A stretch of 64,000 nt of DNA, taken from the NCBI RefSeq assembly GCF_900110255.1, contig NZ_FODD01000036.1, positions 1-64,000 on the forward strand, in the 5' to 3' direction. The DNA comes from Actinacidiphila rubida (lineage in GTDB: Bacteria; Actinomycetota; Actinomycetes; Streptomycetales; Streptomycetaceae). Below, piece after piece: positions 1 to 64,000 of this stretch. The stretch's first letter is position 1. The number at the start of each line of letters is the position of its first letter. Position numbers and translations under genes: made by a program. The notes below the pieces were generated by a model. The model was given only the letters and a program-made list of their open reading frames with translations. It was not told the DNA's origin and did no database searches.

Positions 1-348
1 CTTGAAGGCGGTGCCGTAGGCCGTCTCCCAGTTGAGGGTGACGGAGCTGATGGTGGCCGACGCGCCGAGGTCGACCTGCAGCCACTGGGGGTCGGAGGCG
101 GCGGACGACCAGCGGGTGCCGGTGTTGCCGTCGACGGCCGCGGAGGCGGGGGTGCCGGCGTTCTCGGTGGACGAGGCAGTGGCGGTCTTGCCCTGCGACA
201 GCAGGGTGTCGGCCGCGTGCGCCGAGCGCAGCGGCACCACGAGCAGGAGCGAGGCGAGGAGGGCGGTGACCACCGCGGCGACGATGTTGCGCCGGCGCCA
301 CGGAGCCGCTGGTCTCAGCGCCGTCGTGCCGGTGGGGGGAGCGAGCAT
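1..348 (-). CDS. Secreted F5/8 type C (discoidin) domain protein, N-terminal part, cut by window edge
   Basis: Only the first 116 codons are present; the gene continues past the left edge. The ATG at 348 is preceded by AGGAG about 7 nt upstream. Residues 1-45 form a Sec signal peptide: a basic PWRRR stretch, a long Ala/Leu/Val core, and a probable cut after AHA. The mature part begins with a typical F5/8 type C (CBM32-like) fold start, with the motifs GKTATASSTENAG, AVDGNTGTRWSS, WLQVDLG and ISSVTLNWE. In streptomycetes such domains usually sit on extracellular glycosidases, so a secreted carbohydrate-active enzyme is likely, but the catalytic part is not visible. A promoter and a LacI-type operator lie upstream. 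Confidence 0.8.
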   Translation of the reverse strand, partial: MLAPPTGTTALRPAAPWRRRNIVAAVVTALLASLLLVVPLRSAHAADTLLSQGKTATASSTENAGTPASAAVDGNTGTRWSSAASDPQWLQVDLGASATISSVTLNWETAYGTAFK

Positions 349-468
349 GAGCAACTCTCCTGGTTCCACAGTGGGGGGCAGGGTGAGGGCCGTCCGGTCG
401 TACCCGGCCGGACGGCGATGAGATGCCTGAACAACGCGAAGTCCGGTCGGGCGCCCGTCCGTTGACGG

Positions 469-484
469 GTGAGAGCGCTCTCCC
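469..484. promoter_or_regulatory. LacI-family operator
   Basis: The 16-bp site contains the perfect 12-bp palindrome GAGAGCGCTCTC (471-482). The CG-centred form GAGCGCTC is typical of LacI/CebR-type operators of streptomycete glycoside-utilisation genes. It starts about 13 bp downstream of the inferred -10 element, a position suited to repression. The cognate regulator is not identifiable here. Confidence 0.6.
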
Positions 485-497
485 GGTGCACTCCGGA

Positions 498-527
498 ATG
501 TTTCTCCCTGTGTTTCATCCATGTCAA
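498..527 (-). promoter_or_regulatory. Promoter of the F5/8C protein gene
   Basis: On the minus strand a perfect TTGACA -35 (522-527) is followed after 18 nt by AAACAT (498-503), a weak -10. The layout (TTGACA, 18-nt spacer, LacI-type palindrome just downstream) repeats at the GH92 gene near 21.0 kb, which supports both assignments. Confidence 0.45.
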
Positions 528-669
528 GAGTTGTGCACAGGACCCGTGCCTCCGGTGCCTGTGGCGGTGCCCCGACTCGGCCGGGCCGGAATTGTCTCCA
601 ACTCATGAACGCCGTGGCGGTCTTGACAAGTGGGCGGCGTTCAAGTCCGAAGCGGGCCGGGCAACGCGA

Positions 670-705
670 AGGGGGCCGCCCCGGCATGTGCCGGAGCGGC
701 CCCCT
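670..705 (-). terminator. Rho-independent-like terminator of the phosphoesterase gene
   Basis: Perfect 10-bp arms AGGGGGCCGC / GCGGCCCCCT enclose an inner hairpin CCGGC-ATGT-GCCGG. It lies 45 bp beyond the stop codon of the leftward gene at 751-2655. There is no U tract, as is usual for actinobacterial terminators. Confidence 0.65.
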
Positions 706-750
706 CAGGGCCTCACGTCAGGCCGCCGGAGCGGCCGGAGCGGGGATGCG

Positions 751-2655
751 TCAGGCGGCGGCGGTGGCCGACGCCTGGCGACGGTGACGGCGGGCGTAGT
801 ACAGGCTGCCGGCGCCGACGACGAGCACACCCGCGGTGATCCCGAGCGGCAGGGCCGGGGACGAGCTGCCGGTCTCCGCCAGGGTCTGGGTGCTGGGGTT
901 GTTGCCCGAACCGGTGCCGCCGCCCGTGGTGGAGGAGGCCGGCGCGGCCGGGTTGGTGTGCTTGGAGATGTGCTTGACCGACTTCACGGAGCCGTTGTCG
1001 TTCAGCAGCACCTGCTCGTTGTTCGGGTGCCGGAAGTCGAACGCGCCGTAGAGGGAGTTGGCCCGCTGGTCGAACGACGCGTCGCCGACGCGGCCGGTCC
1101 GCCAGTTGTCCTCGATGAACTTGGTGACCGAGGCCTGCTCGGTGCGGGTGTGGTCGACCGAGTTCACCTTGCTGTAGGGCGAGATGACCAGCAGCGGCTG
1201 GCGGGTGCCCGGTCCGCAGCGGTCGGCGTAGCCGCCGGCCGCGGCGGGACCGGCCTGGCAGGCCGGGCTGTCGATGGCCTTGCCGTTGGAGCCGACCGTG
1301 CTGTCCTTCGAGCCGGTCTGCGGGGCGGCGTAGGCGTGGTCGTACCAGCCGTCCGAGTCGTCGTACGCGACGACGACCGCGGTGTCCTTCCAGGCGTAGG
1401 AGGACTGGATCGCGTTGATCTCCTTGACGAGGAAGTTCTGCTCGTCGGTCGGGTCCGAGTAGGCGGCGTGGCCGTCCTGGTACTCGGCGGCCTTCAGGAA
1501 GCTGACGGCCGGCAGGTTGCCCGACTTGAGCGCCGCGTCGAAGTCGGTCAGGTCGTAGTTGTGGTTGGCCTGGCCGTTGTGGCCGATCTCGGCCGTGGTC
1601 TTCGGCGCGAGGTGGTGCGGGTTCGCCGTGGACTTGTAGTACTGGAACGGCGAGTGGTGCGGGCTGTAGTCCACCGAGGACGCGCCGGCGATGTTGGTGT
1701 GCGTGCTGCCCGCGCAGCTGGCGTAGTCGCCCTGCTTGCCGTCCCACGCGGTGGAGGGACGGAAGCCGCCCTGGAACCAGCCCCAGGTCACGTTCTTGGC
1801 GTTGAGCAGGTCACCGATGTTCTTGCCCTGCATCGAGGCCAGCGCGTTGGTGCTGCTGTGGCTGTTGTCCGAGCAGTCGTCGTAGGCCGGGTCGGGGTCG
1901 TTGATGACCGTGCCGACGCCCTGCGCGTTCGGGGACAGGACCGTGTACGGGTCCGGGGTCGCCGTCTGCGTGGGGTTCTCGGTACCGGTCTTCGGGTCGA
2001 CCGAGATCACGCCGTGCGTCTGACCGGAGATCAGGTTCAGCGCGCCCGGGGTGGAGGGGCCGTACGTGCTGCTCCACGAGTTGTCGCCGAGCGAGTAGTG
2101 CTGGGCGTAGTTCCACAGACCCGTGACGGTGTTGCCGTCGTAGTAGTCCATGACCAGGCCCGGCTCGCCGAAGAGGCCGCCGGAGCACTTGCTGGTCTCG
2201 GTGTTCTGCACGTAGGCGTCGGCCTTGCCGCCGTCCGCCGCGTACTGCTCCGGGCCGTAGCCGTGGTTCTGGTCGCAGGTGACGGCCTGGGAGGGCGTCA
2301 GACGCTTGGGGGCGTACTGGTTCGGGTTGGTCTTCAGCAGGCCCGCGTGCGCGACGGTGTCGATGTTCTTCGGCGTGTGCTTGTCCGCCGTGAACGTCGT
2401 GCCGTCGGTGTTGGCGGCCTGCGGGTACGTGCCGAAGTAGTGGTCGAACGAGACGTTCTCGTCGTAGATGACGACCACGTGCTTGATCGGGGTCGTCGTC
2501 TCGGTGCCCCCGTGGTGCGCGGGGGAGTCCGCGTTGGCCGGCGCCGTGCCGCCCAGCAGTACGAGCGCGGCCGTGCCGGCGTACGCCCCCCAGCGCGCGG
2601 CGCGCATGCGCGCGCCCGCCTTCCCTCTCCTGCCCGTACCGCTCGTGGTGCTCAT
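751..2655 (-). CDS. Cell-wall-anchored phosphoesterase (phospholipase C / acid phosphatase family)
   Basis: This 634-residue protein starts with a Sec signal (hydrophobic core about residues 22-42). The phosphoesterase domain (the PF04185 type of non-haemolytic phospholipase C and AcpA-like acid phosphatases) follows. It shows the signature IKHVVVIYDENVSFDHYFG at about 57-75, plus later YDDSDGWYDHAY and GPGTRQPLLVISPYS motifs. A Ser/Thr/Gly-rich linker leads to LAETG (592-596), a hydrophobic segment and an Arg-rich tail. That is a complete sorting signal of the LAXTG type used by class E sortases, so the enzyme is probably wall-attached and removes phosphate from extracellular esters. The substrate (phospholipid or phosphomonoester) cannot be told from sequence. 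A PHO-box-like element lies upstream. Confidence 0.85.
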   Translation of the reverse strand: MSTTSGTGRRGKAGARMRAARWGAYAGTAALVLLGGTAPANADSPAHHGGTETTTPIKHVVVIYDENVSFDHYFGTYPQAANTDGTTFTADKHTPKNIDTVAHAGLLKTNPNQYAPKRLTPSQAVTCDQNHGYGPEQYAADGGKADAYVQNTETSKCSGGLFGEPGLVMDYYDGNTVTGLWNYAQHYSLGDNSWSSTYGPSTPGALNLISGQTHGVISVDPKTGTENPTQTATPDPYTVLSPNAQGVGTVINDPDPAYDDCSDNSHSSTNALASMQGKNIGDLLNAKNVTWGWFQGGFRPSTAWDGKQGDYASCAGSTHTNIAGASSVDYSPHHSPFQYYKSTANPHHLAPKTTAEIGHNGQANHNYDLTDFDAALKSGNLPAVSFLKAAEYQDGHAAYSDPTDEQNFLVKEINAIQSSYAWKDTAVVVAYDDSDGWYDHAYAAPQTGSKDSTVGSNGKAIDSPACQAGPAAAGGYADRCGPGTRQPLLVISPYSKVNSVDHTRTEQASVTKFIEDNWRTGRVGDASFDQRANSLYGAFDFRHPNNEQVLLNDNGSVKSVKHISKHTNPAAPASSTTGGGTGSGNNPSTQTLAETGSSSPALPLGITAGVLVVGAGSLYYARRHRRQASATAAA

Positions 2656-2768
2656 GCTGTGTCAGCCTCCGCTACGTGACGCTCAAGTGGTGCTTTTCAG
2701 CGTGCTGCGTGTAAATCGTGCACGTGTCGAACGCGATCGTCGGGGTGGTTCGCAACAGGGCTTCGGCC

Positions 2769-2801
2769 CCGTGGTGGCGTCCGGGTGAACAGCGGGTCAG
2801 A
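2769..2801 (-). promoter_or_regulatory. Possible PHO box (PhoP direct repeats)
   Basis: Read on the minus strand, consecutive 11-nt units are TCTGACCCGCT (2791-2801) and GTTCACCCGGA (2780-2790), then a weaker CGCCACCACGG (2769-2779). GTTCACCC is close to the streptomycete PhoP direct-repeat consensus, and the downstream gene is a phosphatase, a typical PhoP target. The first and third units are degenerate. Confidence 0.4.
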
Positions 2802-2873
2802 TAATCCAGGACAAGTCTTGACCCGTCCTTTACTGTCGTGGTGGCCGAACGTGAGGTGCGGGCCACCACCCGG

Positions 2874-4148
2874 TCATGACAGCAGCGTGCGGCCCAGCCA
2901 GTCGCTCCGGTCGCGCACGCCCGGCAGGGCGAAGAAGTAGCCGCCGCCGAACGGCGACACGTAGTCGACCAGCGGCTCGCCGGCCAGCCGCTTCTGCACC
3001 GTCTCGAACTGCCGTGCCAGGTCCTGCTGGTAGCACACGAAGATCAGGCCGACGTCGAGGTTGCCGTTGCCGTCCATGCCGCGGTCGTAGTTGTATCCCC
3101 GGCGCAGCAGGCGGGAGTTGTCGGTCTGCGCGGTGCGCGGGTTGGCCATCCGTATGTGGCTGTCCAGCGGGATGACGTCGCCCATCGGGTCCTGCGGGTA
3201 CTTCGGGGTGTCGAACTCCTTCGAGCCGTCCAGCGGCGCTCCGGTGTCCTTGGCGCGGCCGAACATCCGTTCCTGCTCGGTGATCGAGACCCGGTCCCAG
3301 AACTCCACCAGCATCCGGATCAGCCGCACGACCTGGTACGAACCGCCGGTCGTCCATGCGGGCTCGCCGCCGCCGGACACCCACAGCAGGCGGTCGGCGG
3401 TCGCGGGGTCGGCGACGTCCGGGTTGGCGATGCCGTCCTTGAACCCCAGGTGGTTGCGCGGGGTGCCGCTGGGCCGGGGCGGGCTGGAGAAGCCGTCGAG
3501 CCGCCAGCGCACCTGCATGCCGCCGCGGGTGTGCCGGGCGATGTCCCGGAGGGCGTGCAGCACGGCGTCCTGGTGCGGCGCGGTCAGCTGGAGGCTCAGG
3601 TCGCCGTGGCACCAGGACGGGTCGAGGTCGTCGTCGGCGAACGCCGGCATGGTGCTCAGCCGCAGCGGCTTGCGGTCCTTCAGGCCGAACCGGTCGTCGA
3701 ACAGCGACGCGCCGACGCCGACGGTCGCGGTCAGCGCGTCACCGGGCACCTGGGGGCCCAGCGTGCCGCTGTCGGAGGGCGGCCCGGTGATGCCCAGCGC
3801 CTTCGGCGTGCCGCCCGAGGTCAGGAACCGCGCCCGCTCGGTGAGGGTGTGCAGGAGTTCGGTCAGTTCGCGCCGGTCCGCCGCGGTCACGTCGAACGAC
3901 AGGAACGCGGTGGCCTGCTGCGCGGGCCGGGTGATCCCGGCCTGGTGAGCGCCGTGGAACTGCGCGTCCTGTGCCGGGCCCGGCGTCGCGGACGGCGTGG
4001 GCGTCGCCGCCTGCGCGGGCCCGCCGGTGAGGGCCGCAGCCGCGGCGCCGGCCCCGGCGACCGCGCCCACCGTGCCGACACCCAGCGCCGCTCCGCGCAG
4101 GAACCCGCGCCTGCGCAGGTCGCCCACCGCGTCAGGGGTGTCGCTCAT
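2874..4148 (-). CDS. efeB: EfeB-type DyP peroxidase, Tat-exported
   Basis: 424 residues. The N-terminus has a twin-arginine signal ([12 protein letters not shown], about 13-24) and a hydrophobic Ala-rich core, so a folded haem protein is exported. The dye-decolorising peroxidase fold is shown by [10 protein letters not shown], the GxxDG motif carrying the distal Asp, and by [10 protein letters not shown], whose His is the expected proximal haem ligand. The C-terminal motif [11 protein letters not shown] is also present. The ATG start overlaps the efeO stop (ATGA), so the two genes are translationally coupled. In EfeUOB systems EfeB works with EfeO in periplasmic or surface iron acquisition. 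No EfeU permease gene adjoins. Confidence 0.92.
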
Positions 4149-5533
4149 GCCGTCCTCCGTACGTCGAAGATCGCCGCCACCGGGGCGAGTTGTTCCAGGA
4201 GATCGCCGGTGTCGGCGTTGATCCGCTCGCGCTGGGCCTGTCCCAGCCGGTCCAGCGGGGTCCACGTGCCGCCCTTGCCGGCGGCGTCCAGCGCGTGCTG
4301 CAGCCGGTCGAGCGCGGCGTCCAGTTGCGGCACCGCGGGGTCGCGCGGGGTGAGCAGCGGGCGCAGCCGGGAGAGGATCTCGCGCGTGCCGTCGAGGTTC
4401 GCCCGGGCGGTCGCCAGGCTGGTCCCGCTGCCGTAGTCGGTCCGGCCGGTCAGTTCGAACTGCTCGGTGTTCTCGATGATCTCGTGGGCGCGCAGTCCCA
4501 TGTCGGCCGGATCCATCCGGGCCTGCGACCATCCGTCGCGCAACGCCCTGGCGGCGCTGTCGAGTCCGGCGGCCGGTGCCTTGAGCGACGCGGCGGACTC
4601 GCCGTGCCACAACCCGTACTCGACCCGGTGGAAGCCGGTGAACGACGGGTCCCGCACGGCGCCCGGGGTGCGGGCCGCGGTGCCGTTGATGACGCCGTCG
4701 GCGTCGCCGAACGTCCCGTAGGCGGCGCCCATCCGCTCGTAGACCAGGTGTGCGGAGAGCCAGTCGCGCTTGGCGGCGGCGAGGTCGCCGCCGTCGATGT
4801 CGGCCTCGAGCGCGGCCGTGCCGCGGGCCAGGTCGCCGGCTCTGGCGCCGATCCACTGCTGGTAGGCCAGGGTGGGCGGGATCAGGTCGTGCTCGGTGAC
4901 CGGCAGGGTCGACGGGCCGCGTGGGGTGCTGCCGGGCACGGTGACCTTGGGCCCGGTGATGGCGTCGGTGTCCTCCTGCAGGCACTTGAAGGCGTACGTG
5001 CCGCTGCCGAGGTCGACCAGCATCTGCCGGGTGGTACCCGGCGCCAGGCCCTCCAGCTCGCCGAACAGCCGGCCGGACGCGGGGTCGGCGAGGTAGACCT
5101 CGCTCGCGCCGGAACCGGAGTTGTGCAGGTCGAAGACCTGCGTTCCGGGGTGCGGGCTGGTCCAGCCACGGCCGCAGGACCCGGTCGAGACCTCCACGGC
5201 GGTGTGCGGCAGTCCGTCGGCGGCGGGCGTGGCCGTGCCGCCCTGACCCCCCTTGCCGTCGCCGTCCCCGTCGTGCCCGCCGCCGGCCAGCACGGCCACG
5301 GTGACCACGGCGGCGACCGCGACCACGGCGCCGGCCGCCAGCCCGATCGTGCGCGGCACGCGGGTGCGGGGCGGCGCGGCGGCGGTTATGGCGCCCGGCT
5401 CCCCGTCCGCCTCCGCCGCCCGGGCGGGGTCGGGTGCGGCGGCCGTGGCCGAGGGATCGCTGTCGGATTCGGCGGACACGCCGGCCTCCGGGTGACGTTG
5501 CAGTGGTTCGTTGGCGCCGCTCATGCTAAGCAC
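4145..5533 (-). CDS. efeO: EfeO-type iron-binding protein (cupredoxin plus imelysin/M75 domain)
   Basis: 462 residues. After about 60 hydrophilic residues a single membrane segment (about 62-85) anchors the protein; this is not a classical cleavable signal. A cupredoxin-like domain (about 105-205) precedes a C-terminal imelysin/M75 domain containing HRVEYGLW, the HxxE metal-binding motif of EfeO/EfeM proteins. The GTG at 5533 is chosen because GGAGG lies 5 nt upstream; an in-frame ATG at 5524 is the alternative. It is the first gene of an efeO-efeB operon. An iron box about 75 bp upstream suggests repression by a DmdR/IdeR regulator when iron is plentiful. Confidence 0.88.
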
Positions 5534-5857
5534 GCGGCCCTCCGCGAACCCACCCGCTCAGGGGGAGGCGGCCCACAATTCCGGCGCAGTTCACCCGCTC
5601 GACACTGTTAGGGCACCCTCACCAGGGTTTCCGGGCCGGAAGATCGCCGCGCCGGCGTTCCGGCCGCACCGCTGGTCGAGGCGCTGGACGTGACCGGAGG
5701 CCGGGCGGTGCGGGATCGCGCGCCGGCCCTCGGACCGTTCCACGGCGCCGAGTTCCGCCGGCCGGGCGCCGTGATGCGGGCCGCGAAAGACGTCCGGCCG
5801 GTGCGGCTCTCGCCACCCCGGCCGGATGTCACGTGCGGCGATGACCGCCGGCGTGCG
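5534..5857. other. Intergenic region upstream of efeO
   Basis: This 324-bp stretch between the efeO start and the GH3 stop holds the putative iron box (5608-5626). No reading frame resembles EfeU or any other known protein, so the efe operon has no permease gene on this side. Confidence 0.5.
5608..5626. promoter_or_regulatory. Iron box (DmdR/IdeR-like operator)
   Basis: The 19-mer TTAGGGCACCCTCACCAGG matches the actinobacterial iron box TTAGGTTAGGCTAACCTAA at 11 positions, including the leading TTAGG and the internal CT and ACC. It lies 75 bp upstream of efeO, an iron-acquisition gene, which adds weight. The right half-site is degenerate. Confidence 0.5.
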
Positions 5858-7180
5858 TCAGGTGCAGCTGAGCAGCCCCGCGTTGTGCTTCTCGTCGAGC
5901 ACCCGCACGACCGCGTCGTGGACGTCCTTGGCGAACGCGGAGTTCTGCGGGATGCGGGCCAGCACCGCGGACGTCATGGGAGCGATGTCCGCGGGGTCGA
6001 CGGTCAGGACGATGTCGCCGCCGGCGGCGACGAAGTCCACCGCACGCTGGGCGGGCGTGTGGTCCTTGACCGCGACCGCGTTGCCGAGGTCGTCGGAGAT
6101 CACGACGCCGTTGAAGCCGAGGGAGCCGCGCAGCATGCCGCGGATCACGGTGGAGGAGAAGGCCGCCTGGGTGGCCGGGTCGATCTTGGTGTAGATCGCC
6201 GACGAGACCATGATGAACGGGCTGCCGGCCTGCACCGCGCTGCGGAAGGGCGCGAGGTACGGGTCGTTGCTGGTGGTGACGGTGTCCTTGACGTTCGCGG
6301 TCGTGTCGGTGTTGCCGGTCACCCGTCCCAGGCCCGGGAAGTGCTTGGCGGTGGGCAGGACGCCGGCCAGCTGCATGCCGCGCAGGAACGCGGTGCTGTG
6401 CGTGGCGACGGTGGCCGGGTCGTTGCCGTACTCCCGCTGCAGCTTGCCGATCGGCGCGTTGACGTTCACCAGGTTCGGCGGGACGGTGTCCGCGACCGGC
6501 GCCAGGTTCATGTTGACGCCCGCCGCCTTGAGCTGGCGTCCCCACGCCGTCGCGTTCTGCTGCAGCGTCGCGGGGCTCATCTGTCCCTGCGCGACTCCGC
6601 TGGGCATGGTGCTGAAGCCCGGACCGCTGAGGACCTGGACCTTGCCGCCCTCCTGGTCGGTGGAGACCAGCATCCGCACGGTGACCCCGCGGACGTTCGG
6701 CGACAGGTTCTGCACCCGGCCGGTCACCGACCTGATCGCGGAGGTCCCGGCCGAGCTGTGGCCCATCAGGATGACGGCGCCCGTCCTGCCCTGGGTGATG
6801 GCCGTGGACTCGGCGGAGGTCAGACCTGACGTGGAGACCGCCGACATGAACAGCTGGCCCACGCGCTGCGCCTGCGTCATCCCGTCGTAGACCCGGCTCA
6901 CGCAGCTCTGCGTCGCCTTGGAGGTCGGGGAGGGGTGGGCCGGCGGGGGCACCGTCGCGCTCGGGGACGCCGAGGGGCTGCCAGAGGGCGAGGTGGCCGA
7001 CGCGGAGACGGAGGCGGAGGTGGACTCGCCGGACGCGGAGGAGGTCCCCGGCGAGGCGGTGTGGTCGTTGCCGCAGGCGGCCACCGCGATGAGCACTCCG
7101 AGCGCCACGGCCGCCTGGCCGCCTCGGGCCTGGGCGGCTCGGCGCCGTGATGTCCTGGCTTGGACGGTCGTCTTGCGCAC
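5858..7180 (-). CDS. GH3-family glycosidase lipoprotein (beta-N-acetylhexosaminidase-like)
   Basis: 440 residues from the GTG at 7180, chosen because GAGG lies 6 nt upstream and the signal then begins properly; the frame stays open far upstream. The N-terminus has Arg-rich residues (TSRRRAAQ) and a hydrophobic core ending in the lipobox VAAC, so a lipid-anchored extracytoplasmic protein is expected. A long Ser/Pro/Ala linker follows. The GH3 domain carries LVSTDQEGG, AKHFPGLG and VISDDLGN (nucleophile Asp), as in NagZ-type enzymes that release N-acetylglucosamine from peptidoglycan or chitin fragments. Substrate choice is inferred from family only. Confidence 0.82.
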   Translation of the reverse strand: MRKTTVQARTSRRRAAQARGGQAAVALGVLIAVAACGNDHTASPGTSSASGESTSASVSASATSPSGSPSASPSATVPPPAHPSPTSKATQSCVSRVYDGMTQAQRVGQLFMSAVSTSGLTSAESTAITQGRTGAVILMGHSSAGTSAIRSVTGRVQNLSPNVRGVTVRMLVSTDQEGGKVQVLSGPGFSTMPSGVAQGQMSPATLQQNATAWGRQLKAAGVNMNLAPVADTVPPNLVNVNAPIGKLQREYGNDPATVATHSTAFLRGMQLAGVLPTAKHFPGLGRVTGNTDTTANVKDTVTTSNDPYLAPFRSAVQAGSPFIMVSSAIYTKIDPATQAAFSSTVIRGMLRGSLGFNGVVISDDLGNAVAVKDHTPAQRAVDFVAAGGDIVLTVDPADIAPMTSAVLARIPQNSAFAKDVHDAVVRVLDEKHNAGLLSCT

Positions 7181-7543
7181 TGGGGACCTCGCACCTCGTC
7201 GAAGGGTCGGGACGGTCGGAAGGTCGGTCAGTCCTTCTGGGCGGGAACGGGGGTGCGTTCCCATGCTCTCCGGGCCGCATGAGGTGCTCGTCACCCCCTG
7301 TGACACGGGGAACCCCGTGAGAGGGCCAGGATGCCTCCTCCACGGGGTTCCGCGCATCCCCGGAGGATGATTTCCACACTGGTGCGATGGTATTTCCGCC
7401 CTGTTCGGAGCGGGTGTGAGGGCCGTCACGGGCGGGGGGCCGACCGGGTCACGGTGTGTGGCCGGGAATCGCCCCTTCCGGCGCCCGGCGCCTGCCGGGG
7501 CGGGTCCGTCGTCGGCGCTCCGGTCACGTCAGCCCCACCTGCC
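7181..7543. other. Intergenic region upstream of the GH3 gene
   Basis: No gene is supported. The stretch carries the GH3 gene's promoter region with a perfect inverted repeat, CACGGGG-AA-CCCCGTG at 7304-7319, and a second related half (CCACGGGGTTCC, from about 7339). These may be a regulator-binding site. No further structure stood out. Confidence 0.4.
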
Positions 7544-8980
7544 TCAGGACCGCTCGGCCGTCCTGTCCTCCCCGGCGGTGCCTTCACCGGCGGTGCCTTC
7601 CTCGGCACCCTCCCCGGCACGGCCATCGGTGCCGGGTCCCTCGACCTCGGCGAGGCGGCGGGCCAGGAAGCGCCGTTCCGCCTCGGTCGGAGCCAGCTCC
7701 AGTGCCTCCCGGTAGGCCGCGGCGGCCGGTGCCCGGTCGCCGAGCCGCCGCAGCAGGTCCGCGCGCGTGGCCGGCAGCAGGTGGTATCCGGCCAGCTCGC
7801 CCGCCGCGGCCAGTGCCTCGACCAGTGCGAGGCCGCACGCCGGACCCTCGTCCATCGCGACGGCGACCGCCCGGTTCAGCTCCACGACGGGGCTGGGCGC
7901 CCGGCGCGCCAACTCCCCGTACAGCAGGGCGATCTGCTTCCAGTCGGTCTCCTGAGGACCGGGCGCGTCGGCATGGCAGGCCGCGATCGCCGCCTGCACC
8001 TGGTACGGCCCGGGGCGGCGCCGGGCCAGCGCCCGGTCGAGGATCTCGACACCCTCGGCGATGCGCGCCCGGTCCCACAGCGTGCGGTCCTGGTCCTCCA
8101 GCGGCACCAGGTCGCCGGCCCGGTCGGTGCGCGCCGCCGACCGGGCGTCGTGCAGCAGCATCAGCGCCAGCAGCCCCGCGGCCTCCGGCTCGGCGGGCAT
8201 CAGCCGCGCCAGCAACCGGGCCAGCCGGATCGCCTCCCCGGTGACCCGCCGCTGGTCGGGGCCCGCGGCGCCGGGCGCGTAGCCGGCGTTGAACAGCAGG
8301 TACAGCACGGCCAGAACGGCCGCCGTGCGCTCCGGCAGCACCTCGCGCCGCGGCACCCGGAACGGGATGGCCGCGTGCCGGATCTTGTTCTTCGCCCGGG
8401 TCAGCCGTTGTGCCATCGTCTTCTCGGGCACCAGGAACGCCCGGGCGATCTCCGCCGTGGTCAGCCCGGTGAGCGAGCGGAGCGTCAGGGCCACCTGCGC
8501 GGGCAGCGGGAGGGCGGGGTGGCAGCAGGTGAAGATCAGCCGCAGCCGGTCGTCCGGCACCGCGTCGTCGCCGTCCTCGTGCACGGCGGGCGGGGACACG
8601 GCCGGCTCCGGGGCGAGACGGGCCGCCTGACGCAGCTTCACGGCCTCGTTCGCCGCCCGGCGCAGCCGGTCCAGGGCGCGGTTGCGGGCGGTGGTGGTCA
8701 GCCAGGCGCCGGGGCTGCGCGGCACGCCGTCCCCGGGCCATCGTTCCAGCGCGCGCTCGAACGCGTCCTGCGCGCACTCCTCGGCCAGGTCCCAGTCGCC
8801 GGTCAGCGCGATGACCGCGGCCACCACCCGGCCCCACTCCTCGGACCAGGCGGCCGCGACGGCCTCCTTGACCCGGTCACCGGACGCCCCGGCGGCCGGT
8901 GCCGCGCCGTCCGCGCCCCGGCCGGCGGCCGGCGTGGCGCCCCCGCCGCCCCGCCGGCCCGCTCCGCCCCCGTGGCTCAT
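7544..8980 (-). CDS. ECF42-type RNA polymerase sigma factor with C-terminal TPR-like extension
   Basis: 478 residues. Region 2 (about 38-110) has WDLAEECAQDAFERALERW and [13 protein letters not shown]. Region 4 (about 145-205) has [22 protein letters not shown], followed by a long helical extension (about 210-440) rich in Ala/Leu and typical of ECF42 proteins. This group has no classical anti-sigma factor and is encoded with DGPF/YCII proteins, as here: the DGPF gene ends 7 nt upstream. The C-terminal 30 residues are a low-complexity Gly/Glu/Thr tail. A second module of the same type lies at 38.2-39.9 kb. Confidence 0.88.
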   Translation of the reverse strand: MSHGGGAGRRGGGGATPAAGRGADGAAPAAGASGDRVKEAVAAAWSEEWGRVVAAVIALTGDWDLAEECAQDAFERALERWPGDGVPRSPGAWLTTTARNRALDRLRRAANEAVKLRQAARLAPEPAVSPPAVHEDGDDAVPDDRLRLIFTCCHPALPLPAQVALTLRSLTGLTTAEIARAFLVPEKTMAQRLTRAKNKIRHAAIPFRVPRREVLPERTAAVLAVLYLLFNAGYAPGAAGPDQRRVTGEAIRLARLLARLMPAEPEAAGLLALMLLHDARSAARTDRAGDLVPLEDQDRTLWDRARIAEGVEILDRALARRRPGPYQVQAAIAACHADAPGPQETDWKQIALLYGELARRAPSPVVELNRAVAVAMDEGPACGLALVEALAAAGELAGYHLLPATRADLLRRLGDRAPAAAAYREALELAPTEAERRFLARRLAEVEGPGTDGRAGEGAEEGTAGEGTAGEDRTAERS

Positions 8981-8987
8981 CGGCGGT

Positions 8988-9317
8988 TCACTCCGTCCAG
9001 AACGGCCGCACCTCGATCATGCCGTGGCGGGCCACGGGGTGCTTCGAGGCCACCTCGATCGCCTCGTCCAGGTCCGCGCACTCGATGATGTCGAAGCCGG
9101 CCATCTGCTCCTTGGTCTCCGCGTACGGGCCGTCCGTGGTGAGCAGCGCGCCGTCCCTGACCCGGACCGTGGTGGCGTCCTCGGCGTCCCGGGTGCGGCT
9201 TCCGGTCAGCCGCACGCCGCGGGCGGTCATCTCGTCGACCCAGGGCTGCGCGTCCATCTCCTCCGGGGAGGCGTCGAAGCCCTGGCCCTCGCTGCAGATC
9301 AACAGCAGGTACTTCAT
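8988..9317 (-). CDS. YCII/DGPF-domain protein, partner of the ECF42 sigma factor
   Basis: 109 residues. The start MKYLLLICSEG and the internal TTDGPYAETKEQMAGF are the YCII-related DGPF family signature. The ATG at 9317 has AAGGAG 7 nt upstream. The stop lies 7 nt before the sigma-factor start, so the two genes are co-transcribed. DGPF proteins are small dimeric ferredoxin-like folds of uncertain biochemical role. The linkage to ECF42 sigma factors is well known and suggests a signalling or target relationship, not proven here. Confidence 0.88.
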   Translation of the reverse strand: MKYLLLICSEGQGFDASPEEMDAQPWVDEMTARGVRLTGSRTRDAEDATTVRVRDGALLTTDGPYAETKEQMAGFDIIECADLDEAIEVASKHPVARHGMIEVRPFWTE

Positions 9318-9473
9318 GGCACATCTCCTTGTGTCCGGTGCCGCCCGGGTCCGTGCCCCGCGCGGTCACCCCTACGACGAACGGGACCCTGCCACATCTA
9401 CACGCCGGGCGAGAATTGTTTCGGCGGGTTCGCAAGGCTTCCGCGAGAGGGGACCGGCGCGGGGCGGCGGGGG

Positions 9474-10214
9474 TCAGCTCGCCCAGGCGGCGGCGGTCCC
9501 GCGGAACGGGGCCAGCACGCCGCCGACCAGCACGAGCAGGGCCGCCGCGCACGCCAGCGGGGCGTCCCGGTGGCCGTGCGCCAGGAATCCCGCACCGGCC
9601 ACGGCGCCGACGAACAGGGCCAGCGCGGACAGCAGCCGGACCCCCGCCCTCCCGGTGGTGCCGCCGGCGAGCCAGGAGTCGGCGGCCATCCGCGTGAGCG
9701 TCATCGTCTGCACGGTGGTGGTGAGATCGGGCACCTTCAGGCTCCGTGCCACCGCGTTCTGCCAGCCCATGGCCAGCGCCAGCAGCACGATGAGGACGCC
9801 GCGCTCGGCACCGGTGGCCGGCCCGCCGCCCGACGCGTCCACGGCGACGGCCACCACCACCAGCGCCAGCTGCACGGCGGTGCCGGTCAGCAGCAGCCGT
9901 CCGCGGCGCCCGGGCACGAGCCGGCCGAGCCGGCCGCCCGACACCGCGCCGGCCAGGAACGCGGCCAGCGACAGCAGGGAATCGGTGACCGAGAAGCCGC
10001 CCGCCCCCGCGAGCGAGAACCCGAGGAACAGCACGTTGCCGGTCATGTTCGCCACGAAGACCCGGCCCAGTGCGAGGTAGCTGAAGGCGTCGACCAGCCC
10101 GCTGACGACCGTGAGTACGAGCAGCAGCAGGGGCAGCGGACCCTGGGGTCCGGCCAGGTCGGGGACGAGCGTGTCACGTGCTTCGCGGAGCGTGGTCTGC
10201 ACGCGGTCCATCAT
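9474..10214 (-). CDS. DUF1275 (YoaK-type) integral membrane protein
   Basis: 246 residues from the ATG at 10214 (MMDRVQ); the longer frame adds an implausible Arg/Gly-rich stretch. About six hydrophobic segments are visible. The family motif region LTVVSGLVDAFSYLALGRVF followed by ANMTGNVLFLG fits DUF1275/YoaK. The C-terminal half contains NAVARSLKVPDLTTTVQTMTL, also typical. The family's function is unknown and no transported substrate is established. It is transcribed leftwards, separate from the sigma factor gene upstream. No strong ribosome binding site precedes the chosen start. Confidence 0.8.
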   Translation of the reverse strand: MMDRVQTTLREARDTLVPDLAGPQGPLPLLLLVLTVVSGLVDAFSYLALGRVFVANMTGNVLFLGFSLAGAGGFSVTDSLLSLAAFLAGAVSGGRLGRLVPGRRGRLLLTGTAVQLALVVVAVAVDASGGGPATGAERGVLIVLLALAMGWQNAVARSLKVPDLTTTVQTMTLTRMAADSWLAGGTTGRAGVRLLSALALFVGAVAGAGFLAHGHRDAPLACAAALLVLVGGVLAPFRGTAAAWAS

Positions 10215-10371
10215 GCGCGACCGGTGACGCGTGTCCGGGGCGCCGCGCGAGGCGCGTCCCGGCTGCCCGGGGCGGCCTCCCGTGCCGGACGCACCGGGGC
10301 CGCCGCATCCCACGTCAGGGTGGGGGCGGCGGCCCTCGTGCCGTACGGCGGTGGCGTGTGCCGGGTGCCGG

Positions 10372-11274
10372 TCAGCCCTGCGCGAGCAGGCCGGTGCGCA
10401 GTCTGCTCAGGGTCCTGTTGAGCAGCCGCGACACGTGCATCTGCGAGTACCCGAGCCGCTCGCCGATCTGGGCCTGCGTCAGCTCCTCGCCGAACCGCAG
10501 CTGCAGCAGGATCCGGTCCCGCTCCGGCAGCTGCTCGATCAGCGGCGCCAGGCTGTGGAAGTCCTCGACGAGCTCCAGCGCCGGGTCGCACTCGCCCATC
10601 GCGTCGGCGAGGGTGCGGCCCTCGCCCTCGGCGGTGCTCTCCGCGTCGTTGTACGGGGTGTCCAGCGAGCCGGCGGTGTAGCCGTTCGCCGCGACGAGGC
10701 CCTCCAGCACCTCCGCCTCGGTGAGTTCCAGGTGCGCGGCCAGTTCCGGCACCGTGGGGTCGCGGTCCAGCAGCACCGACAGGTGCTCCTTGGCCTTGCT
10801 CAGCTCGACCCTCAACTCCTGCAGGCGGCGCGGCACATGAACCGCCCACGAGGTGTCGCGGAAGAAGCGCTTCATCTCGCCGACGATGTACGGGATCGCG
10901 AACGTGGTGAACTCGGTCTCCCGCGCCAGGTCGAACCGGTCGATCGCCTTGATCAGCCCGATGGTGCCGACCTGCACGATCTCCTCGTGGTCGGTGGCCG
11001 GGCGGTTGCGGTACCGGGCGGCGGCGAAGTGCACCAGCGCCAGGTTCATCTCGATCAGGGTGTTGCGGGCATAGGCATGGGCATGGGTGCCCTCCTCCAG
11101 CTCCTGGAGCCGGTCGAAGAAGATCCTCGACAGTTCCCGGGCGTCCTTGGGAGCCACTCCTGTCGCGTCGTCGATCCAGGGGAGGCCGCCGGTGGGGTCG
11201 TCCACCACCGCCGGCCGGCTCGCACCGGCCGTCGCCACGTCTGTGCTCTCCGACTGCTCAACCATTGTGGTCAC
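10372..11274 (-). CDS. SigB/SigF-type alternative sigma factor
   Basis: About 300 residues from the GTG at 11274, picked because GAGG lies 7 nt upstream; a GTG at 11289 is an alternative. Regions in order: region 2 with NTLIEMNLALVHFAAARY and EIVQVGTIGLIKAIDRFD, region 3 with VHVPRRLQELRVELSKAKEH, and region 4 with LTQAQIGERLGYSQMHVSRLL. This is the layout of the SigB/SigF/SigG stress and development group. It starts only 15 bp after the stop of the esterase gene, so the two are probably co-transcribed. No anti-sigma or anti-anti-sigma gene adjoins. These sigma factors normally answer to such partners, so control must come from elsewhere. Confidence 0.88.
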   Translation of the reverse strand: MTTMVEQSESTDVATAGASRPAVVDDPTGGLPWIDDATGVAPKDARELSRIFFDRLQELEEGTHAHAYARNTLIEMNLALVHFAAARYRNRPATDHEEIVQVGTIGLIKAIDRFDLARETEFTTFAIPYIVGEMKRFFRDTSWAVHVPRRLQELRVELSKAKEHLSVLLDRDPTVPELAAHLELTEAEVLEGLVAANGYTAGSLDTPYNDAESTAEGEGRTLADAMGECDPALELVEDFHSLAPLIEQLPERDRILLQLRFGEELTQAQIGERLGYSQMHVSRLLNRTLSRLRTGLLAQG

Positions 11275-11289
11275 GTCATCGCCTCGCAC

Positions 11290-12339
11290 TCATCCGACTG
11301 TTCGACGCCCACCTGCCCTCGAACCCGACGGGTATGCCGGCTCTTTCACGGAAGGGGTGCCGGCGGAGTCCTCCGCCAGCCGCTCGGCGAACCATCGCAG
11401 CTGGCTGACCTGCTGGAACGGGCCTCCGCCGTCATGGCCGTTGAAGTCGTACACCTCGATGTGCTTGCCATGTCCGGCGTAGGCGTTGTACGCCGCGAAG
11501 ACCGTGGACGGCGGGCAGACGTCGTCCTCCAGGGCGGTCGAGAACAGCGCCGGAGCGGTGGCGCGGGCGGCGAAGTGCACGCCGTCGAAGTAGGAGAGCG
11601 TCTCGAACACCCGCTCCCGGCGGTCCCGGTGGACCGACAGGTAGCGGCCGATCTCGCGGTACGGCAGCGCGTCGGTGAGGGTGGCCGCGCGCGGGAAGTC
11701 GCACAGGAAGGGCACGTCGGGCGCGACCGCGACGAGGTCCGGCACCAGTCCGGCCACCGCGAGCGTGATGCCGCCGCCCTGGCTTATGCCGGTCACGGCG
11801 GTGCGGGCGCTGTCGGTGAGCGGGTGCGAGCGTGCCGCCTCGACGGCCCGCACGGCGTCGGTGAAGACCCGCCGGTAGTAGAAGTCCTGCGGGTCCTCGA
11901 TGCCCCGGGTGAGGAAGCCGGGGGAGGCGGGCGTGCTGCCCACCGGGTCCTCGGTGTCGCCGGTCGACCATCCGCCGCCCTGGCCACGGGTGTCCATCAC
12001 GAAGTGCGCGAACCCGGCGGAGGCCCACAGCAGATGGGTGTGGGCCAGGCCGCGGCCGCCGCCGTAGCCGATGAACTCGACCAGCAGCGGCAGCGGTTCC
12101 GCGGTGCCGGCGGGCAGCACCAGCCAGCCCTTGACCCGGTGGCCGCCGAATCCGGAGAACGTCACGTCGTAGGTGTCCAGGGTGGCGAGGCCGGTCCGCA
12201 CGGGGGTGAACACGGCGTCCAGGTCGTGCCCGCGCGCCTCGGCCAGCGTCTGCGACCAGAAGGGGTCGAATCCGGACGGCTCGGGCGCGGTGGAGCGGTA
12301 GGCGCGGAGCTTCTCCAGGGGCAGGTCGAACAGAGCCAT
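11290..12339 (-). CDS. Acetyl xylan esterase / cephalosporin-C deacetylase family alpha/beta hydrolase
   Basis: 349 residues, no signal peptide, so probably cytoplasmic. The AXE1/CE7 fold is shown by MALFDLPLEKLRAY at the start, RGQGGGWSTGD, and the nucleophile motif GISQGGG (Ser). The acid is in TALEDDVCPPST (Asp) and the catalytic His in FNGHDGGG. CE7 enzymes remove acetyl groups from xylo-oligosaccharides and from cephalosporin C. The ATG at 12339 has AAGGA 5 nt upstream. The following gene, 15 bp on, is a SigF-type sigma factor, an unusual pairing that gives no hint of substrate. Confidence 0.85.
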   Translation of the reverse strand: MALFDLPLEKLRAYRSTAPEPSGFDPFWSQTLAEARGHDLDAVFTPVRTGLATLDTYDVTFSGFGGHRVKGWLVLPAGTAEPLPLLVEFIGYGGGRGLAHTHLLWASAGFAHFVMDTRGQGGGWSTGDTEDPVGSTPASPGFLTRGIEDPQDFYYRRVFTDAVRAVEAARSHPLTDSARTAVTGISQGGGITLAVAGLVPDLVAVAPDVPFLCDFPRAATLTDALPYREIGRYLSVHRDRRERVFETLSYFDGVHFAARATAPALFSTALEDDVCPPSTVFAAYNAYAGHGKHIEVYDFNGHDGGGPFQQVSQLRWFAERLAEDSAGTPSVKEPAYPSGSRAGGRRTVG

Positions 12340-12467
12340 CGGGATCCTTCGCGGTCGGCCGGCTGGTGATCTCCCACACCGTACGGCCGTGCCCACGACC
12401 TGCCGCAGAGGAGTCCCACCAGCTGGGACGGTGCGGTGCGTGCCGGGCCCGGCGTGCCCGCCGGGGC

Positions 12468-13052
12468 TCAGGCGGTGGGCGCGGGGTACCGGCGCAGGCC
12501 GGCCACCAGCAGGTCGATCAGCCGGCCCGCCTGGTCGCGCTGCTCGGGGGTGCCCGTGGCCAGGCAGATGCCGCTGAGGGCGGTCACCACGTCCCCGGCG
12601 TCGACATCACCGCGCAGTGCGCCCTCGGCGGCCCCGGCGTCGAGCAGCGCGCCGACCGCGCCGGTCAGCCGGTCGCGGCTGTGCGCGAACGGGTTGCCGC
12701 CGGAGGCGATCACGGCCTTGAGCGCCTCGCCCATGCCCCGTTTGGCCGCCAGGTAGTCGACGAAGTTGTCCATCCACGTCCGCAGCGCCTCTTCGGCGGG
12801 CGCCGCCGCCAGCAACTGCCGGGCGGAGTCGCACAGCCGGTCCAGCTCGTTGCGGTAGGCGGCCTCGACGAGCGCCTCGCGGGTGGGGAAGTGCCGGTAG
12901 AGCGTGCCGATGCCGACGCCCGCCTCCTTGGCGATGGCGTCGAGCGTCACGTCGGGGCCGTCCTCGGAGAACGCGCGCACGGCGACCGCCAGTAGCCGGT
13001 CCCGGTTGCGCTGCGCGTCCGCGCGCAGCGGACGGGGTGCGGTGTCCGCCAC
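12468..13052 (-). CDS. TetR-family repressor of the divergent SDR gene
   Basis: 194 residues from the GTG at 13052, which has a strong GAGGAGG 8 nt upstream. The N-terminal helix-turn-helix is clear: VTLDAIAKEAGVGIGTLYRHF (about 35-55). The C-terminal ligand domain contains WMDNFVDYLAAKRGM and the DVVTALSGI helix. The gene is divergent from an SDR-type oxidoreductase at 13233. The 180-bp gap contains an 18-bp perfect palindrome and further GGAG/CTCC half-sites, so this protein probably represses both the SDR gene and itself, released by a small ligand linked to the SDR reaction. Confidence 0.88.
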   Translation of the reverse strand: MADTAPRPLRADAQRNRDRLLAVAVRAFSEDGPDVTLDAIAKEAGVGIGTLYRHFPTREALVEAAYRNELDRLCDSARQLLAAAPAEEALRTWMDNFVDYLAAKRGMGEALKAVIASGGNPFAHSRDRLTGAVGALLDAGAAEGALRGDVDAGDVVTALSGICLATGTPEQRDQAGRLIDLLVAGLRRYPAPTA

Positions 13053-13091
13053 GATGTGTGCCTCCTCGGTCGCCCACTGATACGGAGCCTG

Positions 13092-13109
13092 CTCCGGTTG
13101 CAACCGGAG
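13092..13109. promoter_or_regulatory. TetR operator (18-bp perfect palindrome)
   Basis: CTCCGGTTGCAACCGGAG is its own reverse complement and sits in the tetR/SDR divergent promoter region. Flanking half-sites include CGGAG..CTCCTCCG just downstream and GGAGG-AA-CCTCC near 13138-13149, so more than one dimer may bind. Confidence 0.65.
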
Positions 13110-13232
13110 TCTCCTCCGTTTACGCTCGGCGACGTAGCGGAGGAACCTCCGGATATCCATCGTACCCGGCTGCGGACCCCGCTGCGCAGTTCCCGGGCGC
13201 GTGAGGCGCCGGGACCGGAGGGAGCGGACGAC

Positions 13233-14180
13233 ATGACTGACGGCGCACGCATCACCACGCCTTTCGACCAGCAGTCCACCGCCGCGGAGGTGGTGGACGG
13301 GATCTCGCTGTCCGGCAAGCGCGCCATCGTGACCGGCGGCGGCTCGGGCATCGGCGTCGAGACCGCCCGGGCGCTGGCCGGCGCCGGCGCCGAGGTGACG
13401 CTCGCGGTGCGTGCCGCCCAGGCCGGCGAGGAGGCGGCCCGGGACATCACCGCGAGCACCGGCAACCAGCAGGTGCGCGTCGCACTCCTGGACCTGGCCG
13501 ACCCCGCCTCCGTCGCCGCGTTCAGCGCCGCCTGGTACGGGCCGCTGCACATCCTCGTCAACAACGCCGGCGTGATGGCGGCGCCCGAAACCCGTACCGC
13601 GCGGGGCTGGGAGCTGCAGTTCGCCACCAACCACCTCGGGCACTTCGGGCTGGCCCGCGGACTGCGCACGGCGCTGGCGACGGCCGGCGGCGCGCGGATC
13701 GTCTCGGTCAGCTCCAGCGCGCACCTGCAGTCCCCGGTGGTCTTCGAGGACATCCACTTCGAGCGGCGGGCCTACGACCCGTGGCTGGCCTACGGGCAGT
13801 CCAAGACCGCCAACGTCCTGTTCGGTGTCGAGGGCAGCAAGCGCTGGGCGTCCGACGGCATCACCGTCAACGCCCTGATGCCGGGCGCCATCCGTACCAA
13901 CCTGCAGCGCCACATCACGCAGGAGGAACTGGACGCCGCGCGCGCCCGGGCCGGCGGCGGCGGTCCGCAGTGGAAGACGCCGGAGCAGGGCGCGGCCACC
14001 TCCGTGCTGGTCGCGACGTCCCCGCTGCTCGAAGGCGTCGGCGGCCGCTACTTCGAGGACTGCGAGGAGGCCGCTCCGCACGTGGAGGGCGGCCCGCGCC
14101 GCGGCTACGCGCCGTACGCCGTCGACCCCGAGGCCGCGGCCCGGCTGTGGCAGGTCTCCGCGGACATGCTGGACGGCTGA
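13233..14180 (+). CDS. Short-chain dehydrogenase/reductase (retinol dehydrogenase/WWOX-like)
   Basis: 315 residues from the ATG at 13233 (GGAG 8 nt upstream); the open frame extends further but without initiation signals. The Rossmann fold has TGGGSGIG (about 36-43), NNAGVM, and the catalytic Tyr/Lys pair in YGQSKTAN with the preceding Ser in VSVSSSAH. The extended C-terminal part with YFEDCEEA matches SDR proteins annotated as retinol or light-dependent protochlorophyllide reductase-like. The substrate is unknown. The divergent tetR and shared palindrome suggest induction by the substrate, as in many detoxification pairs. Confidence 0.87.
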   Translation: MTDGARITTPFDQQSTAAEVVDGISLSGKRAIVTGGGSGIGVETARALAGAGAEVTLAVRAAQAGEEAARDITASTGNQQVRVALLDLADPASVAAFSAAWYGPLHILVNNAGVMAAPETRTARGWELQFATNHLGHFGLARGLRTALATAGGARIVSVSSSAHLQSPVVFEDIHFERRAYDPWLAYGQSKTANVLFGVEGSKRWASDGITVNALMPGAIRTNLQRHITQEELDAARARAGGGGPQWKTPEQGAATSVLVATSPLLEGVGGRYFEDCEEAAPHVEGGPRRGYAPYAVDPEAAARLWQVSADMLDG

Positions 14181-14238
14181 GCGGTCCGGCGCGGGGAGCG
14201 GGGCGGCGGCCGGCGGCACGGGGCCGCCGGCCGCTCCC

Positions 14239-14325
14239 TCATCTCCCCTTGGCCGTGTCGGCCGGACGGCCGCTCTCGGGGCCGGTGGTGCAGCCGCCCT
14301 TGCGGCAGTTGATGTCGGGGCAGGA
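14239..14325 (-). CDS. Possible separately initiated Cys-rich small protein (29 residues)
   Basis: This lies inside, and in frame with, the GNAT gene's 3' end. Its ATG is preceded by GAGGTGATCGAC, a good ribosome site at 6 nt spacing. The product begins MSCPDINCRKGGCTTG, with Cys at residues 3, 8 and 13, and ends in a hydrophilic tail. Either the GNAT gene is fused to this segment by loss of a stop codon, or both products are made. No function can be assigned. Confidence 0.3.
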   Translation of the reverse strand, partial: SCPDINCRKGGCTTGPESGRPADTAKGR

Positions 14326-14967
14326 CATGTCGATCACCTCTTCTGAGCCGGCCGGCTTCCGTTCGGGATGCGGCGGGGTGGCGGAGTGCGGTGCGGGGCG
14401 CGGTGCGAGAGGGGGCGGCGGGTCCAGGTCGGCGGGGACGCAGTCCAGCAGCAGCTTGTCGACGCGCCGGCCCTGCCACAGGGCGGCGCTGCGCAGCCGT
14501 CCGGCCGTCCGGAAACCGGCCTTGAGGTAGGCGTTCACGGCCGCGGTGTGGGGAGCGAGCACCTCCAGCCACACCGCGCTGAGCGACGCGATGCCGAACG
14601 CCCAGTCGAGAGTGAGTGCGGTGGCTTCGGTCGCGTAGCCCCGGCCGCGGTGCTCCGGGGCGATGACGAGGGTGAACTCGGCGCTGTTGACGGCCTGGTC
14701 GACGCTCAGGGACGCGGTCCCGACCGGGACCGCGCCTTCCGCGGTGATCAGTTCGAAGAGCTGGTAGTGGTCCGAGGTGTGACTGCTGCGGAAACGTGCC
14801 CGGAACACGTCCCAGGGCACCGGCCAGCGGGCACCGAAGCCGACGACGGTCGCCGGGTCCGTCTCCCACCGGTGGTACTCCTGCATCATTTCTTCCCTCG
14901 CGAGCGCCAGTGCCAACCGCCTTCCCGTACGCAGCGGTACGGGTGCGGTGGGGCGGGGGTCGGTCAT
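14239..14967 (-). CDS. GNAT N-acetyltransferase (RimJ/RimL-like) with Cys-rich C-terminal extension
   Basis: 242 residues from the ATG at 14967; the GTG directly before it at 14970 sits nearer the GGAGAG ribosome site and may be used. Residues about 12-180 form a GNAT domain with VIAPEHRGRGYATEA as the acetyl-CoA pyrophosphate loop and NAYLKAGFRTAG near its end. GNAT proteins of this type stop at about 180-190 residues. This one continues for some 60 residues, a Pro-rich linker and then MSCPDINCRKGGCTTG with three Cys. An in-frame internal ATG at 14325 has GAGGTG 6 nt upstream, so a separate 29-residue product is possible. The substrate of the acetyltransferase is unknown. Confidence 0.78.
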   Translation of the reverse strand: MTDPRPTAPVPLRTGRRLALALAREEMMQEYHRWETDPATVVGFGARWPVPWDVFRARFRSSHTSDHYQLFELITAEGAVPVGTASLSVDQAVNSAEFTLVIAPEHRGRGYATEATALTLDWAFGIASLSAVWLEVLAPHTAAVNAYLKAGFRTAGRLRSAALWQGRRVDKLLLDCVPADLDPPPPLAPRPAPHSATPPHPERKPAGSEEVIDMSCPDINCRKGGCTTGPESGRPADTAKGR

Positions 14968-15101
14968 CACATTCGGTCTCTCCTCCGTCTTCCCGGGCAC
15001 GGGCGGTGCAGCCGTCCACAAATGGTCAATCCGCGGAGGATGGCCGGACGCCGGAACGGCCGTTCCCGCCCCGGGGATTCGGGCGTGTGCATGGCTCAAC
15101 C

Positions 15102-15173
15102 TGTGCGTCGCCGCTGATCGCCAGCCGCGCCGCGATCGGCGGCTGGGAGCAGTTCGATCTGATCACCTCCTGA
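15102..15173 (+). pseudogene. Fossil of a C-terminal fascin-like (beta-trefoil) domain
   Basis: The frame ending in TGA at 15171-15173 reads CASPLIASRAAIGGWEQFDL then ITS and stop. This strongly resembles the last strand of fascin-like beta-trefoil modules on secreted streptomycete enzymes (pattern: PLIANRTAIGxWEQFDLI). Nothing upstream in any frame continues the domain, and the region is otherwise the promoter side of the GNAT gene. It is best read as the leftover 3' end of a lost secreted-protein gene. Confidence 0.5.
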
Positions 15174-15240
15174 CGCGGTAGCGGGCCCGCCAACCGGGGA
15201 AGGCAAGAGGCACGCGGTTGTCGAGGGCAGGGAGGGCGCG

Positions 15241-16404
15241 GTGAAGGTCGGGCTGCTGACCCGGGAGTATCCGCCGGACGTGTACGGCGGTGCCGGGGTC
15301 CACGTGGAGTTCCTCGCCCGCGAGCTGCGTGCCCTGGTCGATCTGGAAGTGCACTGCTGGGGCGAGGGCGCGGACGACGGAGTGATCCGCCACCGCGCCC
15401 CGGCGACCCTCGACGGCGCCAACGACGCGCTGCGCACCTTCGCCGTCGACCTGGCGATGGCCGGCGCCGTCCAGGGACGGGACCTGGTGCACTCCCACAC
15501 CTGGTACGCCAACCTCGGCGGACACGTCGCCAAGATGCTGTACGGCATCCCGCACGTCCTCACCGCCCACTCGCTGGAGCCGCTGCGCCCATGGAAGGCC
15601 GAGCAACTCGGCGGCGGGTACGCACTGTCCTCCTGGGCCGAGCGCGGCGCGATGGAGAGCGCCGACGCGGTCGTCGCCGTCTCCGACGGGATGCGCCGCG
15701 ACATCCTCGGCTGCTATCCCGGCCTCGACCCCGACCGGGTGCACGTCATCCGCAACGGCATCGACACCGCCACGTACCGGCCCGACCCGCGGACCGACGC
15801 GCTCTCCCGCATCGGCGTGGACCCGCAGCGCCCCTACGTGCTGTTCGTCGGCCGCATCACCCGGCAGAAGGGCGTGCCCCACCTGCTGCGGGCGGCCCGC
15901 GGTCTCGACCCGTCGGTGCAGCTGGTGCTCTGCGCCGGCGCGCCCGACACGCCCGCCCTGGACCGGGAGTTCCGTGGGCTGTTCGACGAACTGAACGCGG
16001 TACGCGACGGCGTGCACTGGATCCCGGCGATGCTGCCGCGCCCGGTCGTCGTGCAACTCCTCACGCACGCGGCGGTGTTCGTGTGCCCCTCGGTCTACGA
16101 GCCGCTCGGCATCGTCAACCTGGAGGCGATGGCGTGCGGCACCGCCGTGGTGGCCTCGGCGGTCGGCGGCATCCCCGAGGTGGTGGACGACGGCACCACC
16201 GGGCTGCTGGTGCCCTACGACGAGCAGCGGCCCGAGGCGTTCGAGAGCGCGCTGGCGGAGGCCCTGGACCGGCTCGCCGGCGATCCGGCGACCGCCGCCC
16301 GGATGGGAGCGGCCGGACGCGACCGGGCCGTGCGGGAGTTCGGATGGGAGACCGTGGCGCGCCGCACCGCCGACCTGTACTCCGCGGTCCTCGGCGGCAG
16401 CTGA
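15241..16404 (+). CDS. glgA: Actinobacterial glycogen synthase / maltose-1-phosphate synthase (GT4)
   Basis: 387 residues from the GTG at 15241, with GGAGG 5 nt upstream. The GT4 fold opens with [27 protein letters not shown] and [11 protein letters not shown] mark the second Rossmann domain. The retaining GT4 E-x7-E motif lies in [18 protein letters not shown]. Actinobacterial GlgA/GlgM of this type uses ADP-glucose, with glucose-1-phosphate giving maltose-1-phosphate for the GlgE route, or extends glycogen. The glgC gene that makes ADP-glucose follows after 67 bp, supporting a shared transcript. Confidence 0.92.
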
Positions 16405-16471
16405 CGGACGGCGGCGTCGTGCGGCAGGGGCCGTACGGCATGCTCAGACGGAGACGATGGAGGGGGCCTCG

Positions 16472-17689
16472 ATGCGCGGTGGACCTTCGGTGCTCGGCAT
16501 AGTGCTGGCCGGGGGCGCGGGCAAGCGGCTGATGCCGCTCACCGCGGACCGGGCCAAACCCGCCGTGACCTTCGGCGGCACCTACCGGCTGGTGGACTTC
16601 GTGCTGTCCAACCTGGTCAACGGCGACGTCATGAAGGTGTGCGTGCTCACGCAGTACAAGTCGCACTCGCTCGACCGGCACGTCACGACCACCTGGCGGA
16701 TGTCCAGCCTGCTCGGCAACTACGTGACGCCGGTGCCGGCCCAGCAGCGGCTCGGCCCGCGCTGGTACCTGGGCAGCGCCGACGCGATCCTGCAGTCGCT
16801 GAACCTGGTGCACGACGAACGGCCCGACTACATCGCGGTGTTCGGCGCCGACCACGTCTACCGGATGGACCCCCGGCAGATGCTCGCCCAGCACGTCGAG
16901 CACGGCGCCGGGGTGACCGTCGCCGGCATCAAGGTGCCCAGGGCCGAGGCGTCCTCGTTCGGGGTGATCACCCCGGGCGGCGACGGCATCCGGGTCGAGC
17001 GCTTCCTGGAGAAGCCGGCCGACCCGCCGGGCCTGCCCGACGACCCGACCAAGGTGTTCGCCTCCATGGGCAACTACCTGTTCAGCACCAAGACGCTGCT
17101 GGACGCGCTCCAGGAGGACGCCGAGGACACCCAGTCGGTGCACGACATGGGCGGCAGCATCCTGCCGCGGCTCACCGCCGAGGGCGTCGCGCAGGTCTAC
17201 GACTTCGACACCAACCACGTACCGGGCGAGACCGTCCGCGACCACGGCTACTGGCGCGACGTCGGCACCCTGGAGGCCTACTACGAGGCGCACATGGACC
17301 TGGTGTCGGACCAGCCCGCGTTCAACCTGGACAACCGCCGCTGGCCGATCTACACGCACCCCGGGCAGCTGCCGCCCGCCAAGATCGCGGCCGGCGGCAT
17401 CGTCGGCGAGTCGGTGGTCAGCCCCGGCTGCGTGATCCGCGGCCAGGTCACCAGGTCGGTGCTGTCGCCCGGGGTGGTCGTGGACTCCGGGGCCGTCGTC
17501 CAGGGCTCGGTGCTGCACGACAACGTCCGTGTCGGGCGCGGCGCGATCGTGCGCGGCGCGGTGCTCGACAAGAACGTGGACGTGCCGCCGGGCGCGACGA
17601 TCGGCGTCAACCCGGACCGGGACCGCGAGCTGTACACCGTCTCGCTCGGCGGGGTGATCGCGCTGGGCAAGGGACAGCGCGTCGAATGA
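16472..17689 (+). CDS. glgC: Glucose-1-phosphate adenylyltransferase (ADP-glucose pyrophosphorylase)
   Basis: 405 residues from the ATG at 16472, with GGAGG 8 nt upstream; a GGAGG-containing in-frame ATG at 16457 is the ribosome site itself. The nucleotidyltransferase domain begins with [20 protein letters not shown] and the substrate loop [15 protein letters not shown]. Further motifs are [21 protein letters not shown] and RVERFLEKP. The C-terminal left-handed beta-helix starts about residue 300 with the hexapeptide-like [16 protein letters not shown]. It makes ADP-glucose for the preceding GlgA. A hairpin terminator follows. Confidence 0.94.
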
Positions 17690-17700
17690 CGGCCACCGGC

Positions 17701-17740
17701 CGCGGCGGCCGCCCCGGTCCCCCCGGGAACGGCCGCCGCG
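17701..17740. terminator. Bidirectional hairpin terminator between glgC and the GH92 gene
   Basis: Perfect 11-bp arms CGCGGCGGCCG (17701-17711) and CGGCCGCCGCG (17730-17740) with an 18-nt loop that can itself pair (CCCGG..CCGGG). It lies in the 81-bp gap between convergent genes and can serve both. Confidence 0.6.
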
Positions 17741-17770
17741 TCGCCCTGGTCGCGCCAGGACGGACACGAA

Positions 17771-20700
17771 CTAGCTGCCGTACACCTCCAGTTCGTAGAT
17801 GCGCGCGGCGGGATCGGTGGTCTGCGTCGGGGTGATCACGCTGAGCCGGACGTAACGCCCGGTGGCGCTCACTGCGTTGGTGGTGGAGTCGGCGGTGTTG
17901 CCGCGGACCTGGGCGACGGTGGTCCAGGTGGCGTTGTCGGCGGACACCGCGAGGTCGAAGTCCTTGGTGTCCCAGCCGGCGTCCTCACCGCCCGCGCCGG
18001 CGTGCCGCACCACGAGCGAGGTCAGCGCGTGCGACGCGCCCAGGTCGACGGTCAGCGTCTTGGTGCCCGCCGCCTTGGAGCACCACTTGTCGCTGGTGCC
18101 GCCGGTGTAGCTGCCGTTGATCGCCTTGTCCGGCGTCTCCGTCGTGGCGCACGAGTCCGAGCCGGTGGCGGTGCCGCCCAGCACCAGGTCGCGGGGTCCG
18201 CCGCCGTACACCTCCAGTTCGTAGATCCGGCTCGCGGTGTCCGAGGTCTGCGTCGGCGTCGTCACGTTGAGCCGCACGTAACGTGCCTGGCGCGCCGAGA
18301 CGGGACTGTAGGTGCGGCTGGAGCGTGAGCCGGTGACGGTCGCCGCCGTGGTCCAGGTCGAGCCGTCGGTGCTGGTCTGGAGCTGGAAGGTCGCGGTGTT
18401 CCAGTCCGTGGTCTCGCCGCCGAGCGCCGCGTGCTTGACCACGAACGACGAGACGGTCTGCGCCGAGCCCAGGTCGACCTGCAGGCTCGCGCCCGCGGTC
18501 TTCGAGCACCACTTGCTGTTGTTCGTCAGGCTGCCGTCGACGGCCTTGTCGCCGCTCTCGGCCGTGGCGCAGGCCGTGGACGCGGTCACCGGCCGGCCCT
18601 GGGCCAGGTTCGGGCCGAGGTCCGGCGCGGCCGGGACCGGGGTGGCGCCGTCCTGGAAGGACGGCGGCGCGTCGGAGGCCGCGGTGCCGTACGTCGTGCT
18701 CGGCGTCGCGCCCATGGTGAAGTCGACGGTGCCGCCCGCCGCGATGTCCGGGTAGCGCAGGTAACTGTGCGTCGTGGAAGTCCCGTTGACCCTCATGCTC
18801 TGCACGTACGCGCCGCTGCCCGACGACGTCAGGGTGATGTCGCCGCCGGGCCGCTGCAGCAGCACCGAGGGGAACGAGGGCCCGTTGACCGCGAGCGTGT
18901 CGGCGCCCGGCGTCGCCGGGTACAGGCCCAGCGCCGCCCACACGTACCACGCCGAGGTCGCCCCCAGGTCGTCGTTGCCGGGCAGGCCGCCGGGGCCGGT
19001 GGTGTAGGACTGCGTCATCACCTTGTGCACCGCGTCGGAGGCGCCCGCCGGGTCGCCGGCGAAGTCGTAGGCCCACGGCACGCCGTGCTCGGGCTCGTTG
19101 CCGATGTAGTAGTAGGGGCGGCTCTGGCCCGCGTTGACCTCGGTGAAGTGGTGGTCGAGCCGCTGGACCGCGGTCGGCCGGCCGCCCATGTCGTTGATCA
19201 GGTCGGCGAAGTCGTAGGGCACCATCCAGGTGTACTGGGAGGCGTTGCCCTCGGTGAAGCCGGTCTGGCTCGCGGGGTCCAGCGGCCAGACGTAGGTGCC
19301 GTCGGTGTTGCGCGGCTGGACGTATCCCGACTCGGTGCTGAAGGTGTTCCGCCAGTACTGCGCCCGCGCCATGTGGGTGCTGTAACTGGCCGTGTCGCCG
19401 AGGGCCTTGGCGAACTGGGCGACGGCGAAGTCCGAGGCCGAGTACTCCAGGGAGTCGGACGGCGCGCCGTTGAGGTAGTGGAGGCTGGTGTACGTCGACT
19501 GGCGGCCGCGGATCGCGGACCCCTGCGTGGTGCCGCCGTTGGACGCCTTCTCCATCAGGGACAGCGCCGCCGCGGTGTCGAAGTCCCGGGCGCCGAAGGC
19601 GTACATGCTGCTGACGATGATCGGTCCGGGGTCGCCGGTCATCACGAAGTCCTCGTTGGTCTGCTGCGACCATTTCGGCAGCAGTCCGCCCTGCTGGCCG
19701 TCCAGCACCATGGACTTGGCGATGTCCGCGGCCTCCGTGGGCGCGACCAGTGCGACGAGCGCCGCCCACGAGCGGTAGATGTCCCAGCCGGAGTAGTTCT
19801 GGTACACCGGGCGGGCCGAGTTGTGCACGGCGTTGTCGAACCCGCGGTAGTCGCCGTTGGCGTCGCTGGCGACGTTCGGGCTCTGGAAGACGTGGTACAG
19901 CGACGTGTAGAACTTCTTGAGGTCGTCGGTCGCGCCGCCGGTCACCTGGACGCGGTTGAGGACCTGGTTCCACGAGGTGTCCGCGGCGGTGCGCACGCCC
20001 GAGAAGTCCCAGCCGCTGTTCTCCGCCGTCACGTTGGCCTGCGCCCCGGCCACGCTGACGTAACTGAGCCCGACCTTGGCCTGCACCGTCGGGGTGGCGG
20101 TGGTGTCGAACGTGACGTACGCGCCGGTGTTGGTGCCGGTCACGGACGACGAGCCGGCCGAGACGGTGCCACCGGACCAGGTGCCGAACCCGGTCGGCGC
20201 GCGGTCGAAGCGGATGTCGAAGTAGATCTGGTACGTCTTGGACGAGCCGCAGAACCCGCCGGCCGTCACGCTGCCGGTCACCTCGGACCCACTGACCTTG
20301 ACCGATCCGCTGCGGCTGCCGGTGGCGCTGCGGCTGGTGTTGATCAGGAGCCCGGCGCTGGTGGACGCCGGATACGTCAGACGGGCCATGCCGGTCCGCG
20401 TGGTCGCGGTCAGCTCCACCCCGGTGCCGTACTTGTCGAGGCGGTTCTTGTAGTAGCCGGGCGACGCCGACTCGTTGGACTTGGTGTACGGCGACGCGTA
20501 CGCCGTCCAGTTGGTGCCGGGGGAGGTGCTCACCGCGCCGGTGATCGGCATCAGCGGCAGGTCCTCGTTGTTGGCGCAGCCGGCGCCGTCGAAGTGGGTG
20601 AGGCTGAAGTCCTCGACGGACGTGTCGGAGTAGCGGTAGCCGGACGGCGAGGCGGTCGGGGTGTCCGGGCTGAACTGCACGCCGCCGAAGGGGACCACGG

Positions 20701-20908
20701 CGCCGGGGTAGGTGCTGCCGCCCGCCCCGCCGGGCACCGGATTGGGCGCCGAACTGTCGTCGGTGCCGACGAACGGGTCCGCGTACTGGGTGAGGTTGAG
20801 GGTGGCGGCGTGCGCCGGGGCCGAGGTCAGGCCGCCGACGCCGAGGACGGCGAGTAACAAGGCGCTCAGCGCGCCCGCGGTTCGAGAGCGGAGCAAGGCA
20901 GGGAGCAT
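17771..20908 (-). CDS. Secreted GH92 alpha-mannosidase with two C-terminal F5/8C domains
   Basis: 1045 residues. A Sec signal (1-34, ending APAHA) precedes a long GH92 catalytic region (about 40-745). It contains the conserved GNEPEHGVPWAYDFAG and NDDLGATSAWYVWAALGLYP, both hallmark blocks of GH92 inverting, Ca-dependent exo-mannosidases. Two F5/8 type C domains follow, starting at NLAQGRPVTAS and DLVLGGTATGS, each with AVDGS/AINGS..KWC and an LxVDLG block. They probably bind glycan. GH92 enzymes trim mannose from N-glycans or fungal mannan; the linkage preference cannot be read here. The promoter carries a LacI-type operator. Confidence 0.92.
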   Translation of the reverse strand: MLPALLRSRTAGALSALLLAVLGVGGLTSAPAHAATLNLTQYADPFVGTDDSSAPNPVPGGAGGSTYPGAVVPFGGVQFSPDTPTASPSGYRYSDTSVEDFSLTHFDGAGCANNEDLPLMPITGAVSTSPGTNWTAYASPYTKSNESASPGYYKNRLDKYGTGVELTATTRTGMARLTYPASTSAGLLINTSRSATGSRSGSVKVSGSEVTGSVTAGGFCGSSKTYQIYFDIRFDRAPTGFGTWSGGTVSAGSSSVTGTNTGAYVTFDTTATPTVQAKVGLSYVSVAGAQANVTAENSGWDFSGVRTAADTSWNQVLNRVQVTGGATDDLKKFYTSLYHVFQSPNVASDANGDYRGFDNAVHNSARPVYQNYSGWDIYRSWAALVALVAPTEAADIAKSMVLDGQQGGLLPKWSQQTNEDFVMTGDPGPIIVSSMYAFGARDFDTAAALSLMEKASNGGTTQGSAIRGRQSTYTSLHYLNGAPSDSLEYSASDFAVAQFAKALGDTASYSTHMARAQYWRNTFSTESGYVQPRNTDGTYVWPLDPASQTGFTEGNASQYTWMVPYDFADLINDMGGRPTAVQRLDHHFTEVNAGQSRPYYYIGNEPEHGVPWAYDFAGDPAGASDAVHKVMTQSYTTGPGGLPGNDDLGATSAWYVWAALGLYPATPGADTLAVNGPSFPSVLLQRPGGDITLTSSGSGAYVQSMRVNGTSTTHSYLRYPDIAAGGTVDFTMGATPSTTYGTAASDAPPSFQDGATPVPAAPDLGPNLAQGRPVTASTACATAESGDKAVDGSLTNNSKWCSKTAGASLQVDLGSAQTVSSFVVKHAALGGETTDWNTATFQLQTSTDGSTWTTAATVTGSRSSRTYSPVSARQARYVRLNVTTPTQTSDTASRIYELEVYGGGPRDLVLGGTATGSDSCATTETPDKAINGSYTGGTSDKWCSKAAGTKTLTVDLGASHALTSLVVRHAGAGGEDAGWDTKDFDLAVSADNATWTTVAQVRGNTADSTTNAVSATGRYVRLSVITPTQTTDPAARIYELEVYGS

Positions 20909-20986
20909 GGGGGGAACCACCTTCTCGCGGAGGCGGCGCGGCGTCGTGACACCGGGCGGCCTCGGGGCACGGGGCTGCTCGAAGCG

Positions 20987-21000
20987 TGTGAACGTTACCA
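20987..21000. promoter_or_regulatory. LacI/PurR-type operator of the GH92 gene
   Basis: TGTGAACGTTACCA is a near-palindrome around AACGTT and fits the TGNNAACGTTNNCA form of many LacI-family sites. It lies 11 bp downstream of the predicted -10, a blocking position. Confidence 0.6.
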
Positions 21001-21011
21001 AGCGCGTGCGA

Positions 21012-21041
21012 ATTGTTGAGGTGTACCTGACGCCCTGTCAA
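21012..21041 (-). promoter_or_regulatory. Promoter of the GH92 gene
   Basis: On the minus strand TTGACA (21036-21041) is followed after 18 nt by AACAAT (21012-21017), a reasonable vegetative -35/-10 pair, then the LacI-type operator. Confidence 0.55.
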
Positions 21042-21254
21042 GGGCGCGGAACCGGTCTGCGGCAACCGTGGGAGAGGGGGTGGACAGCGGGTCCGAACCT
21101 CGGTGCGCGACGTCTTGACGGACTCCCGAAGTCCCTTCTCGGCGACCTGTTCTGAGTGAGCGTCAGCTTGCGCTCGCGGCCCGATCGGCTGGGAACGTCA
21201 CGGCACGTTGGAAGCCGAAACCTCCCTCGGTCCGCAGATCCTCGGGATGATGTG

Positions 21255-21947
21255 ATGCGGATCACTGAGACTGCGGTCTCCGATCGGACAACACAAGACA
21301 TGGACCCTTCTGTGCACGCCCGGATCCGGGCAGGAGACCCTGACGCGTTCAGGGAGATATTCCAGAGCCATGCTCAGATGGTCTACCGCCATGCCGTGCG
21401 GGTTACCGCTGACTGGGCTCTGGCTGAGGATGTCGTCTCGCTGACGTTCTTGGAGGCGTGGCGACTGCGAGGCAAGCTTCGGGACGAAGGGGATTCCCTG
21501 CGGCCATGGTTGATGGGCATTGCGACGAACGTCCTGCGTAACAGGGCGCGCGCCGCACGACGGCACGAACGGGCGCTGGCCCGTCTGCCGGCGACACAGG
21601 CCGTGCCCGACTTCGCCGACGAGCTGATCGGTCGGATAGGGGACGCTGAGGAACTATCCGCGGCTCAGGCAGGATTGGCGAGGCTTCGCCAGTCCGAGCG
21701 TGACGTGTTCACGCTCTGCGTCTGGTCCGGACTCAGCTATCACGACGCAGCCCAGGCCCTGGGCGTTCCCGTGGGAACGGTCCGCTCCAGGCTTGCCCGG
21801 GCTCGGTCGAGGTTGCGCAAACTGGCAGAGGAGGAGCTGAAGAAAAGACAGGCCGATCGAAGAAGAACGGAACCGAAGTCTGGGAGCGGACAAGTACAGG
21901 GTGGTCGCAGCGAAGCGGCTCGGTCGAGTGAGGAGAGGAACCGATGA
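21255..21947 (+). CDS. ECF sigma factor (SigE-like), linked to a CU044_5270-type membrane protein
   Basis: 230 residues from the ATG at 21255; later in-frame starts (such as 21300) are possible because no clear ribosome site is seen. Region 2 shows RAGDPDAFREIFQSHAQMVYRH and DWALAEDVVSLTFLEAW; region 4 shows RLRQSERDVFTLCVWSGLSYHDAAQALGVPVGTVRSRL (each given in part). The stop overlaps the start of the next gene (ATGA). The codon choice is visibly less GC-rich at third positions than in flanking genes, consistent with transfer. Its regulon and signal are unknown; the coupled membrane protein is the obvious candidate for control. Confidence 0.82.
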   Translation: MRITETAVSDRTTQDMDPSVHARIRAGDPDAFREIFQSHAQMVYRHAVRVTADWALAEDVVSLTFLEAWRLRGKLRDEGDSLRPWLMGIATNVLRNRARAARRHERALARLPATQAVPDFADELIGRIGDAEELSAAQAGLARLRQSERDVFTLCVWSGLSYHDAAQALGVPVGTVRSRLARARSRLRKLAEEELKKRQADRRRTEPKSGSGQVQGGRSEAARSSEERNR

Positions 21948-22708
21948 TCATCAATCCGTGGCGGCGGGTGAAACCGCTGGATCACGCGGAGTTGGCGCAG
22001 CTGCTTCCGGCGCCCGGCGATCCGGTTCTCTCGGAAGGCCGCCAACGCCTACTTGAGGACTTCCTGATGAGCAAGTTGACAGTGGACAACGTGCATCGCG
22101 TTCGCTCGCGCCGCCGCATGGCTGTGCGTCTGGCGGTTCCCGCCGCCCTGGCGGCCGCATTGACTGGAACAGTGCTGGCCATCAACCAGGCCACCGGTGG
22201 GCCGGCGTCCCCAGCCCCTGCGACCAGCCGTGCGTCCGCGGATGGCTCGTCGATGCAGATCACCACTGCGGCATACACGCTGAGCCGCAAGCCGGGCCAG
22301 GTCGTCAAGGTCATTTTTCTCAAGAAGGGGGTGCCTATGCCGACTCGGCTGCGAAACGACCTGCAGCGCATGGGTGTCAAGGCACGTGTCTACATGGCCA
22401 GTACCACCTGCACGGAGCACTACGGCCCCATTCCCGATTACGAACCCGAAAGCATCTTCCTTAAGGCCGTGCAAGGCCAGCGTCGCGATGGCGTCAGCAC
22501 GGCAACGATCCGGCTCAACGAGATCCCGGCTGGTGACACTCTGGAAGTGACCTACGTTCCCGTAGAGGATCACGGAGAACATTCTTACCTGGTGCAATTC
22601 GGCCTCAATAGAATCAAGTCGCCCGACTCCGAGTGTATCCGCGCGGCCGGTATACCCGTGCACATCATTCACCCGACGCAACTTCCGCTGTCACCGTCTC
22701 GTCGGTGA
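21944..22708 (+). CDS. CU044_5270-family-like membrane protein, possible anti-sigma partner
   Basis: 254 residues. A cytoplasmic N-terminus with ELAQLLPAPGDPVLSEGRQRLLE is typical of proteins encoded right after ECF sigma genes in actinobacteria. One membrane segment (about 45-65, AVRLAVPAALAAALTGTVLA) follows, then an extracytoplasmic domain of about 180 residues with two Cys (in TTCTEH and DSECIR). The ATG overlaps the sigma stop and has AGGAG upstream. The topology (short inside, one helix, large outside) fits a signal-sensing anti-sigma factor, but no zinc-binding anti-sigma motif is seen, so the role is inferred from position. Codon use is less GC-rich than in neighbouring genes. Confidence 0.6.
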   Translation: MIINPWRRVKPLDHAELAQLLPAPGDPVLSEGRQRLLEDFLMSKLTVDNVHRVRSRRRMAVRLAVPAALAAALTGTVLAINQATGGPASPAPATSRASADGSSMQITTAAYTLSRKPGQVVKVIFLKKGVPMPTRLRNDLQRMGVKARVYMASTTCTEHYGPIPDYEPESIFLKAVQGQRRDGVSTATIRLNEIPAGDTLEVTYVPVEDHGEHSYLVQFGLNRIKSPDSECIRAAGIPVHIIHPTQLPLSPSRR

Positions 22709-22711
22709 CCG

Positions 22712-22851
22712 CTGTGGCGCCACCGAGAAGACCGTCGACCGGGCCCTGGCCACGGCGCGGACACGGGTCGAACGCGGTATCGCTCGGCTGAAATCCTGGA
22801 GTGATTCCGCTGGCTTGACGACACGGACAACTTCAACAGGACCAAGGACGT
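22712..22851 (+). pseudogene. Transposase fragment (IS5-like, C-terminal end)
   Basis: Immediately after the previous stop, an open frame reads TEKTVDRALATARTRVERG then IARLKSW before drifting into a stop at 22849-22851. The pattern (N)RALAxARxRVERGIARLKSWRIF is characteristic of the C-terminus of IS5-family DDE transposases. No start, catalytic DDE region or terminal repeats remain. It marks an old insertion next to the ECF gene pair. Confidence 0.6.
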
Positions 22852-23004
22852 GAAGGCCTGCTTCGCGGAGATCCTGGCGACCAGTACGACCCGCAGGACA
22901 TGATCGGCAAGATGGTCGAGATCATCGGCGCCGAGCGCGGCAACTACCGCAACGCCCTCCGCGGCAGAACGTGGAGCTCTATGGGCCTCGACCGTCACTC
23001 CTGA
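22805..23004 (+). pseudogene. Frameshifted remnant of an unrecognised gene
   Basis: From 22805 one frame reads FRWLDDTDNFNRTKDVKAC then FAEIL. A second frame takes over at 22879 with DQYDPQDMIGKMVEIIGAER then GNYRNALRG and stops at 23002-23004. A single missing base would join the two into one coherent, non-repetitive sequence. The content looks like real protein, but I do not recognise the family. It has no start codon or ribosome site. Confidence 0.4.
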
Positions 23005-23016
23005 CGGGGCGGCGGC

Positions 23017-23883
23017 TCAGCCGGCCATGGCGTCGAGTGCGGCGATCGCGTCGGGCGGCAGCGTCAGTCCGGCGGCTGCGACGTTCTCGCGCAGGTGGGC
23101 CGGCGACGAGGTGCCGGGGATGAGGACCATGGTGGGTGAGCGCTGCAGCAACCACGCCAGGGCCACCTGCTGGCCGGAGGCCCCGACCCGTTCGGCGACG
23201 TCGCTCAGGGTCTGCGACTGCAGCGGGGTGAAGCCGCCGAGGGGGAAGAACGCCGCGTAGGCGATGTTCTCCGCTGCGCAGCGATCGACCAGGGCGTCGT
23301 CGGCGCGGTTGGTCAGGTTGTACAGGTTCTGCAAGGTGACCACCGGGGCGACGGCCTGAGCCGCGGTGAGCTGGCCGGCGGTGACCCCGCTGAGGCCGAG
23401 ATGGCGGATGAGACCCTCGTCGCGCATTTCCGCGAGGGTGCCGAACCACTCCGCGACGTCGTCGTCGCTGGTGCCGTCCTGGGTGGGGGTGCGCAGGTTG
23501 ACCACGTCCAGCGTCTCGAGGCCGAGGTGCCGCAGGTTGTCGTGTACCTGGGCCCGGAGGGCCGCGCGGTCGTGGGAGGGGATCCAGCCGCCCCGGTCGT
23601 CGCGCCGGCCGCCGACCTTGGTGACGATGTGCAGGTCGTCGGGGTAGGGGTGCAGCGCCTCCCTGATCAGTTCGTTGACGACGGCCGGGCCGTAGAAGTC
23701 GCTGGTGTCGATGTGGGTGAGGCCGAGCCTGACCGCCTCGCGCAGCACGGCGACGGCCTGGTCGCGGTCCTCGGGCGGCCCGAGGACGCCCGGACCGGTC
23801 AGCTGCATGGCGCCGTATCCCATGCGGGTGATGATCAGGTCCGGGGCGAGGGCCAGGGTCTGGAGGGCGGAACCGGTGGTCAT
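23017..23883 (-). CDS. pdxI: Aldo-keto reductase of the pyridoxal reductase (PdxI/YdbC) type
   Basis: 288 residues; the ATG at 23883 has AAGGA 5 nt upstream. The sequence follows Escherichia coli PdxI closely in layout: RMGYGAMQLTGPGVLGPPEDR, THIDTSDFYGPAVVN, DDLHIVTKVGGRR, DVVNLRT, FFPLGGFTPLQS and VALAWLLQRSP. Asp, Tyr and Lys of the AKR catalytic tetrad are present. The usual His position lies in NLRT/NLRV, as in PdxI. PdxI reduces pyridoxal to pyridoxine with NADPH. The substrate assignment rests on remembered family resemblance, so a broader AKR role remains possible. It stands alone in the island. Confidence 0.75.
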   Translation of the reverse strand: MTTGSALQTLALAPDLIITRMGYGAMQLTGPGVLGPPEDRDQAVAVLREAVRLGLTHIDTSDFYGPAVVNELIREALHPYPDDLHIVTKVGGRRDDRGGWIPSHDRAALRAQVHDNLRHLGLETLDVVNLRTPTQDGTSDDDVAEWFGTLAEMRDEGLIRHLGLSGVTAGQLTAAQAVAPVVTLQNLYNLTNRADDALVDRCAAENIAYAAFFPLGGFTPLQSQTLSDVAERVGASGQQVALAWLLQRSPTMVLIPGTSSPAHLRENVAAAGLTLPPDAIAALDAMAG

Positions 23884-24068
23884 CTCAGTCCTTCGCAGTC
23901 TGCCCGGCACCAGGTTCTCTCCGACCCGGTGGGGCCGTGGGGCTCCGGTTGGCGGTGCTCGCCCTGGGGGGGCACCCCAACCTGGCGTCGTCTTCGTCGG
24001 TGGGCTGCGGGTAGTCGGCCGGCGCGCAGTGGCTTGCATCCGCGGTGGACCTCATGGCCGCTCGGACG

Positions 24069-25583
24069 TCAACGGGCCCACGCGCGCTGGTAGATGTGTT
24101 CGGCGAGCATGATGACGGTGACGTTGGTGGTGGAGGAGGTGACTTCGGGGATGATCGAGGCGTCCACGACTCGCAGCCCGTTGACGCCCTTGACTGCCCC
24201 GACGGAGTCGACGACGGCCCAGGGGTCGTCCGCCCCGCCCATCGGCGCCGTGGACGTGGGATGGCCGTAGATCGCCGGGTTCTCGGCGATGATCCGCGCC
24301 AGGTCCGCGTCGTTGGTCACCGCGTCACCTGGGGAGAGCTCCTGTGCGACGAAGGGGGCGAAGGCAGGATCGCGGGCAATGGCGCGGCTGATCTTCACGG
24401 CCTCCAGAATCCGGCGGGCGTCCCGTTCGGTGCCGAGGAAGTTCGAGTCGATGACGGGTTGGTCCGCGGGATCCGTGCTGGCCAGGGTGAGGGTGCCGAT
24501 GGACTCCGGCCGCGTCAGGGCGGCCTGCAGCACGATCGCTCCTCCGGTGGGGCTGGCGTCACCGGGCATCAGGTGCGTGGCGGTGATGTGCAGGTCGAGT
24601 TCGCCGTCCGCCGCCTCGCTTGAGGCCGTCCACAGCAGGGTGCCGACCGCGGGGGTCATCTCCAGGTGGTCGGGCGCCAGCGCGTAGGCGTTGAAGTAGC
24701 CCAACTGGTCCTGAAGCCGCCGTCCGACCGGCAGGTCGGCGACGACGTCGATGCCGAGGCCGGTCAGATCGGCGGCCGGTCCGATGCCGGAGCGCAGCAG
24801 GACGGCCGGGCTGCCGTACGTCCCTCCGCAGAGCACCACCTCGCGGGCCGCATGGACCGTGCCGTCCGCTGTGAGGACGCCGGTGGTGGTGGTGCCGTCG
24901 AACAGCACGCGGTCGACGTTGACGTCGCCGTGGATGGCGAGGTTCGGGCGCTTCCTGACCTCCTCGGTGAGGTAGGCCAGCCCCGTGTTCTGCCGGACCC
25001 CCTCGACGACGTCGACGGGGTAGCCGCCGGCACCGCTCTGTTCGGCACCGTTGAAGTCGTGCACAAGCTTGTAACCCCGCGCGACAGAGGCCTCGACGAA
25101 GGCCCACAGGGACGGTGTCAACTCCGACTCCGTGCGTTGCCGGAGCGACAGTGGACCCGAGCGCCCGTGGAAGGCGTCGTCGCCGGTCGGGGTGTTCTCC
25201 AGCCGCTTGAACACCGGCAGCACGTCCTCGAACGTCCAGCCCTCGACCCCGTGTTCGCTCCAGCTGGCGAAGTCGGCGGCGCGTGAGCGCAGGGCGACTC
25301 CGGCGTTGACGGCCGAGCTGCCGCCGAGCACCTTGCCGCGCGGGGTCGGCAGCTCTTGCGCCTGAGCCGTGCCTCGCGAGGTGTAGCCCCAGTCATGGTC
25401 GGGGTCCGCGATCGTGTCCGCGTCCTTCAGAGCGGGAGGATAGGCACCGGGGGCGTAGACGGGGCCGGCCTCCAGGAGCACCACCGTGCGGGCGGGGTCC
25501 TGGCTGAGGCGGGCGGCGAGGACGGCGCCGGCCGAACCGCCACCGACGATCAAAACGTCCGCGATCTCTGTCTGGTCGCGCAT
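24069..25583 (-). CDS. GMC-family FAD oxidoreductase (choline dehydrogenase-like)
   Basis: 504 residues; AAGGAG lies 6 nt before the ATG at 25583. The FAD-binding Rossmann motif is DVLIVGGGSAGAVLAARLS (about 9-27). GMC signature 1 is PTPRGKVLGGSSAVNAGV, and signature 2 is GGTYGSPAVLLRSGIGP. The C-terminal catalytic His is in YGHPTSTAPMGG, with the second catalytic position near SSTTNVTVIMLAEHI. There is no signal peptide. GMC enzymes oxidise alcohols or sugars; the substrate cannot be told. It is followed downstream by a PdxI-like reductase and preceded by fossil iron-sulfur genes. Confidence 0.87.
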   Translation of the reverse strand: MRDQTEIADVLIVGGGSAGAVLAARLSQDPARTVVLLEAGPVYAPGAYPPALKDADTIADPDHDWGYTSRGTAQAQELPTPRGKVLGGSSAVNAGVALRSRAADFASWSEHGVEGWTFEDVLPVFKRLENTPTGDDAFHGRSGPLSLRQRTESELTPSLWAFVEASVARGYKLVHDFNGAEQSGAGGYPVDVVEGVRQNTGLAYLTEEVRKRPNLAIHGDVNVDRVLFDGTTTTGVLTADGTVHAAREVVLCGGTYGSPAVLLRSGIGPAADLTGLGIDVVADLPVGRRLQDQLGYFNAYALAPDHLEMTPAVGTLLWTASSEAADGELDLHITATHLMPGDASPTGGAIVLQAALTRPESIGTLTLASTDPADQPVIDSNFLGTERDARRILEAVKISRAIARDPAFAPFVAQELSPGDAVTNDADLARIIAENPAIYGHPTSTAPMGGADDPWAVVDSVGAVKGVNGLRVVDASIIPEVTSSTTNVTVIMLAEHIYQRAWAR

Positions 25584-25608
25584 GTCGATCTCCTTGTCCC
25601 GGCAGCTT

Positions 25609-25744
25609 TCCGTCGCTCAGCGTGCCGTCGAAGTCGGTGGTGAGGCGGGTTCCGTCGCATCAGGGCCTGTTCGCAGGACTGTCCGCAACGGCAGAGGGAC
25701 ATCGGGTCCTGGCGCGGGATCTCCCGGCCATCAACATCGGTCAC
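25609..25744 (-). pseudogene. Frameshifted CDGSH iron-sulfur protein remnant
   Basis: From 25744 leftwards the frame reads VTDVDGREIPRQDPMSLCRC then GQS. After 16 nt, another frame reads CDGTRLTTDFDGTLSDG (25609-25659). In intact CDGSH proteins these blocks are joined by five residues (CRCGQSxxxxxCDGTH), which is 15 nt, so one inserted base breaks the gene. It has no start codon of its own. It abuts the 2Fe-2S fossil at 25731-25859. Confidence 0.6.
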
Positions 25745-25859
25745 CGCAGCCGCGCTTCGTTCCTCGCAGCCCCAGCACATCCCGCAGTACCCACGGCAGC
25801 GTTCGCGCCTCGTACCGGTCGTCGCCCCCGACGTCGGCACCGTTCACGTTCAGTTCCAC
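25731..25859 (-). pseudogene. Truncated [2Fe-2S] oxidoreductase small-subunit fragment
   Basis: From the GTG at 25859 the frame reads VELNVNGADVGGDDRYEA then RTLPWVLRDVLGLRGTKRGC and stops shortly after. This is the N-terminal end of a xanthine-dehydrogenase/isoquinoline-oxidoreductase-type [2Fe-2S] subunit (pattern: LxWVLRDxLGLTGTKxGCG), cut just at the first cluster Cys. No molybdopterin subunit genes are nearby. Its end merges into the CDGSH fossil, so a deletion joined two genes. Confidence 0.6.
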
Positions 25860-25893
25860 GACAGCACCCCGGGCGTCGGATCGGACGGGAGGG

Positions 25894-26136
25894 CTAGGCG
25901 GGCTTACCGGCGTCGATCCAGCGCTGCAGCAGGTCCACCTGCGCGGCGGGCCACGGGTCGTCGCAGGGCATCTGCCCGCTGCGCAGGGCCCCGACGATGG
26001 CGTCGGCGTGCTTGACGACGTCCGCGTGGTCGAACAGGTCGAATGCCTTGAGCATGGACTCGCGGTCCTTCGTACGGAACATGGGCCTGATGTCCTGCTC
26101 GAAGCCGATGGGTGTGCCGCGGCCGGGTTGAGTCAT
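25894..26136 (-). CDS. Small protein with an MPCDxxWP motif, function unknown
   Basis: 80 residues; AAGGG lies 6 nt before the ATG at 26136. Visible blocks are FEQDIRPMFRTKDRESM, HADVVKHADAIVGALRSG, and MPCDDPWPAAQVDLLQRWID with a GKPA end. The shape (an xDIRPxFR start and an MPCDxxWPxxxVxLxxRWI end) is like the haem-less relatives of cytochrome-c-type domains found beside oxidoreductases, but there is no CxxCH motif. It appears intact, unlike the two fossils between it and the GMC gene. I cannot assign a function. It could be a small accessory of a redox enzyme. Confidence 0.6.
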   Translation of the reverse strand: MTQPGRGTPIGFEQDIRPMFRTKDRESMLKAFDLFDHADVVKHADAIVGALRSGQMPCDDPWPAAQVDLLQRWIDAGKPA

Positions 26137-26158
26137 GCCATGCCCTTCTCGTCAACAT

Positions 26159-26174
26159 GAGCTCCAGCGAGCTC
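26159..26174. repeat. Duplicated GAGCTC element in the divergent promoter region
   Basis: GAGCTC-CAGC-GAGCTC lies 22 bp upstream of the small gene at 25894-26136 and on the lacI side. Each half is self-complementary. It may be an operator or simply chance. Confidence 0.25.
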
Positions 26175-26396
26175 TTCGAGTGTGTGGTCAGTACGGACGT
26201 GCTGCCACCTCAGAGTTCCCACCGGGTAGGTGAGCCGGCTGTTCGGCGATGTCGTTCGGCACCGGTGATTCCCCGTGTCGGGCGAACACGCATCACGCTG
26301 AGTGTTCACGCGCAATCGCTCCGACCCGGTGTGCCGCGCCTGCCATCATCGACGCAGCCGGGAGCCGGCTCCGGCGGTCCCGCGACGAGGAGGCCC

Positions 26397-27248
26397 GTGA
26401 AGCGACCGACGATGAAGGACGTCGCCCGCGCCGCGGGTGTCAGTCCGATGACCGTCTCCCGCGTGGTGTCCGGCGAGGCGGGGGTGGCACCGGGCACCGC
26501 CGCGCGCGTCGAGCAGGCCGTGCGCAGGCTCGGCTACCAGGGCAACGACAACGCGCGCCATCTACGGCAGAAGGACCCCGGCACCGCCACCATCGGCCTC
26601 GTGGTCGACGACCTCGCGAACCCCTTCTACGCGTTCATGGCCCGCTCGGTCGAGGACGAGGCGCACCGCCGCGGCTACGTGGTGCTGGTCGGCAGCACCA
26701 ACGACGAGCCGCGGCGGGAGCGCGAGGTGATCGCCGCGTTCACCGCGCGGCAGGTCGACGGGCTGATCCTGGTGCCCACCGTCGGCGGGCACGGATTCCT
26801 CAGACAGCCCATGCGGGCGGGCACCCGTGTGGTGTGCGTGGACCGGCCGGCCCGCGGGCTGGCCGTCGACACCGCCCTCGCCCGCCACGGCCTGCGCTCC
26901 CGCACCCAGGCGCGGGCGGCACTGGACGCGCTGCGGGAACTGCCGCAGCCGCCGACCGCGGCGTTCACCAGCAACGACGTGATCACCCTCGGCGTGCTCG
27001 ACGGCGCCGGCGGCCCCGGGCACGTCGCCGTCGTCGGCTTCGACGACTTGCCGCTGGGGGAGCGGCTCGACCCGCCGCTGACCGTGGTCAGCCAGGACCC
27101 GGTGGCTCTCGGCGGCACCGCCGCCACCCTGCTGTTCTCCCGGATCGACGGCGACCGCTCGGCTCCGCGCTCGGTGGTGCTGCTCACCCGGTTCGTCGCG
27201 CGCGGCGCGGGCGGGGCACCCTCCGGGACGCCCGGCCCGCCCGGCTGA
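26397..27248 (+). CDS. LacI-family regulator with a large internal deletion
   Basis: 283 residues from the GTG at 26397 (GAGG 6 nt upstream). The helix-turn-helix is intact: MKDVARAAGVSPMTVSRVVSG (about 6-26), with the hinge-helix region LGYQGNDNARHLR. The sensor domain starts normally (TIGLVVDDLANPFYAFM; GLILVPTVGG; VVCVDRPARGLAVDT). It then jumps at about residue 159/160 straight to ALARHGLRSRTQARAAL and AFTSNDVITLGVLD. Typical LacI proteins have some 60-70 residues between these blocks (the allosteric core and RxxGY region), so this looks like an in-frame deletion near 26874. DNA binding may persist while ligand response is lost. Its target is unknown. Confidence 0.82.
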   Translation: MKRPTMKDVARAAGVSPMTVSRVVSGEAGVAPGTAARVEQAVRRLGYQGNDNARHLRQKDPGTATIGLVVDDLANPFYAFMARSVEDEAHRRGYVVLVGSTNDEPRREREVIAAFTARQVDGLILVPTVGGHGFLRQPMRAGTRVVCVDRPARGLAVDTALARHGLRSRTQARAALDALRELPQPPTAAFTSNDVITLGVLDGAGGPGHVAVVGFDDLPLGERLDPPLTVVSQDPVALGGTAATLLFSRIDGDRSAPRSVVLLTRFVARGAGGAPSGTPGPPG

Positions 27249-27257
27249 AGGGCCCGG

Positions 27258-28091
27258 TCAGGGGATCCAGTTGAAGGTGTCCGGGTCGGGTCCGATGCGC
27301 TCGTCCCGGTTCAGCCCGGTGATCGCCGCCATGTCCTCATCGGTCAGCTCGAAGTCGAACAGCCGGAAGTTCTCGGCGACGCGTGCCGGCGTCACCGACT
27401 TCGGGAAGACGATGTCGCCGCGCTGCAGGTGCCAGCGCAGCGTCACCTGGGCCGGCGAACGCTTCACCCGGTCCGCGATCGCGGTGATCACCGTGTCGTC
27501 CAGCACCTTGCCCTGCGCGATCGGCGACCACGCCTCGGTGGCGATGCCGTTCTCCCGGCCGAACGTCCGCACGGCCTCCTGCGTCAGGTACGGGTGGGCC
27601 TCGACCTGGTTCACCACCGGCACCACGTCGGTCTCCCGGAGCAGCCGCTCCAGATGGGCCGGCTGGAAGTTGGACACGCCGATCGCCTTGCAGCGGCCGG
27701 ACCGGTAGATCTCCTCCATCGCCTTCCACGTCTCGACGAAGTCGCCCACCCCGGGCAGCGGCCAGTGGACCAGGAACAGGTCCAGGTACTCCAGGTCCAG
27801 GTCCTCCAGCGAGCGGGCGAACGCGGCGAGCGCGTCGCCGTACGCGTGGTACCCGTTGTTGAGCTTGCTGGTGACGAAGACCTCCGCGCGCGGCAGCCCG
27901 GACTCCCTGACCGCCTGGCCGACCTCCTTCTCGTTGCCGTACATCTCGGCGGTGTCGATGTGGCGGTACCCGGTCTCCAGGGCGACCCGCACCGCTTCCC
28001 TGGTGTTCTCGGGCTCGATCTGGAACACCCCGAAGCCGAGCTGCGGGATGGAGACGCCGTTGTTGAGGGTGACGGTGGGAACTGAGGTCAT
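27258..28091 (-). CDS. Aldo-keto reductase (2,5-diketo-D-gluconate reductase-like, AKR5 type)
   Basis: 277 residues from the ATG at 28091 (AAGGAA 9 nt upstream). The full catalytic tetrad is visible: Asp and Tyr in HIDTAEMYGNE, Lys in VFVTSKLNN, and His in LFLVHWPLP. The motifs GVSNFQPAHL and VVNQVEAHPYL follow, with the NADPH-binding KSVTPARVAENF near the end. This is the common bacterial aldehyde and keto-sugar reductase type with broad substrate range. It converges on the lacI gene with a 9-bp gap and is upstream-divergent from the PP2C phosphatase gene. Confidence 0.88.
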   Translation of the reverse strand: MTSVPTVTLNNGVSIPQLGFGVFQIEPENTREAVRVALETGYRHIDTAEMYGNEKEVGQAVRESGLPRAEVFVTSKLNNGYHAYGDALAAFARSLEDLDLEYLDLFLVHWPLPGVGDFVETWKAMEEIYRSGRCKAIGVSNFQPAHLERLLRETDVVPVVNQVEAHPYLTQEAVRTFGRENGIATEAWSPIAQGKVLDDTVITAIADRVKRSPAQVTLRWHLQRGDIVFPKSVTPARVAENFRLFDFELTDEDMAAITGLNRDERIGPDPDTFNWIP

Positions 28092-28227
28092 GACCGCGAC
28101 TTCCTTGCTCGGGTCCCCCCTGCGCCTGGCTCTGTGGCCACCGTAAGCCCGGTGTGCCGGACCGGCCCGTCGGCCCGCCGGGCCCCTCCACCGCGCCCGC
28201 GGCGCCCCGGCGAGCGATGATCGGAGG

Positions 28228-30321
28228 ATGACGCGGACCCGCGGCGACCTGGCTGTGCCGCAGCTCGAGCCCGAGGTGTTCGACGACGCCATCGTGGCCG
28301 TCGCGCTCACCTCCGGTGCGGAGCACCGGCTCGTCTACTACAACGACGCCTTCCGCGACCTGTTCGGCCCGCGCGAGCTGGGCGCCCGCGCCGCCGACGC
28401 CTTCACCGAGGAGAAGGCCGCCCGGTACGTGCAGATGCTCGACGAGGTCTTCCACGACCGCAGAGGCCGTCAGGTCACCGGTCCGCGCACCACCGAGGGG
28501 ATCTTCCCCGGCGCGCCCGGCCGGCGGCACTTCATCTACAGCTGCTCGCCCGTCGTCTCGCGGTTCGGCCCCGGCGTCCTCACCGTCTGCGTCGACACCA
28601 CCGCGCAGGTCGACGCCGTCGAGCGGGCCGAGCAGCTGTCGCAGGACCGGCAGGAGGCGCTGCACCGGTACGAGGCGCTGATGGGGGCCGTCACCCAGAC
28701 GGTCTGGCTGATGAAGCCCGACGGGGCGATCAGCGAGCTGGTCGGCGACTTCGAGGACTTCACCGGCGAGGAGTGGCGCCCGGTGATCGACGAGGAGTGG
28801 CTGTCCTATGTCCACCCGCACGACCGGGGACACCTGCTGCGGGAGTGGCAGCAGGCGGCCGAGGGCGACCCGTCGATGTTCGTCTGCACCTTCCGGCTGC
28901 GCATCCCCTCGGGCGAGTACCGGCACGTGCAGTCCCGCGCGGTGCCGATCGTGCGCGACGGCGTGATCGTCGAGTGGATCGGTGCCACCGCCGACATCGA
29001 GGACCAGTGGCGCAACCGGCTGCGCGAGCGGCTGCTCGCCCGGGTCGCCACCGTGACCGCGGCCGCCGACGTGCCGCAGGCGTTCGGGGCGGTGGCCGCC
29101 GCGGTCGTGCCGGAGCTGACCGACGCCTGCGCCGTCTTCCTGCTGCCGACGCCCGGGGTGATCAGCGAGGGGGAGACGGTCACCGCGGTCCGCGTGGCGA
29201 CCACCGCCCGGCCCGGTCTGCCCGAGCTGCCGCCGCTGCGCAACGAGAGCTACGCCGTCGGGCCGGTGGCCCGGCACGTCATCGACAGCCGCCGGCCCAA
29301 GCTGCTGGTCTTCCCGGCCGGCGACCCGCCGGCCGGGATCCTGCCCGAGGTGTCGCTGGAGTGGCTGCGTGCGGCCCGTGCCACCAGCCTGACGCTGGTG
29401 CCGATCGTCATCGACTCCGCCGTCGTGGCCTTCGCCTGCGCCGCGGGATGCGCCGACAGCCCGCCGCCGGGCTCCGGCGACCTGGCCCTGCTCGGCGAGG
29501 TGCTGCACGAGGTGCGCGAGCCGCTGCGGCAGGCGCTGGAGCTGCAGCGCACCCGGCACACCGCGCTCACCCTGCAACGGGCCCTGCTCACCCCGACGCC
29601 GCAGGTGCCCGGCGCGGAGCTGGCCGCCCACTACCAGCCGGCCAGCAAGGACGCGGAGATCGGCGGCGACTGGTACGACGCGCTGCTGCTCCCCGACGGC
29701 TCGGTCACCCTCACCATCGGCGACATCGCCGGGCACGACCTGGACGCGGCCACCTCGATGAGCCAGCTGCGCAGCATGCTGCGGGTCATCGCCTACGACC
29801 AGTCGCGGCCGCACACCCCCGCCGAGAGCCTGGCCCAGCTGGACCGGGTGGTCGACGGCCTGGACATCGCGCCGCTGGTCACCGCCGTGCACATGAGCCT
29901 GACGCCCTCGCCGGGCGGTGGCTGGCACGCCGCCTGGTCGAACGCCGGCCATCCGCCGCCGCTGCTGTTGCCCGCCGTGGGCGCCCCACGCTTCCTGGAG
30001 GGCTCGGGTCCCGACCTGCCGCTGTGCGTGGCGCCGGCCGAGTCGCGCGTGACCTGCCATCACGACCTGGCGCCCGGCGACACGCTGCTGCTCTACACGG
30101 ACGGCCTGATCGAGGTCCCCGGCACCGACCTGGCCGACGGCATGGCCGACCTCGCCGAGGCGGCCGCGGCCGCCGCCCTGCGCGGCCTGTCGCTGGCCGA
30201 CCTCTGCGCGTTGCTGCTGGCCGGGGTCCTTGAGCGGCGGGACGACGCCGCGGTGATCGGCTTCCGGCCGGTCCCGAGGGCACCGGAGGTGTCCGAGGCA
30301 CGGATCGCCCGCCTGCTGTGA
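28228..30321 (+). CDS. PAS-PAS-GAF-PP2C (RsbU/SpoIIE-type) serine phosphatase
   Basis: 697 residues, soluble. Domains in order: a PAS-like domain (about 13-130; LVYYNDAFRDLFGP) and a PAS_3-type domain (about 155-265; YVHPHDRGHLLREW, FRLRIPSGEYRHVQSRAVPI). A GAF-like domain (about 270-435) and a PP2C/SpoIIE phosphatase domain (about 455-690) follow; the latter has IGGDWYDALLLPDG, IGDIAGHDLDAA, SNAGHPPPLLL and LLLYTDGLIE. The metal-binding Asp residues are present. Such proteins dephosphorylate anti-anti-sigma factors. No anti-sigma or STAS gene adjoins, so the partner lies elsewhere. GGAGG overlaps the ATG almost directly, so the start is not certain. Confidence 0.9.
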   Translation: MTRTRGDLAVPQLEPEVFDDAIVAVALTSGAEHRLVYYNDAFRDLFGPRELGARAADAFTEEKAARYVQMLDEVFHDRRGRQVTGPRTTEGIFPGAPGRRHFIYSCSPVVSRFGPGVLTVCVDTTAQVDAVERAEQLSQDRQEALHRYEALMGAVTQTVWLMKPDGAISELVGDFEDFTGEEWRPVIDEEWLSYVHPHDRGHLLREWQQAAEGDPSMFVCTFRLRIPSGEYRHVQSRAVPIVRDGVIVEWIGATADIEDQWRNRLRERLLARVATVTAAADVPQAFGAVAAAVVPELTDACAVFLLPTPGVISEGETVTAVRVATTARPGLPELPPLRNESYAVGPVARHVIDSRRPKLLVFPAGDPPAGILPEVSLEWLRAARATSLTLVPIVIDSAVVAFACAAGCADSPPPGSGDLALLGEVLHEVREPLRQALELQRTRHTALTLQRALLTPTPQVPGAELAAHYQPASKDAEIGGDWYDALLLPDGSVTLTIGDIAGHDLDAATSMSQLRSMLRVIAYDQSRPHTPAESLAQLDRVVDGLDIAPLVTAVHMSLTPSPGGGWHAAWSNAGHPPPLLLPAVGAPRFLEGSGPDLPLCVAPAESRVTCHHDLAPGDTLLLYTDGLIEVPGTDLADGMADLAEAAAAAALRGLSLADLCALLLAGVLERRDDAAVIGFRPVPRAPEVSEARIARLL

Positions 30322-30381
30322 CGCGAAGGCCCGAGCCGGGGCCGGCGCACGTGGAGGAGGCCGCCGGCTCCGGGGCGGGCG

Positions 30382-30996
30382 TCAGGCGCGGCCCAGCATC
30401 ACCAGGCCGAGCGCCACCATCGTGCAGGCGATGCACGCGTCCAGCACCTGCCAGGCCGCGGGCCGGGAGAACGGCCGGCGCAGCAGCCGCGCGCCGAAGC
30501 CGAGGCCGCTGAACCACAGCACGCTCCCGGCCGCGGCACCCACCCCGAACGGCCACCGCCCGGCGCCGTAGCCGTTCGCCACGGAGCCGAGCAGCAGCAG
30601 CGTGTCGAGGTAGACGTGCGGGTTCAGCCAGGTCATCGCGAGGCAGGTGAGCACCGCGCCGCGCAGCGAACTGCCCACCGCCGCGCCGTCGGCCGTCATG
30701 GACGACGGGTGCAGGGCCCGGCGGGCCGCCAGCAGCCCGTAGCCGATGAGGAACGCCCCACCCGCCCAGGAGATGACCGTCACCGCGGACGGCCAGCGGC
30801 CGACGACCGTACCGATCCCGCCGATGCCCAGCGCGATGAGCAACGCGTCCGACGCGGCGCAGATCGCCACCACCGCGGGCACGTGTTCGCGCCGGATGCC
30901 CTGGCGGAGCACGAAGGCGTTCTGGGCCCCGATGGCGACGATGAGCGACAGTCCGGTGCCGAGCCCGGCCAGGGCCGCGATGAAAGCCTCACGCAT
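30382..30996 (-). CDS. lysE: LysE/ArgO-type amino acid exporter
   Basis: 204 residues with about six hydrophobic segments. Family markers are GLSLIVAIGAQNAFVLRQGIRR near the N-terminus (given in part) and TWLNPHVYLDTLLLLG in the middle. It exports basic amino acids (Lys, Arg) in characterised homologues. The gene is divergent from a LysR-type regulator that matches the LysG/ArgP activators of this exporter, so induction by excess Lys/Arg is likely. The 147-bp intergenic stretch is notably AT-richer. Confidence 0.88.
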   Translation of the reverse strand: MREAFIAALAGLGTGLSLIVAIGAQNAFVLRQGIRREHVPAVVAICAASDALLIALGIGGIGTVVGRWPSAVTVISWAGGAFLIGYGLLAARRALHPSSMTADGAAVGSSLRGAVLTCLAMTWLNPHVYLDTLLLLGSVANGYGAGRWPFGVGAAAGSVLWFSGLGFGARLLRRPFSRPAAWQVLDACIACTMVALGLVMLGRA

Positions 30997-31143
30997 GCCT
31001 CGAGGCTAGAAGCCGGGCGAACATCAGACCAGCTAATGATTCTTACGCGACATCAGCAGAGCTTAAGATGGCGTCAAGACGCGTCGGCGTCCTGGCGGCG
31101 CGAGCAGGGGCCGTGAACAGGGGCTGTGACCGAGGGGGCCGTC

Positions 31144-32139
31144 ATGCTCGACCTGCCGCTGGACCAGGTGCGGACGCTGCTCGCCGCCGTCGACGAGGGG
31201 ACCTTCGAGGCCGCGGCCGAGGCCCTGCACCTCACGCCGTCCGCGGTCAGCCAGCGCATCAAGGGGCTGGAACAGCGCACCGGACGCGTCCTGCTGCTGC
31301 GTACCAAGCCCGTCAGGCCCACGCCGTCGGGCGAGATCGTGGTCCGGTTCGGCCGCCAGCTGGCCCGCCTGGAGCGGGACGCCGGTGCGGAGTTGGGGCT
31401 CGGCGCGGCGGCGGGACCCACGGCGCTGCCGATCGCGGTCAACGCCGACTCGCTGTCCACCTGGTTCCTGCCCGCGCTCGCCGAGGTCGCCGACGGCCAC
31501 GACGTCACCTTCGACCTGCACCGCGAGGACCAGGACCACACGACGGTGCTGCTGCGGCAGGGGCTCGTCATGGCCGCGGTGACCTCCTCGCCGGAAGCCG
31601 TGCAGGGCTGCTCGGTGCGGCGCCTGGGGACGATGCGCTACCGGGCGATGGCCGCGCCGGCCTTCGCCGGGCGCCATCTGCCGGCAGGCGCGCCGGCCCG
31701 GACCCTGGCCGCCGCCCCGGTCGTGGTGTTCGACCGCAAGGACGACCTCCAGGACCGCTTCCTGCGCGCGCTCGCGGGGCCGGGCGCGGCGCGCGGCGGC
31801 ACACAGGACCGGGCGCCCGCCGACGGCACGCCCAGCACGCCCGGTGCGCCCGGTACATCCGGCACCCGTCAGCGCGGGGCCGGGGGACGGACCCGGCACC
31901 ACGTCCCGTCCTCCGAGGCGTTCGTGGAGGCCGTCGCCGCCGGCCTGGGCTGGGGCATGATCCCGGACGTCCAGTCCGGGCCGCACCGGGAGGCCGGCAC
32001 CCTCGTCGACCTCCCGTACGGCCGTCCCGTCGACGTGCCCCTGTACTGGCAGCAGTGGAAACTCGACTCGCCCGCGCTCGGCGCCGTGGCCGACGCGGTG
32101 GCCCGCGCCGCCGCGCGCGCCCTCCACCCGCCGCGCTGA
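31144..32139 (+). CDS. LysR-type activator of lysE (LysG/ArgP-like) with a low-complexity insertion
   Basis: 331 residues from the ATG at 31144 (GAGGGG 6 nt upstream). The DNA-binding domain is LDQVRTLLAAVDEGTFEAAAEALHLTPSAVSQRIKGLEQ (in part), the ArgP/LysG form. The effector domain includes VNADSLSTWFLPAL and, near the end, FVEAVAAGLGWGMIPDVQ. Between about residues 212 and 250 there is a Gly/Pro/Thr/Arg-rich stretch (from GPGAARGG to GGRTRHH) that LysG proteins lack, placed just before the last effector subdomain. It controls the divergent lysE by analogy with Corynebacterium LysG. Confidence 0.85.
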   Translation: MLDLPLDQVRTLLAAVDEGTFEAAAEALHLTPSAVSQRIKGLEQRTGRVLLLRTKPVRPTPSGEIVVRFGRQLARLERDAGAELGLGAAAGPTALPIAVNADSLSTWFLPALAEVADGHDVTFDLHREDQDHTTVLLRQGLVMAAVTSSPEAVQGCSVRRLGTMRYRAMAAPAFAGRHLPAGAPARTLAAAPVVVFDRKDDLQDRFLRALAGPGAARGGTQDRAPADGTPSTPGAPGTSGTRQRGAGGRTRHHVPSSEAFVEAVAAGLGWGMIPDVQSGPHREAGTLVDLPYGRPVDVPLYWQQWKLDSPALGAVADAVARAAARALHPPR

Positions 32140-32145
32140 CGGCGG

Positions 32146-32182
32146 CGGCGCCCGGGCCGGTCACCGCCCGGACCGGGCGCCG
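32146..32182. terminator. Hairpin terminator after lysR-type gene
   Basis: Perfect 10-bp arms CGGCGCCCGG and CCGGGCGCCG separated by 17 nt, in the gap between convergent genes ending at 32139 and 32208. Confidence 0.5.
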
Positions 32183-32207
32183 ACCGCCGCGCGGCTGATG
32201 CGGACGG

Positions 32208-32759
32208 TCAGCCCAGCGTCTTCGCCCAGTCTCCGATGGTGGTGACGTCGGCCTGGCGGGGGAAGAGCCGCTCGGTGAGGAACCGGTGCGTCTCGGGATC
32301 CGGGTCGAAGCACGCGTCGGACAGGACCGTCAGGCGGTAGTCGAGGTCGGCCGCCTGCCGGACGGTGGACAGCACCACGCCGCTGGTGGAGATTCCGGAC
32401 AGCACCAGGTGGTCGATGCCGGCGGCCCGCAGCAGCATCTCCAGGTCGCTGCCCGCGAACGCGCTGACCCGCTTCTTGACGACGACCGTCTCGCCGTCGC
32501 GCGGCGCGACCGCCGGGTCGATGGCCGCACCCGGGTCGCCGGGCCCGAACGCGCCGGGCGGCAGGGCGCCGAACGACCGGTTGGCCGGATTGATCTCGGG
32601 GTGCCCGGCGCGGAAGCCGACCACCACGTGCATCACGGGGACCCCCGCGTCGCGGGCCGCGGCGACCGCTCGTGCCATCCGCGGCACCAGCTCGGGGTCG
32701 GAGACGCGGCCGACGATGTTCTGCTGGACGTCCATCAGGAGGAGAGCGGACTTGGGCAT
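32208..32759 (-). CDS. Isochorismatase-fold hydrolase lacking the catalytic Cys
   Basis: 183 residues. The fold is shown by ALLLMDVQQNIVGRV (catalytic Asp in MDVQ), VVVKKRVSAFAGSDLE (catalytic Lys), and LVLSGISTSGVVLSTVRQAAD. In cysteine hydrolases of this family (nicotinamidase, N-carbamoylsarcosine amidase) the last block carries the nucleophilic Cys. Here that position is Gly/Val, as in true isochorismatases, so a Cys-based amidase reaction is unlikely. It lies 94 bp before the stop of the MFS gene's strand partner, on the same strand as marR-MFS, and could belong to that transcript. The substrate is unknown. Confidence 0.8.
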   Translation of the reverse strand: MPKSALLLMDVQQNIVGRVSDPELVPRMARAVAAARDAGVPVMHVVVGFRAGHPEINPANRSFGALPPGAFGPGDPGAAIDPAVAPRDGETVVVKKRVSAFAGSDLEMLLRAAGIDHLVLSGISTSGVVLSTVRQAADLDYRLTVLSDACFDPDPETHRFLTERLFPRQADVTTIGDWAKTLG

Positions 32760-32853
32760 GGTGCGTGAACCTCGCGGGATCGGTGGGGAGTTCCGCGGCG
32801 CCCGGCGGGTGCCGCGGCGGTGGTGGGAGCGGTCACGGGACGGCACGGCGCGC

Positions 32854-34344
32854 TCACCGCGCGCCCCGGCCGTCGTCCCCGGCCGCCGGCGCGCTGCCGC
32901 CGGGCGGCGATGCGGGCTCGAGGCGGCCGAGTGAACGGTCCGCGACGGTGACGGCCAGGTACAGCACGGCGACGGCGAGCAGGAACCACGCGAGGTGGTG
33001 CAGCCCGACGGTGTCCGCGCGCTGCCCGAAGACGACGCCGCTCGCGGCGGACGCGACGATCGCGCCGAGGTAGCCGAACGTGCGCAGCAGTCCCGCGGAC
33101 GAGCCCATGCGCTCCGGATCGGCCTGGTGGAACACGGCGTTCTGCAGGGCGAGGCTGTTGAGGCCCTGCGGCACGCCGAAGACGACCGCCACGCCCGCGA
33201 GCAGCCACACGCTGGTCCCGGAGTGCAGGATCAGCAGCAGGGCGCAGGCCACGACCTGGCCCCCGGCCCCGACCAGGAACTTGGCGCGCAGGCCGCGCCG
33301 CCGCCCGGTGACGGAGGAGACGACGATCGCCGTGGCGAACAGCGGGAGCTGGGCGAGGCCCGCCTGCGAGGCGGACAGGCCGCGTCCCTCCTCCATCCAC
33401 TGGGTGTAGCCGTACAGGAAGGCGTACGAGACCACGTACGCCAGCAGGGCCCGCGCGTACGTGGTGAGCAGCGGGCGGTTGCCGCCGAGCACCCGCACGT
33501 CGATGAACGGTTCCGGCGCGCGCAGTTCGCGCCACACGAAGGCGCCGCCGACCGCGGCGACCGGCGCCAGCAGCCAGGCGTGCCCGGCGTCGGGGTTCAT
33601 CAGGAACAGCAGCAGGCTGACCAGCGGCACCGCGAACAGCACCATGCCGGGCAGGTCGAGGCGGGCCGCGCGTCGCGGACCGTCCGCTGACGCCGCCGGC
33701 GGGGGCGGCGCCGTCCTGGGCAGGCGGGTGGCGCCGAGCACCAGTCCGGCCGCTGCGAGGGGGATGTTGACGGCCAGGGTCGCGCGCCAGCCGCCCAGGC
33801 CGATGAGCAGACCGCCGAGGCTCGGGCCGACCACGGCGATGGTCTGCGTCGCGACCGCGAGCCCGGCCAGCACCCCGGCCGGGCTCTGCTGCCCGGTGCG
33901 CCTGGCCTCGCTGCGGATCAGGTACATCGCGGCCGGGTAGCCGGCGCAGGTGCCGAAGCCGAGCAGCACGCGTGCGGCGATGAGGACGCCGAGGCCGGGC
34001 GCGAGCGAGCCGACGACGCCGGCGATGCCGGTGAGCGCCGTCCCGGCCAGGAACAGGCGGCGCGGCCCGAAGAGGTCGATCAGCCGTCCGACGACGGGCT
34101 GGCCGATCGCCGTGGCGAGGTAGAGCGCCGAGATCAGCCAGGCGGTGCGGGAGGGCGGTGCCCCGAAGGCCGCGCCGATCGGCACCAACGACACCGAGAT
34201 GATGGAGGAGTTGACCGGGTTGAGGATCGACCCGAGCATCATGGGGGCCAGCAGCCGCCGGTCGAAGGCCCCGTTCGCGGGCCCGCCGCGGCCGCCGCCG
34301 GTCAGGCGTGCGAGGCGGGCCAGGCGTATCGGCCTGGTGCTCAC
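32854..34344 (-). CDS. MFS multidrug transporter (about 14 membrane segments)
   Basis: 496 residues from the GTG at 34344, which overlaps the marR stop (GTGA). Hydrophobic segments cover the protein. Motifs include LISALYLATAIGQPVVGRLIDLFGPRRLFLAG (motif A region, in part) and LLGFGTCAGYPAAMYLIRSE. VGPSLGGLLIGLGGWRATLAVNIPLA, in part, corresponds to drug antiporter motif C. The length and layout fit the DHA2-type drug efflux group. The coupled marR upstream and an operator-like palindrome suggest inducible efflux of a toxic compound. The substrate is unknown. Confidence 0.87.
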   Translation of the reverse strand: MSTRPIRLARLARLTGGGRGGPANGAFDRRLLAPMMLGSILNPVNSSIISVSLVPIGAAFGAPPSRTAWLISALYLATAIGQPVVGRLIDLFGPRRLFLAGTALTGIAGVVGSLAPGLGVLIAARVLLGFGTCAGYPAAMYLIRSEARRTGQQSPAGVLAGLAVATQTIAVVGPSLGGLLIGLGGWRATLAVNIPLAAAGLVLGATRLPRTAPPPPAASADGPRRAARLDLPGMVLFAVPLVSLLLFLMNPDAGHAWLLAPVAAVGGAFVWRELRAPEPFIDVRVLGGNRPLLTTYARALLAYVVSYAFLYGYTQWMEEGRGLSASQAGLAQLPLFATAIVVSSVTGRRRGLRAKFLVGAGGQVVACALLLILHSGTSVWLLAGVAVVFGVPQGLNSLALQNAVFHQADPERMGSSAGLLRTFGYLGAIVASAASGVVFGQRADTVGLHHLAWFLLAVAVLYLAVTVADRSLGRLEPASPPGGSAPAAGDDGRGAR

Positions 34345-34790
34345 GACTGCGCGAGCCGGTCGAGCAGTGCCATGGCCTCGATGACGGTCCCGCGTTCCGC
34401 CTCGGTCAGGCGCTCCTGCAGGACCCGGGTCAGCCACTCCTCGCCGATCCTGCGGGAGTCCGCGAGGAACGCCAGGCCCGCCTCGGCGACCGAGACCACC
34501 TGGCGTCGCCCGTCGTCCGGATCGGGACGGCGCGTCACCAGCCGCCGCTCCTCCAGGACGGCGACGGCGGCCGCCACCGACTGGTGGCGGACCCGCTCGG
34601 CCGCGGCCAGCTCGCTCACCGAGGCGTCGCCCTCCTTGTCCAGGCGGCTGAGCACCGACAGCTGCGACGGCGTGAGGTCGCTGGTGTCGTACGTCGTCCG
34701 CAGTCTCCGGCGCAGCCGGCTCAATGCCACGCGCACGTCGCGCGCGGCCCGCACGGCCGACTCCGCCACGCCCTCCGTCGAATCGCTCAT
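34341..34790 (-). CDS. MarR-family regulator of the coupled MFS transporter
   Basis: 149 residues. The winged helix is visible: LTPSQLSVLSRLDKEGDASVSEL, in part, RVRHQSVAAAVAVLEERRLV, and the wing RRPDPDDGRRQVVSV. The stop overlaps the MFS start. Upstream, at 34805-34826, an inverted repeat overlaps the likely promoter. The set is a standard autoregulated marR-efflux operon in which a drug-like ligand relieves repression. Confidence 0.9.
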   Translation of the reverse strand: MSDSTEGVAESAVRAARDVRVALSRLRRRLRTTYDTSDLTPSQLSVLSRLDKEGDASVSELAAAERVRHQSVAAAVAVLEERRLVTRRPDPDDGRRQVVSVAEAGLAFLADSRRIGEEWLTRVLQERLTEAERGTVIEAMALLDRLAQS

Positions 34791-34804
34791 ACCGTCACCC
34801 TAGG

Positions 34805-34826
34805 TTATGCAGTCTGGACTGCGCAA
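34805..34826. promoter_or_regulatory. Likely MarR operator
   Basis: GCAGTC-TG-GACTGC (34809-34822) is a perfect inverted repeat extended by TT..AA on each side, 15-36 bp upstream of the marR start. Confidence 0.5.
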
Positions 34827-34891
34827 CTGAAACTGGACAGCCCAGCCTGTACATCTGCGGCCGCGACCGCGAGGCCGTCCGGACACGAGGA

Positions 34892-34922
34892 CGCCCCGCT
34901 CGCCGGTGGGCGGAGCGGGGCG
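34892..34922 (-). terminator. Hairpin terminator of the FSSPDF-repeat gene
   Basis: Perfect 10-bp arms CGCCCCGCTC and GAGCGGGGCG with an 11-nt loop, about 110 bp beyond the stop of the leftward gene at 35033-35341. Confidence 0.5.
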
Positions 34923-35032
34923 CCGGTGGTGCGGTGGCATGTCGAGCGATGCCACGTGGTGTGGTGTCTCGTGATGTGCCGGCGCCGAGATGCGGCGTGG
35001 CCGGCGGGGGAGCGGGGCGGAGGCCCCGGGGA

Positions 35033-35341
35033 TCAGCGGCCGGAGTCCGGGCCGTCCTCGTCCGGGTCGACATCGTCGGGGCCGGTGAAGTCGGGGCTGC
35101 TGAAGCCGGGGCTGGAGAAGCCGGCCTCCTCGGGCACCAGGTCCCCCGCGTCCTCGGCCTCGTAGTCCGGGCCTTCGAACGGCGGCACCACGTAGTCCGG
35201 CACCTTGAAGTCGCCGATGGTGTCGTCGGGGCCGGTGAAGTCCGGGCTGGAGAAGTCGGGACTGGAGAAGCCGGGGCTGGAGAAGTCCCCGCCGTGGTCC
35301 TGGGACTCCCCGCCGTCCGCTGTTCCCGCTGCGTCGTTCAT
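35033..35341 (-). CDS. Small acidic protein with FSSPDF repeats, function unknown
   Basis: 102 residues; GGAGGGG lies 6 nt before the ATG at 35341. The sequence is strongly acidic, without Cys and with one Lys, and is built from SSPGF/SSPDF pentapeptide units. Three tandem units precede TGPDD (about residues 20-40), a variable middle (VPDYVVPPFEGPDYEAED) follows, and a second block FSSPGFSSPDFTGPDD sits at about 75-90. The repeated DNA block of about 48 bp is recognisable in both places. No signal peptide or membrane segment is seen. The composition suggests a disordered protein with regularly spaced Phe. I know no family for it; a strong ribosome site and own terminator support expression. 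Confidence 0.65.
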   Translation of the reverse strand: MNDAAGTADGGESQDHGGDFSSPGFSSPDFSSPDFTGPDDTIGDFKVPDYVVPPFEGPDYEAEDAGDLVPEEAGFSSPGFSSPDFTGPDDVDPDEDGPDSGR

Positions 35342-35571
35342 CGCTGACCCCTCCGCCTCTGCCGCCCCTGCCGGCCCGCCGGCTGCGCAGGAATGAACGC
35401 GGCACCGCCGCCGTTAACCTGCCAGCACGAACAGTACGGCCTGACCAGGGCGTGCGGGACGTGCACCGAAAAACGGCCGGCACGGCCGGGGACGCCTCCC
35501 GCGGCCCCGCCACGCGGGCCGATCCGAGGCCGTCGCGTCTCCCTCGCGAGGGACCTCATGAGGAGAAAGGC

Positions 35572-35586
35572 ATGGCATCCCGATGA
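35572..35586 (+). CDS. Four-codon leader ORF (MASR) coupled to rpmJ
   Basis: ATG at 35572 has AGGAG 6 nt upstream; the ORF ends in TGA that overlaps the rpmJ ATG (ATGA). The strong ribosome site thus serves this mini-ORF better than rpmJ (about 17 nt away). It may be a translational coupling device or a coincidence. Confidence 0.25.
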
Positions 35587-35705
35587 AGGTACGCAACTCG
35601 CTTCGCTCCCTGAAGAACCGCCCGGGGGCCCAGATCGTGCGCCGGCGCGGCAAGGTCTACGTGATCAACCGCAAGGACCCCCGCTCCAAGGCCCGCCAGG
35701 GCTGA
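35583..35705 (+). CDS. rpmJ: Ribosomal protein L36, zinc-free (C-minus) paralogue
   Basis: 40 residues: it begins [17 protein letters not shown] and ends [12 protein letters not shown]. This is the L36 paralogue that lacks the CxxC..CxxxxH zinc ligands of the primary L36. In streptomycetes such paralogues are made under zinc shortage, normally under Zur control. I see no Zur-box-like palindrome in the 240 bp upstream, and the usual partner genes (alternative L31, L33, S14) are absent here. The nearest ribosome site serves a four-codon leader whose stop overlaps this start. Confidence 0.9.
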
Positions 35706-35775
35706 CCCGCTCGCCCGCTTCGGCCTGAGCACCAGGCCAGGGGCGGGCCCGGCAGGTCCGGTGTGGCCCGGTCGG

Positions 35776-36438
35776 TCAGGTGGAGGCGGCGCCGCACGCG
35801 CCGCCGTCCTCCGGTTCACCGGTCCCGCTGATCTCCCGCAACTGCGCGCGCGTGACCGCGGGCCCGGAGGCCGCGGCCCCCGGGGAGCGCAGGCCGGCCA
35901 GCTGGATGTCGAGGTAGCGCTGCCACGCGTCGGGCACGACCTCGCCGCCGGTCTCCACCACGCCGCGCATCCCCCAGAACAGGGCCATCACGTCGCCCAG
36001 TTCGATCTCCGGCGCCACCCGGCCCGACGCCTGGGCCGCCACCAGCAGTTCGGTGATCAGGTCCCGCAACTGCTCCACGCACGACGCCTTCGAGTGGCCG
36101 ACCAGCTTGTCGGCGTAGCCGCGGTGCGTGCTGAGGGACCGGCCGACGACCCGCACGAACGCGTCCAGGCCCGCCCCGTCCGGCAGTTCCAGCGCGGTGC
36201 GCGCCTCCACCACCAGCTCGCGGAGCATCTCCGCGGCGATCTCGTCGACCAGGGCCTGCTTGTTGGGGAAGCGCCGGTAGACGGTGCCGACCCCGACTCC
36301 CGCGCGGGAGGCGATCAGCTCCATGCTGGCGTCCGTGCCGAACTCCGCCAGCACCTCCCGGGCGGCCGCCACCACCAGCTGGTGGTTGCGCACCGCGTCC
36401 CGGCGCAACGGCCGGGCCTGCGCGTCGGTGGCGGCCAT
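35776..36438 (-). CDS. TetR-family regulator downstream of the DHA2 MFS gene
   Basis: 220 residues from the ATG at 36438 (GGAG 5 nt upstream). The helix-turn-helix is SMELIASRAGVGVGTVYRRFPNK, in part, after RRDAVRNHQLVVAAAREVLAE. The C-terminal ligand domain has GDVMALFWGMRGVVE and a low-complexity Ala/Gly tail. It follows the MFS gene at 36507-38027 after 68 bp on the same strand and probably represses it. Two GGAA-N6-TTCC sites lie in the MFS promoter. Confidence 0.87.
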   Translation of the reverse strand: MAATDAQARPLRRDAVRNHQLVVAAAREVLAEFGTDASMELIASRAGVGVGTVYRRFPNKQALVDEIAAEMLRELVVEARTALELPDGAGLDAFVRVVGRSLSTHRGYADKLVGHSKASCVEQLRDLITELLVAAQASGRVAPEIELGDVMALFWGMRGVVETGGEVVPDAWQRYLDIQLAGLRSPGAAASGPAVTRAQLREISGTGEPEDGGACGAAST

Positions 36439-36506
36439 GCTCACTCCGATCGTCCCTGTGCGGCCGCGCGGGTGGCGGATTCCCCGGTCCGTCCACCCGC
36501 GCGCTG

Positions 36507-38027
36507 TCATTCGGCGCTCTCGCCCACGACCGTACCGCGCGCGGCCGGTGCCGTCTCCGTTCCGGCGGTGGCCCCTACGGGGGCGCCGGGCCGGTCCGTG
36601 CCGACCGCGAGCTGCTCGGCGTCGCCGCTGACCGCGATCCGCGTGGAGTGCCGTGCCACCGGGATCAGCGTGGCGGCGAAGGCGGCCACCAGCAGCGCTC
36701 CGCCGAGCATCGCGAAGCCGTGGGTGTAGCCCGCCTCGCGCGGCAGGCCGTCGGCCGCCGGGCTCGCCGTCACGACGCTGGCCATCAGCGCGGCGCCGAT
36801 GGAGCCGCCGATGGTGCGGATGTTGGCGTTCATGCCGCTGGCCACGCCGGTCTGCTCGGCCGGCACGGCGCTCACGATGAGACTGGACATCGCGGCGAAG
36901 GCCAGGCCGAAGCCGGCGCCCATGATCGCGGTGGCCAGGTACAGCTCCCAGGTCTGGGTGTGGGCGAACGCCAGCAGGGCCATCGACACGGCGCCGACCA
37001 GGGCGCCGAGCAGCACCACGATCTTGCCGCCGAAACGGGCGGCGAAGCGGTTGGAGACCATGCCCACCAGGAACATCGTCACGCTCATCGGGAGCAGGAT
37101 CAGGCCGGACTGCGTGATGCTCGCGCCGAAGCCGTAACCGGTGGACTTGGGCGACTGCACGAACTCGGGCAGGAACGCGAAGACCGCGTACATCCCGACG
37201 CCGAACAGCAGTGCCACCAGGTTGTTGGTCCACACCGCCGGGCGGCGCATCATCCGCATGTCGATCAGTGGCGTCGCGGACCGGCGCTCGACCTCGACCC
37301 AGCCCACGGCCAGCACGGCCGCGGCGGTGAACAGGCCGATGATCCGGCCGGAGCCCCAGCCCCACACGGGAGCCTGGCTCAGCGCGACCAGCAGGGCCAC
37401 CAGCCACGCGGACAGCAGCAGCGCGGGCGCCCAGTTGATCCGGCCGGGCGTGGTCACCGGGGACCGCGGGATGACCACGGCCGCGGCCACGGCGGCCACG
37501 ATCGTGAGGATCATCGGCAGCCAGAACAGCCAGTGGTAGTCGAGCGCGTTGACGATGGGGCCGGCCAGCACGATGCCCAGGCCCGCGCCGACCGCGCTCA
37601 GCGAGGCGATGGCGCCGACGGCGCTGCTCAGCTTCTCGCGCGGGAACTCGTCGCGGACGATGCCGAAGGCCAGTGGCAGCACGCCGCCGCCGATGCCCTG
37701 GATGACCCGCGCGATGATCATGACCTGCACGTTGCTGGCGAGCGCCGCCAGCAGCGAGCCGGCGGCCAGCGCGCCGAGGGTGGCGACGAAGACCCGCTCC
37801 TTGCCGACCATGTCGCCGATGCGGCCCATGATCGGGGTGAATATCGAGGCCGACAGCAGGTACGCGGTCAGCACCCAGGTCACGGTGTTCTGCGTGGTGT
37901 GCAGATCGGCCTGGATGGTCGGAAGCACCGGGGTGACCAGGGACTGCAGCAACGCGTACGCGGTGACACTCGCCGCCAGGACCACAAAGGTCACCTGGTG
38001 GTGGGTGCGCCGTGTCTCGGACGCCAT
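36507..38027 (-). CDS. DHA2-type MFS drug transporter
   Basis: 506 residues; AGGAG lies 4-5 nt before the ATG at 38027. About 14 membrane segments are visible. Key blocks are VLPTIQADLHTTQNTVTWVLTAYLLSAS (in part), PIMGRIGDMVGKERVFV (motif A) and ARVIQGIGGGVLPLAFGIVRDEFP. The C-terminal half has MNANIRTIGGSIGAALMASVV. The family exports antibiotics and other hydrophobic compounds using the proton gradient. A TetR gene follows on the same strand, and paired operator-like sites precede it. Confidence 0.89.
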   Translation of the reverse strand: MASETRRTHHQVTFVVLAASVTAYALLQSLVTPVLPTIQADLHTTQNTVTWVLTAYLLSASIFTPIMGRIGDMVGKERVFVATLGALAAGSLLAALASNVQVMIIARVIQGIGGGVLPLAFGIVRDEFPREKLSSAVGAIASLSAVGAGLGIVLAGPIVNALDYHWLFWLPMILTIVAAVAAAVVIPRSPVTTPGRINWAPALLLSAWLVALLVALSQAPVWGWGSGRIIGLFTAAAVLAVGWVEVERRSATPLIDMRMMRRPAVWTNNLVALLFGVGMYAVFAFLPEFVQSPKSTGYGFGASITQSGLILLPMSVTMFLVGMVSNRFAARFGGKIVVLLGALVGAVSMALLAFAHTQTWELYLATAIMGAGFGLAFAAMSSLIVSAVPAEQTGVASGMNANIRTIGGSIGAALMASVVTASPAADGLPREAGYTHGFAMLGGALLVAAFAATLIPVARHSTRIAVSGDAEQLAVGTDRPGAPVGATAGTETAPAARGTVVGESAE

Positions 38028-38056
38028 GGCACTCCTTTCCCGTGAGAAGCTGAAGC

Positions 38057-38070
38057 GGAACTGTGATTCC
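38057..38070. promoter_or_regulatory. TetR operator site 1 of the MFS-tetR operon
   Basis: GGAACTGTGATTCC has the form GGAA-N6-TTCC and lies 30 bp upstream of the MFS start. An identical-format site starts exactly 40 bp further upstream. Confidence 0.5.
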
Positions 38071-38096
38071 GTTAACCGCTCCAGGCTAGCCCATCT

Positions 38097-38110
38097 GGAA
38101 TGCCGATTCC
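38097..38110. promoter_or_regulatory. TetR operator site 2 of the MFS-tetR operon
   Basis: GGAATGCCGATTCC, a perfect GGAAT..ATTCC inverted repeat, is spaced 40 bp (about four helical turns) from site 1, so two dimers could bind on the same face. Confidence 0.5.
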
Positions 38111-38185
38111 GCTTCGTGGCGGCCCCGCCGGGTGCGGGAAAGAGCACATCTGAAGCGGGAACAAACCGGAGGCGCACGCCGGCGT

Positions 38186-39472
38186 TCAGCCGCCGGCCCC
38201 GGACTCCCGGCGCCGCCCGCGCAGGAAGTCCTGCTCGGCGGCGTTGCCGGTCCGGCTGAGCGCCTCCGCGTAGGCGTCCGCCGCCTCCGCGCTCCTGCCG
38301 AGCCGGCGCAGCAGGTCCGCCCGCACCGCGTGCAGCAGGTAGTAGCCGCCGAGTTGGGTCGCCAGCGCGTTCACCAGCGCCAGCCCCGCGGCCGGGCCCT
38401 CGACCTCGGCGACCGCCACGGCCCGGTGCAGCGCCACGACCGGACTCGGCGCGATCGCGGCCAACTGGTCGTACAGCACCACGATCTGGCGCCAGTCGGT
38501 CTGCTCCGCGGAGGGCGCTTCGCTGTGCACCGCGTTGATCGCCGCCTGGATCTGGTAGGGGCCGGGCCTGCCCAGCCGCAGGCAGCGGCGCACCAGTTCC
38601 CGGCCCTCGGCGATCTCCGCCGCGTCCCAGCGGCCGCGGTCCTGGTCGGCGAGCAGCACCAGCCCGCCGTCCGCGGCGACCCGGGCCGCTCGCCGTGCGT
38701 CCGACAGCAGCATCAGTGCCAGCAGCCCCAGCGCCTCGGGCTCGTCCGGCATCAGCGCCACCAGCAGCCGCCCCAGCCGGACCGCCTCCGCGCACAGCGG
38801 CTCGCGGACCAGCCGGTCGCCCGAACTCGCCGCGTAGCCCTCGTTGAAGACCAGGTAGACCACCGCCAGCACCGCCCGCAGCCGGTCGGGCAGTTCACTC
38901 TCGCGCGGCACCCGGTACGGGATGCCGGCCTTGCGGATCTTGGCCTTGGCCCGCACCAGGCGCTGGGCCATGGTCGGTTCGGGCACCAGGAACGCGCGGG
39001 CGATCTCGGCCGTGGTGAGGCCGCCCAGCAGCCGCAGCGTCAGGGCCACCCGGGCGCCGGGGGACAGGGACGGGTGGCAGCAGGTGAAGATCAGCCGCAG
39101 CCGGTCGTCCCGCACGGCGCCCCCGTCCTCTCCCGTGTCGCGGCCGTCCCCGGCCCTGGCCGCCATCAACGCGGCCGCCTCGGCCTGCCGTTCGCCCCTG
39201 GTGGCCTCGCGCCGCAGCCGGTCGAGGGCGCGGTTGCGCGCGGTGGTGATGATCCACCCGGCCGGGCTCGGCGGCAGTCCGGCCCACGGCCAGCGCGCCA
39301 CGGCCACGGTGAACGCGTCCTGGACGGCCTCCTCGGCCACGTCGATGTCGCCGAAGACGCCGACCAGGACGGACACGGCGCGCCCGTACTCCGCCCGGAA
39401 GACCTCCTCGATCCGCCGGCCCGGCACCTGCTCGTCCCGGCCGTCCCGCCGCCCGCGCGCAGCCAGCGTCAT
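38186..39472 (-). CDS. Second ECF42-type sigma factor with C-terminal extension
   Basis: 428 residues from the ATG at 39472. Region 2 has [20 protein letters not shown] and [19 protein letters not shown]. Region 4 has [26 protein letters not shown], in part, then the ECF42 helical extension ([16 protein letters not shown]-like block, and [19 protein letters not shown]). It is clearly a paralogue of the protein at 7544-8980, but the sequences differ throughout, so this is not a recent duplication. The DGPF partner gene lies 107 bp upstream on the same strand. Confidence 0.88.
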
Positions 39473-39579
39473 CGCCCCTTTCCGTCCTTCCCGCCCTGCC
39501 GGTCCCCCGCGCGGCCGGGCGCTCCGTCCCCGCCGCCCGGGCGGGAGGAGCGGGATCCGGCCACTTCGGTGCCGTCGTG

Positions 39580-39927
39580 TCAGCCGTCCACGAACGGGCG
39601 GACCTCGATCGGCAGCGGGATCGCCGTCGCGGCCCTGCGGCCCCACTCCAGGGCCTCGTCCAGGTCGGCGGCTTTCACGATGCAGATGCCGCCGAGGTAC
39701 TCCTTGCCCTCGATGAAGGGGCCGTCCGTCATGACCGTCTCGCCGTCGGTCACCCGCACCACGGTGGCGGTGTCCGGCGCGTGCAGGCCGCCGGCGAAGA
39801 CCCAGGCCCCCGCCGCCTTCAGCTCGTCGTGGAAGGCCGAGACGCCCTTCATGATGGCCTCGAGCTCGTCGGGGGCGGGCGGCGTCGCGCCGGTGGGGGT
39901 GACCACGCTCAGCAGGTACTGCTTCAT
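39580..39927 (-). CDS. Second DGPF/YCII-domain protein, partner of the second ECF42 factor
   Basis: 115 residues; GGAG lies 6 nt before the ATG at 39927. [13 protein letters not shown] and [21 protein letters not shown] carry the DGPF motif. The neighbouring sigma gene follows after 107 bp, a looser arrangement than the first module (7 bp). A CebR-type palindrome lies about 140 bp upstream, towards the divergent prenyltransferase gene. Confidence 0.88.
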
Positions 39928-40238
39928 GGTGTGCTCCTCGGTTCGGCCACCGGCCCTTCGCCGGTGTCCCACCTTCTACACGAACGGGGTCCCGCCGGAT
40001 CGACACCCGCGCCGGTCGATTTCCGGCGAGGTTTACACGCGGTCCCCGGCGCGCTAACTTGCACCTGTGGGAGCGCTCCCACGATACGCACCGCCCGCAC
40101 CACCAGCCACCCGGCCTGCCGCGCCCTTTCCTTTCCCCGCACCGGCGGCAGGCCGGGTTCACGTGGCGCGTCCCCGCCGTCGGTCCCGGACGCCGAGCGT
40201 GGCCGCCCGTAAGCTCAGGGTGGCGAAAGGAGCGAGTC
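39928..40238. other. Divergent promoter region with orphan CebR box
   Basis: This 311-bp region separates the DGPF gene and the prenyltransferase gene. Apart from the perfect CebR-type palindrome at 40068-40081, I see no gene or further clear element. Confidence 0.5.
40068..40081. promoter_or_regulatory. CebR-type operator, perfect 14-bp palindrome
   Basis: TGGGAGCGCTCCCA is identical to the consensus CebR box that represses cellulose/cello-oligosaccharide genes in Streptomyces. No cellulase, beta-glucosidase or sugar transporter gene is adjacent: the flanking genes are a DGPF protein (140 bp left) and a cis-prenyltransferase (157 bp right). Confidence 0.6.
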
Positions 40239-41015
40239 GTGCGGATCTCCGATCCTCTGTACGCCGTGTACACCCGCCGGTTGCGGCGGCAGGTGCACGG
40301 CGGGGCGCTGCCCCGGCACGTCGGCCTGATCATGGACGGCAACCGGCGGTGGGCACGCCAGATGGGAATGGCCAACCCGAGCCTGGGCCACAAGTTCGGG
40401 GCCGAGCACGTCGACGACGTGCTGGGGTGGTGCGACGCCCTGGACATCCGGCACGTGACCGTGTTCGTCTGCTCCACCGAGAACCTGACGCGCCGCGGCG
40501 ACCGCGAGGTCGCGTTTCTGATGCAGCTCATCGAACAGGTCGTCACCGACAAGCTGGCGCGGCCGGACGCCCGCTGGCAGGTCCACATCGCGGGCACCCT
40601 CGACGTGCTCCCGGACTCCACCGCGCACGCGCTCAAGCGGGCGGTCGAGGCCACCCGGGGCTCCACGACCGGCTGCCACGTCACCCTGGCCATCGGGTAC
40701 GGCGGCCGCCAGGAGGTGATCGACGCGCTCCGCGAGCTGATGACCGAGCGCGCCGAGGCGGGGGAGACCCTCGCCGACCTCGCCGCCTCGCTCGACGTCG
40801 ACGACATCGCCCGCCACCTGTACACCGCCGGGCGGCCCGATCCCGACCTGGTCATCCGCACCAGCGGCGAGCAGCGGATGTCCAACTTCCTGCTGTGGCA
40901 GAGCGCGTACTCCGAGCTGTACTTCTGCGACGCGTACTGGCCGGCGTTCCGGGAGATCGACTTCCTGCGGGCGCTGCGCAGCTACTCGGCGCGCGAACGG
41001 CGTCACGGGAGCTGA
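40239..41015 (+). CDS. uppS: Cis-prenyltransferase (undecaprenyl diphosphate synthase family)
   Basis: 258 residues from the GTG at 40239 (AAGGAG 6 nt upstream). The catalytic motif [14 protein letters not shown] contains the essential Asp (residue 33). Other family blocks are [34 protein letters not shown] and [19 protein letters not shown], with [10 protein letters not shown] near the end. Streptomycetes carry more than one such enzyme; chain length cannot be told from this. A methyltransferase gene follows after 18 bp, so the pair may act in one pathway. The CebR-type box lies 157 bp upstream. Confidence 0.88.
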
Positions 41016-41033
41016 TCCGCCTACTCTGGGCGG

Positions 41034-41774
41034 GTGTTCTCACCCCAGGGCCCCTCGCTGCGCGAACTGGCCGTCCAGGCGCTGTCGTCCGTCGAGCACG
41101 GATACGACCTGCTGGCACCGAAGTTCGACCACACGCCGTTCCGCACCCCCGACCGCGTGCTGGACGCCGTCGCCGAAACGCTCGCCCCGCTCGGCCCGTT
41201 CGGCGACGGTCTGGACGTGTGCTGCGGGACCGGCGCGGGACTGCGCGTGCTGGAGCCGCTGTGCCGCTCGGGCGTCACCGGCGTCGACTTCAGCGGCGGG
41301 ATGCTGGAGGCCGCCCGCAAGGAGACCGCGGGTTCCGCCCTCCCGTCCGGAGACGTGCACTGGGTCCAGGCGGACGTGCGGGCCATGCCGTTCACCGCTG
41401 CCTTCGATCTGGCCGTCAGCTTCGGGGCGTTCGGGCACTTCCTGCCGTCCGAGCGGCCGGGCCTGTTCGCCGGGGTGCGGCGCTCGCTGCGGCCCGGCGG
41501 CCTGTTCGCCTTCCCCATCGGCGCGCCGCCGCCGGTGACCTCGCCCTGGCACTGGATGCTCGCCGGGTTCGACGCGGGGATGCGGGTGCGCAACCTGCTG
41601 TGGCGGCCGCCGTTCGTGATGTACTACCGCACCTTCCCGCTGGCCGCCGTGCTGCGGGACCTGCGGCGGGCCGGGTTCGACGCGGGGTCGGTGCCCCTGG
41701 AGGGGTTCGGCCGCCGGGCCGACGGCAGCCCGCGCTGCCGCCTCGTGCTGGCCCGTCGGCCGGACTCCCTCTGA
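41034..41774 (+). CDS. SAM-dependent class I methyltransferase
   Basis: 246 residues from the GTG at 41034. The SAM-binding motif I is GLDVCCGTGAGLRVL, followed by VTGVDFSGGMLEAARK (motif II) and WVQADVRAMPF, with SLRPGGLFAFPIGAPPP further on. It starts 18 bp after the prenyltransferase stop and is probably co-transcribed. No substrate is evident. Modification of a polyprenyl product is possible but only a guess from position. Confidence 0.82.
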   Translation: MFSPQGPSLRELAVQALSSVEHGYDLLAPKFDHTPFRTPDRVLDAVAETLAPLGPFGDGLDVCCGTGAGLRVLEPLCRSGVTGVDFSGGMLEAARKETAGSALPSGDVHWVQADVRAMPFTAAFDLAVSFGAFGHFLPSERPGLFAGVRRSLRPGGLFAFPIGAPPPVTSPWHWMLAGFDAGMRVRNLLWRPPFVMYYRTFPLAAVLRDLRRAGFDAGSVPLEGFGRRADGSPRCRLVLARRPDSL

Positions 41775-41788
41775 GGAGGCCGGAGTCC

Positions 41789-41833
41789 GGCGCCCGCCCG
41801 TCGCGCCCGGAGCTCACGGTCCCTGCGGGCGCC
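41789..41833. terminator. Hairpin between convergent genes
   Basis: Perfect 9-bp arms GGCGCCCGC and GCGGGCGCC separated by 27 nt, in the 101-bp gap between the methyltransferase and the PHB depolymerase genes. Confidence 0.4.
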
Positions 41834-41875
41834 CGGAGTTGACACCGGAATCCGGTCCTGAACGATGGCTGCCCG

Positions 41876-43414
41876 TCAGCAGGTGCCGTCGGCGATCACA
41901 TAGGAGTCCGCCCCGGTCTGCTTGAGGGTGTGGACGGTGTACACGTTCCACAGGCCCATGTTCTGGTTCGAGCCGTCGGCGTACGCGTAGCCGCCGCTCT
42001 GGTGGGCGCGTCCCGCCGCGACCTGGTTGTAGTTGTTGTCGGTGAAGCACGCCCCGCTGCCGCCGCCGGTGGTCGTGGCGGTCACCGCGGACGAGACCGG
42101 TCCCGCCTTCCCCGAGGAGTCGACGGCGGCCACCGTGTACGTGTACGACGTGCCGGCCGTCAGACCGCTGTCGGTGAAGGAGGTGCCGGTGGGCGAGCCC
42201 ACCGCGGTACCGCCCCGGTACACCGTGTACGACGCGGCGCCGCTGACCGCGGACCAGCTCAGCGACGCCGTCGTGCCCGTCGTCCCGGTGACCGCGAGGC
42301 CGGCCGGCGCGGGAAGGCTGCCGGTGCCGCCGCCACCGGTGCCGCCCGAGCCGTCGAGGCCCCAGAAGCGCGCGGTGTAGTAGCTGGAGCAGATGGTGTC
42401 GATGTAGTACGTGCCGGTGCTGCCGCACTGGTCGGTGGCCGAGCCCGGGTCGACCGCCAGGCCGTGGCTCATTCCCGAGATCTGGTACAGCTCCACCGCG
42501 GGCTTGCCCTGCGGGTCGTTGTAGACGCTCAGCGAGGTGCCGCCCGGCAGGGACTGGGTGCTGGACGCGGTCTGGCCGATGCCCCACGCGTTCGTCCACT
42601 GGTCGCGCAGTTCGGTGGCGTTGACCGGCTGCACGGTCGTGTCCGAGGTGCCCTGCCAGATCGCGACGCGCGGCCAGGGCCCGCCGTACCCCGGGTCGGA
42701 GGCGCGGACCTTGTCGCCCCACTGCGCCGGCGTCAGGTTGAGGCTGCCGTACTGGCACTGCGAGGCGGCGGTCTGGGTGGTGGCGCACTGCGCGGGCAGG
42801 CCGGAGTCGACCGAGCCGCCCGCGAAGACGTCCGGGTAGTCGGCGAGCAGGTCCGCGGTCATGCCGGCGCCCGCCGACAGGCCGGTGACGTACACCCGGT
42901 GGGTGTCCGAGCCGTACTGGGACGCGGCGGCCGACACCATCGACACCACCGACGCGGCCTCGCCCTTGCCGCGGGTGTCCTTGGTGGAGTCGAACCAGCT
43001 GAAGCAGGACAGCGAGTTGTTCGTGGCGCTGGTCTGCGGGAGGACGAGCGCGAAGCCCCACAGATCGGCGTACTTCTGCCAGCCCGAGTTGGCGAAGTAG
43101 TCGCTCGCGCTCTGCGTGCAGCCGTGCATGGCCACGACCAGCGGCGCGCCGGCCGGCAGGTTGGCGGGCGCGTACTCGTACATCGCGAGGTTGCCCGGGT
43201 TGGACCCGAACGACGAGACCTGTGTCAGGCCGGCGGCGCTCGCCGGGGCCGCGGAGGCGAACACGCCGAGGCCCGCGGCCAGCAGCGCGAGGACGGCCAG
43301 CACCGCGGCCAGCGCGGGGCGCCTGGCCGGCGCCCGCCGGGGAGCGGGACGGGGGGTCGGGGGAGAGGCGCGGTGGTCACGGAGGGGCGTGGGGGCACGG
43401 GAGGGAAGAGGCAT
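41876..43414 (-). CDS. Extracellular PHB depolymerase (esterase, Fn3, substrate-binding domain)
   Basis: 512 residues from the ATG at 43414 (GGAG 6 nt upstream). An Arg-rich leader and hydrophobic core (about 30-60, ending APASA) form the signal. The catalytic domain (about 62-345) has the oxyanion block VVAMHGCTQSASDYF, lipase box VTGLSAGAGM (Ser), and GMSHGLAVDPG (His). A fibronectin III domain (about 370-455) follows. The C-terminal module contains FTDNNYNQVAAGRAHQSGGY and MGLWNVYTVHTLKQTG, as in the substrate-binding domain of polyhydroxybutyrate depolymerases. The divergent 3-hydroxybutyrate dehydrogenase and permease support PHB as substrate. Confidence 0.87.
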   Translation of the reverse strand: MPLPSRAPTPLRDHRASPPTPRPAPRRAPARRPALAAVLAVLALLAAGLGVFASAAPASAAGLTQVSSFGSNPGNLAMYEYAPANLPAGAPLVVAMHGCTQSASDYFANSGWQKYADLWGFALVLPQTSATNNSLSCFSWFDSTKDTRGKGEAASVVSMVSAAASQYGSDTHRVYVTGLSAGAGMTADLLADYPDVFAGGSVDSGLPAQCATTQTAASQCQYGSLNLTPAQWGDKVRASDPGYGGPWPRVAIWQGTSDTTVQPVNATELRDQWTNAWGIGQTASSTQSLPGGTSLSVYNDPQGKPAVELYQISGMSHGLAVDPGSATDQCGSTGTYYIDTICSSYYTARFWGLDGSGGTGGGGTGSLPAPAGLAVTGTTGTTASLSWSAVSGAASYTVYRGGTAVGSPTGTSFTDSGLTAGTSYTYTVAAVDSSGKAGPVSSAVTATTTGGGSGACFTDNNYNQVAAGRAHQSGGYAYADGSNQNMGLWNVYTVHTLKQTGADSYVIADGTC

Positions 43415-43800
43415 GGTCGGCTCCATGGGGGGATCCGGTCGTCCGGCTGGCGTGGACGCTAGGACCGGGCCGGGACGCCGGACACGTGACAGACCGCCAC
43501 CTCCGGGACCGGTGAATGGTGGCCGCCGCCATTGCGGGAGGGCACCGGCGGTGATCACGCGGCCGCGCCCGCCCCGCGCCTGGCCCGCGTCCGCTCCCCG
43601 CGGGCGGCCCCGGGCGAACCGGTGCGGCCGGTCCGGGTCCTGGGCGTTGTCGCCCTCCGGGTCCGGGCCGGCGACGCCCGCGCGCCCGCGTGGCCCGGTG
43701 CGGTCCGCGCGCGGCATGGGGCGAACCACCATGGCCGCGCCGCGAAGTATGGCCGCGGCCCACGTGTGCGGGCCTCCCCAACCTTCCTAGCGTGGCGGCC
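43415..43800. other. Divergent promoter region of the PHB locus
   Basis: This 386-bp gap lies between the depolymerase and 3-hydroxybutyrate dehydrogenase genes. It contains a direct repeat ATGGCCGCG (about 43731 and 43752) near the dehydrogenase side, which may be a regulator site. No gene is supported. Confidence 0.4.
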
Positions 43801-44604
43801 ATGGAGAGCACTCAGAGCCCCGGTCCCGGCGGGGCCACGGAGGGCGCGCCGGGCGGCGCGCGCTTCCTGGCCGGGCGCACGGCCCTGGTCACCGGGGCCG
43901 CCAGCGGCATCGGGCGGGCCTGCGCGGTGGCGTTCGCCGAGGCGGGCGCCGCCGTCTACGTGGTGGACCGGGCCGCCGACGCGGCCAAGGAGGTGGCCGC
44001 CGAGATCGGCGGCACCTGCCTGGTCGCCGACCTGTCCGACCCCGACGCGGTGGACGCGCTGCCCGCCGACGCGGACATCGTCGTCAACAACGCGGGGCTG
44101 CAGCACATCGCCCCGGTCCACGAGTTCCCGCCGGAACGGTTCCAGCTGATCCAGCGGGTCATGGTCGAGGCGCCGTTCCGGATCCTGCGCCGCACCCTGC
44201 CGCACATGTACGACCAGGGGTGGGGGCGGGTCGTCAACATCTCGTCCGTGCACGGCCTGCGGGCCAGCCCCTTCAAGTCGGCGTACGTCGCGGCGAAGCA
44301 CGCCCTCGAAGGGCTCAGCAAGACCGTCGCTCTCGAAGCCGCCGAGTACGGCGTCACCAGCAACTGCATCAACCCCGGGTACGTGCGGACCCCCCTGGTC
44401 GAGGACCAGATCGCCGGGCAGGCCGCCACCCGCGGGATCCCCGAGGCGGAGGTCGTGGCACGCGTGATGCTCGAACGCACCGCGATCAAGCGGCTGATCG
44501 AGCCGGGCGAGGTGGCGGCCGCCGCGCTGTGGCTGTGCTCGCCGCACACCGGCTATCTCACCGGCGCCTCGCTGCCCCTCGACGGCGGATGGACCGCGCA
44601 CTAG
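43801..44604 (+). CDS. bdhA: 3-hydroxybutyrate dehydrogenase (SDR)
   Basis: 267 residues. The Rossmann motif is TGAASGIGRACA. Signature blocks of this SDR subgroup are NNAGLQHIAPVHEFPPERF, GWGRVVNISSVHGLRASPFKS (in part), YVAAKHALEGLSKTVALE (catalytic Tyr and Lys), and NPGYVRTPLVEDQI. It oxidises 3-hydroxybutyrate to acetoacetate with NAD. The position between a PHB depolymerase and an MHS permease fits breakdown of PHB monomer. The ATG has only a weak ribosome site. Confidence 0.9.
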   Translation: MESTQSPGPGGATEGAPGGARFLAGRTALVTGAASGIGRACAVAFAEAGAAVYVVDRAADAAKEVAAEIGGTCLVADLSDPDAVDALPADADIVVNNAGLQHIAPVHEFPPERFQLIQRVMVEAPFRILRRTLPHMYDQGWGRVVNISSVHGLRASPFKSAYVAAKHALEGLSKTVALEAAEYGVTSNCINPGYVRTPLVEDQIAGQAATRGIPEAEVVARVMLERTAIKRLIEPGEVAAAALWLCSPHTGYLTGASLPLDGGWTAH

Positions 44605-44758
44605 TCCCCGTCCGGTCCCGCACCGCCCACGCGCCCCACGAACGGACTCCTTCGGCCCGAACTCCCGCGACACCCGATCCCCCCGCGCATGCCCGACGGC
44701 CCCCACCCGTCCCGTCCCTTCCGTCCCCCCGCTCGACCTCCAGAGAACGGTGAACCCC

Positions 44759-46228
44759 ATGGCCCCTCACACCGGCGTGAACGGACCGCAACCCGCCGGG
44801 CCGCCCGGCGCCGCCCGGCCCGCCCGCACCCGACCCGCCGACCTGCGCCGCGTGGTCGCGGCCAGCCTCATCGGCACGACGGTGGAGTGGTACGACTACT
44901 TCCTGTACGGATCAGCCGCCGCGCTCGTCTTCGGGAAGGTCTTCTTCCCCGACTCCGATCCGCTGACGGGCACGCTCCTGTCGTTCCTCACCTACGCGAT
45001 CGGATTCGCCGCCCGGCCCGTCGGCGCCATGGTCTTCGGGCACTACGGCGACCGCGTCGGCCGCAAGAAGCTGCTGGTGCTCAGCCTGCTGATGATGGGC
45101 GGCGCGACCACCCTGATCGGCTGCGTGCCCAGCTACGCGAGCATAGGCGTCGCCGCGCCCGTCCTGCTGACCCTGCTCCGCGTCATCCAGGGCTTCGCGC
45201 TCGGCGGCGAGTGGGGCGGCGCGGTGCTGCTGGTGTCCGAACACGGCGACGACAAGCGGCGCGGCTTCTGGGCGTCGTGGCCCCAGGGCGGGGCACCCGC
45301 CGGGAACCTCATCGCGGTCGGCGTGCTGTCGCTGATGACCACCGTGCAGAGCGACGCGACGTTCACCGCGTGGGGCTGGCGCATCCCGTTCCTGCTGTCC
45401 GCGGTCCTGGTCGGCATCGGCCTGTGGATCCGGCTGTCGGTCGACGAGTCGCCGCTGTTCAAGGACGCGCTGGCCAAGGCGGAGCAGCGCAAGGCCGAGG
45501 AGCCCGGGCAGCAGGGTGCCGTCGACCGCATCCCGGGCCTCGCGGTGCTGCGCGACCACTGGCGGGACGTGCTCGTCGCGATGGGCGCCCGCATGGCGGA
45601 GAACATCTCGTACTACGTGATCACCACGTTCGTCCTCGCCTACTGCGTCGAGCACCTCGAGATCGGCAAGCAGACCGCCCTCAACGCCGTGCTGATCGGC
45701 TCGGCCGTCCAGTTCTGCCTGATCCCGCTGTTCGGCGCGCTCTCCGACCGGGTCGGCCGCAAGCCGGTCTACCTGGTGGGCGCCGTCGGCACCGGAGCGT
45801 GGGCCTGGGCCTTCTTCACCCTCCTCGACACCAAGGACTTCCCGTCGCTGGTGCTGGCGGTGACCGTGGGCCTCGTCTTCCACAGCGCGATGTACGCACC
45901 CCAGGCGGCGTTCTTCTCCGAACTGTTCGCGACCCGGATGCGCTACTCCGGGGCCTCGTTCGGCGCCCAGTTCGCCTCCGTCGCGGCGGGCGCCCCCGCG
46001 CCGCTCATCGCGGTCGCGCTGCTCAAGTCGTACGGCGACGCCACGCCGGTGTCGGTGTACGTGTCGCTGGCCGCCGTCGTCACCGTCATCGCGCTGCTCT
46101 TCGCCCGCGAGACCAGGGGCCGCACCCTCACGGACCTGCGGAACCCGGCGGACGACGCGGCCGGCGACGGGGAGGGGTCCACCTCGGTAGTCTCTGCGTC
46201 CACGGAAATGCCCACGTCACCCGCGTGA
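44759..46228 (+). CDS. MHS-family MFS permease, probable 3-hydroxybutyrate or organic acid uptake
   Basis: 489 residues from the ATG at 44759 (GGTGA 5 nt upstream; a GTG at 44750 is an alternative). MHS/metabolite:H+ symporter markers are TTVEWYDYFLYGSAAALVFGK, in part, GAMVFGHYGDRVGRKKLLV and IQGFALGGEWGGAVLL, with ARETRGRTLTDL near the end. About 12 membrane segments are seen. It follows bdhA on the same strand and precedes a PucR-type regulator, so import of 3-hydroxybutyrate released by the secreted depolymerase is a reasonable inference; other small organic acids remain possible. Confidence 0.85.
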   Translation: MAPHTGVNGPQPAGPPGAARPARTRPADLRRVVAASLIGTTVEWYDYFLYGSAAALVFGKVFFPDSDPLTGTLLSFLTYAIGFAARPVGAMVFGHYGDRVGRKKLLVLSLLMMGGATTLIGCVPSYASIGVAAPVLLTLLRVIQGFALGGEWGGAVLLVSEHGDDKRRGFWASWPQGGAPAGNLIAVGVLSLMTTVQSDATFTAWGWRIPFLLSAVLVGIGLWIRLSVDESPLFKDALAKAEQRKAEEPGQQGAVDRIPGLAVLRDHWRDVLVAMGARMAENISYYVITTFVLAYCVEHLEIGKQTALNAVLIGSAVQFCLIPLFGALSDRVGRKPVYLVGAVGTGAWAWAFFTLLDTKDFPSLVLAVTVGLVFHSAMYAPQAAFFSELFATRMRYSGASFGAQFASVAAGAPAPLIAVALLKSYGDATPVSVYVSLAAVVTVIALLFARETRGRTLTDLRNPADDAAGDGEGSTSVVSASTEMPTSPA

Positions 46229-46232
46229 CGTG
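46213..46232. repeat. Inverted repeat across the MHS permease stop codon
   Basis: CACGTCAC-CCGC-GTGACGTG, perfect 8-bp arms, contains the TGA stop (46226-46228). It may add to the terminator that follows or bind a regulator. Confidence 0.4.
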
Positions 46233-46250
46233 CGACGACCCGTCCGTACT

Positions 46251-46286
46251 CCCGGTGAGGAGCCGCAGCCGCGGCTCCTCACCGGG
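46251..46286 (+). terminator. Strong hairpin terminator after the MHS permease
   Basis: Perfect 16-bp arms (CCCGGTGAGGAGCCGC and its complement) with a 4-nt loop, 22 bp after the permease stop and 27 bp before the regulator start. The regulator may therefore depend on read-through or its own promoter. Confidence 0.6.
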
Positions 46287-46313
46287 CCCGTTCCCAGCCG
46301 CCCGGTGGTCCCG

Positions 46314-48413
46314 ATGCCCGAACCTGCCGCACCCATAGCGCCGTTCCTGCGCCGGCTGCTCGACCTGATCGCCGAGGACGCGCCCGCCGAGGAGTACGGT
46401 GCGGTCTCGGTGGAGGCCAGGTCCGCGGGCGCGGGCCCGGCCGACCTCGCCGAACTGGAGCGGGCCGTCGGGACCGCGCTGCGCGTGCGCCGGGTGCTGC
46501 GCCAGCACCGCCGGCGTGAGACCGAGCTGGCCGCGCTCTTCGACACCGCGGGCGACCTGGCCGCGCTGCGCGACCTCGACGCGGTGCTGCAGTCCATCGT
46601 CCGCAGGGCCCGGATGCTGCTGGGCACCGACACCGCCTACCTGACGCTGCGCGACGACGAGGCCGGCGACACGTACATGCGGGTCACCGACGGGTCGGTG
46701 TCCCCGCTGTTCCAGACGCTGCGGCTCAGCTACGGCGACGGCCTGGGCGGTCTCGTCGCGCAGACCGCCCGCCCCTACGCCAGCCCCGACTACCGCACCG
46801 ACCAGCGTTTCCGGCACACCGGCTCGATCGACGAGGGCGTGCTCGACGAGGGACTGGTCGGCATCCTCGGAGTGCCGCTGCTGCTGGGCGGGCGCGGAGG
46901 AGCGGTGCGGGCGGGGGGACCCGCGGCGAACGGGGCGGGGGCGAAGGGGTCCGCGGCGAACGGGTCGGGGGCGATCGGGTCCGCGGCGAACGGGTCGGGG
47001 GCGATCGGGTCCGGCAAGGGCACAGTCGTGAACGGCTCGGGGGCGAAGGGCTCGCGAGCCGCCGTCACCGCCCCGGGCTCGGGCGACGGCGACGTCATCG
47101 GCGTGCTGTTCGCCGCGGACCGCACGCCGCGCCCGTTCACACCGGACGAGGTGGCGCTGCTGTGCTCGCTCGCCGCGCACGCCGCCATCGCCATCGACAC
47201 CGCGAAGGCCATCACCGAACTCGCCGAGGCCGGCGCGGTGATCCGCGAGCACGCCGCCGCCATGCAGCGGGCCGAGGAGGCCCACGACCGGCTCACCGAC
47301 CTGGTGCTGCGCGGCGGCGACCTCTCGGAGGTGGCCGCCGCCGTCGCCGGGCTGCTGGAAGGGCCGATCACCATCCACGACCCGGAGGGCCGGACGCTGG
47401 CCGCGGTCGGGCGGCGCGGCGAGGAGTTCGCGGGACCCGTGCCCGAGACCGCCTCGCTCGTACGGCACGCCGCCGACTCGCACGCCGCGGCCCGCGCGGT
47501 GTTCCGCGACAGCCGCTGGACCTGCGCGGTGCTCGCCGGCCAGGAACTGCTGGGCAGCCTCGTGCTGTACGGCCGCGGCCGGCTCGACGACTCCGACCGG
47601 CGGCTGTTCGAGCGGGCCGGCGTGGTCACCGCACTCCTGCTGCTGCTCAGCCGTTCCGTCGCCGAGACGGAGAACCGGGTGCGCGGCGAACTCGTCGCGG
47701 ACCTGCTCACCGCGCCCGACCGCGACCCCGCGGGCCTGGTCGTCCGCGGTCGCCGGCTCGGCATCGACCTCGGACGGCCGTGCCTGCTGCTCGTGGCCGA
47801 GACCGCGCCGGGCCACCACGACAAGCTCGTGGCAGCCGCGGGCCGCTGCCTGTTCGGCAGCGACGGGATCAGCGCGGAGCAGTCCGGCACGGTCGTGCTG
47901 CTCCTGCCGCACGACGGGTCGCGGCCCGGCGACGCGGCCCGCGCGGCCGTCGCCCAGCTGGCGCCGCTTGTCGGCGTGCCGGTCACGGTCGCCGCGGGGG
48001 GCCCGGCCGCGGGCCCGCGCGCCATCGCCGACGCGCACGCCGAGGCCGTGCGCTGCCTGCGGGCGCTGCAGTCGCTCGGCCGGAGCGGCGACGGCGCCAG
48101 CGCCGCCGAACTCGGCTTCCTCGGCGTGCTGCTGGGCAACGACCGCGACGTCGCGTCCTTCGTCGCGGCCACGCTCGGCCCCCTGCTCGACTACGACGCC
48201 CGCCGCGGCACCGAACTCGTCCGCACCCTCGGCGCGTACTTCGCGTGCGGCGGCACGCTGACCCGCACCAAGGACGAGCTGCACCTCCACGTCAACACCG
48301 TGGTCCAGCGCCTCGACCGCATCCAGGCGCTGCTCGGCGCGGGCTGGAACGACCCGGAGCGCGCCCTGGAACTCCAACTCGCCCTCCGCCTCCACCTGCT
48401 GTCCGCCTCCTGA
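46314..48413 (+). CDS. GAF/PucR (CdaR-like) transcriptional regulator with minisatellite-encoded insertion
   Basis: 699 residues from the ATG at 46314. The N-terminal part (about 1-100) is followed by a GAF domain (about 70-330; RARMLLGTDTAYLTLRDDE, LSYGDGLGGLVAQTARPY, DVIGVLFAADRTPRPFTPDE). Between GILGVPLLLGG and VIGVLFAADR, normally adjacent, sit about 60 extra residues. Three perfect or near-perfect 10-residue units (AANGSGAIGS) are encoded by a 30-bp tandem repeat. A CdaR/GGDEF-like middle and the C-terminal PucR helix-turn-helix end with LVRTLGAYFACGGTLTRTKDELHLHVNTVVQRL (in part). It probably controls the PHB genes beside it; the effector is unknown. Confidence 0.87.
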   Translation: MPEPAAPIAPFLRRLLDLIAEDAPAEEYGAVSVEARSAGAGPADLAELERAVGTALRVRRVLRQHRRRETELAALFDTAGDLAALRDLDAVLQSIVRRARMLLGTDTAYLTLRDDEAGDTYMRVTDGSVSPLFQTLRLSYGDGLGGLVAQTARPYASPDYRTDQRFRHTGSIDEGVLDEGLVGILGVPLLLGGRGGAVRAGGPAANGAGAKGSAANGSGAIGSAANGSGAIGSGKGTVVNGSGAKGSRAAVTAPGSGDGDVIGVLFAADRTPRPFTPDEVALLCSLAAHAAIAIDTAKAITELAEAGAVIREHAAAMQRAEEAHDRLTDLVLRGGDLSEVAAAVAGLLEGPITIHDPEGRTLAAVGRRGEEFAGPVPETASLVRHAADSHAAARAVFRDSRWTCAVLAGQELLGSLVLYGRGRLDDSDRRLFERAGVVTALLLLLSRSVAETENRVRGELVADLLTAPDRDPAGLVVRGRRLGIDLGRPCLLLVAETAPGHHDKLVAAAGRCLFGSDGISAEQSGTVVLLLPHDGSRPGDAARAAVAQLAPLVGVPVTVAAGGPAAGPRAIADAHAEAVRCLRALQSLGRSGDGASAAELGFLGVLLGNDRDVASFVAATLGPLLDYDARRGTELVRTLGAYFACGGTLTRTKDELHLHVNTVVQRLDRIQALLGAGWNDPERALELQLALRLHLLSAS
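46921..47010 (+). repeat. 30-bp in-frame tandem repeat (three units)
   Basis: Units start at 46921, 46951 and 46981, each CCGCGGCGAACGGGTCGGGG plus GCGATCGGGT. The first unit differs at a few bases. The period is a multiple of three, so copy-number change would alter protein length without a frameshift. The repeat lies within the GAF domain of the PucR-type regulator. Confidence 0.85.
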
Positions 48414-48508
48414 GCCCTGGCGCCGGACCGTCCGCTCGTGCGGGAGGACCGCCCGCGGTGGAGCAGGTCGGTCCGGCGCGGGCACCCCGTGGCCCGTATC
48501 GTGCGCGG

Positions 48509-49438
48509 ATGATCGTGATACCTGAGGCGTTCGTGCGCGCGACCGTGGCGCGGGAGGGGGAGGCGGGGGCGGCGTGGGTCCGTGAACTTCCGCGTATCGT
48601 CGCGGAGTTGCTGGAGTGCTGGGGGTGCGTCCCGGACGGGGATGTCACGCACGGGGGTGTGGGCGTCGTCGTGCCGGTGCACGGGGACGGGCGGAGCGCG
48701 GTGCTCAAGGTGTCGTTTCCGCATCCGGGGAACGTGCACGAGCCGGACGCCTTCGTCGCGTGGGGCGGGCGCGGGGCCGTCGTGCTGTACGAGCGTGACG
48801 ACGGGCGGTTCGCGATGCTGCTGGAGCGGGCGCACGCGGTGGACCTGACGCAGGTCGAGGACGGTGACGAGGTGGTGGCGGTGGCCGGGCGGCTCAGCCG
48901 CCGCCTGGCCGTGCCGGCGCCGGCCGGCCTGCCCCGGATGAGCGAACAGACCGACGCCTGGGAGAGGGAACTGCTCGCGGAGTCCGAGGAGTTGGGGCAT
49001 CCGCTGCCGCGCCGCGCGCTGGCCGCCGCCGTGGCGACGCTACGGGAGTTGGGCCGCGACCAGCCCGACACCCTCGTCCACGGAGACCTGCACGGCCGGA
49101 ACATCCTCCGGGCCGACCGGGAGTCGTGGCTGGCCGTCGACCCCAAGGGGTACGCCGGGGATCCCGCCTACGACGGCGGCACGCTGCTCACGTCGCGCGC
49201 GCTGACGCTGCTCGCGGCCGACGACCTCGGCAAGGCAGCGGACCGCGTCCTCGAGGTGTTCGCCGAGGCCGCCGAGCTCGACCGCGAACGCGTCCGGCGG
49301 TGGGCGCAGTTCCACGCCGTGCAGGCGTCCTTCTGGGGGCGCAGGCAGGGGTTCCGGACCGCGTGCGGTGGTCCGCGGCTGGACGACCTCACCGTGCTCG
49401 CCGACCGGCTCGCGGAGTTGCTCAGCCGGTGCGCGTAG
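48509..49438 (+). CDS. Aminoglycoside/hydroxyurea phosphotransferase family protein
   Basis: 309 residues from the ATG at 48509. The kinase fold is marked by AVLKVSFPHPGN (ATP-binding Lys), LVHGDLHGRNILRAD (catalytic loop) and WLAVDPKGYAGDPAYDGG (metal-binding Asp). This pattern is of the streptomycin 6-phosphotransferase-like group. In antibiotic producers such kinases inactivate aminoglycosides, but most family members have unknown substrates. It stands alone, and its 3' end overlaps that of the convergent livM gene by 17 bp. Confidence 0.82.
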   Translation: MIVIPEAFVRATVAREGEAGAAWVRELPRIVAELLECWGCVPDGDVTHGGVGVVVPVHGDGRSAVLKVSFPHPGNVHEPDAFVAWGGRGAVVLYERDDGRFAMLLERAHAVDLTQVEDGDEVVAVAGRLSRRLAVPAPAGLPRMSEQTDAWERELLAESEELGHPLPRRALAAAVATLRELGRDQPDTLVHGDLHGRNILRADRESWLAVDPKGYAGDPAYDGGTLLTSRALTLLAADDLGKAADRVLEVFAEAAELDRERVRRWAQFHAVQASFWGRRQGFRTACGGPRLDDLTVLADRLAELLSRCA

Positions 49439-50576
49439 CCCCGTCGGCCCCCGCCTTCCCGACCTCGTCCGGCGGCCGCCGTGAGGCTACGGCCCGGGTG
49501 CGGGCCGTCCGTACGCGGTGCGGGAGGCGGGCCATGCCGCCGGGGAGGACGTAGACCGCGATGACGAACAGGGTGCCCAGCAGGAACAGCGGCTGGGACA
49601 GCGGGACGCGCAGGACCGAGGGGAGGCCGGCCACGGCTCCGGAGCCCGCGAGGTCGCCCAGGCGCTGGTCGGCCCAGGTGTACGCGACACCGCCGATGAG
49701 GGGGCCCCAGCGCGAACCCGACCCGCCCAGCACCACCATGACCAGGAGGGACAGGGTGAAGTCGGAGGTGGTCGTCTGCGGGGTCGCGCCGCCGGTGAGG
49801 AGCAGGTGCACGACGCCGCCGGCCGCCGCCAGCGCGCCCGCGAGGACGAACGCGACGAGCTTGAAGCCGTAGGGACGCAGGCCCAGCACCTCCACCCGGC
49901 GCTCGTTCTCCTTGATGCCCTCCCACACCCGGCCGGTGGGGGAGCGCACCGCCCACTGCACGACGGCGAGCGTCACCACCAGGTAGGCCAGGGCGATCCA
50001 GTACAGGTTCGCGGTGTTGCCGATGCCGGTCAGCGACGACGGCAGGGCGTCCGCGGGGATCGCGCGGCCCTCCTCGCCGCCGGTCACGCCCCCGGGGTCG
50101 CGCTCCACGAGCAGCGACCCGGCCTGCGCGAACGCCAGCGTGACCATCGAGAAGGCGATGCCGGACACCCGCAGCGAGACCGAACCGAGGAGCGCGGCCA
50201 GCGCGGTCCCGGACAGCAGGCCGAGCACCACCGACGGCACGAACGGCAGCCCGGCCTCCGTCATGAAGGCGTTCGTCAGGTAGCTGCCCGCGGCGAAGTA
50301 CAGGGCATGCCCGAACGACAGCAGGCCGGTCCGTCCGAGCAGCAGGTCGTAGCCGGTGGCGAGCGCCCCGAACACCAGACACAGCGCGAGGAGTTGCAGG
50401 CTGCCCGCGGAGCCGATCGGGCCGTCGAGCAGGCCCGGCAGCGGCATCGCGCTGTACGGCACGACGACGAGGACCGCGAGGGCCGCCGCGGGCCACCAGC
50501 GGGTCCACCGCCGGGCACCCGGCGGTACCGCCGCCGCGTCGGGGGCCGCCTCGCGGACCGGAGTGGCGGTGGTCAT
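49422..50576 (-). CDS. livM: Branched-chain amino acid ABC transporter permease (LivM type)
   Basis: 384 residues with about ten hydrophobic segments. Family markers are GYDLLLGRTGLLSFGHALYFAAGSYL, in part, VSLRVSGIAFSMVTLAFAQ, and GIKENERRVEVLGLRPYGFKLVAFV (the EAA-like cytoplasmic loop). LTGGATPQTTTSDFTLSLLVMVVLGG, in part, follows. The start overlaps the livH stop (ATGA). It is the last gene of a five-gene leftward operon in the order livK, livG, livF, livH, livM. The cargo may be a branched-chain amino acid or a related acid or amide. Confidence 0.88.
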   Translation of the reverse strand: MTTATPVREAAPDAAAVPPGARRWTRWWPAAALAVLVVVPYSAMPLPGLLDGPIGSAGSLQLLALCLVFGALATGYDLLLGRTGLLSFGHALYFAAGSYLTNAFMTEAGLPFVPSVVLGLLSGTALAALLGSVSLRVSGIAFSMVTLAFAQAGSLLVERDPGGVTGGEEGRAIPADALPSSLTGIGNTANLYWIALAYLVVTLAVVQWAVRSPTGRVWEGIKENERRVEVLGLRPYGFKLVAFVLAGALAAAGGVVHLLLTGGATPQTTTSDFTLSLLVMVVLGGSGSRWGPLIGGVAYTWADQRLGDLAGSGAVAGLPSVLRVPLSQPLFLLGTLFVIAVYVLPGGMARLPHRVRTARTRAVASRRPPDEVGKAGADGATRTG

Positions 50577-51460
50577 GCGAGCCTCCCGGTGAGACCGCTC
50601 GGCCGCAGGAGCAGCAGGGCGGCGAGCAGAACGACCACGGCGAGGTCGCCGAGGCCTGACGCGGTGTAGTAGTTGGCGAACTGCTGGACCAGCCCGACCC
50701 CGGCGGCGGCCAGCGCGGCACCGGCCACCGAGCCCATGCCGCCCATCACCACGACCACGAACGCGAAGATCAGCAGCGACGTGCCCTGCCCGGGATCGAC
50801 GGAGCCGTAGTAGAGCCCGCCGAGGGCGCCGCCGAGCGCGGCCGCGGCCCCGCCGATCGCGAACACCAGCGTGAACGCGCGCCGTACGTCCACGCCGAGG
50901 GCGGTGACCATGGCCCGGTCCTCGACCCCGGCCCGTACCACCAAGCCGTGCCGGGTGCGGCCGAGGAACAGCCGCAGGGCGGCGAGCACCAGCAGGGCGG
51001 CCGCCAGCAGCACCAGCCGGTTGACCGGGATCCGCGCGCCCAGCAGCCCGAACGTGCCCGACAGCGCGTGCGGGCCGGGGAAGGGGCGCGCGTCGGCGCC
51101 CCAGATCGCCGAGAGCAGCGCCGGCACCGCCAGACCCACCCCGACGGTGGCCAGCACCTGTTCCCGCGGCCGGTCGTACAGCGGCCTGATCAGGGCCAGT
51201 TCGAGGACGACGGCGGCGAGCGTGCCCACCGCGGTGCCGAAGGCGACCGCCAGGACGAACCCCGCCCCCGAGGAACCGGCGCCCGGCAGGTGCCCGGAGG
51301 CGGCCCACCAGCTGCCGTACGCGCCGATGGACAGCAGCGCGCCGTGCGCGAAGTTCAGGACGTCCATCAGGCCGAAGATCAGCGACAGCCCGGAGGCCAC
51401 CAGGAAGTACAGGGCGCCCAGGCCGAGTCCGGTGACGGCGAGCAGAACGACGGTGGACAT
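50573..51460 (-). CDS. livH: Branched-chain amino acid ABC transporter permease (LivH type)
   Basis: 295 residues with about eight hydrophobic segments. Markers are ASGLSLIFGLMDVLNFAHGALLSIGAY, in part, GLVVRAGVEDRAMVTALGVDVRR (cytoplasmic loop), and LLIFAFVVVVMGGMGSVAGA. The ATG shares a base with the livF stop (TGATG) and the end overlaps livM, so translation is coupled along the operon. Confidence 0.88.
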   Translation of the reverse strand: MSTVVLLAVTGLGLGALYFLVASGLSLIFGLMDVLNFAHGALLSIGAYGSWWAASGHLPGAGSSGAGFVLAVAFGTAVGTLAAVVLELALIRPLYDRPREQVLATVGVGLAVPALLSAIWGADARPFPGPHALSGTFGLLGARIPVNRLVLLAAALLVLAALRLFLGRTRHGLVVRAGVEDRAMVTALGVDVRRAFTLVFAIGGAAAALGGALGGLYYGSVDPGQGTSLLIFAFVVVVMGGMGSVAGAALAAAGVGLVQQFANYYTASGLGDLAVVVLLAALLLLRPSGLTGRLA

Positions 51461-52203
51461 CAGGCGTCCGCCTCCTCGTGCGCGGGGGAGTTCGAGCCGA
51501 CACCGAGCAGCCGGCGGGTCGCCCCGGTGTCGGCCAGGAGGTCCGCGGCGGGTCCGCGGTGCGCGGTGCGGCCGTCGGCCAGCACGACGCAGGAGTCCGC
51601 CAGCCGCCGTACCAGGGCGAGGTTCTGCTCGACGAGCAGCACCGGCACCGCCCGCGCCGCGCGCTCCAGCACCAGCGCGACCTCGGTGACGACGCGCGGC
51701 GCCAGCCCCTTCGTCGGCTCGTCGGCGATGATCAGCCGGTTGCCGTTGAGCAGGGTGCGGGCGATCGCCACCATCTGCTGCTGGCCGCCGGACAGGGTGC
51801 CCGCCGACTGCCGTGCCCGCGCCTTGAGTTCGGGGAACAGCTCGTGGACCAGCGGGTAGTCGGGGGTGCCCGCGCCCGGCCGCTCCGCCAGGCGCAGGTT
51901 CTCCGCCACGGTGAGACCGGCGAACACCCCGCGGTCCTCCGGCGCGTAGCCGATGCCGCGGCGCACCAGGTCGTGGGTGGCGAGCCGGACCGTCTCCGTG
52001 CCGGCGAACCGGACGCTGCCGGTGCGCGGCACCAGCCCGAGCACCCCGCGGACGGTGGTGGTCTTGCCCGCGCCGTTGCGGCCGAGCAGCGCCGTGACGC
52101 CGGCCGGCGCCACGTCCAGGTCCACGCCGTGCAGGATGTGCCGGCCGCCGAGCACGACCCGCAACCCCCGGACGGAAAGCAGTGGTTCGGATGCCGTGGT
52201 CAC
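51460..52203 (-). CDS. livF: ABC transporter ATP-binding protein (LivF type)
   Basis: 247 residues from the GTG at 52203, which overlaps the livG stop (GTGA). Walker A is GRNGAGKTTT, the Q-loop region reads GIGYAPEDRGVFAGLTVAENL, the ABC signature is LSGGQQQM, and Walker B is RLIIADEPTKGL. LivF proteins have this EDRxVFxxLTVxENL block. It energises uptake with LivG. Confidence 0.92.
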   Translation of the reverse strand: MTTASEPLLSVRGLRVVLGGRHILHGVDLDVAPAGVTALLGRNGAGKTTTVRGVLGLVPRTGSVRFAGTETVRLATHDLVRRGIGYAPEDRGVFAGLTVAENLRLAERPGAGTPDYPLVHELFPELKARARQSAGTLSGGQQQMVAIARTLLNGNRLIIADEPTKGLAPRVVTEVALVLERAARAVPVLLVEQNLALVRRLADSCVVLADGRTAHRGPAADLLADTGATRRLLGVGSNSPAHEEADA

Positions 52204-52943
52204 AACGCCTCCCCGAGGTAGGCGGACTGCACGGTGGCGTCCGCCATGACGGCCTGCGGGGTGTCCAGGGCCAGCAGCGTGCCGTGGTGCATCACCGCCA
52301 GGCGGTCCGCCAGGCCCAGCAGCACGTCCATGTGGTGCTCGACCATCAGCACCGTGCGCCCCTCGTCGCGGTGCAGCGAGCGGATCAGCGCGGTGAGCGC
52401 AGGGACCTCCTCGGCGCTCACCCCCGCCATCGGCTCGTCCAGCAGCATCAGCCGCGGCTCGCCGACGAGCAGCACGGCCAGTTCGAGCTTCCGCTTCTCA
52501 CCGTGCGAGAGCGACCCGGCGGCCGCGCCGGCGCGGTGCGCCAACCCCGTGCGCTCCAGCACGCCGGTGACCTGCCCGGCGTACGCGGCGGCCCGCCGCC
52601 ACAGCCGGTACGAGCCGCCGCCCGCGGCCTGCGCGGCCAGCCGTACGTGCTCCGCGACCGACATCGCGGGCCACAGGCTGGACGTCTGGAACGTCCGGCC
52701 GAGGCCGCGGCGCGCGCGGGCCGCCACGCCGTCGGCCGTCACGTCCGCGCCGTCCAGCGCGATCGATCCGCGGACCGCCGGCACCAGGCCGCTGATCAGG
52801 TTGAACAAGGAGGTCTTGCCGGCGCCGTTGGGACCGATGAAGGCCAGGAACTCGCCCTCCCGGACGGCGAAGGACACGTCGTCGACGATCGTCGCGCCGC
52901 CCACCGACCAGCCGACGCCGTCCAGCCGCAGAACCGGTGCCAC
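52200..52943 (-). CDS. livG: ABC transporter ATP-binding protein (LivG type)
   Basis: 247 residues from the GTG at 52943, two bases after the livK stop. Walker A is GPNGAGKTSLFN, followed by GLGRTFQTSSLWPAMSVAEHV (Q loop). The signature is LSHGEKRKLELA, in the LSHGxxR form typical of LivG, and Walker B is LMLLDEPMAGVS, with EHHMDVL giving the switch His. It pairs with LivF on the LivHM permease. Confidence 0.92.
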   Translation of the reverse strand: MAPVLRLDGVGWSVGGATIVDDVSFAVREGEFLAFIGPNGAGKTSLFNLISGLVPAVRGSIALDGADVTADGVAARARRGLGRTFQTSSLWPAMSVAEHVRLAAQAAGGGSYRLWRRAAAYAGQVTGVLERTGLAHRAGAAAGSLSHGEKRKLELAVLLVGEPRLMLLDEPMAGVSAEEVPALTALIRSLHRDEGRTVLMVEHHMDVLLGLADRLAVMHHGTLLALDTPQAVMADATVQSAYLGEAL

Positions 52944-52945
52944 GG

Positions 52946-54205
52946 TCAGCCCGCCATCGGGTGCGGGGGCGGCGTGACCGAGGCCATCGGCAGCCGGCCG
53001 ACGAGCTGGGGCTTGGCGGCGGCGCCGCTGCCGGTGAGCTTCGCGGTGAACATCGGCTGCAGCAGCGCGTGGTCGGCGGCCCGGATCTGCTCGTCGCCCT
53101 TCGGCCCCTGGAACGACCAGCCCTCCAGCGCCTTCGCCATGGCCGTCGGGTCGGTCGCGCTGCCCGCCTCGATGGCGTGCACGATCATCTGCGCCGCGGT
53201 GAACCCGTCCGGGCTGAACAGGTCGGGGGTGCCGCCCGCCGCGGTGATGCCGTCCAGCATCGCCTTCTCGACGGGGGTGCCGGCCGCGCCGGGGAAGTAG
53301 TGCGCCAGGAACGACACCTTCGAACCGGCGGTCCCGAACAGCGGGTAGGAGGCGACGCCGGCCAGACCCGTGACGACCTTCGTCGACATCACGACGCCCT
53401 GCTGGTCGAGGGCCGTCCACAGGGCGGGTGCGCTGGCCCCGGCCCAGGCGACGAAGACCAGATCGGGCTTGTGCGCCTTCACCTGCCGGGCGAACGGCGT
53501 CAGGTCGCCGGCGCTCGGCGGCGCGAGCACCGAGTCCACCACGGCCCCCTGGCCGCCCAGCACCTGCTTCACCGCCGCCACGTTGGCCTGCCCGAACGCG
53601 GAGTTCTGGGCCAGCACCGTGACCTTCTTGCCCTTGGAGTCGCCGAGCAGCGTCCCCGCCGTGAGGATGTCCTGGTAGGACTGCCGGCCGGAGCGGAACG
53701 TGTAGGCGTTCACACCGGTCAGCGCGTCGGTCGCGGCCGGACCCGAGATGTAGAGCACCTTGTTCTGCGCGGCCAGCGGGGCCAGTTGGAGCGCGACGCC
53801 GGAGTCGGTGGTGCCCGCGATGATCCGGGTGCCCTTGCCGATCAGGGACTTGGTCTCGGCGACCGCCTTCGCCGGATCGCCCGCGTCGTCCTGCTCGGTG
53901 ACGTCCACCTTGTGGCCGGCCACCTTGCCGGTGTCGTGCGTGGCGTACGCCAGGCCGGCGTGGAAGCCGTCGAGGTACTGCTTGCCGTAGGCCGCCAGCG
54001 GCCCGCTGCGCGAGTACACCAGGCCCACCTTCACCGGCGCGGTGGCGGTGCTGCCCGCGCCGTCCTGCGGGGCACTGCCGGCCTGGCCCGCCTTGCTGCA
54101 CCCGGTCAGCAGCACGCCTGCGGCCAGCAGCGCGAGCACGGTGAGGGATCTGCTCCTGTGCGGAGCCGAGGGCCCCGAAGTGGTGGACGTGACGATGCGA
54201 CGCAT
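52946..54205 (-). CDS. livK: Branched-chain amino acid ABC transporter substrate-binding lipoprotein (LivK type)
   Basis: 419 residues from the ATG at 54205 (GGGAG 9 nt upstream). A lipoprotein signal ends in the lipobox LLTGC (about residues 32-36). The periplasmic-binding-protein fold starts VKVGLVYSRSGPLAAYGKQ and includes IIAGTTDSGVALQLAPLA, VTVLAQNSAFGQANVAAV and DLVFVAWAGASAPAL. It captures the transported compound outside the cell. The gene is divergent from the scoAB CoA-transferase genes, which suggests the cargo may feed keto-acid metabolism. Confidence 0.88.
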   Translation of the reverse strand: MRRIVTSTTSGPSAPHRSRSLTVLALLAAGVLLTGCSKAGQAGSAPQDGAGSTATAPVKVGLVYSRSGPLAAYGKQYLDGFHAGLAYATHDTGKVAGHKVDVTEQDDAGDPAKAVAETKSLIGKGTRIIAGTTDSGVALQLAPLAAQNKVLYISGPAATDALTGVNAYTFRSGRQSYQDILTAGTLLGDSKGKKVTVLAQNSAFGQANVAAVKQVLGGQGAVVDSVLAPPSAGDLTPFARQVKAHKPDLVFVAWAGASAPALWTALDQQGVVMSTKVVTGLAGVASYPLFGTAGSKVSFLAHYFPGAAGTPVEKAMLDGITAAGGTPDLFSPDGFTAAQMIVHAIEAGSATDPTAMAKALEGWSFQGPKGDEQIRAADHALLQPMFTAKLTGSGAAAKPQLVGRLPMASVTPPPHPMAG

Positions 54206-54452
54206 GGCGACCGGCTCCCGGAGAGGTGGATGGTTGGGTGAACCGTAGAAGCGCCCAGGTGAACCGGACATGTGGGCGGCACACGCTCTGCGCCGTGGCC
54301 CGGTGTCGGCGGGGACCATGGCGGGCGCCCGGAGCGCTCGGAAAGGGTGGCAGGACCGGGCGCCGTCGCCACCGACGGGCCCGCGGCACGGTCCCGGCGC
54401 CCAACGCGCGGACCGGCACCCTCACTTCGGACCCCTCGGGGAAGGCGGACGC

Positions 54453-55244
54453 ATGGACAAGGTGGTGGCCTCGGCCGACCACGCGGTGGCGGACATCCCG
54501 GACGGCGCGACGCTCGCCGTCGGCGGCTTCGGGCTCTGCGGCATCCCCTCGACGCTGATCGCCGCCCTGGTCCGGTCGGGAACCGGCGGCCTGCGGGTGG
54601 TGTCCAACAACTGCGGTGTCGACGACTGGGGGCTGGGACTGCTGCTCGGCCTCGGCCGGATCACCCGCATGACCTCCTCGTACGTCGGCGAGAACAAGGA
54701 GTTCGCGCGCCGCTACCTGTCCGGCGAGCTGGAGGTGGAACTCACCCCGCAGGGCACCCTCGCCGAACGGCTGCGGGCCGGCGGCGCCGGCATCCCCGCG
54801 TTCTTCACCCCCGCGGGCGTCGGCACCCAGGTCGAGGAGGGCGGACTGCCCTGGCGGTACGCCCCCGACGGAACCGTCGCCCTGGCCTCACCACCCAAGG
54901 AGGTACGGGAGTTCGGCGGCGTCCGGTACCTGCTGGAGGAGGCCATCAGCACCGACTTCGCGCTCGTGCGGGCCGACGTCGCCGACCGGCACGGCAACTG
55001 CGCGTTCCACGCCGCGGCCCGCAACTTCAACCCGCTGTGCGCGGCCGCCGCCCGGACCACCGTCGTCGAGGCCGAACGCATTGTGGAACCGGGCGAGTTG
55101 CCGCCCGACGCGGTCCACCTGCCCGGCGTCTACGTGGACCGCGTGGTGGCCGCCGACCCGCAGGACAAGCGCATCGAACGCCGGACCGTCCGCCCCGCCG
55201 TCCGTGACACCGTGCCCGCCCGGGGCGCCCAGGAGGAGAAGTGA
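54453..55244 (+). CDS. scoA: 3-oxoacid CoA-transferase subunit A
   Basis: 263 residues from the ATG at 54453 (GAAGG 7 nt upstream). The family I CoA-transferase alpha signature [20 protein letters not shown] is seen at about 18-37, followed by [33 protein letters not shown] and [15 protein letters not shown]. It overlaps scoB (GTGA). With ScoB it moves CoA from succinyl-CoA to acetoacetate. It could complete use of 3-hydroxybutyrate from the PHB locus 10 kb away, or serve keto acids from the divergent liv system. Confidence 0.92.
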
Positions 55245-55894
55245 CCGTGCCCCTCGACCGCGAGCAGCTCGCCGCCCGGGCCGCCCGCGAACTGCGTGAC
55301 GGCGAGTACGTCAACCTCGGGATCGGCCTGCCGACCCTCATCCCCGACCACCTGCCGGCCGGCGTCCACGTCGTGCTGCACTCCGAGAACGGCATCCTCG
55401 GCACCGGTCCCTTTCCGGTCGCGGGGCACGAGCATCCCGACCTGATCAACGCGGGCAAGGAGACCGTGACCACGGCCCCCGGCGCCGCGTTCTTCGACTC
55501 GGCGCTGTCCTTCGGCATGGTCCGCGCCGGCCGGATCGACGTGTCGGTGCTCGGCGCCATGCAGGTGTCGGCACACGGCGACCTGGCCAACTGGATGATC
55601 CCCGGCAAGATGGTGAAGGGCATGGGCGGCGCCATGGACCTCGTGCACGGCGCGCGCCGGGTGGTCGTGGTGATGGAGCACACCGCCCGCGACGGCTCGC
55701 CGAAGATCGTCGATGAGCTCACGCTGCCCGCCACCGGCCGCCGGGTCGTCGACCGCGTCGTCACCGACCTCGCCGTCATCGACGTGACGCCGGACGGGCT
55801 GCGGCTGGCCGAACTGGCCCCGGGCGTCAGCGTGGAGCAGGTGCGCGCCGCCACCGGGACCGAACTGCTGGTGCCGCGGAACGCCGCGGCCTGA
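55241..55894 (+). CDS. scoB: 3-oxoacid CoA-transferase subunit B
   Basis: 217 residues from the GTG at 55241 overlapping the scoA stop. [14 protein letters not shown] opens the fold, and the catalytic Glu lies in [55 protein letters not shown] (in part) and [13 protein letters not shown] follow. It forms the active heterodimer with ScoA. A strong hairpin terminator follows. Confidence 0.93.
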
Positions 55895-55923
55895 GCGGCG
55901 GCGGCCGCCGCGGGAGCAGGGCA

Positions 55924-55965
55924 CCGGGCCCGGGCATCGCGGACGATCCGCGGGCCCGGGCCCGG
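55924..55965 (+). terminator. Two-part hairpin terminator after scoB
   Basis: Perfect 12-bp outer arms CCGGGCCCGGGC / GCCCGGGCCCGG enclose an inner stem CGCGG-ACGAT-CCGCG, 30 bp after the scoB stop. Confidence 0.6.
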
Positions 55966-56039
55966 GCCGCGGTCGGGGCTCACCGGGCCGTTGCGGCAGG
56001 GAGCTGCCGAGCCCTCGAACCGTCCGGACGCCGTGCCGT

Positions 56040-57005
56040 TCAGCCGTGCTCGGCGAGCGCGGCGCCCACCGCGTCCCGCACGTGGGCGGCGACGACCCGG
56101 GCGCCGGCATGGCCCAGCACCAGCGAGTAGTGGTTGGTGCCGGGGACGAAGTGCGGCGGCACGCCCTCGCCCGCCAAGCCGCTCGCGGCGATCACGTCGG
56201 GCGCGTACAGGCCCACCGGCTCGTCCTGCAGGCCGCGTTCGGCCCACAACAACCGTGCGGGCACCGTCAGTTCGTGGACGGCGGCGAACACCTCGGGGTT
56301 GCGCAGCTCGTCCTCCGCGTCCTCGCGGATGGCCTCGGCCCGGCAGGCGGACCGCAGTTCGGGCTCTTTCCCGGTCAGGTCGCGGTCGAGGTACGCGGCG
56401 ACGTCCGGGCCGTGCAGCTCGGCGAACGCGGGATGCCGGGCCCAGAAGGCGTGATAGGCGGCACGGTCGGCGAACGTCATCTCCAGCTTGCTCATGGCCG
56501 GGCCGATCACCGCGTGCAGCACCGCGTCGATGTCCACGCCGTCCGGCACCGGGAAGCCCAGCCCGCCGTCGACCAGGACGAGTCCGGAGTAGCGCGCCGG
56601 ATCACGGCGGGCCGCGACGCACGCGGCGAACCCGCCCATCGAGTGCCCGGCGAGCACCGCCCGCGCCACGCCGAAGTGGTCCAGCACCGCGCGCAGGTCG
56701 TCCGCGTGCAGGGCCATCGTGCTCGTGCCCGCCACGTCCCGGCTCAGGCCGCGCCCGCGCAGGTCGGGTGCGAGCACCTCGACGCCGTCCAGTTCCTCGG
56801 CGACGCGCGTCCAGGCCAGGCCGTTGGACGCGATGCCGTGCACGGCCAGCACCGTGCCCGCCCCGGGCCGCCCGGGCCAGCGCCGCACGGCGAGCCGCCC
56901 GCCCGCGACCTCCACGCCCGTGTCCTCGTACGCCCGCCGCGCCGCACGCCGGTCCGCGTCCGCCTCGTGCCCCGTGTGCTCCTGCTGCTGAGCCTGCCCG
57001 TCCAT
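56040..57005 (-). CDS. Alpha/beta hydrolase
   Basis: 321 residues from the ATG at 57005 (GGAG 6 nt upstream). The fold starts with GTVLAVHGIASNGLAWTRVAEEL, in part, APDLRGRGLS follows, and the nucleophile elbow is GHSMGG (Ser). The His is probably in FVPGTNHYSLVLG, with the acid in the preceding helix region. No signal peptide is seen, so it is cytoplasmic. The gene stands alone between scoB's terminator and a fossil region. The substrate is unknown. Confidence 0.83.
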   Translation of the reverse strand: MDGQAQQQEHTGHEADADRRAARRAYEDTGVEVAGGRLAVRRWPGRPGAGTVLAVHGIASNGLAWTRVAEELDGVEVLAPDLRGRGLSRDVAGTSTMALHADDLRAVLDHFGVARAVLAGHSMGGFAACVAARRDPARYSGLVLVDGGLGFPVPDGVDIDAVLHAVIGPAMSKLEMTFADRAAYHAFWARHPAFAELHGPDVAAYLDRDLTGKEPELRSACRAEAIREDAEDELRNPEVFAAVHELTVPARLLWAERGLQDEPVGLYAPDVIAASGLAGEGVPPHFVPGTNHYSLVLGHAGARVVAAHVRDAVGAALAEHG

Positions 57006-57095
57006 CCGCCGCTCCGCCTTTCCGCCGCCGCGGCCGTCCCGCGCGGCGCCAGCAGGATAGGCAGCCGGCGCGTCCCGTGTGAGGGGTGCGGCCCA

Positions 57096-57132
57096 CACAG
57101 CACCGGGCCGCGGTGTGTGGCCCGGTGCTGTG
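57096..57132. terminator. Hairpin, probable terminator of the lost pepE gene
   Basis: Perfect 14-bp arms CACAGCACCGGGCC and GGCCCGGTGCTGTG with a 9-nt loop. It sits 160 bp beyond the stop of the pepE fossil. Confidence 0.5.
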
Positions 57133-57290
57133 CGGGCCGCGTTCCGCCCGGGGTCAACGGCCTTGCGAGGGTGGCGCGTCCGCGTCGCCGGGCGGACCGC
57201 CGCGGTCCGTGCTCCCCGGCTCGCCCGTTCGGCCGGGTGGAGTGGGCCCGGGCGCCGGGGCGAGCGGACGGCGCGGCAGGGCCCGCTCCC

Positions 57291-57455
57291 TCACCCCGTC
57301 GCCCCGCTGTCCCCGTTACCGCCCGCCGGCTCCACCCGGTAAAACCGGGCCTGCGGCGCGCGAGTCACCGTGTCCGTCAGCCGGCCGTCGGTGAAGAGGG
57401 CACCGACGCCGTCCTCCACCGCCCAGCCGGCCGGGAGCGCGCGGGTCGCCGCGGC
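57291..57455 (-). pseudogene. C-terminal fragment of a peptidase E (S51) gene
   Basis: The minus frame ending in TGA at 57291-57293 reads ALPAGWAVEDGVGALFTDG, LTDTVTRAPQARFYRVEPAG. This matches the end of alpha-aspartyl dipeptidase/peptidase E proteins (pattern: xLPDGxAADDGxALLFxDxxLxEVVSxRPxARAYRV). Upstream in the same frame the sequence is unrelated and Arg/Pro-rich, and the ApbE gene begins 94 bp away. The front of the gene is gone. Confidence 0.5.
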
Positions 57456-57549
57456 CGCCCGGTAGGAGGAGCGACGCCCCGGCTCGCCGTCGGGGCGGTT
57501 CGACGGCGCTCCCGGTCGTCCGCTCCTCGCAGGGAGAAGCGACTCCGGC

Positions 57550-58482
57550 TCAGGCGTGGCCGGCGCCGAAGCCCGGGGTGGACCAGGTGGTGCCGTCGGG
57601 GCGGACGGCGAACGCCTCCGTGGCGGGGAGGCCGCGCAGCCAGCCGGGAGCCGACGCACCCCTCGCGTACGCCGCGGTGGCCAGCACGTCGGCGTCGGTC
57701 AGGCCGCGGCACACCACGGTCACCGAGGCGAAGACCGGCTCGACGGGGCGGTGGGTGCGCGGGTCGAGTATGTGCGCGCCGCGCTCGGCCGCCCCCGAGG
57801 TGGCGACCGCCAGCTCACCGTCGGCCTCCACCAGGGTGGCCAGTTCGCCGCGGCGCAGCGGGTCGGTGACGCCGATCCGCCACGGCCCGCCGTGCACCTG
57901 GACGTCGCCGCCGCCGTTGACGCAGACCGCCTCGGCGCCCGCCGAGCGCAGCATCGCGGCCGCCCGCTCCACTGCCCAGCCCTTGACCAGGCCGGTCGGG
58001 TCGAAGCCGCCCGCGAACTCGGCGTCGAACCAGCCGTCCGTGGTGCGGCGGGCCGCGTCGCACAGCCGGTGCACCTCCCACACCTCCGGCGAGCAGGCGG
58101 ACAGCGCGAGCGTGCCCGCCGCCAGCCGGCTGATCTGGCTGCCCTGCCGGTACGTGGAGAAGACCTCGTCCACGTGCCGCAGGAACTCCACCGCGGCGTC
58201 CACCGCCGCACACACGCGCCGCGGGTCGCCGCCCCGGACGTCGAAGGAGAACACGGTGCCCATGGTGTGCTCGACCCGGCGCAGCCGCTGCTGCCCGGCC
58301 GCCGCGGACCCCGTCGCCTCGGCCGGCGCCGTGACGGCGGGGATCGCCACGGACGACGTCACCGCCTCCGCGGCCGGTCCGGACACCGGTTCCGGGGCGG
58401 CCGGCGGCGTGACCGGCAGGGAGGACGCCGCGGACGGGTCGCCGAAGCGGCGGGCGGCGCGGACGACGCGGATCTCCGCCAT
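57550..58482 (-). CDS. apbE: ApbE: FAD:protein FMN transferase
   Basis: 310 residues. After a low-complexity N-terminal 65 residues, the ApbE fold shows EHTMGTVFSFDVRGGD, FSTYRQGSQISRLAAG, FDPTGLVKGWAVERAA, CVNGGGDVQVHGGPWRIGVTD (in part) and ATSGAAERGAHILDPRT. It attaches FMN from FAD to a Ser/Thr of the SGAT-type motif, here surely in the protein encoded one base upstream. Unusually, no signal peptide is seen, though the target is outside the membrane. Third gene of the reductase, FMN-binding, apbE operon. Confidence 0.92.
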   Translation of the reverse strand: MAEIRVVRAARRFGDPSAASSLPVTPPAAPEPVSGPAAEAVTSSVAIPAVTAPAEATGSAAAGQQRLRRVEHTMGTVFSFDVRGGDPRRVCAAVDAAVEFLRHVDEVFSTYRQGSQISRLAAGTLALSACSPEVWEVHRLCDAARRTTDGWFDAEFAGGFDPTGLVKGWAVERAAAMLRSAGAEAVCVNGGGDVQVHGGPWRIGVTDPLRRGELATLVEADGELAVATSGAAERGAHILDPRTHRPVEPVFASVTVVCRGLTDADVLATAAYARGASAPGWLRGLPATEAFAVRPDGTTWSTPGFGAGHA

Positions 58483-58483
58483 C

Positions 58484-59044
58484 TCAGGCCCCCGCCTTGT
58501 CGAGCGCGCTCTGCAGCGACTGCACGTAGCCGCCGCTCGTATACGTCGCCCCGGAGACGGAGTCGATGTGCGCGCTCTGCGCCGCGAGCGCCTCCTGTGT
58601 CAGCTGCGGCACCGCGAAGCCCGAGATCTCGGTGTCGCGCGGGTTGTCCTGCGGCAGCTGGATCGCCGTCACCGCGGTGATCTTGCCGCCGGTCAGGGTG
58701 ATCCGCAGCTGCACCGGTCCGTAGCGGGTCTGCACCGCGTCGCCGTCCACCGTCCGCGTCGTTGGGGACTTCGCGGGTGCCGGCGACTTCGGAGACGCCG
58801 ACGGCTGCGACGGTTTCGCCGGCGACGTGCTCCCGCCACCGGATCCGGTGGACGGGGACGGCGACGGGGTTCCCGGTTCGGCGGGCGCCGACGTCGGTCC
58901 GGACGACGGGGTCGATCCCGCGTCCACCGACAGCGCGCCCGCCGTCGTGTGCGGCTTGAGGGAGAGCAGGAGCAGGCCGCCGGCCGCCGTGGAGACGGTG
59001 GTCAGCACGATGCGCCGCAGCGGGCGGGAGGGAAGTGCGCTCAT
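58484..59044 (-). CDS. FMN-binding domain protein, covalently flavinylated, membrane-anchored
   Basis: 186 residues; GAGGG lies 8 nt before the ATG at 59044. An N-terminal basic stretch and membrane segment (about 8-30) are followed by a long Ser/Pro/Thr/Lys linker (about 40-95). An FMN-binding domain (about 98-183) has VQLRITLTGGKITAVTAIQLP and ends in SGATYTSGGY, the flavinylation motif (T of SGAT). ApbE follows after 1 bp. The domain would carry electrons outside the membrane from the upstream transmembrane reductase. Confidence 0.9.
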   Translation of the reverse strand: MSALPSRPLRRIVLTTVSTAAGGLLLLSLKPHTTAGALSVDAGSTPSSGPTSAPAEPGTPSPSPSTGSGGGSTSPAKPSQPSASPKSPAPAKSPTTRTVDGDAVQTRYGPVQLRITLTGGKITAVTAIQLPQDNPRDTEISGFAVPQLTQEALAAQSAHIDSVSGATYTSGGYVQSLQSALDKAGA

Positions 59045-59055
59045 GGGTCAGGCCC

Positions 59056-60426
59056 TCACAGCTCGAAGGACTCGTGGTGGATGCGGCCGGCCGGCACTCC
59101 GGCCTCGCGCAGCGCGGCGTAGGACGCGCGCATCAGCCCGGGCGGGCCGCACAGGTACACGTCGTGCTGGGCGATGTCCGGCAGCGCCGCCGTGAGCCCG
59201 CGCGCGGTGAGCACCGGCCGCCGGCCGTCCGGCGTGTTGAGCGCGAACTGCAGCCGGGCCCCGCGGGCGGCCGCGATCGCCTCCAGCTCGCTCCGGAGCG
59301 CCAGGTCCTCCGCCGACCGCGCGCGGTAGATCAGCGTCAGGTCGCCGGGACGCGCCGGCAGCGACTCGAACAGCGCCCGCAGCGGTGTCACGCCGACCCC
59401 GCCCGCCAGCAGCAGCACCTTCTGCCGGGTGCGGCGGTCCGCGGTGAGCGCGCCGTACGGCCCCTCCGCCCAGATCCGGGTGCCGGGCCGCAGCCGGGCC
59501 AGCGCCGCGCTGTGCCGGCCGACCTCCTTCACCGTGATCCGCAGCAGGTCCGGGCGGGGCGCCGCCGACAGCGAGTACGGGCTCGCCGTCCACCACAGGC
59601 CCGGCGTCAGGAACCGCCAGCGCAGGAACTGGCCGGGCCGCGCCGCGAGATCCGGCAGCCGCTCGCCGCGCACCACCACCGACACCACGTCCGGCGCCTC
59701 GCGCACCACCGCGTGCACGCGCAGCCGGTGCCGCGTGTTCTGCCGCAGCGGGACCAGCAGCCGGTACCAGAGCACCGCGGCGGCCGCCCCCAGGTAGAGC
59801 ACGTACCAGAACACCCGCGCCGGGGCGTTGCCCGCGAAGTCGGCGCCCAGCGCGAGCTGGTGCCAGAAGGCCAGGAAGATCGCCGCGTAGGTGAGCAGGT
59901 GCAGGTAGTACCAGGTCTCGTACGAGACCTTGCGGCGCACCGCGCCGACCGAGACCGCGCCCACGAGGAGCAGCAGCAGCCCGCCGATCGTGCCCTTGAT
60001 CATCTCGGGATACGTGAGGGCGACCGTCCAGGCCTCGCTGACCACCCCGGAGTGCGCCTGCACGGCGTAGCCCCACAGGATCAGCGTGATGTGCGCCACC
60101 AGCAGGCACACCGTGTAGCGGCCCGCCATCGCGTGCCAGCGGGCGACCCGGTCGCTGCCGACCCCCTGCTCCAGCGCGGGGATCCGGGCCATCAGCACGA
60201 CCAGCAGCGCGCAGCAGTAGCCGGCCAGCAGGCCCGCGATCCGGCCCGCGCCGATGAGCCAGTCGGCCGGACCCACCACGGACCCGGTGTCGTGCCACCA
60301 CAGCCCGACCACGGCCGCCGCCCCCAGCCAGCCCAGGGCCAGCACCACGGGGGCGGGTGACCGCCGGGCGGGCTTGGCGGAAGCGACCGCGTGGCGCGCG
60401 GGACGCGGGGGAGAGGTGGTGCTCAT
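59056..60426 (-). CDS. Transmembrane ferric-reductase-like flavohaem oxidoreductase
   Basis: 456 residues; AAGGA lies 8 nt before the ATG at 60426. About six membrane segments (residues 25-225) carry several His that could bind haem (WHAMAGRY, LVAHITLILWG, YYLHLLTYAAIFLAFWHQL). The cytoplasmic half has a ferredoxin-reductase fold: the FAD-binding block WTASPYSLSAAPRPD, GPYGALT, and the NAD block LLLAGGVGVTPLRALFE with VYLCGPPGLM. It takes electrons from NAD(P)H and passes them through the membrane. First gene of the flavin electron-transfer operon and divergent from a two-component system. Confidence 0.9.
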   Translation of the reverse strand: MSTTSPPRPARHAVASAKPARRSPAPVVLALGWLGAAAVVGLWWHDTGSVVGPADWLIGAGRIAGLLAGYCCALLVVLMARIPALEQGVGSDRVARWHAMAGRYTVCLLVAHITLILWGYAVQAHSGVVSEAWTVALTYPEMIKGTIGGLLLLLVGAVSVGAVRRKVSYETWYYLHLLTYAAIFLAFWHQLALGADFAGNAPARVFWYVLYLGAAAAVLWYRLLVPLRQNTRHRLRVHAVVREAPDVVSVVVRGERLPDLAARPGQFLRWRFLTPGLWWTASPYSLSAAPRPDLLRITVKEVGRHSAALARLRPGTRIWAEGPYGALTADRRTRQKVLLLAGGVGVTPLRALFESLPARPGDLTLIYRARSAEDLALRSELEAIAAARGARLQFALNTPDGRRPVLTARGLTAALPDIAQHDVYLCGPPGLMRASYAALREAGVPAGRIHHESFEL

Positions 60427-60473
60427 AGGCGGGTTCCTTCCAGGTGGTTCGCCGACCACTGTGCGGGGGAAAC

Positions 60474-60490
60474 CTCTGAGCCGGCTCTGA
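60474..60490. promoter_or_regulatory. OmpR-type direct repeat in the divergent promoter
   Basis: CTCTGA at 60474-60479 and again at 60485-60490, 11 bp apart, the spacing expected for two head-to-tail OmpR-family monomers. It lies between the reductase operon and the response regulator gene. Confidence 0.4.
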
Positions 60491-60576
60491 AAGTGCCACG
60501 TGAGGGCATATTCACAGCGGATCCAGAGAGACCCGCGGGGCTGACCGCCAGCCCGGTCGTGGATGCTGGAAGCACC

Positions 60577-61308
60577 ATGAACAGCACCGCCCACCCCCTC
60601 AGCCACCCCGACGGCACCCCGGTCCGGGTGCTCGTCGTCGACGACGAACCCGACCTCGCCGAGGTGCTGGCCGGTGTCCTCGGCTACGAGGGCTGGCAGG
60701 TCCGCACGGCCGGCGACGTCGCCGGCGCGGTCGCGGAGGCGCGCACGTTCCGGCCGGACGCGGTGGTGCTGGACGTGATGCTGCCCGACGGCGACGGGCT
60801 CGCCGTGCTCCGCGAGCTGCGGGCCGAGCAGCCGGACGTGTGCGTGCTGTTCCTCACGGCCCGCGACTCCGTCGAGGACCGCATCGCCGGCATCACGGCG
60901 GGCGGCGACGACTACGTCACCAAGCCGTTCAGCCTGGAGGAGGTGCTGGCCCGGCTGCGCGGACTGCTGCGCAGGGCCGGCATGACCAGGGCCCGCGACG
61001 ACGCCGCCGTGCTCACCGTCGGTGACCTGGTGATGGACGAGGACGCGCGCGAGGTGACCCGCGGCGGCGAGGCGGTCGACCTGTCGCCCACCGAGTTCGA
61101 GCTGCTGCGCTACCTCATGCGCAACCCGAGGCGGGTGCTCAGCAAGGGGCAGATCCTCGACCGCGTGTGGTCGTACGACTTCGGCGGCCAGGCCCACATC
61201 GTCGAGCTCTACATCTCCTACCTGCGGCGCAAGATCGACGCCGGGCGGGAACCCATGATCCACACCGTGCGCGGCGCGGGCTACGTGCTGAAGGCGGCAC
61301 CTTGGTGA
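60577..61308 (+). CDS. OmpR-family response regulator
   Basis: 243 residues from the ATG at 60577 (GGAAG upstream). Receiver domain: acidic pocket VLVVDDEPDLAE, phospho-acceptor Asp 66 in VVLDVMLPDGDG, and Lys in DYVTKPFSLEE. The C-terminal winged helix has LTVGDLVMDEDAREVTRGG and LSPTEFELLRYLMRN, with HIVELYISYLRRKID as the recognition region. The stop overlaps the kinase start (GTGA). It is divergent from the flavin operon and is the likely regulator of it. Confidence 0.93.
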   Translation: MNSTAHPLSHPDGTPVRVLVVDDEPDLAEVLAGVLGYEGWQVRTAGDVAGAVAEARTFRPDAVVLDVMLPDGDGLAVLRELRAEQPDVCVLFLTARDSVEDRIAGITAGGDDYVTKPFSLEEVLARLRGLLRRAGMTRARDDAAVLTVGDLVMDEDAREVTRGGEAVDLSPTEFELLRYLMRNPRRVLSKGQILDRVWSYDFGGQAHIVELYISYLRRKIDAGREPMIHTVRGAGYVLKAAPW

Positions 61309-62825
61309 CCCGGACCACCCCCGGGCGGCTGCTCCGGGCGGTCCCGCGCGACCTGGTGCCGCGGACGCTGCGCGCCAGGCTCACCTGCGGCCTCGTGGTG
61401 CTGCTGGCGATCAGCTGCGCCGCGGTGGGCATCGCGGCCGTGCTGGGACTGCGCGCGTTCCTCACCGAGCGCCTCGACCAGCAGCTCGCCGAGGCCGGCG
61501 GCCGGTTCCCGGCGAGCCTGGAGCATGCGAGCAAGAGCCCGGGAACGCCCAGGGAACCCGACGCCGACAACCAGCACGTCGACACCCGCCGCCAGGCGCC
61601 CGGCACCTTCGGCGCGCGGCTCCTGCACGGCCAGGTCACGTCGGCGGCCGTCGTCCGCTCCGGCGCCGACACCTCCGTCGACCTGGCCCCGTCCGACCTC
61701 AGGGCGATCGCCTCGGTCCCGGTCGACGGGCACTGCCACGCCCTGGACCTCTCCGCGCTCGGCGACTACCGGGTCAGCGCCATCGCGGGCGACGACGGGG
61801 ACGTGCTCGTCACCGGCATGCCCATGAGCAGCGTCGAGGACGCCGCCAGCCGGCTCGTCGCCATCGAGGCCGCGGTGTTCGGCGGCGCGCTCGTCGTCGC
61901 CGGCGCGGCCGGCGCCTTCTGGGTCCGCTGGTCGCTGCGGCCGCTGAGCCGGGTGGCCACCACCGCCGCGTCCGTCACCGCGCTCCCGCTGGACAGCGGC
62001 GAGGTGGTCCTGCCCGACCGGGTGCCCGCCGCCGACACCGACCCGCGCACGGAGGTCGGCCGGGTCGGCGCGGCGCTCAACCGCATGCTCGGCCACGTGG
62101 AGGGCGCGCTCGCCAAGCGGCAGGCCGGAGAGGAGCGGCTGCGCCGGTTCGCCGCCGACGCCAGCCACGAGCTGCGCACACCCGTCGCGACGATCCGCGG
62201 GCACGCCGAACTCGCGCTGCGGCACCCCGAGCCCGTCCCGGCCGGCGTCACCAGGGCGCTCGACCGGATCGCCGCCGAGTCCGCGCGGATGTCCGGCATG
62301 GTCGACGACCTGCTGCTGCTCGCCCGGCTCGACGCCGGACGCCCCCTCGCTCGCGAGACCGTCGACCTGACCCGGCTCGTCCTGGACGCGGTGGACGACG
62401 CGCGGGCCGCGGGCCCCGGGCACCGCTGGAACCTCGACCTGCCCGAGGAGCCCGTCGCGATCACCGGCGACGCGCACCGGCTGCACCAGATCGCCGCCAA
62501 CCTCCTGGCCAACGCGCGCGCCCACACCCCCGCCGGCACCCGCGTCACCGTCCAGCTCCGGCAGACCCCCGACGCGACGGAACTCGCCGTCGTCGACAAC
62601 GGCCCCGGCATCCCCGAGGCGCTGCGCGACACCGTCTTCGAGCGGTTCACCCGCGCCCCGCAGCCACGCTCCGGCCACGGGTCGGGCCTCGGGCTGTCCA
62701 TCGTCAGCGCGGTCGCCGCGGCGCACGGGGGCACCGCGCACGTCACCAGCCGCCCCGGGGAGACGACGTTCCGCGTCGTCCTGCCCGCCGATCCGCCGGC
62801 GGAGGACGCTGCGGGCCGGCCGTGA
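61305..62825 (+). CDS. Sensor histidine kinase
   Basis: 506 residues from the GTG at 61305. Two membrane segments (about 27-50 and 188-212) enclose an extracytoplasmic sensor of about 135 residues (with two His and one Cys in DGHCHALD). HAMP-like linker follows, then the H box FAADASHELRTPVATIRGHAE (His 288). The ATPase domain has N box NLLANARAHTPAGT, G1 VVDNGPGIPE and G2 SGHGSGLGLSIV. It phosphorylates the response regulator encoded just upstream. The signal is unknown; redox or metal status is plausible from the neighbouring reductase. Confidence 0.92.
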   Translation: MTRTTPGRLLRAVPRDLVPRTLRARLTCGLVVLLAISCAAVGIAAVLGLRAFLTERLDQQLAEAGGRFPASLEHASKSPGTPREPDADNQHVDTRRQAPGTFGARLLHGQVTSAAVVRSGADTSVDLAPSDLRAIASVPVDGHCHALDLSALGDYRVSAIAGDDGDVLVTGMPMSSVEDAASRLVAIEAAVFGGALVVAGAAGAFWVRWSLRPLSRVATTAASVTALPLDSGEVVLPDRVPAADTDPRTEVGRVGAALNRMLGHVEGALAKRQAGEERLRRFAADASHELRTPVATIRGHAELALRHPEPVPAGVTRALDRIAAESARMSGMVDDLLLLARLDAGRPLARETVDLTRLVLDAVDDARAAGPGHRWNLDLPEEPVAITGDAHRLHQIAANLLANARAHTPAGTRVTVQLRQTPDATELAVVDNGPGIPEALRDTVFERFTRAPQPRSGHGSGLGLSIVSAVAAAHGGTAHVTSRPGETTFRVVLPADPPAEDAAGRP

Positions 62826-62837
62826 CGGCCGCGGCGC

Positions 62838-63347
62838 TCACACAGCGGCGGCGCGGAGGATGCTGCGCACGGCCCCCTCGGGATCGGTCACCGCGGTGTC
62901 GACCACGAGGTGGCCGCGGTCCCAGGGCTCGTAGGCCCGGCCCGTGATCTCCTCCCAGGTGGGCAGCGGCAGCCCCGGGACGTCGACGATGCGCTCCACC
63001 GCCCGCCGCCGGTGCTCGGCCGCGTCGGAGCACACGACCTCCACCTCCAGCAGGCGCGCCCCGGCGCGCAGCGCGACGTCACGCCACGCGTCACGGGTGA
63101 CGGCCAGCGGGTTCACGGACTCCGCGATCACCGTGAGTCCCTGCCCCAGATGCTCCTCCGCCAGCGCGTACCCCACCGCGTACCCGACCGGCCCCACCGG
63201 ATGGTCCGCCAGCCCCGACCGGACCACCGCCTGCTCGATCGTGTCGACCCGCAGATGCACACCCCCCGTCTTCCGCGCCACACCCCTGGCCAACGTCGTC
63301 TTCCCGGTGGCGGGCAACCCGCCGAGACTGATCAGCACACCCGCCAT
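62838..63347 (-). CDS. P-loop kinase-like ATPase
   Basis: 169 residues from the ATG at 63347; GGGAGG abuts this ATG, so the GTG at 63338 (9 nt spacing) may be the true start. Walker A is GLPATGKTTLARGV near the N-terminus, then HLRVDTIEQAVVRSG and GLTVIAESVNPLAVTRDAW. LEVEVVCSDAAEHRRR fits the lid region of zeta-toxin or chloramphenicol-phosphotransferase-like small kinases (AAA_33 type). The substrate is unknown, and no antitoxin-like gene adjoins. It converges on the kinase gene with a 12-bp gap. Confidence 0.75.
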   Translation of the reverse strand: MAGVLISLGGLPATGKTTLARGVARKTGGVHLRVDTIEQAVVRSGLADHPVGPVGYAVGYALAEEHLGQGLTVIAESVNPLAVTRDAWRDVALRAGARLLEVEVVCSDAAEHRRRAVERIVDVPGLPLPTWEEITGRAYEPWDRGHLVVDTAVTDPEGAVRSILRAAAV

Positions 63348-63859
63348 CCTCCCCCGCACCACTGACATCGGTCCGCCCGCGAGCCAGGTGCGGCCGCCGC
63401 GGGGGTGTCCGGGCACGCGCGGCCTCGGCCGCCCCGCGGTCCGCGGTTCCTGTCCTGGCCGGCGGCCGGACGGGGCGGCCGGTCCCGAAAGGTGACGGCG
63501 TCGCTCAGGCAACTGCCGTGCGACGGCGGGTGGTTCGGGGTGCGCAGCGAGCGCGTCCGCACCGGGTCGCCGGACACGGTCGATCCGGTGCGGACCGGGC
63601 CGGCGCGTGCGTGGTCGCCGCGTCCGGGCCCGGCGGCCGCCGGAGCCCGTGCCGGGCGGCGTGCGGCCCCCGCCGCCCGGTGGCCGGGCGGGGGTGGCTC
63701 GGCGGTCGGGCGGCGGCAGTGTTTCGGCAAGGGCGGGACAGTGCCCGGTGGTTGGCGGCTCGACGTGGGCGAGCGGACGCGCGGTGAGGACGAGAGCGGG
63801 GGACGCCGGGCGGGGCCGGTGGCGTGGGAGCGGGTGCCGTCCGGCCGCCGGGTGCGGTG
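63348..63859. other. Intergenic region
   Basis: This 512-bp very GC-rich stretch has no frame with recognisable protein content. The only structure is the inverted repeat at 63555-63595, which probably ends the leftward gene beyond 63860. Confidence 0.5.
63555..63595 (-). terminator. Inverted repeat, possible terminator
   Basis: Perfect 11-bp arms GTCCGCACCGG and CCGGTGCGGAC separated by 19 nt, about 260 bp beyond the stop of the leftward gene at the right edge. Confidence 0.35.
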
Positions 63860-64000
63860 CTATTCCAGCAAGCGGCGGGCGATGCCCGCTGGTTCGCGGC
63901 CGGCGATGAGCCAGCCTGTGGCGAGGGCGAGGAGGGGAACGCCGGGAATGGCGGTGGTGAGGGGCAGGTAGGGGACGTGGCGGAGGAGCCCGAGGTCGCG
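63860..64000 (-). CDS. C-terminal end of a probable FtsX-like ABC permease, cut by window edge
   Basis: The last 46 codons and the stop are present. The sequence LGLLRHVPYLPLTTAIPGV, then PLLALATGWLIAGREPAGIAR and RLLE, is one membrane helix followed by a short basic tail. The ending ATGWLxAGREPxxIARRxxE is typical of FtsX-like ABC permeases of streptomycetes. The rest lies beyond the right edge. Confidence 0.5.
   Translation of the reverse strand, partial: RDLGLLRHVPYLPLTTAIPGVPLLALATGWLIAGREPAGIARRLLE

Follow-up and report, generated by a model that had tools for sequence, protein, structure and literature searches.

The locus described here lies at positions 57550-62825 of the window, a 64,000-nucleotide stretch of contig NZ_FODD01000036.1 of the soil actinomycete Actinacidiphila rubida. 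One operon encodes a flavin transferase (ApbE), a six-helix reductase of the haem/NAD(P)H type and an FMN_bind protein with a membrane anchor; genes for a response regulator and a sensor kinase diverge from it:

57550..58482, minus strand: ApbE flavin transferase without an N-terminal signal (PF02424, E 3.5e-39, above the Pfam cut-off)
58484..59044, minus strand: FMN_bind protein with a single membrane anchor (PF04205, above the Pfam cut-off)
59056..60426, minus strand: six-helix ferric-reductase-like protein of the MsrQ-like type, carrying a FAD/NAD(P)H reductase domain (PF01794 and PF00175; Ferric_reduct/NAD_binding_1)
60474..60490, plus strand: predicted operator pair A, CTCTGA-N5-CTCTGA, on the reductase side (from sequence conservation)
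60512..60528, minus strand: predicted operator pair B, degenerate TCACAG-N5-CCAGAG, on the regulator side (from conservation in relatives)
60577..61308, plus strand: OmpR/PhoB-type response regulator (PF00072, PF00486)
61305..62825, plus strand: sensor histidine kinase with a GTG start (HisKA, HATPase_c)

As the first-pass annotation had proposed, the three minus-strand genes make up a tight operon, with intergenic gaps of 11 and 1 bp, and the regulator and kinase genes run divergently from it. The operon products all pass the Pfam cut-offs; the regulator and kinase genes overlap by 4 bp and both encode Pfam domains. The proposed pairing of the operon with a two-component system is conserved: a regulator/kinase pair is present at 71 of 80 related loci, these being the best 80 of 586 relatives, so that locus counts lean to close relatives. 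The operon is of a published kind, the "MsrQ-like" flavinylation cluster of Actinobacteria (Meheust 2021), an electron-export class. New here are the conserved regulator/kinase pair with its operator, the family-wide absence of an export signal from ApbE, and the twin-arginine (RR) anchor on the target of ApbE.

The reductase and the FMN_bind protein

The reductase had been described as a six-helix ferric-reductase-like NAD(P)H enzyme, and its N-terminal half does contain six hydrophobic segments; a seventh listed segment (residues 337-355) falls within the NAD domain. Histidines 98, 112, 176 and 189 are near-invariant (0.99-1.00 of 80 sequences, the best 80 of 586 relatives) and, on sequence grounds, form two pairs, 98/112 and 176/189, that may mark two putative haem sites. 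The PF00175 NAD-binding domain is recognized at E 5.5e-10, and residues 98-446 match 8qt6 in sequence, in which a haem membrane domain is fused to a FAD/NAD(P)H domain; we take the entries 8qt6, 8qt7 and 8qt9 to be a pneumococcal NOX homologue.

At its N-terminus the FMN_bind protein has the RR pair and one membrane anchor, which spans residues 12-30 and ends in LKPH; next come a long linker rich in P, S, T and G and an FMN domain with SGATYT, part of the SGATYTSGGY string noted earlier and found near the C-terminus. The [S/T]GA[S/T] motif lies inside the PF04205 domain, and SGAT is invariant in 19 FMN_bind sequences. Residues 97-184 match 8p2a_A (SaFMN3-D2; E 1.1e-26), a domain that carries covalent FMN according to the available text of PMC10339131. 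We infer from the charge pattern and from the length of the linker that an inverted topology, with the FMN domain inside, can be rejected.

Because the domains, the four histidines and a solved covalent-FMN homologue (SaFMN3-D2; 8P2A) all point to it, the earlier electron-transfer reading of the locus is supported. In the mechanism that we propose, NAD(P)H would reduce FAD in the cytosolic reductase domain, and electrons would cross the membrane via two b haems, reach covalent FMN on an extracytoplasmic domain held by its N-terminal anchor and flexible linker, and pass from there to an external acceptor.

ApbE and the proposed export of its substrate

That ApbE has no export signal, although its target domain should lie outside, was noted at the outset and holds on closer inspection: the most hydrophobic 15-residue stretch of the 90 residues that precede the core scores 1.33 in the window, and none of the 72 family frames (71 loci, window included) exceeds this value, which makes the puzzle a family-wide one. 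With whole open frames there is one exception (L108), whose ApbE frame, which overlaps the FMN gene, has a hydrophobic 17-mer of 2.25 far upstream. Signal-like stretches are likewise absent from the 11 ApbE rows of same-genus loci (maximum 0.99) and from the 16 ApbE rows of loci around distant FMN_bind matches (maximum 1.04). The A. rubida genome contains two ApbEs at E <= 0.001, and the second (contig C45, 1.37) is also without a signal. Elsewhere in the phylum, 26 of the 30 best-scoring ApbEs have a signal-like segment and four have none; 24 of the 26 score at least 2.0, while L218 (1.58) and L223 (1.95) were counted by eye as lipoprotein-like, and four extra partial ApbE frames among L194-L223 were left out. 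In all of these comparisons, N-termini were taken from reading frames and signals were judged by hydrophobicity and motif. The family ApbEs conserve D161-P-x-G-x-V-K-G, G190-G-G-D193, D265 and T269 in at least 95% of 71 sequences; conserved residues of this catalytic region, including D265 and T269, presumably bind Mg.

The FMN_bind protein of the window has a predicted Tat-substrate trait, an RR pair before a moderately hydrophobic segment, and the genome encodes one FMN_bind domain and one TatC. RR precedes 118 of 125 FMN_bind anchors, the exceptions being four KR, two RK and one AR (four of 129 rows had no resolvable anchor and were left out). In a control set of other N-terminal hydrophobic segments from the same loci, 8 of 41 homology clusters have RR; counted per protein instead, RR stands ahead of 94 of 231 such segments and is thus common in these genomes. 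Another FMN_bind subfamily (L189-L192) carries KR, and its ApbE, found in L189 and L192, has no signal. Many Streptomyces loci have a second FMN gene, with up to three SGATY motifs behind a similar anchor.

We also compared the two kinds of signal across genomes. In three genomes whose one ApbE is signal-less, SRRxF-type (Tat-type) signals are found on 11 of 13 resolved FMN_bind proteins, and on eight of nine when only those with the [ST]GA[ST] flavinylation motif are considered; in 21 genomes whose one ApbE is exported the count is 0 of 21, in a group that looks Rnf-type and hence a different subfamily, and the lineages compared are few and related. Two FMN_bind lipoproteins from signal-less-ApbE genomes (L293 and L298, the latter with the motif) look Sec-type. 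Left out of the count were L279, L294 and L297, which could not be resolved by eye (the script had printed RR for L279 and L294), and L306 (RR), which has no motif; L291, L296 and L300 have RR, and the motif is absent from the frame read.

These patterns are consistent with an assembly order in which the SGAT threonine would receive its FMN from cytosolic ApbE while the domain is still inside the cell, and the loaded FMN_bind protein would then be exported, most likely by Tat, its twin-arginine type signal staying behind as the membrane anchor. It is also conceivable, though in our judgement rather unlikely, that ApbE flavinylates the unfolded chain in the cytosol and that SecYEG exports it with FMN attached, RR contributing positive-inside charge only. 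The KR, RK and AR variants, the per-protein frequency of RR in the control segments, the Sec-type lipoproteins L293 and L298, and anchors as hydrophobic as scored ApbE signals (L060, 2.89; L092, 2.94) would all fit such a route, but the enrichment of RR in the anchors (118/125 vs 8/41 clusters) and the canonical SRRxF signals in other signal-less-ApbE genomes (11/13) argue for Tat. Given the anchor variants and the Sec-type lipoproteins, we do not claim strict Tat membership. Much more doubtful is an ApbE that acts outside and is exported without its own signal, for instance in complex with the FMN_bind protein, as a passenger of Tat export. Some Tat complexes carry passenger proteins during export. 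Most characterised ApbE-substrate pairs act outside in the literature as available, and NosX, an ApbE relative, itself uses Tat (available text of PMC7660919); yet FAD would then be needed outside, as the texts available state for FmnB and other ApbEs, and 26 of 30 other scored ApbEs of the phylum do carry signals.

Under the preferred reading, cytosolic flavinylation followed by export, ApbE apparently works inside, opposite to the usual model: the available literature places ApbE outside when its substrate is exported, with a source of FAD outside then required (PMC9973259). Flavinylation inside the cell in this actinomycete branch therefore seems to need no FAD export. More generally, we suggest, judging the case for and against to be evenly balanced, that ApbE-flavinylated surface proteins have two assembly routes and that the presence or absence of a signal on ApbE predicts the export signal of its substrate. 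On the outside route, exported ApbE would flavinylate Sec-exported proteins and FAD would be needed outside; on the inside route, to which the MsrQ-like systems of aerobic actinomycetes would belong, signal-less ApbE would flavinylate its substrate and Tat would then export the loaded, folded protein. If true, this provides a simple rule linking the ApbE signal to the export route of the substrate.

The predicted operator, the sensor kinase and possible electron acceptors

The CTCTGA repeat with 11-bp spacing that had been reported between the divergent genes is present as pair A; overlooked at that stage was the weaker pair B, inverted relative to pair A and 38 bp from it, which is near-perfect in many relatives. 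With at most one mismatch, CTCTGA-N5-CTCTGA in either orientation is found in 64 of 71 divergent regions (window included; L041 and L094 were left out, the script not having found their regulator motif), compared with 1 of 71 for the reversed-pattern control. A scan of spacers at the same tolerance gave 64 regions for 5 bp and no more than 12 for each other length between 0 and 11, so the pair is beyond chance. The predicted operator consists of direct half-sites 11 bp apart, and the regulator, with its receiver and Trans_reg_C domains, is encoded next to the kinase. Based on conservation and co-occurrence, the regulator is predicted to act at these pairs: upon an extracytoplasmic signal the kinase would phosphorylate the OmpR-type regulator, which would bind at the two CTCTGA repeat pairs, inverted relative to each other, and control the operon as well as its own gene.

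The 9.0 Mb assembly contains a single exact copy of the pair and nine one-mismatch sites (reversed-pattern control, 2). One of the nine, on contig C45, is upstream of a second regulator/kinase with an ApbE, a Ferric_reduct protein and a NuoF-like protein; the other eight in this genome have no recurrent theme. Across genomes, 53 exact sites were found in 37 genomes, A. rubida included (reversed-pattern control, 8), eight of them, by position, at FMN_bind loci of the operon family. In the 36 exact-site stretches inspected, cold-shock, secreted-protein and FAD-dependent oxidoreductase genes recur in related genomes; we judged this to be conserved sequence among close relatives and rejected it as a regulon that would reveal the acceptor.

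In the kinase, a single extracytoplasmic domain of the Cache/PDC-like kind lies between two membrane segments (AlphaFold2 sensor model, pLDDT 90.5). A Foldseek search with this model returned nothing at E <= 0.001; in a fold comparison it scored Z 8.1 against 5ku5, the silver-bound domain of CusS (rmsd 3.3, 107 aligned), but the scores are middling among the families compared, with CusS tied with amino-acid, C4-dicarboxylate and WalK sensors and other Cache domains. A Neurobeachin match to the sensor, far below its cut-off, was ignored. An acidic loop after SLEH with at least two His, that of SLEH included, is found in 35 of the 40 kinase rows (of 49) having the pattern.

Among the recurrent neighbour families of the best 80 of 586 loci and the window, no acceptor was recognisable by eye; some of these families look like arginine biosynthesis. 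Tentatively, the system could serve at the surface to reduce ferric or cupric ions for assimilation, with a metal-sensing kinase switching it on: the reductase belongs to the ferric-reductase family, the published MsrQ-like set has 153 clusters with a VIT1 iron transporter (PMC8238504), and both the CusS comparison and the His-bearing acidic loop are in keeping with a metal signal. However, no metal transporter or siderophore gene was recognised by eye among the same recurrent neighbours, and the middling sensor scores are tied with those of amino-acid, C4-dicarboxylate and WalK sensors. A bacterial NADPH-oxidase-like device, delivering electrons to oxygen at the surface, seems unlikely to us, even though residues 98-446 of the reductase match 8qt6. 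Reduced flavins often react with oxygen anyway. Such a reaction is described for reduced SaFMN3 in the available text of PMC10339131, but the system has a dedicated FMN relay, of which many Streptomyces loci have multi-FMN copies, and this suggests transfer over a distance in preference to direct oxygen reduction.

On balance we favour the full account, in which an electron line, cytosolic flavinylation followed probably by Tat export, and an operator-bound regulator would operate together; the domains, His pairs, FMN motif, anchor, signal-less ApbE, conserved operator and synteny, as read from sequence, are consistent with the electron path, the order of flavinylation and export, the Tat route and the regulation so proposed. 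The conserved two-component partner and its operator offer a handle for finding the kinase signal, and hence the acceptor.

Comparison with known systems

MsrQ-like clusters, counted in 1468 genomes, are widely conserved among Actinobacteria and probably driven by NAD(P)H (PMC8238504). Like the window, they combine a PF01794 membrane protein, a C-terminal PF00175 domain, FMN_bind and apbE; their traits include six helices and two haem sites, with PF00175 frequent, not universal (PMC8238504). The filter applied to the published set required a SignalP signal peptide or a lipidation site in one or more of the target genes; set against this filter, the FMN_bind protein of the window has an N-terminal hydrophobic anchor. 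In the available main text of PMC8238504, "Tat", "twin" and "cytosolic ApbE" do not occur, and "two-component" occurs solely in a reference title. Within the available open-licence literature (figures and supplements aside), we found neither a signal-less ApbE paired with a Tat-exported substrate nor a two-component partner for this operon; the apbE inside the Dehalobacter Tat operon is a nearby but different case (PMC5928378, available text).

The pneumococcal NOX homologue (8qt6/8qt7/8qt9) shares the haem membrane and FAD/NAD(P)H domains of the reductase, which in the window is accompanied by FMN_bind and ApbE genes. SaFMN3 of Streptomyces azureus (8P2A), to which the second FMN gene seen at many Streptomyces loci presumably corresponds, has an FMN domain matching that of the window protein, whereas the latter has one FMN domain. 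In the available text of PMC10339131, SaFMN3 without its N-terminus was flavinylated inside E. coli cells that coexpressed ApbE (potential, -184 mV), and the authors assume extracellular flavin transferases, whereas ApbEs at loci of the operon family have no signal.

Listeria FmnB/PplA (PMC9973259) likewise involves an extracytosolic flavinylated carrier, but FmnB acts outside and needs FAD export, while both A. rubida ApbEs are signal-less. The Klebsiella ApbE for soluble fumarate reductase (PMC12052999) is also signal-less and works in the cytosol; its substrate stays cytosolic, whereas that of the window has a membrane anchor. Paracoccus NosX/NirX (PMC7660919) similarly brings the ApbE family and the Tat pathway together in one system, but there the transferase itself is Tat-exported, whereas in the window ApbE has no signal and it is the substrate that carries RR.

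Operon architecture and proposed electron path

The window sits on contig C11 of the 9.0 Mb assembly of its own genome (G000). The first-pass annotation's outline of an electron-transfer operon with a divergent regulator and kinase was borne out: all three operon products match their Pfam families above cut-off, and the genes run on the minus strand in the order reductase, FMN_bind, apbE, with intergenic gaps of 11 bp and then 1 bp. The operon belongs to the MsrQ-like flavinylation class.

Features of the operon and its divergent neighbors
57550-58482, minus strand: apbE (Pfam ApbE)
58484-59044, minus strand: FMN_bind gene (Pfam FMN_bind)
59056-60426, minus strand: ferric-reductase-like gene (Pfam Ferric_reduct and NAD_binding_1)
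60474-60490: pair A, CTCTGA-N5-CTCTGA, putative operator
60512-60528: pair B, degenerate, putative operator
60577-61308, divergent from the operon: OmpR-type regulator
61305-62825, divergent from the operon: histidine kinase

The reductase has six hydrophobic segments ahead of its NAD domain, and its histidines 98, 112, 176 and 189, conserved in 99-100% of 80 sequences, have a spacing that fits two haems. By sequence comparison, residues 98-446 match 8qt6, a bacterial NADPH oxidase homologue, and the FMN domain of the FMN_bind protein matches domain 2 of SaFMN3 (8P2A). An electron route from NAD(P)H through FAD and two haems to covalent FMN outside the membrane is a well-founded inference for this protein set. 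The usual FAD-site motif, RxYS/T, carries an arginine; at residues 280-287 of the reductase (59056-60426) the motif is ASPYSLS, with serine at the position expected as arginine, and PYSLS is kept across the family. Many Streptomyces loci (within L039-L113) hold a duplicated form, reductase-FMN-reductase-FMN-ApbE, with up to three SGATY motifs in the second FMN protein; this form is possibly the context of SaFMN3, which excerpts of PMC10339131 describe as carrying covalent FMN with a potential of -184 mV and reacting with oxygen.

The divergent two-component system and a paired repeat

A search for related loci in named genomes gave 586, of which the 80 best were kept; in 71 of these 80, regulator and kinase both adjoin the operon divergently (72 of 81 including the window). 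Three of the other nine stop at a contig edge (L041, L083, L103), and six are without the pair (L049, L076, L087, L096, L104, L111). The 11-bp-spaced CTCTGA repeat first noticed between the divergent genes is indeed present, at 60474-60490, and conserved in relatives: of 71 divergent regions, window included, 64 have CTCTGA-N5-CTCTGA in either orientation when one mismatch is tolerated and 70 when two are, against 1 and 2 for the reversed pattern; no other spacer length between 0 and 11 bases gave more than 12. Many loci hold two mutually inverted pairs, with 38 or 39 bp the commonest separation, and both are found at up to two mismatches in 62 of the 71 regions.

Counted upstream of the reductase, a site with at most two mismatches is present at 65 of the 72 loci that have both two-component genes, and one with at most one mismatch at 58 (control, 3); the three edge-cut loci also carry a site with at most two mismatches. 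Where the pair is missing, L049 has a site with two mismatches, L076 one with a single mismatch, and L087, L104 and L111 none; L096 has no reductase. At L087, L104 and L111 a reductase gene is paired with an FMN_bind gene, and no ApbE or two-component genes were found close by. Searches of open-licence papers turned up no description of a regulatory partner with a paired operator for such an operon.

The exact repeat occurs once in the window's own genome, at the window. In seven related genomes (L227, L230, L232, L234, L241, L258, L259) it lies some 205-230 bp upstream of a gene for a cold-shock protein, where it may be no more than conserved leader sequence. At L248 (G004:C178) a reductase gene lies beside the exact repeat, and an FMN_bind search of that genome gave no match.

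The extracytoplasmic domain of the kinase, modeled at pLDDT 90.5, compares with Cache/PDC domains, among them silver-bound CusS (Z 8.1) and, with comparable Z, several sensors for amino acids or C4-dicarboxylates or of the WalK type; Foldseek returned no match at E <= 0.001. Many kinase homologues share an SLEH...D.DGDEH.DTR loop, with at least two histidines, that of SLEH counted, in 35 of the 40 rows (out of 49) where the pattern was found. At 61446-61862, the extracytoplasmic sensor loop has an EF-hand-like D-x-D-(G/N) pattern beside the conserved SLEH; it is a possible divalent-metal site, and metal as the kinase signal is a lead only.

Signal-less ApbE and probable export of its substrate

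The first pass had also remarked that ApbE lacks an export signal, and this holds throughout the family. Scored as 15-mer average hydrophobicity in the 90 residues ahead of the ApbE core, a signal-like stretch is absent from all 72 frames of the family, which come from 71 loci because L070 supplies two; the highest average, 1.33, is the window's own. Of 30 ApbEs taken from other parts of the phylum, which are best-scoring loci rather than a random draw, 26 have one, 24 at 2.0 or above and L218 (1.58) and L223 (1.95) by eye; L208, L210, L221 and L222 have none. Nor was one found in 11 rows of same-genus loci (L163-L173) or 16 rows around distant FMN_bind matches (L174-L192). L108, scored over its whole open frame, has a hydrophobic stretch far upstream of the core, where the frame runs over the FMN gene; the stretch is taken as non-coding. 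Because both ApbE genes of the own genome (E <= 0.001) are without a signal, no ApbE found there looks, from its sequence, able to act outside.

One of the own genome's clusters, L154 (G000:C45, about 1500-6805), is a second of flavin type, with a Ferric_reduct protein, a signal-less ApbE, a P/S/T-rich protein without a Pfam match and a protein NuoF-like by eye. It adjoins a regulator/kinase pair, with a one-mismatch CTCTGA repeat pair upstream of that regulator.

The FMN_bind N-terminus is conserved as (R/K)R, about 17 moderately hydrophobic residues with TVSG, then LKPH; 125 resolved anchors comprise RR 118, KR 4, RK 2 and AR 1. Of 41 homology clusters formed by the other proteins at these loci, 8 have RR immediately before the first hydrophobic segment; with each homologue taken singly, the figure is 94 of 231 proteins. 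Tat is the likelier export route of the FMN_bind protein, with Sec as the main rival. An independent check used genomes with a single ApbE. Where that ApbE bears a signal (21 genomes), RR precedes the anchor in 0 of 21 motif-carrying FMN_bind proteins; in three genomes of family f35 with a single signal-less ApbE (G124, G232, G254), SRRxF-type signals occur in 11 of 13 resolved FMN_bind proteins, the other two being Sec-type lipoproteins, and in 8 of 9 when the motif is required (Fisher p 3e-7 and 2e-6, kinship ignored). Since the groups were picked after the window family had been seen and the 0/21 group looks Rnf-type, this comparison is support and not proof.

The simplest account of an ApbE inside the cell and a substrate outside it is that flavinylation comes before export. 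The consulted portions of PMC12052999, PMC9973259, PMC10339131 and PMC5928378 place ApbE outside for exported substrates, and those of the review PMC12052999 also record cytosolic ApbEs for cytosolic substrates; searches of open-licence papers turned up no description of a signal-less ApbE with a twin-arginine substrate. In L209, L218 and L223, ApbEs of other actinobacteria open with twin-arginine lipoprotein-like signals, a third arrangement, like that of NosX, an ApbE relative itself exported through Tat according to excerpts of PMC7660919. The conserved regulatory partner and paired operator, together with the signal-less ApbE and twin-arginine substrate, mark the present operon as a variant of the MsrQ-like class.
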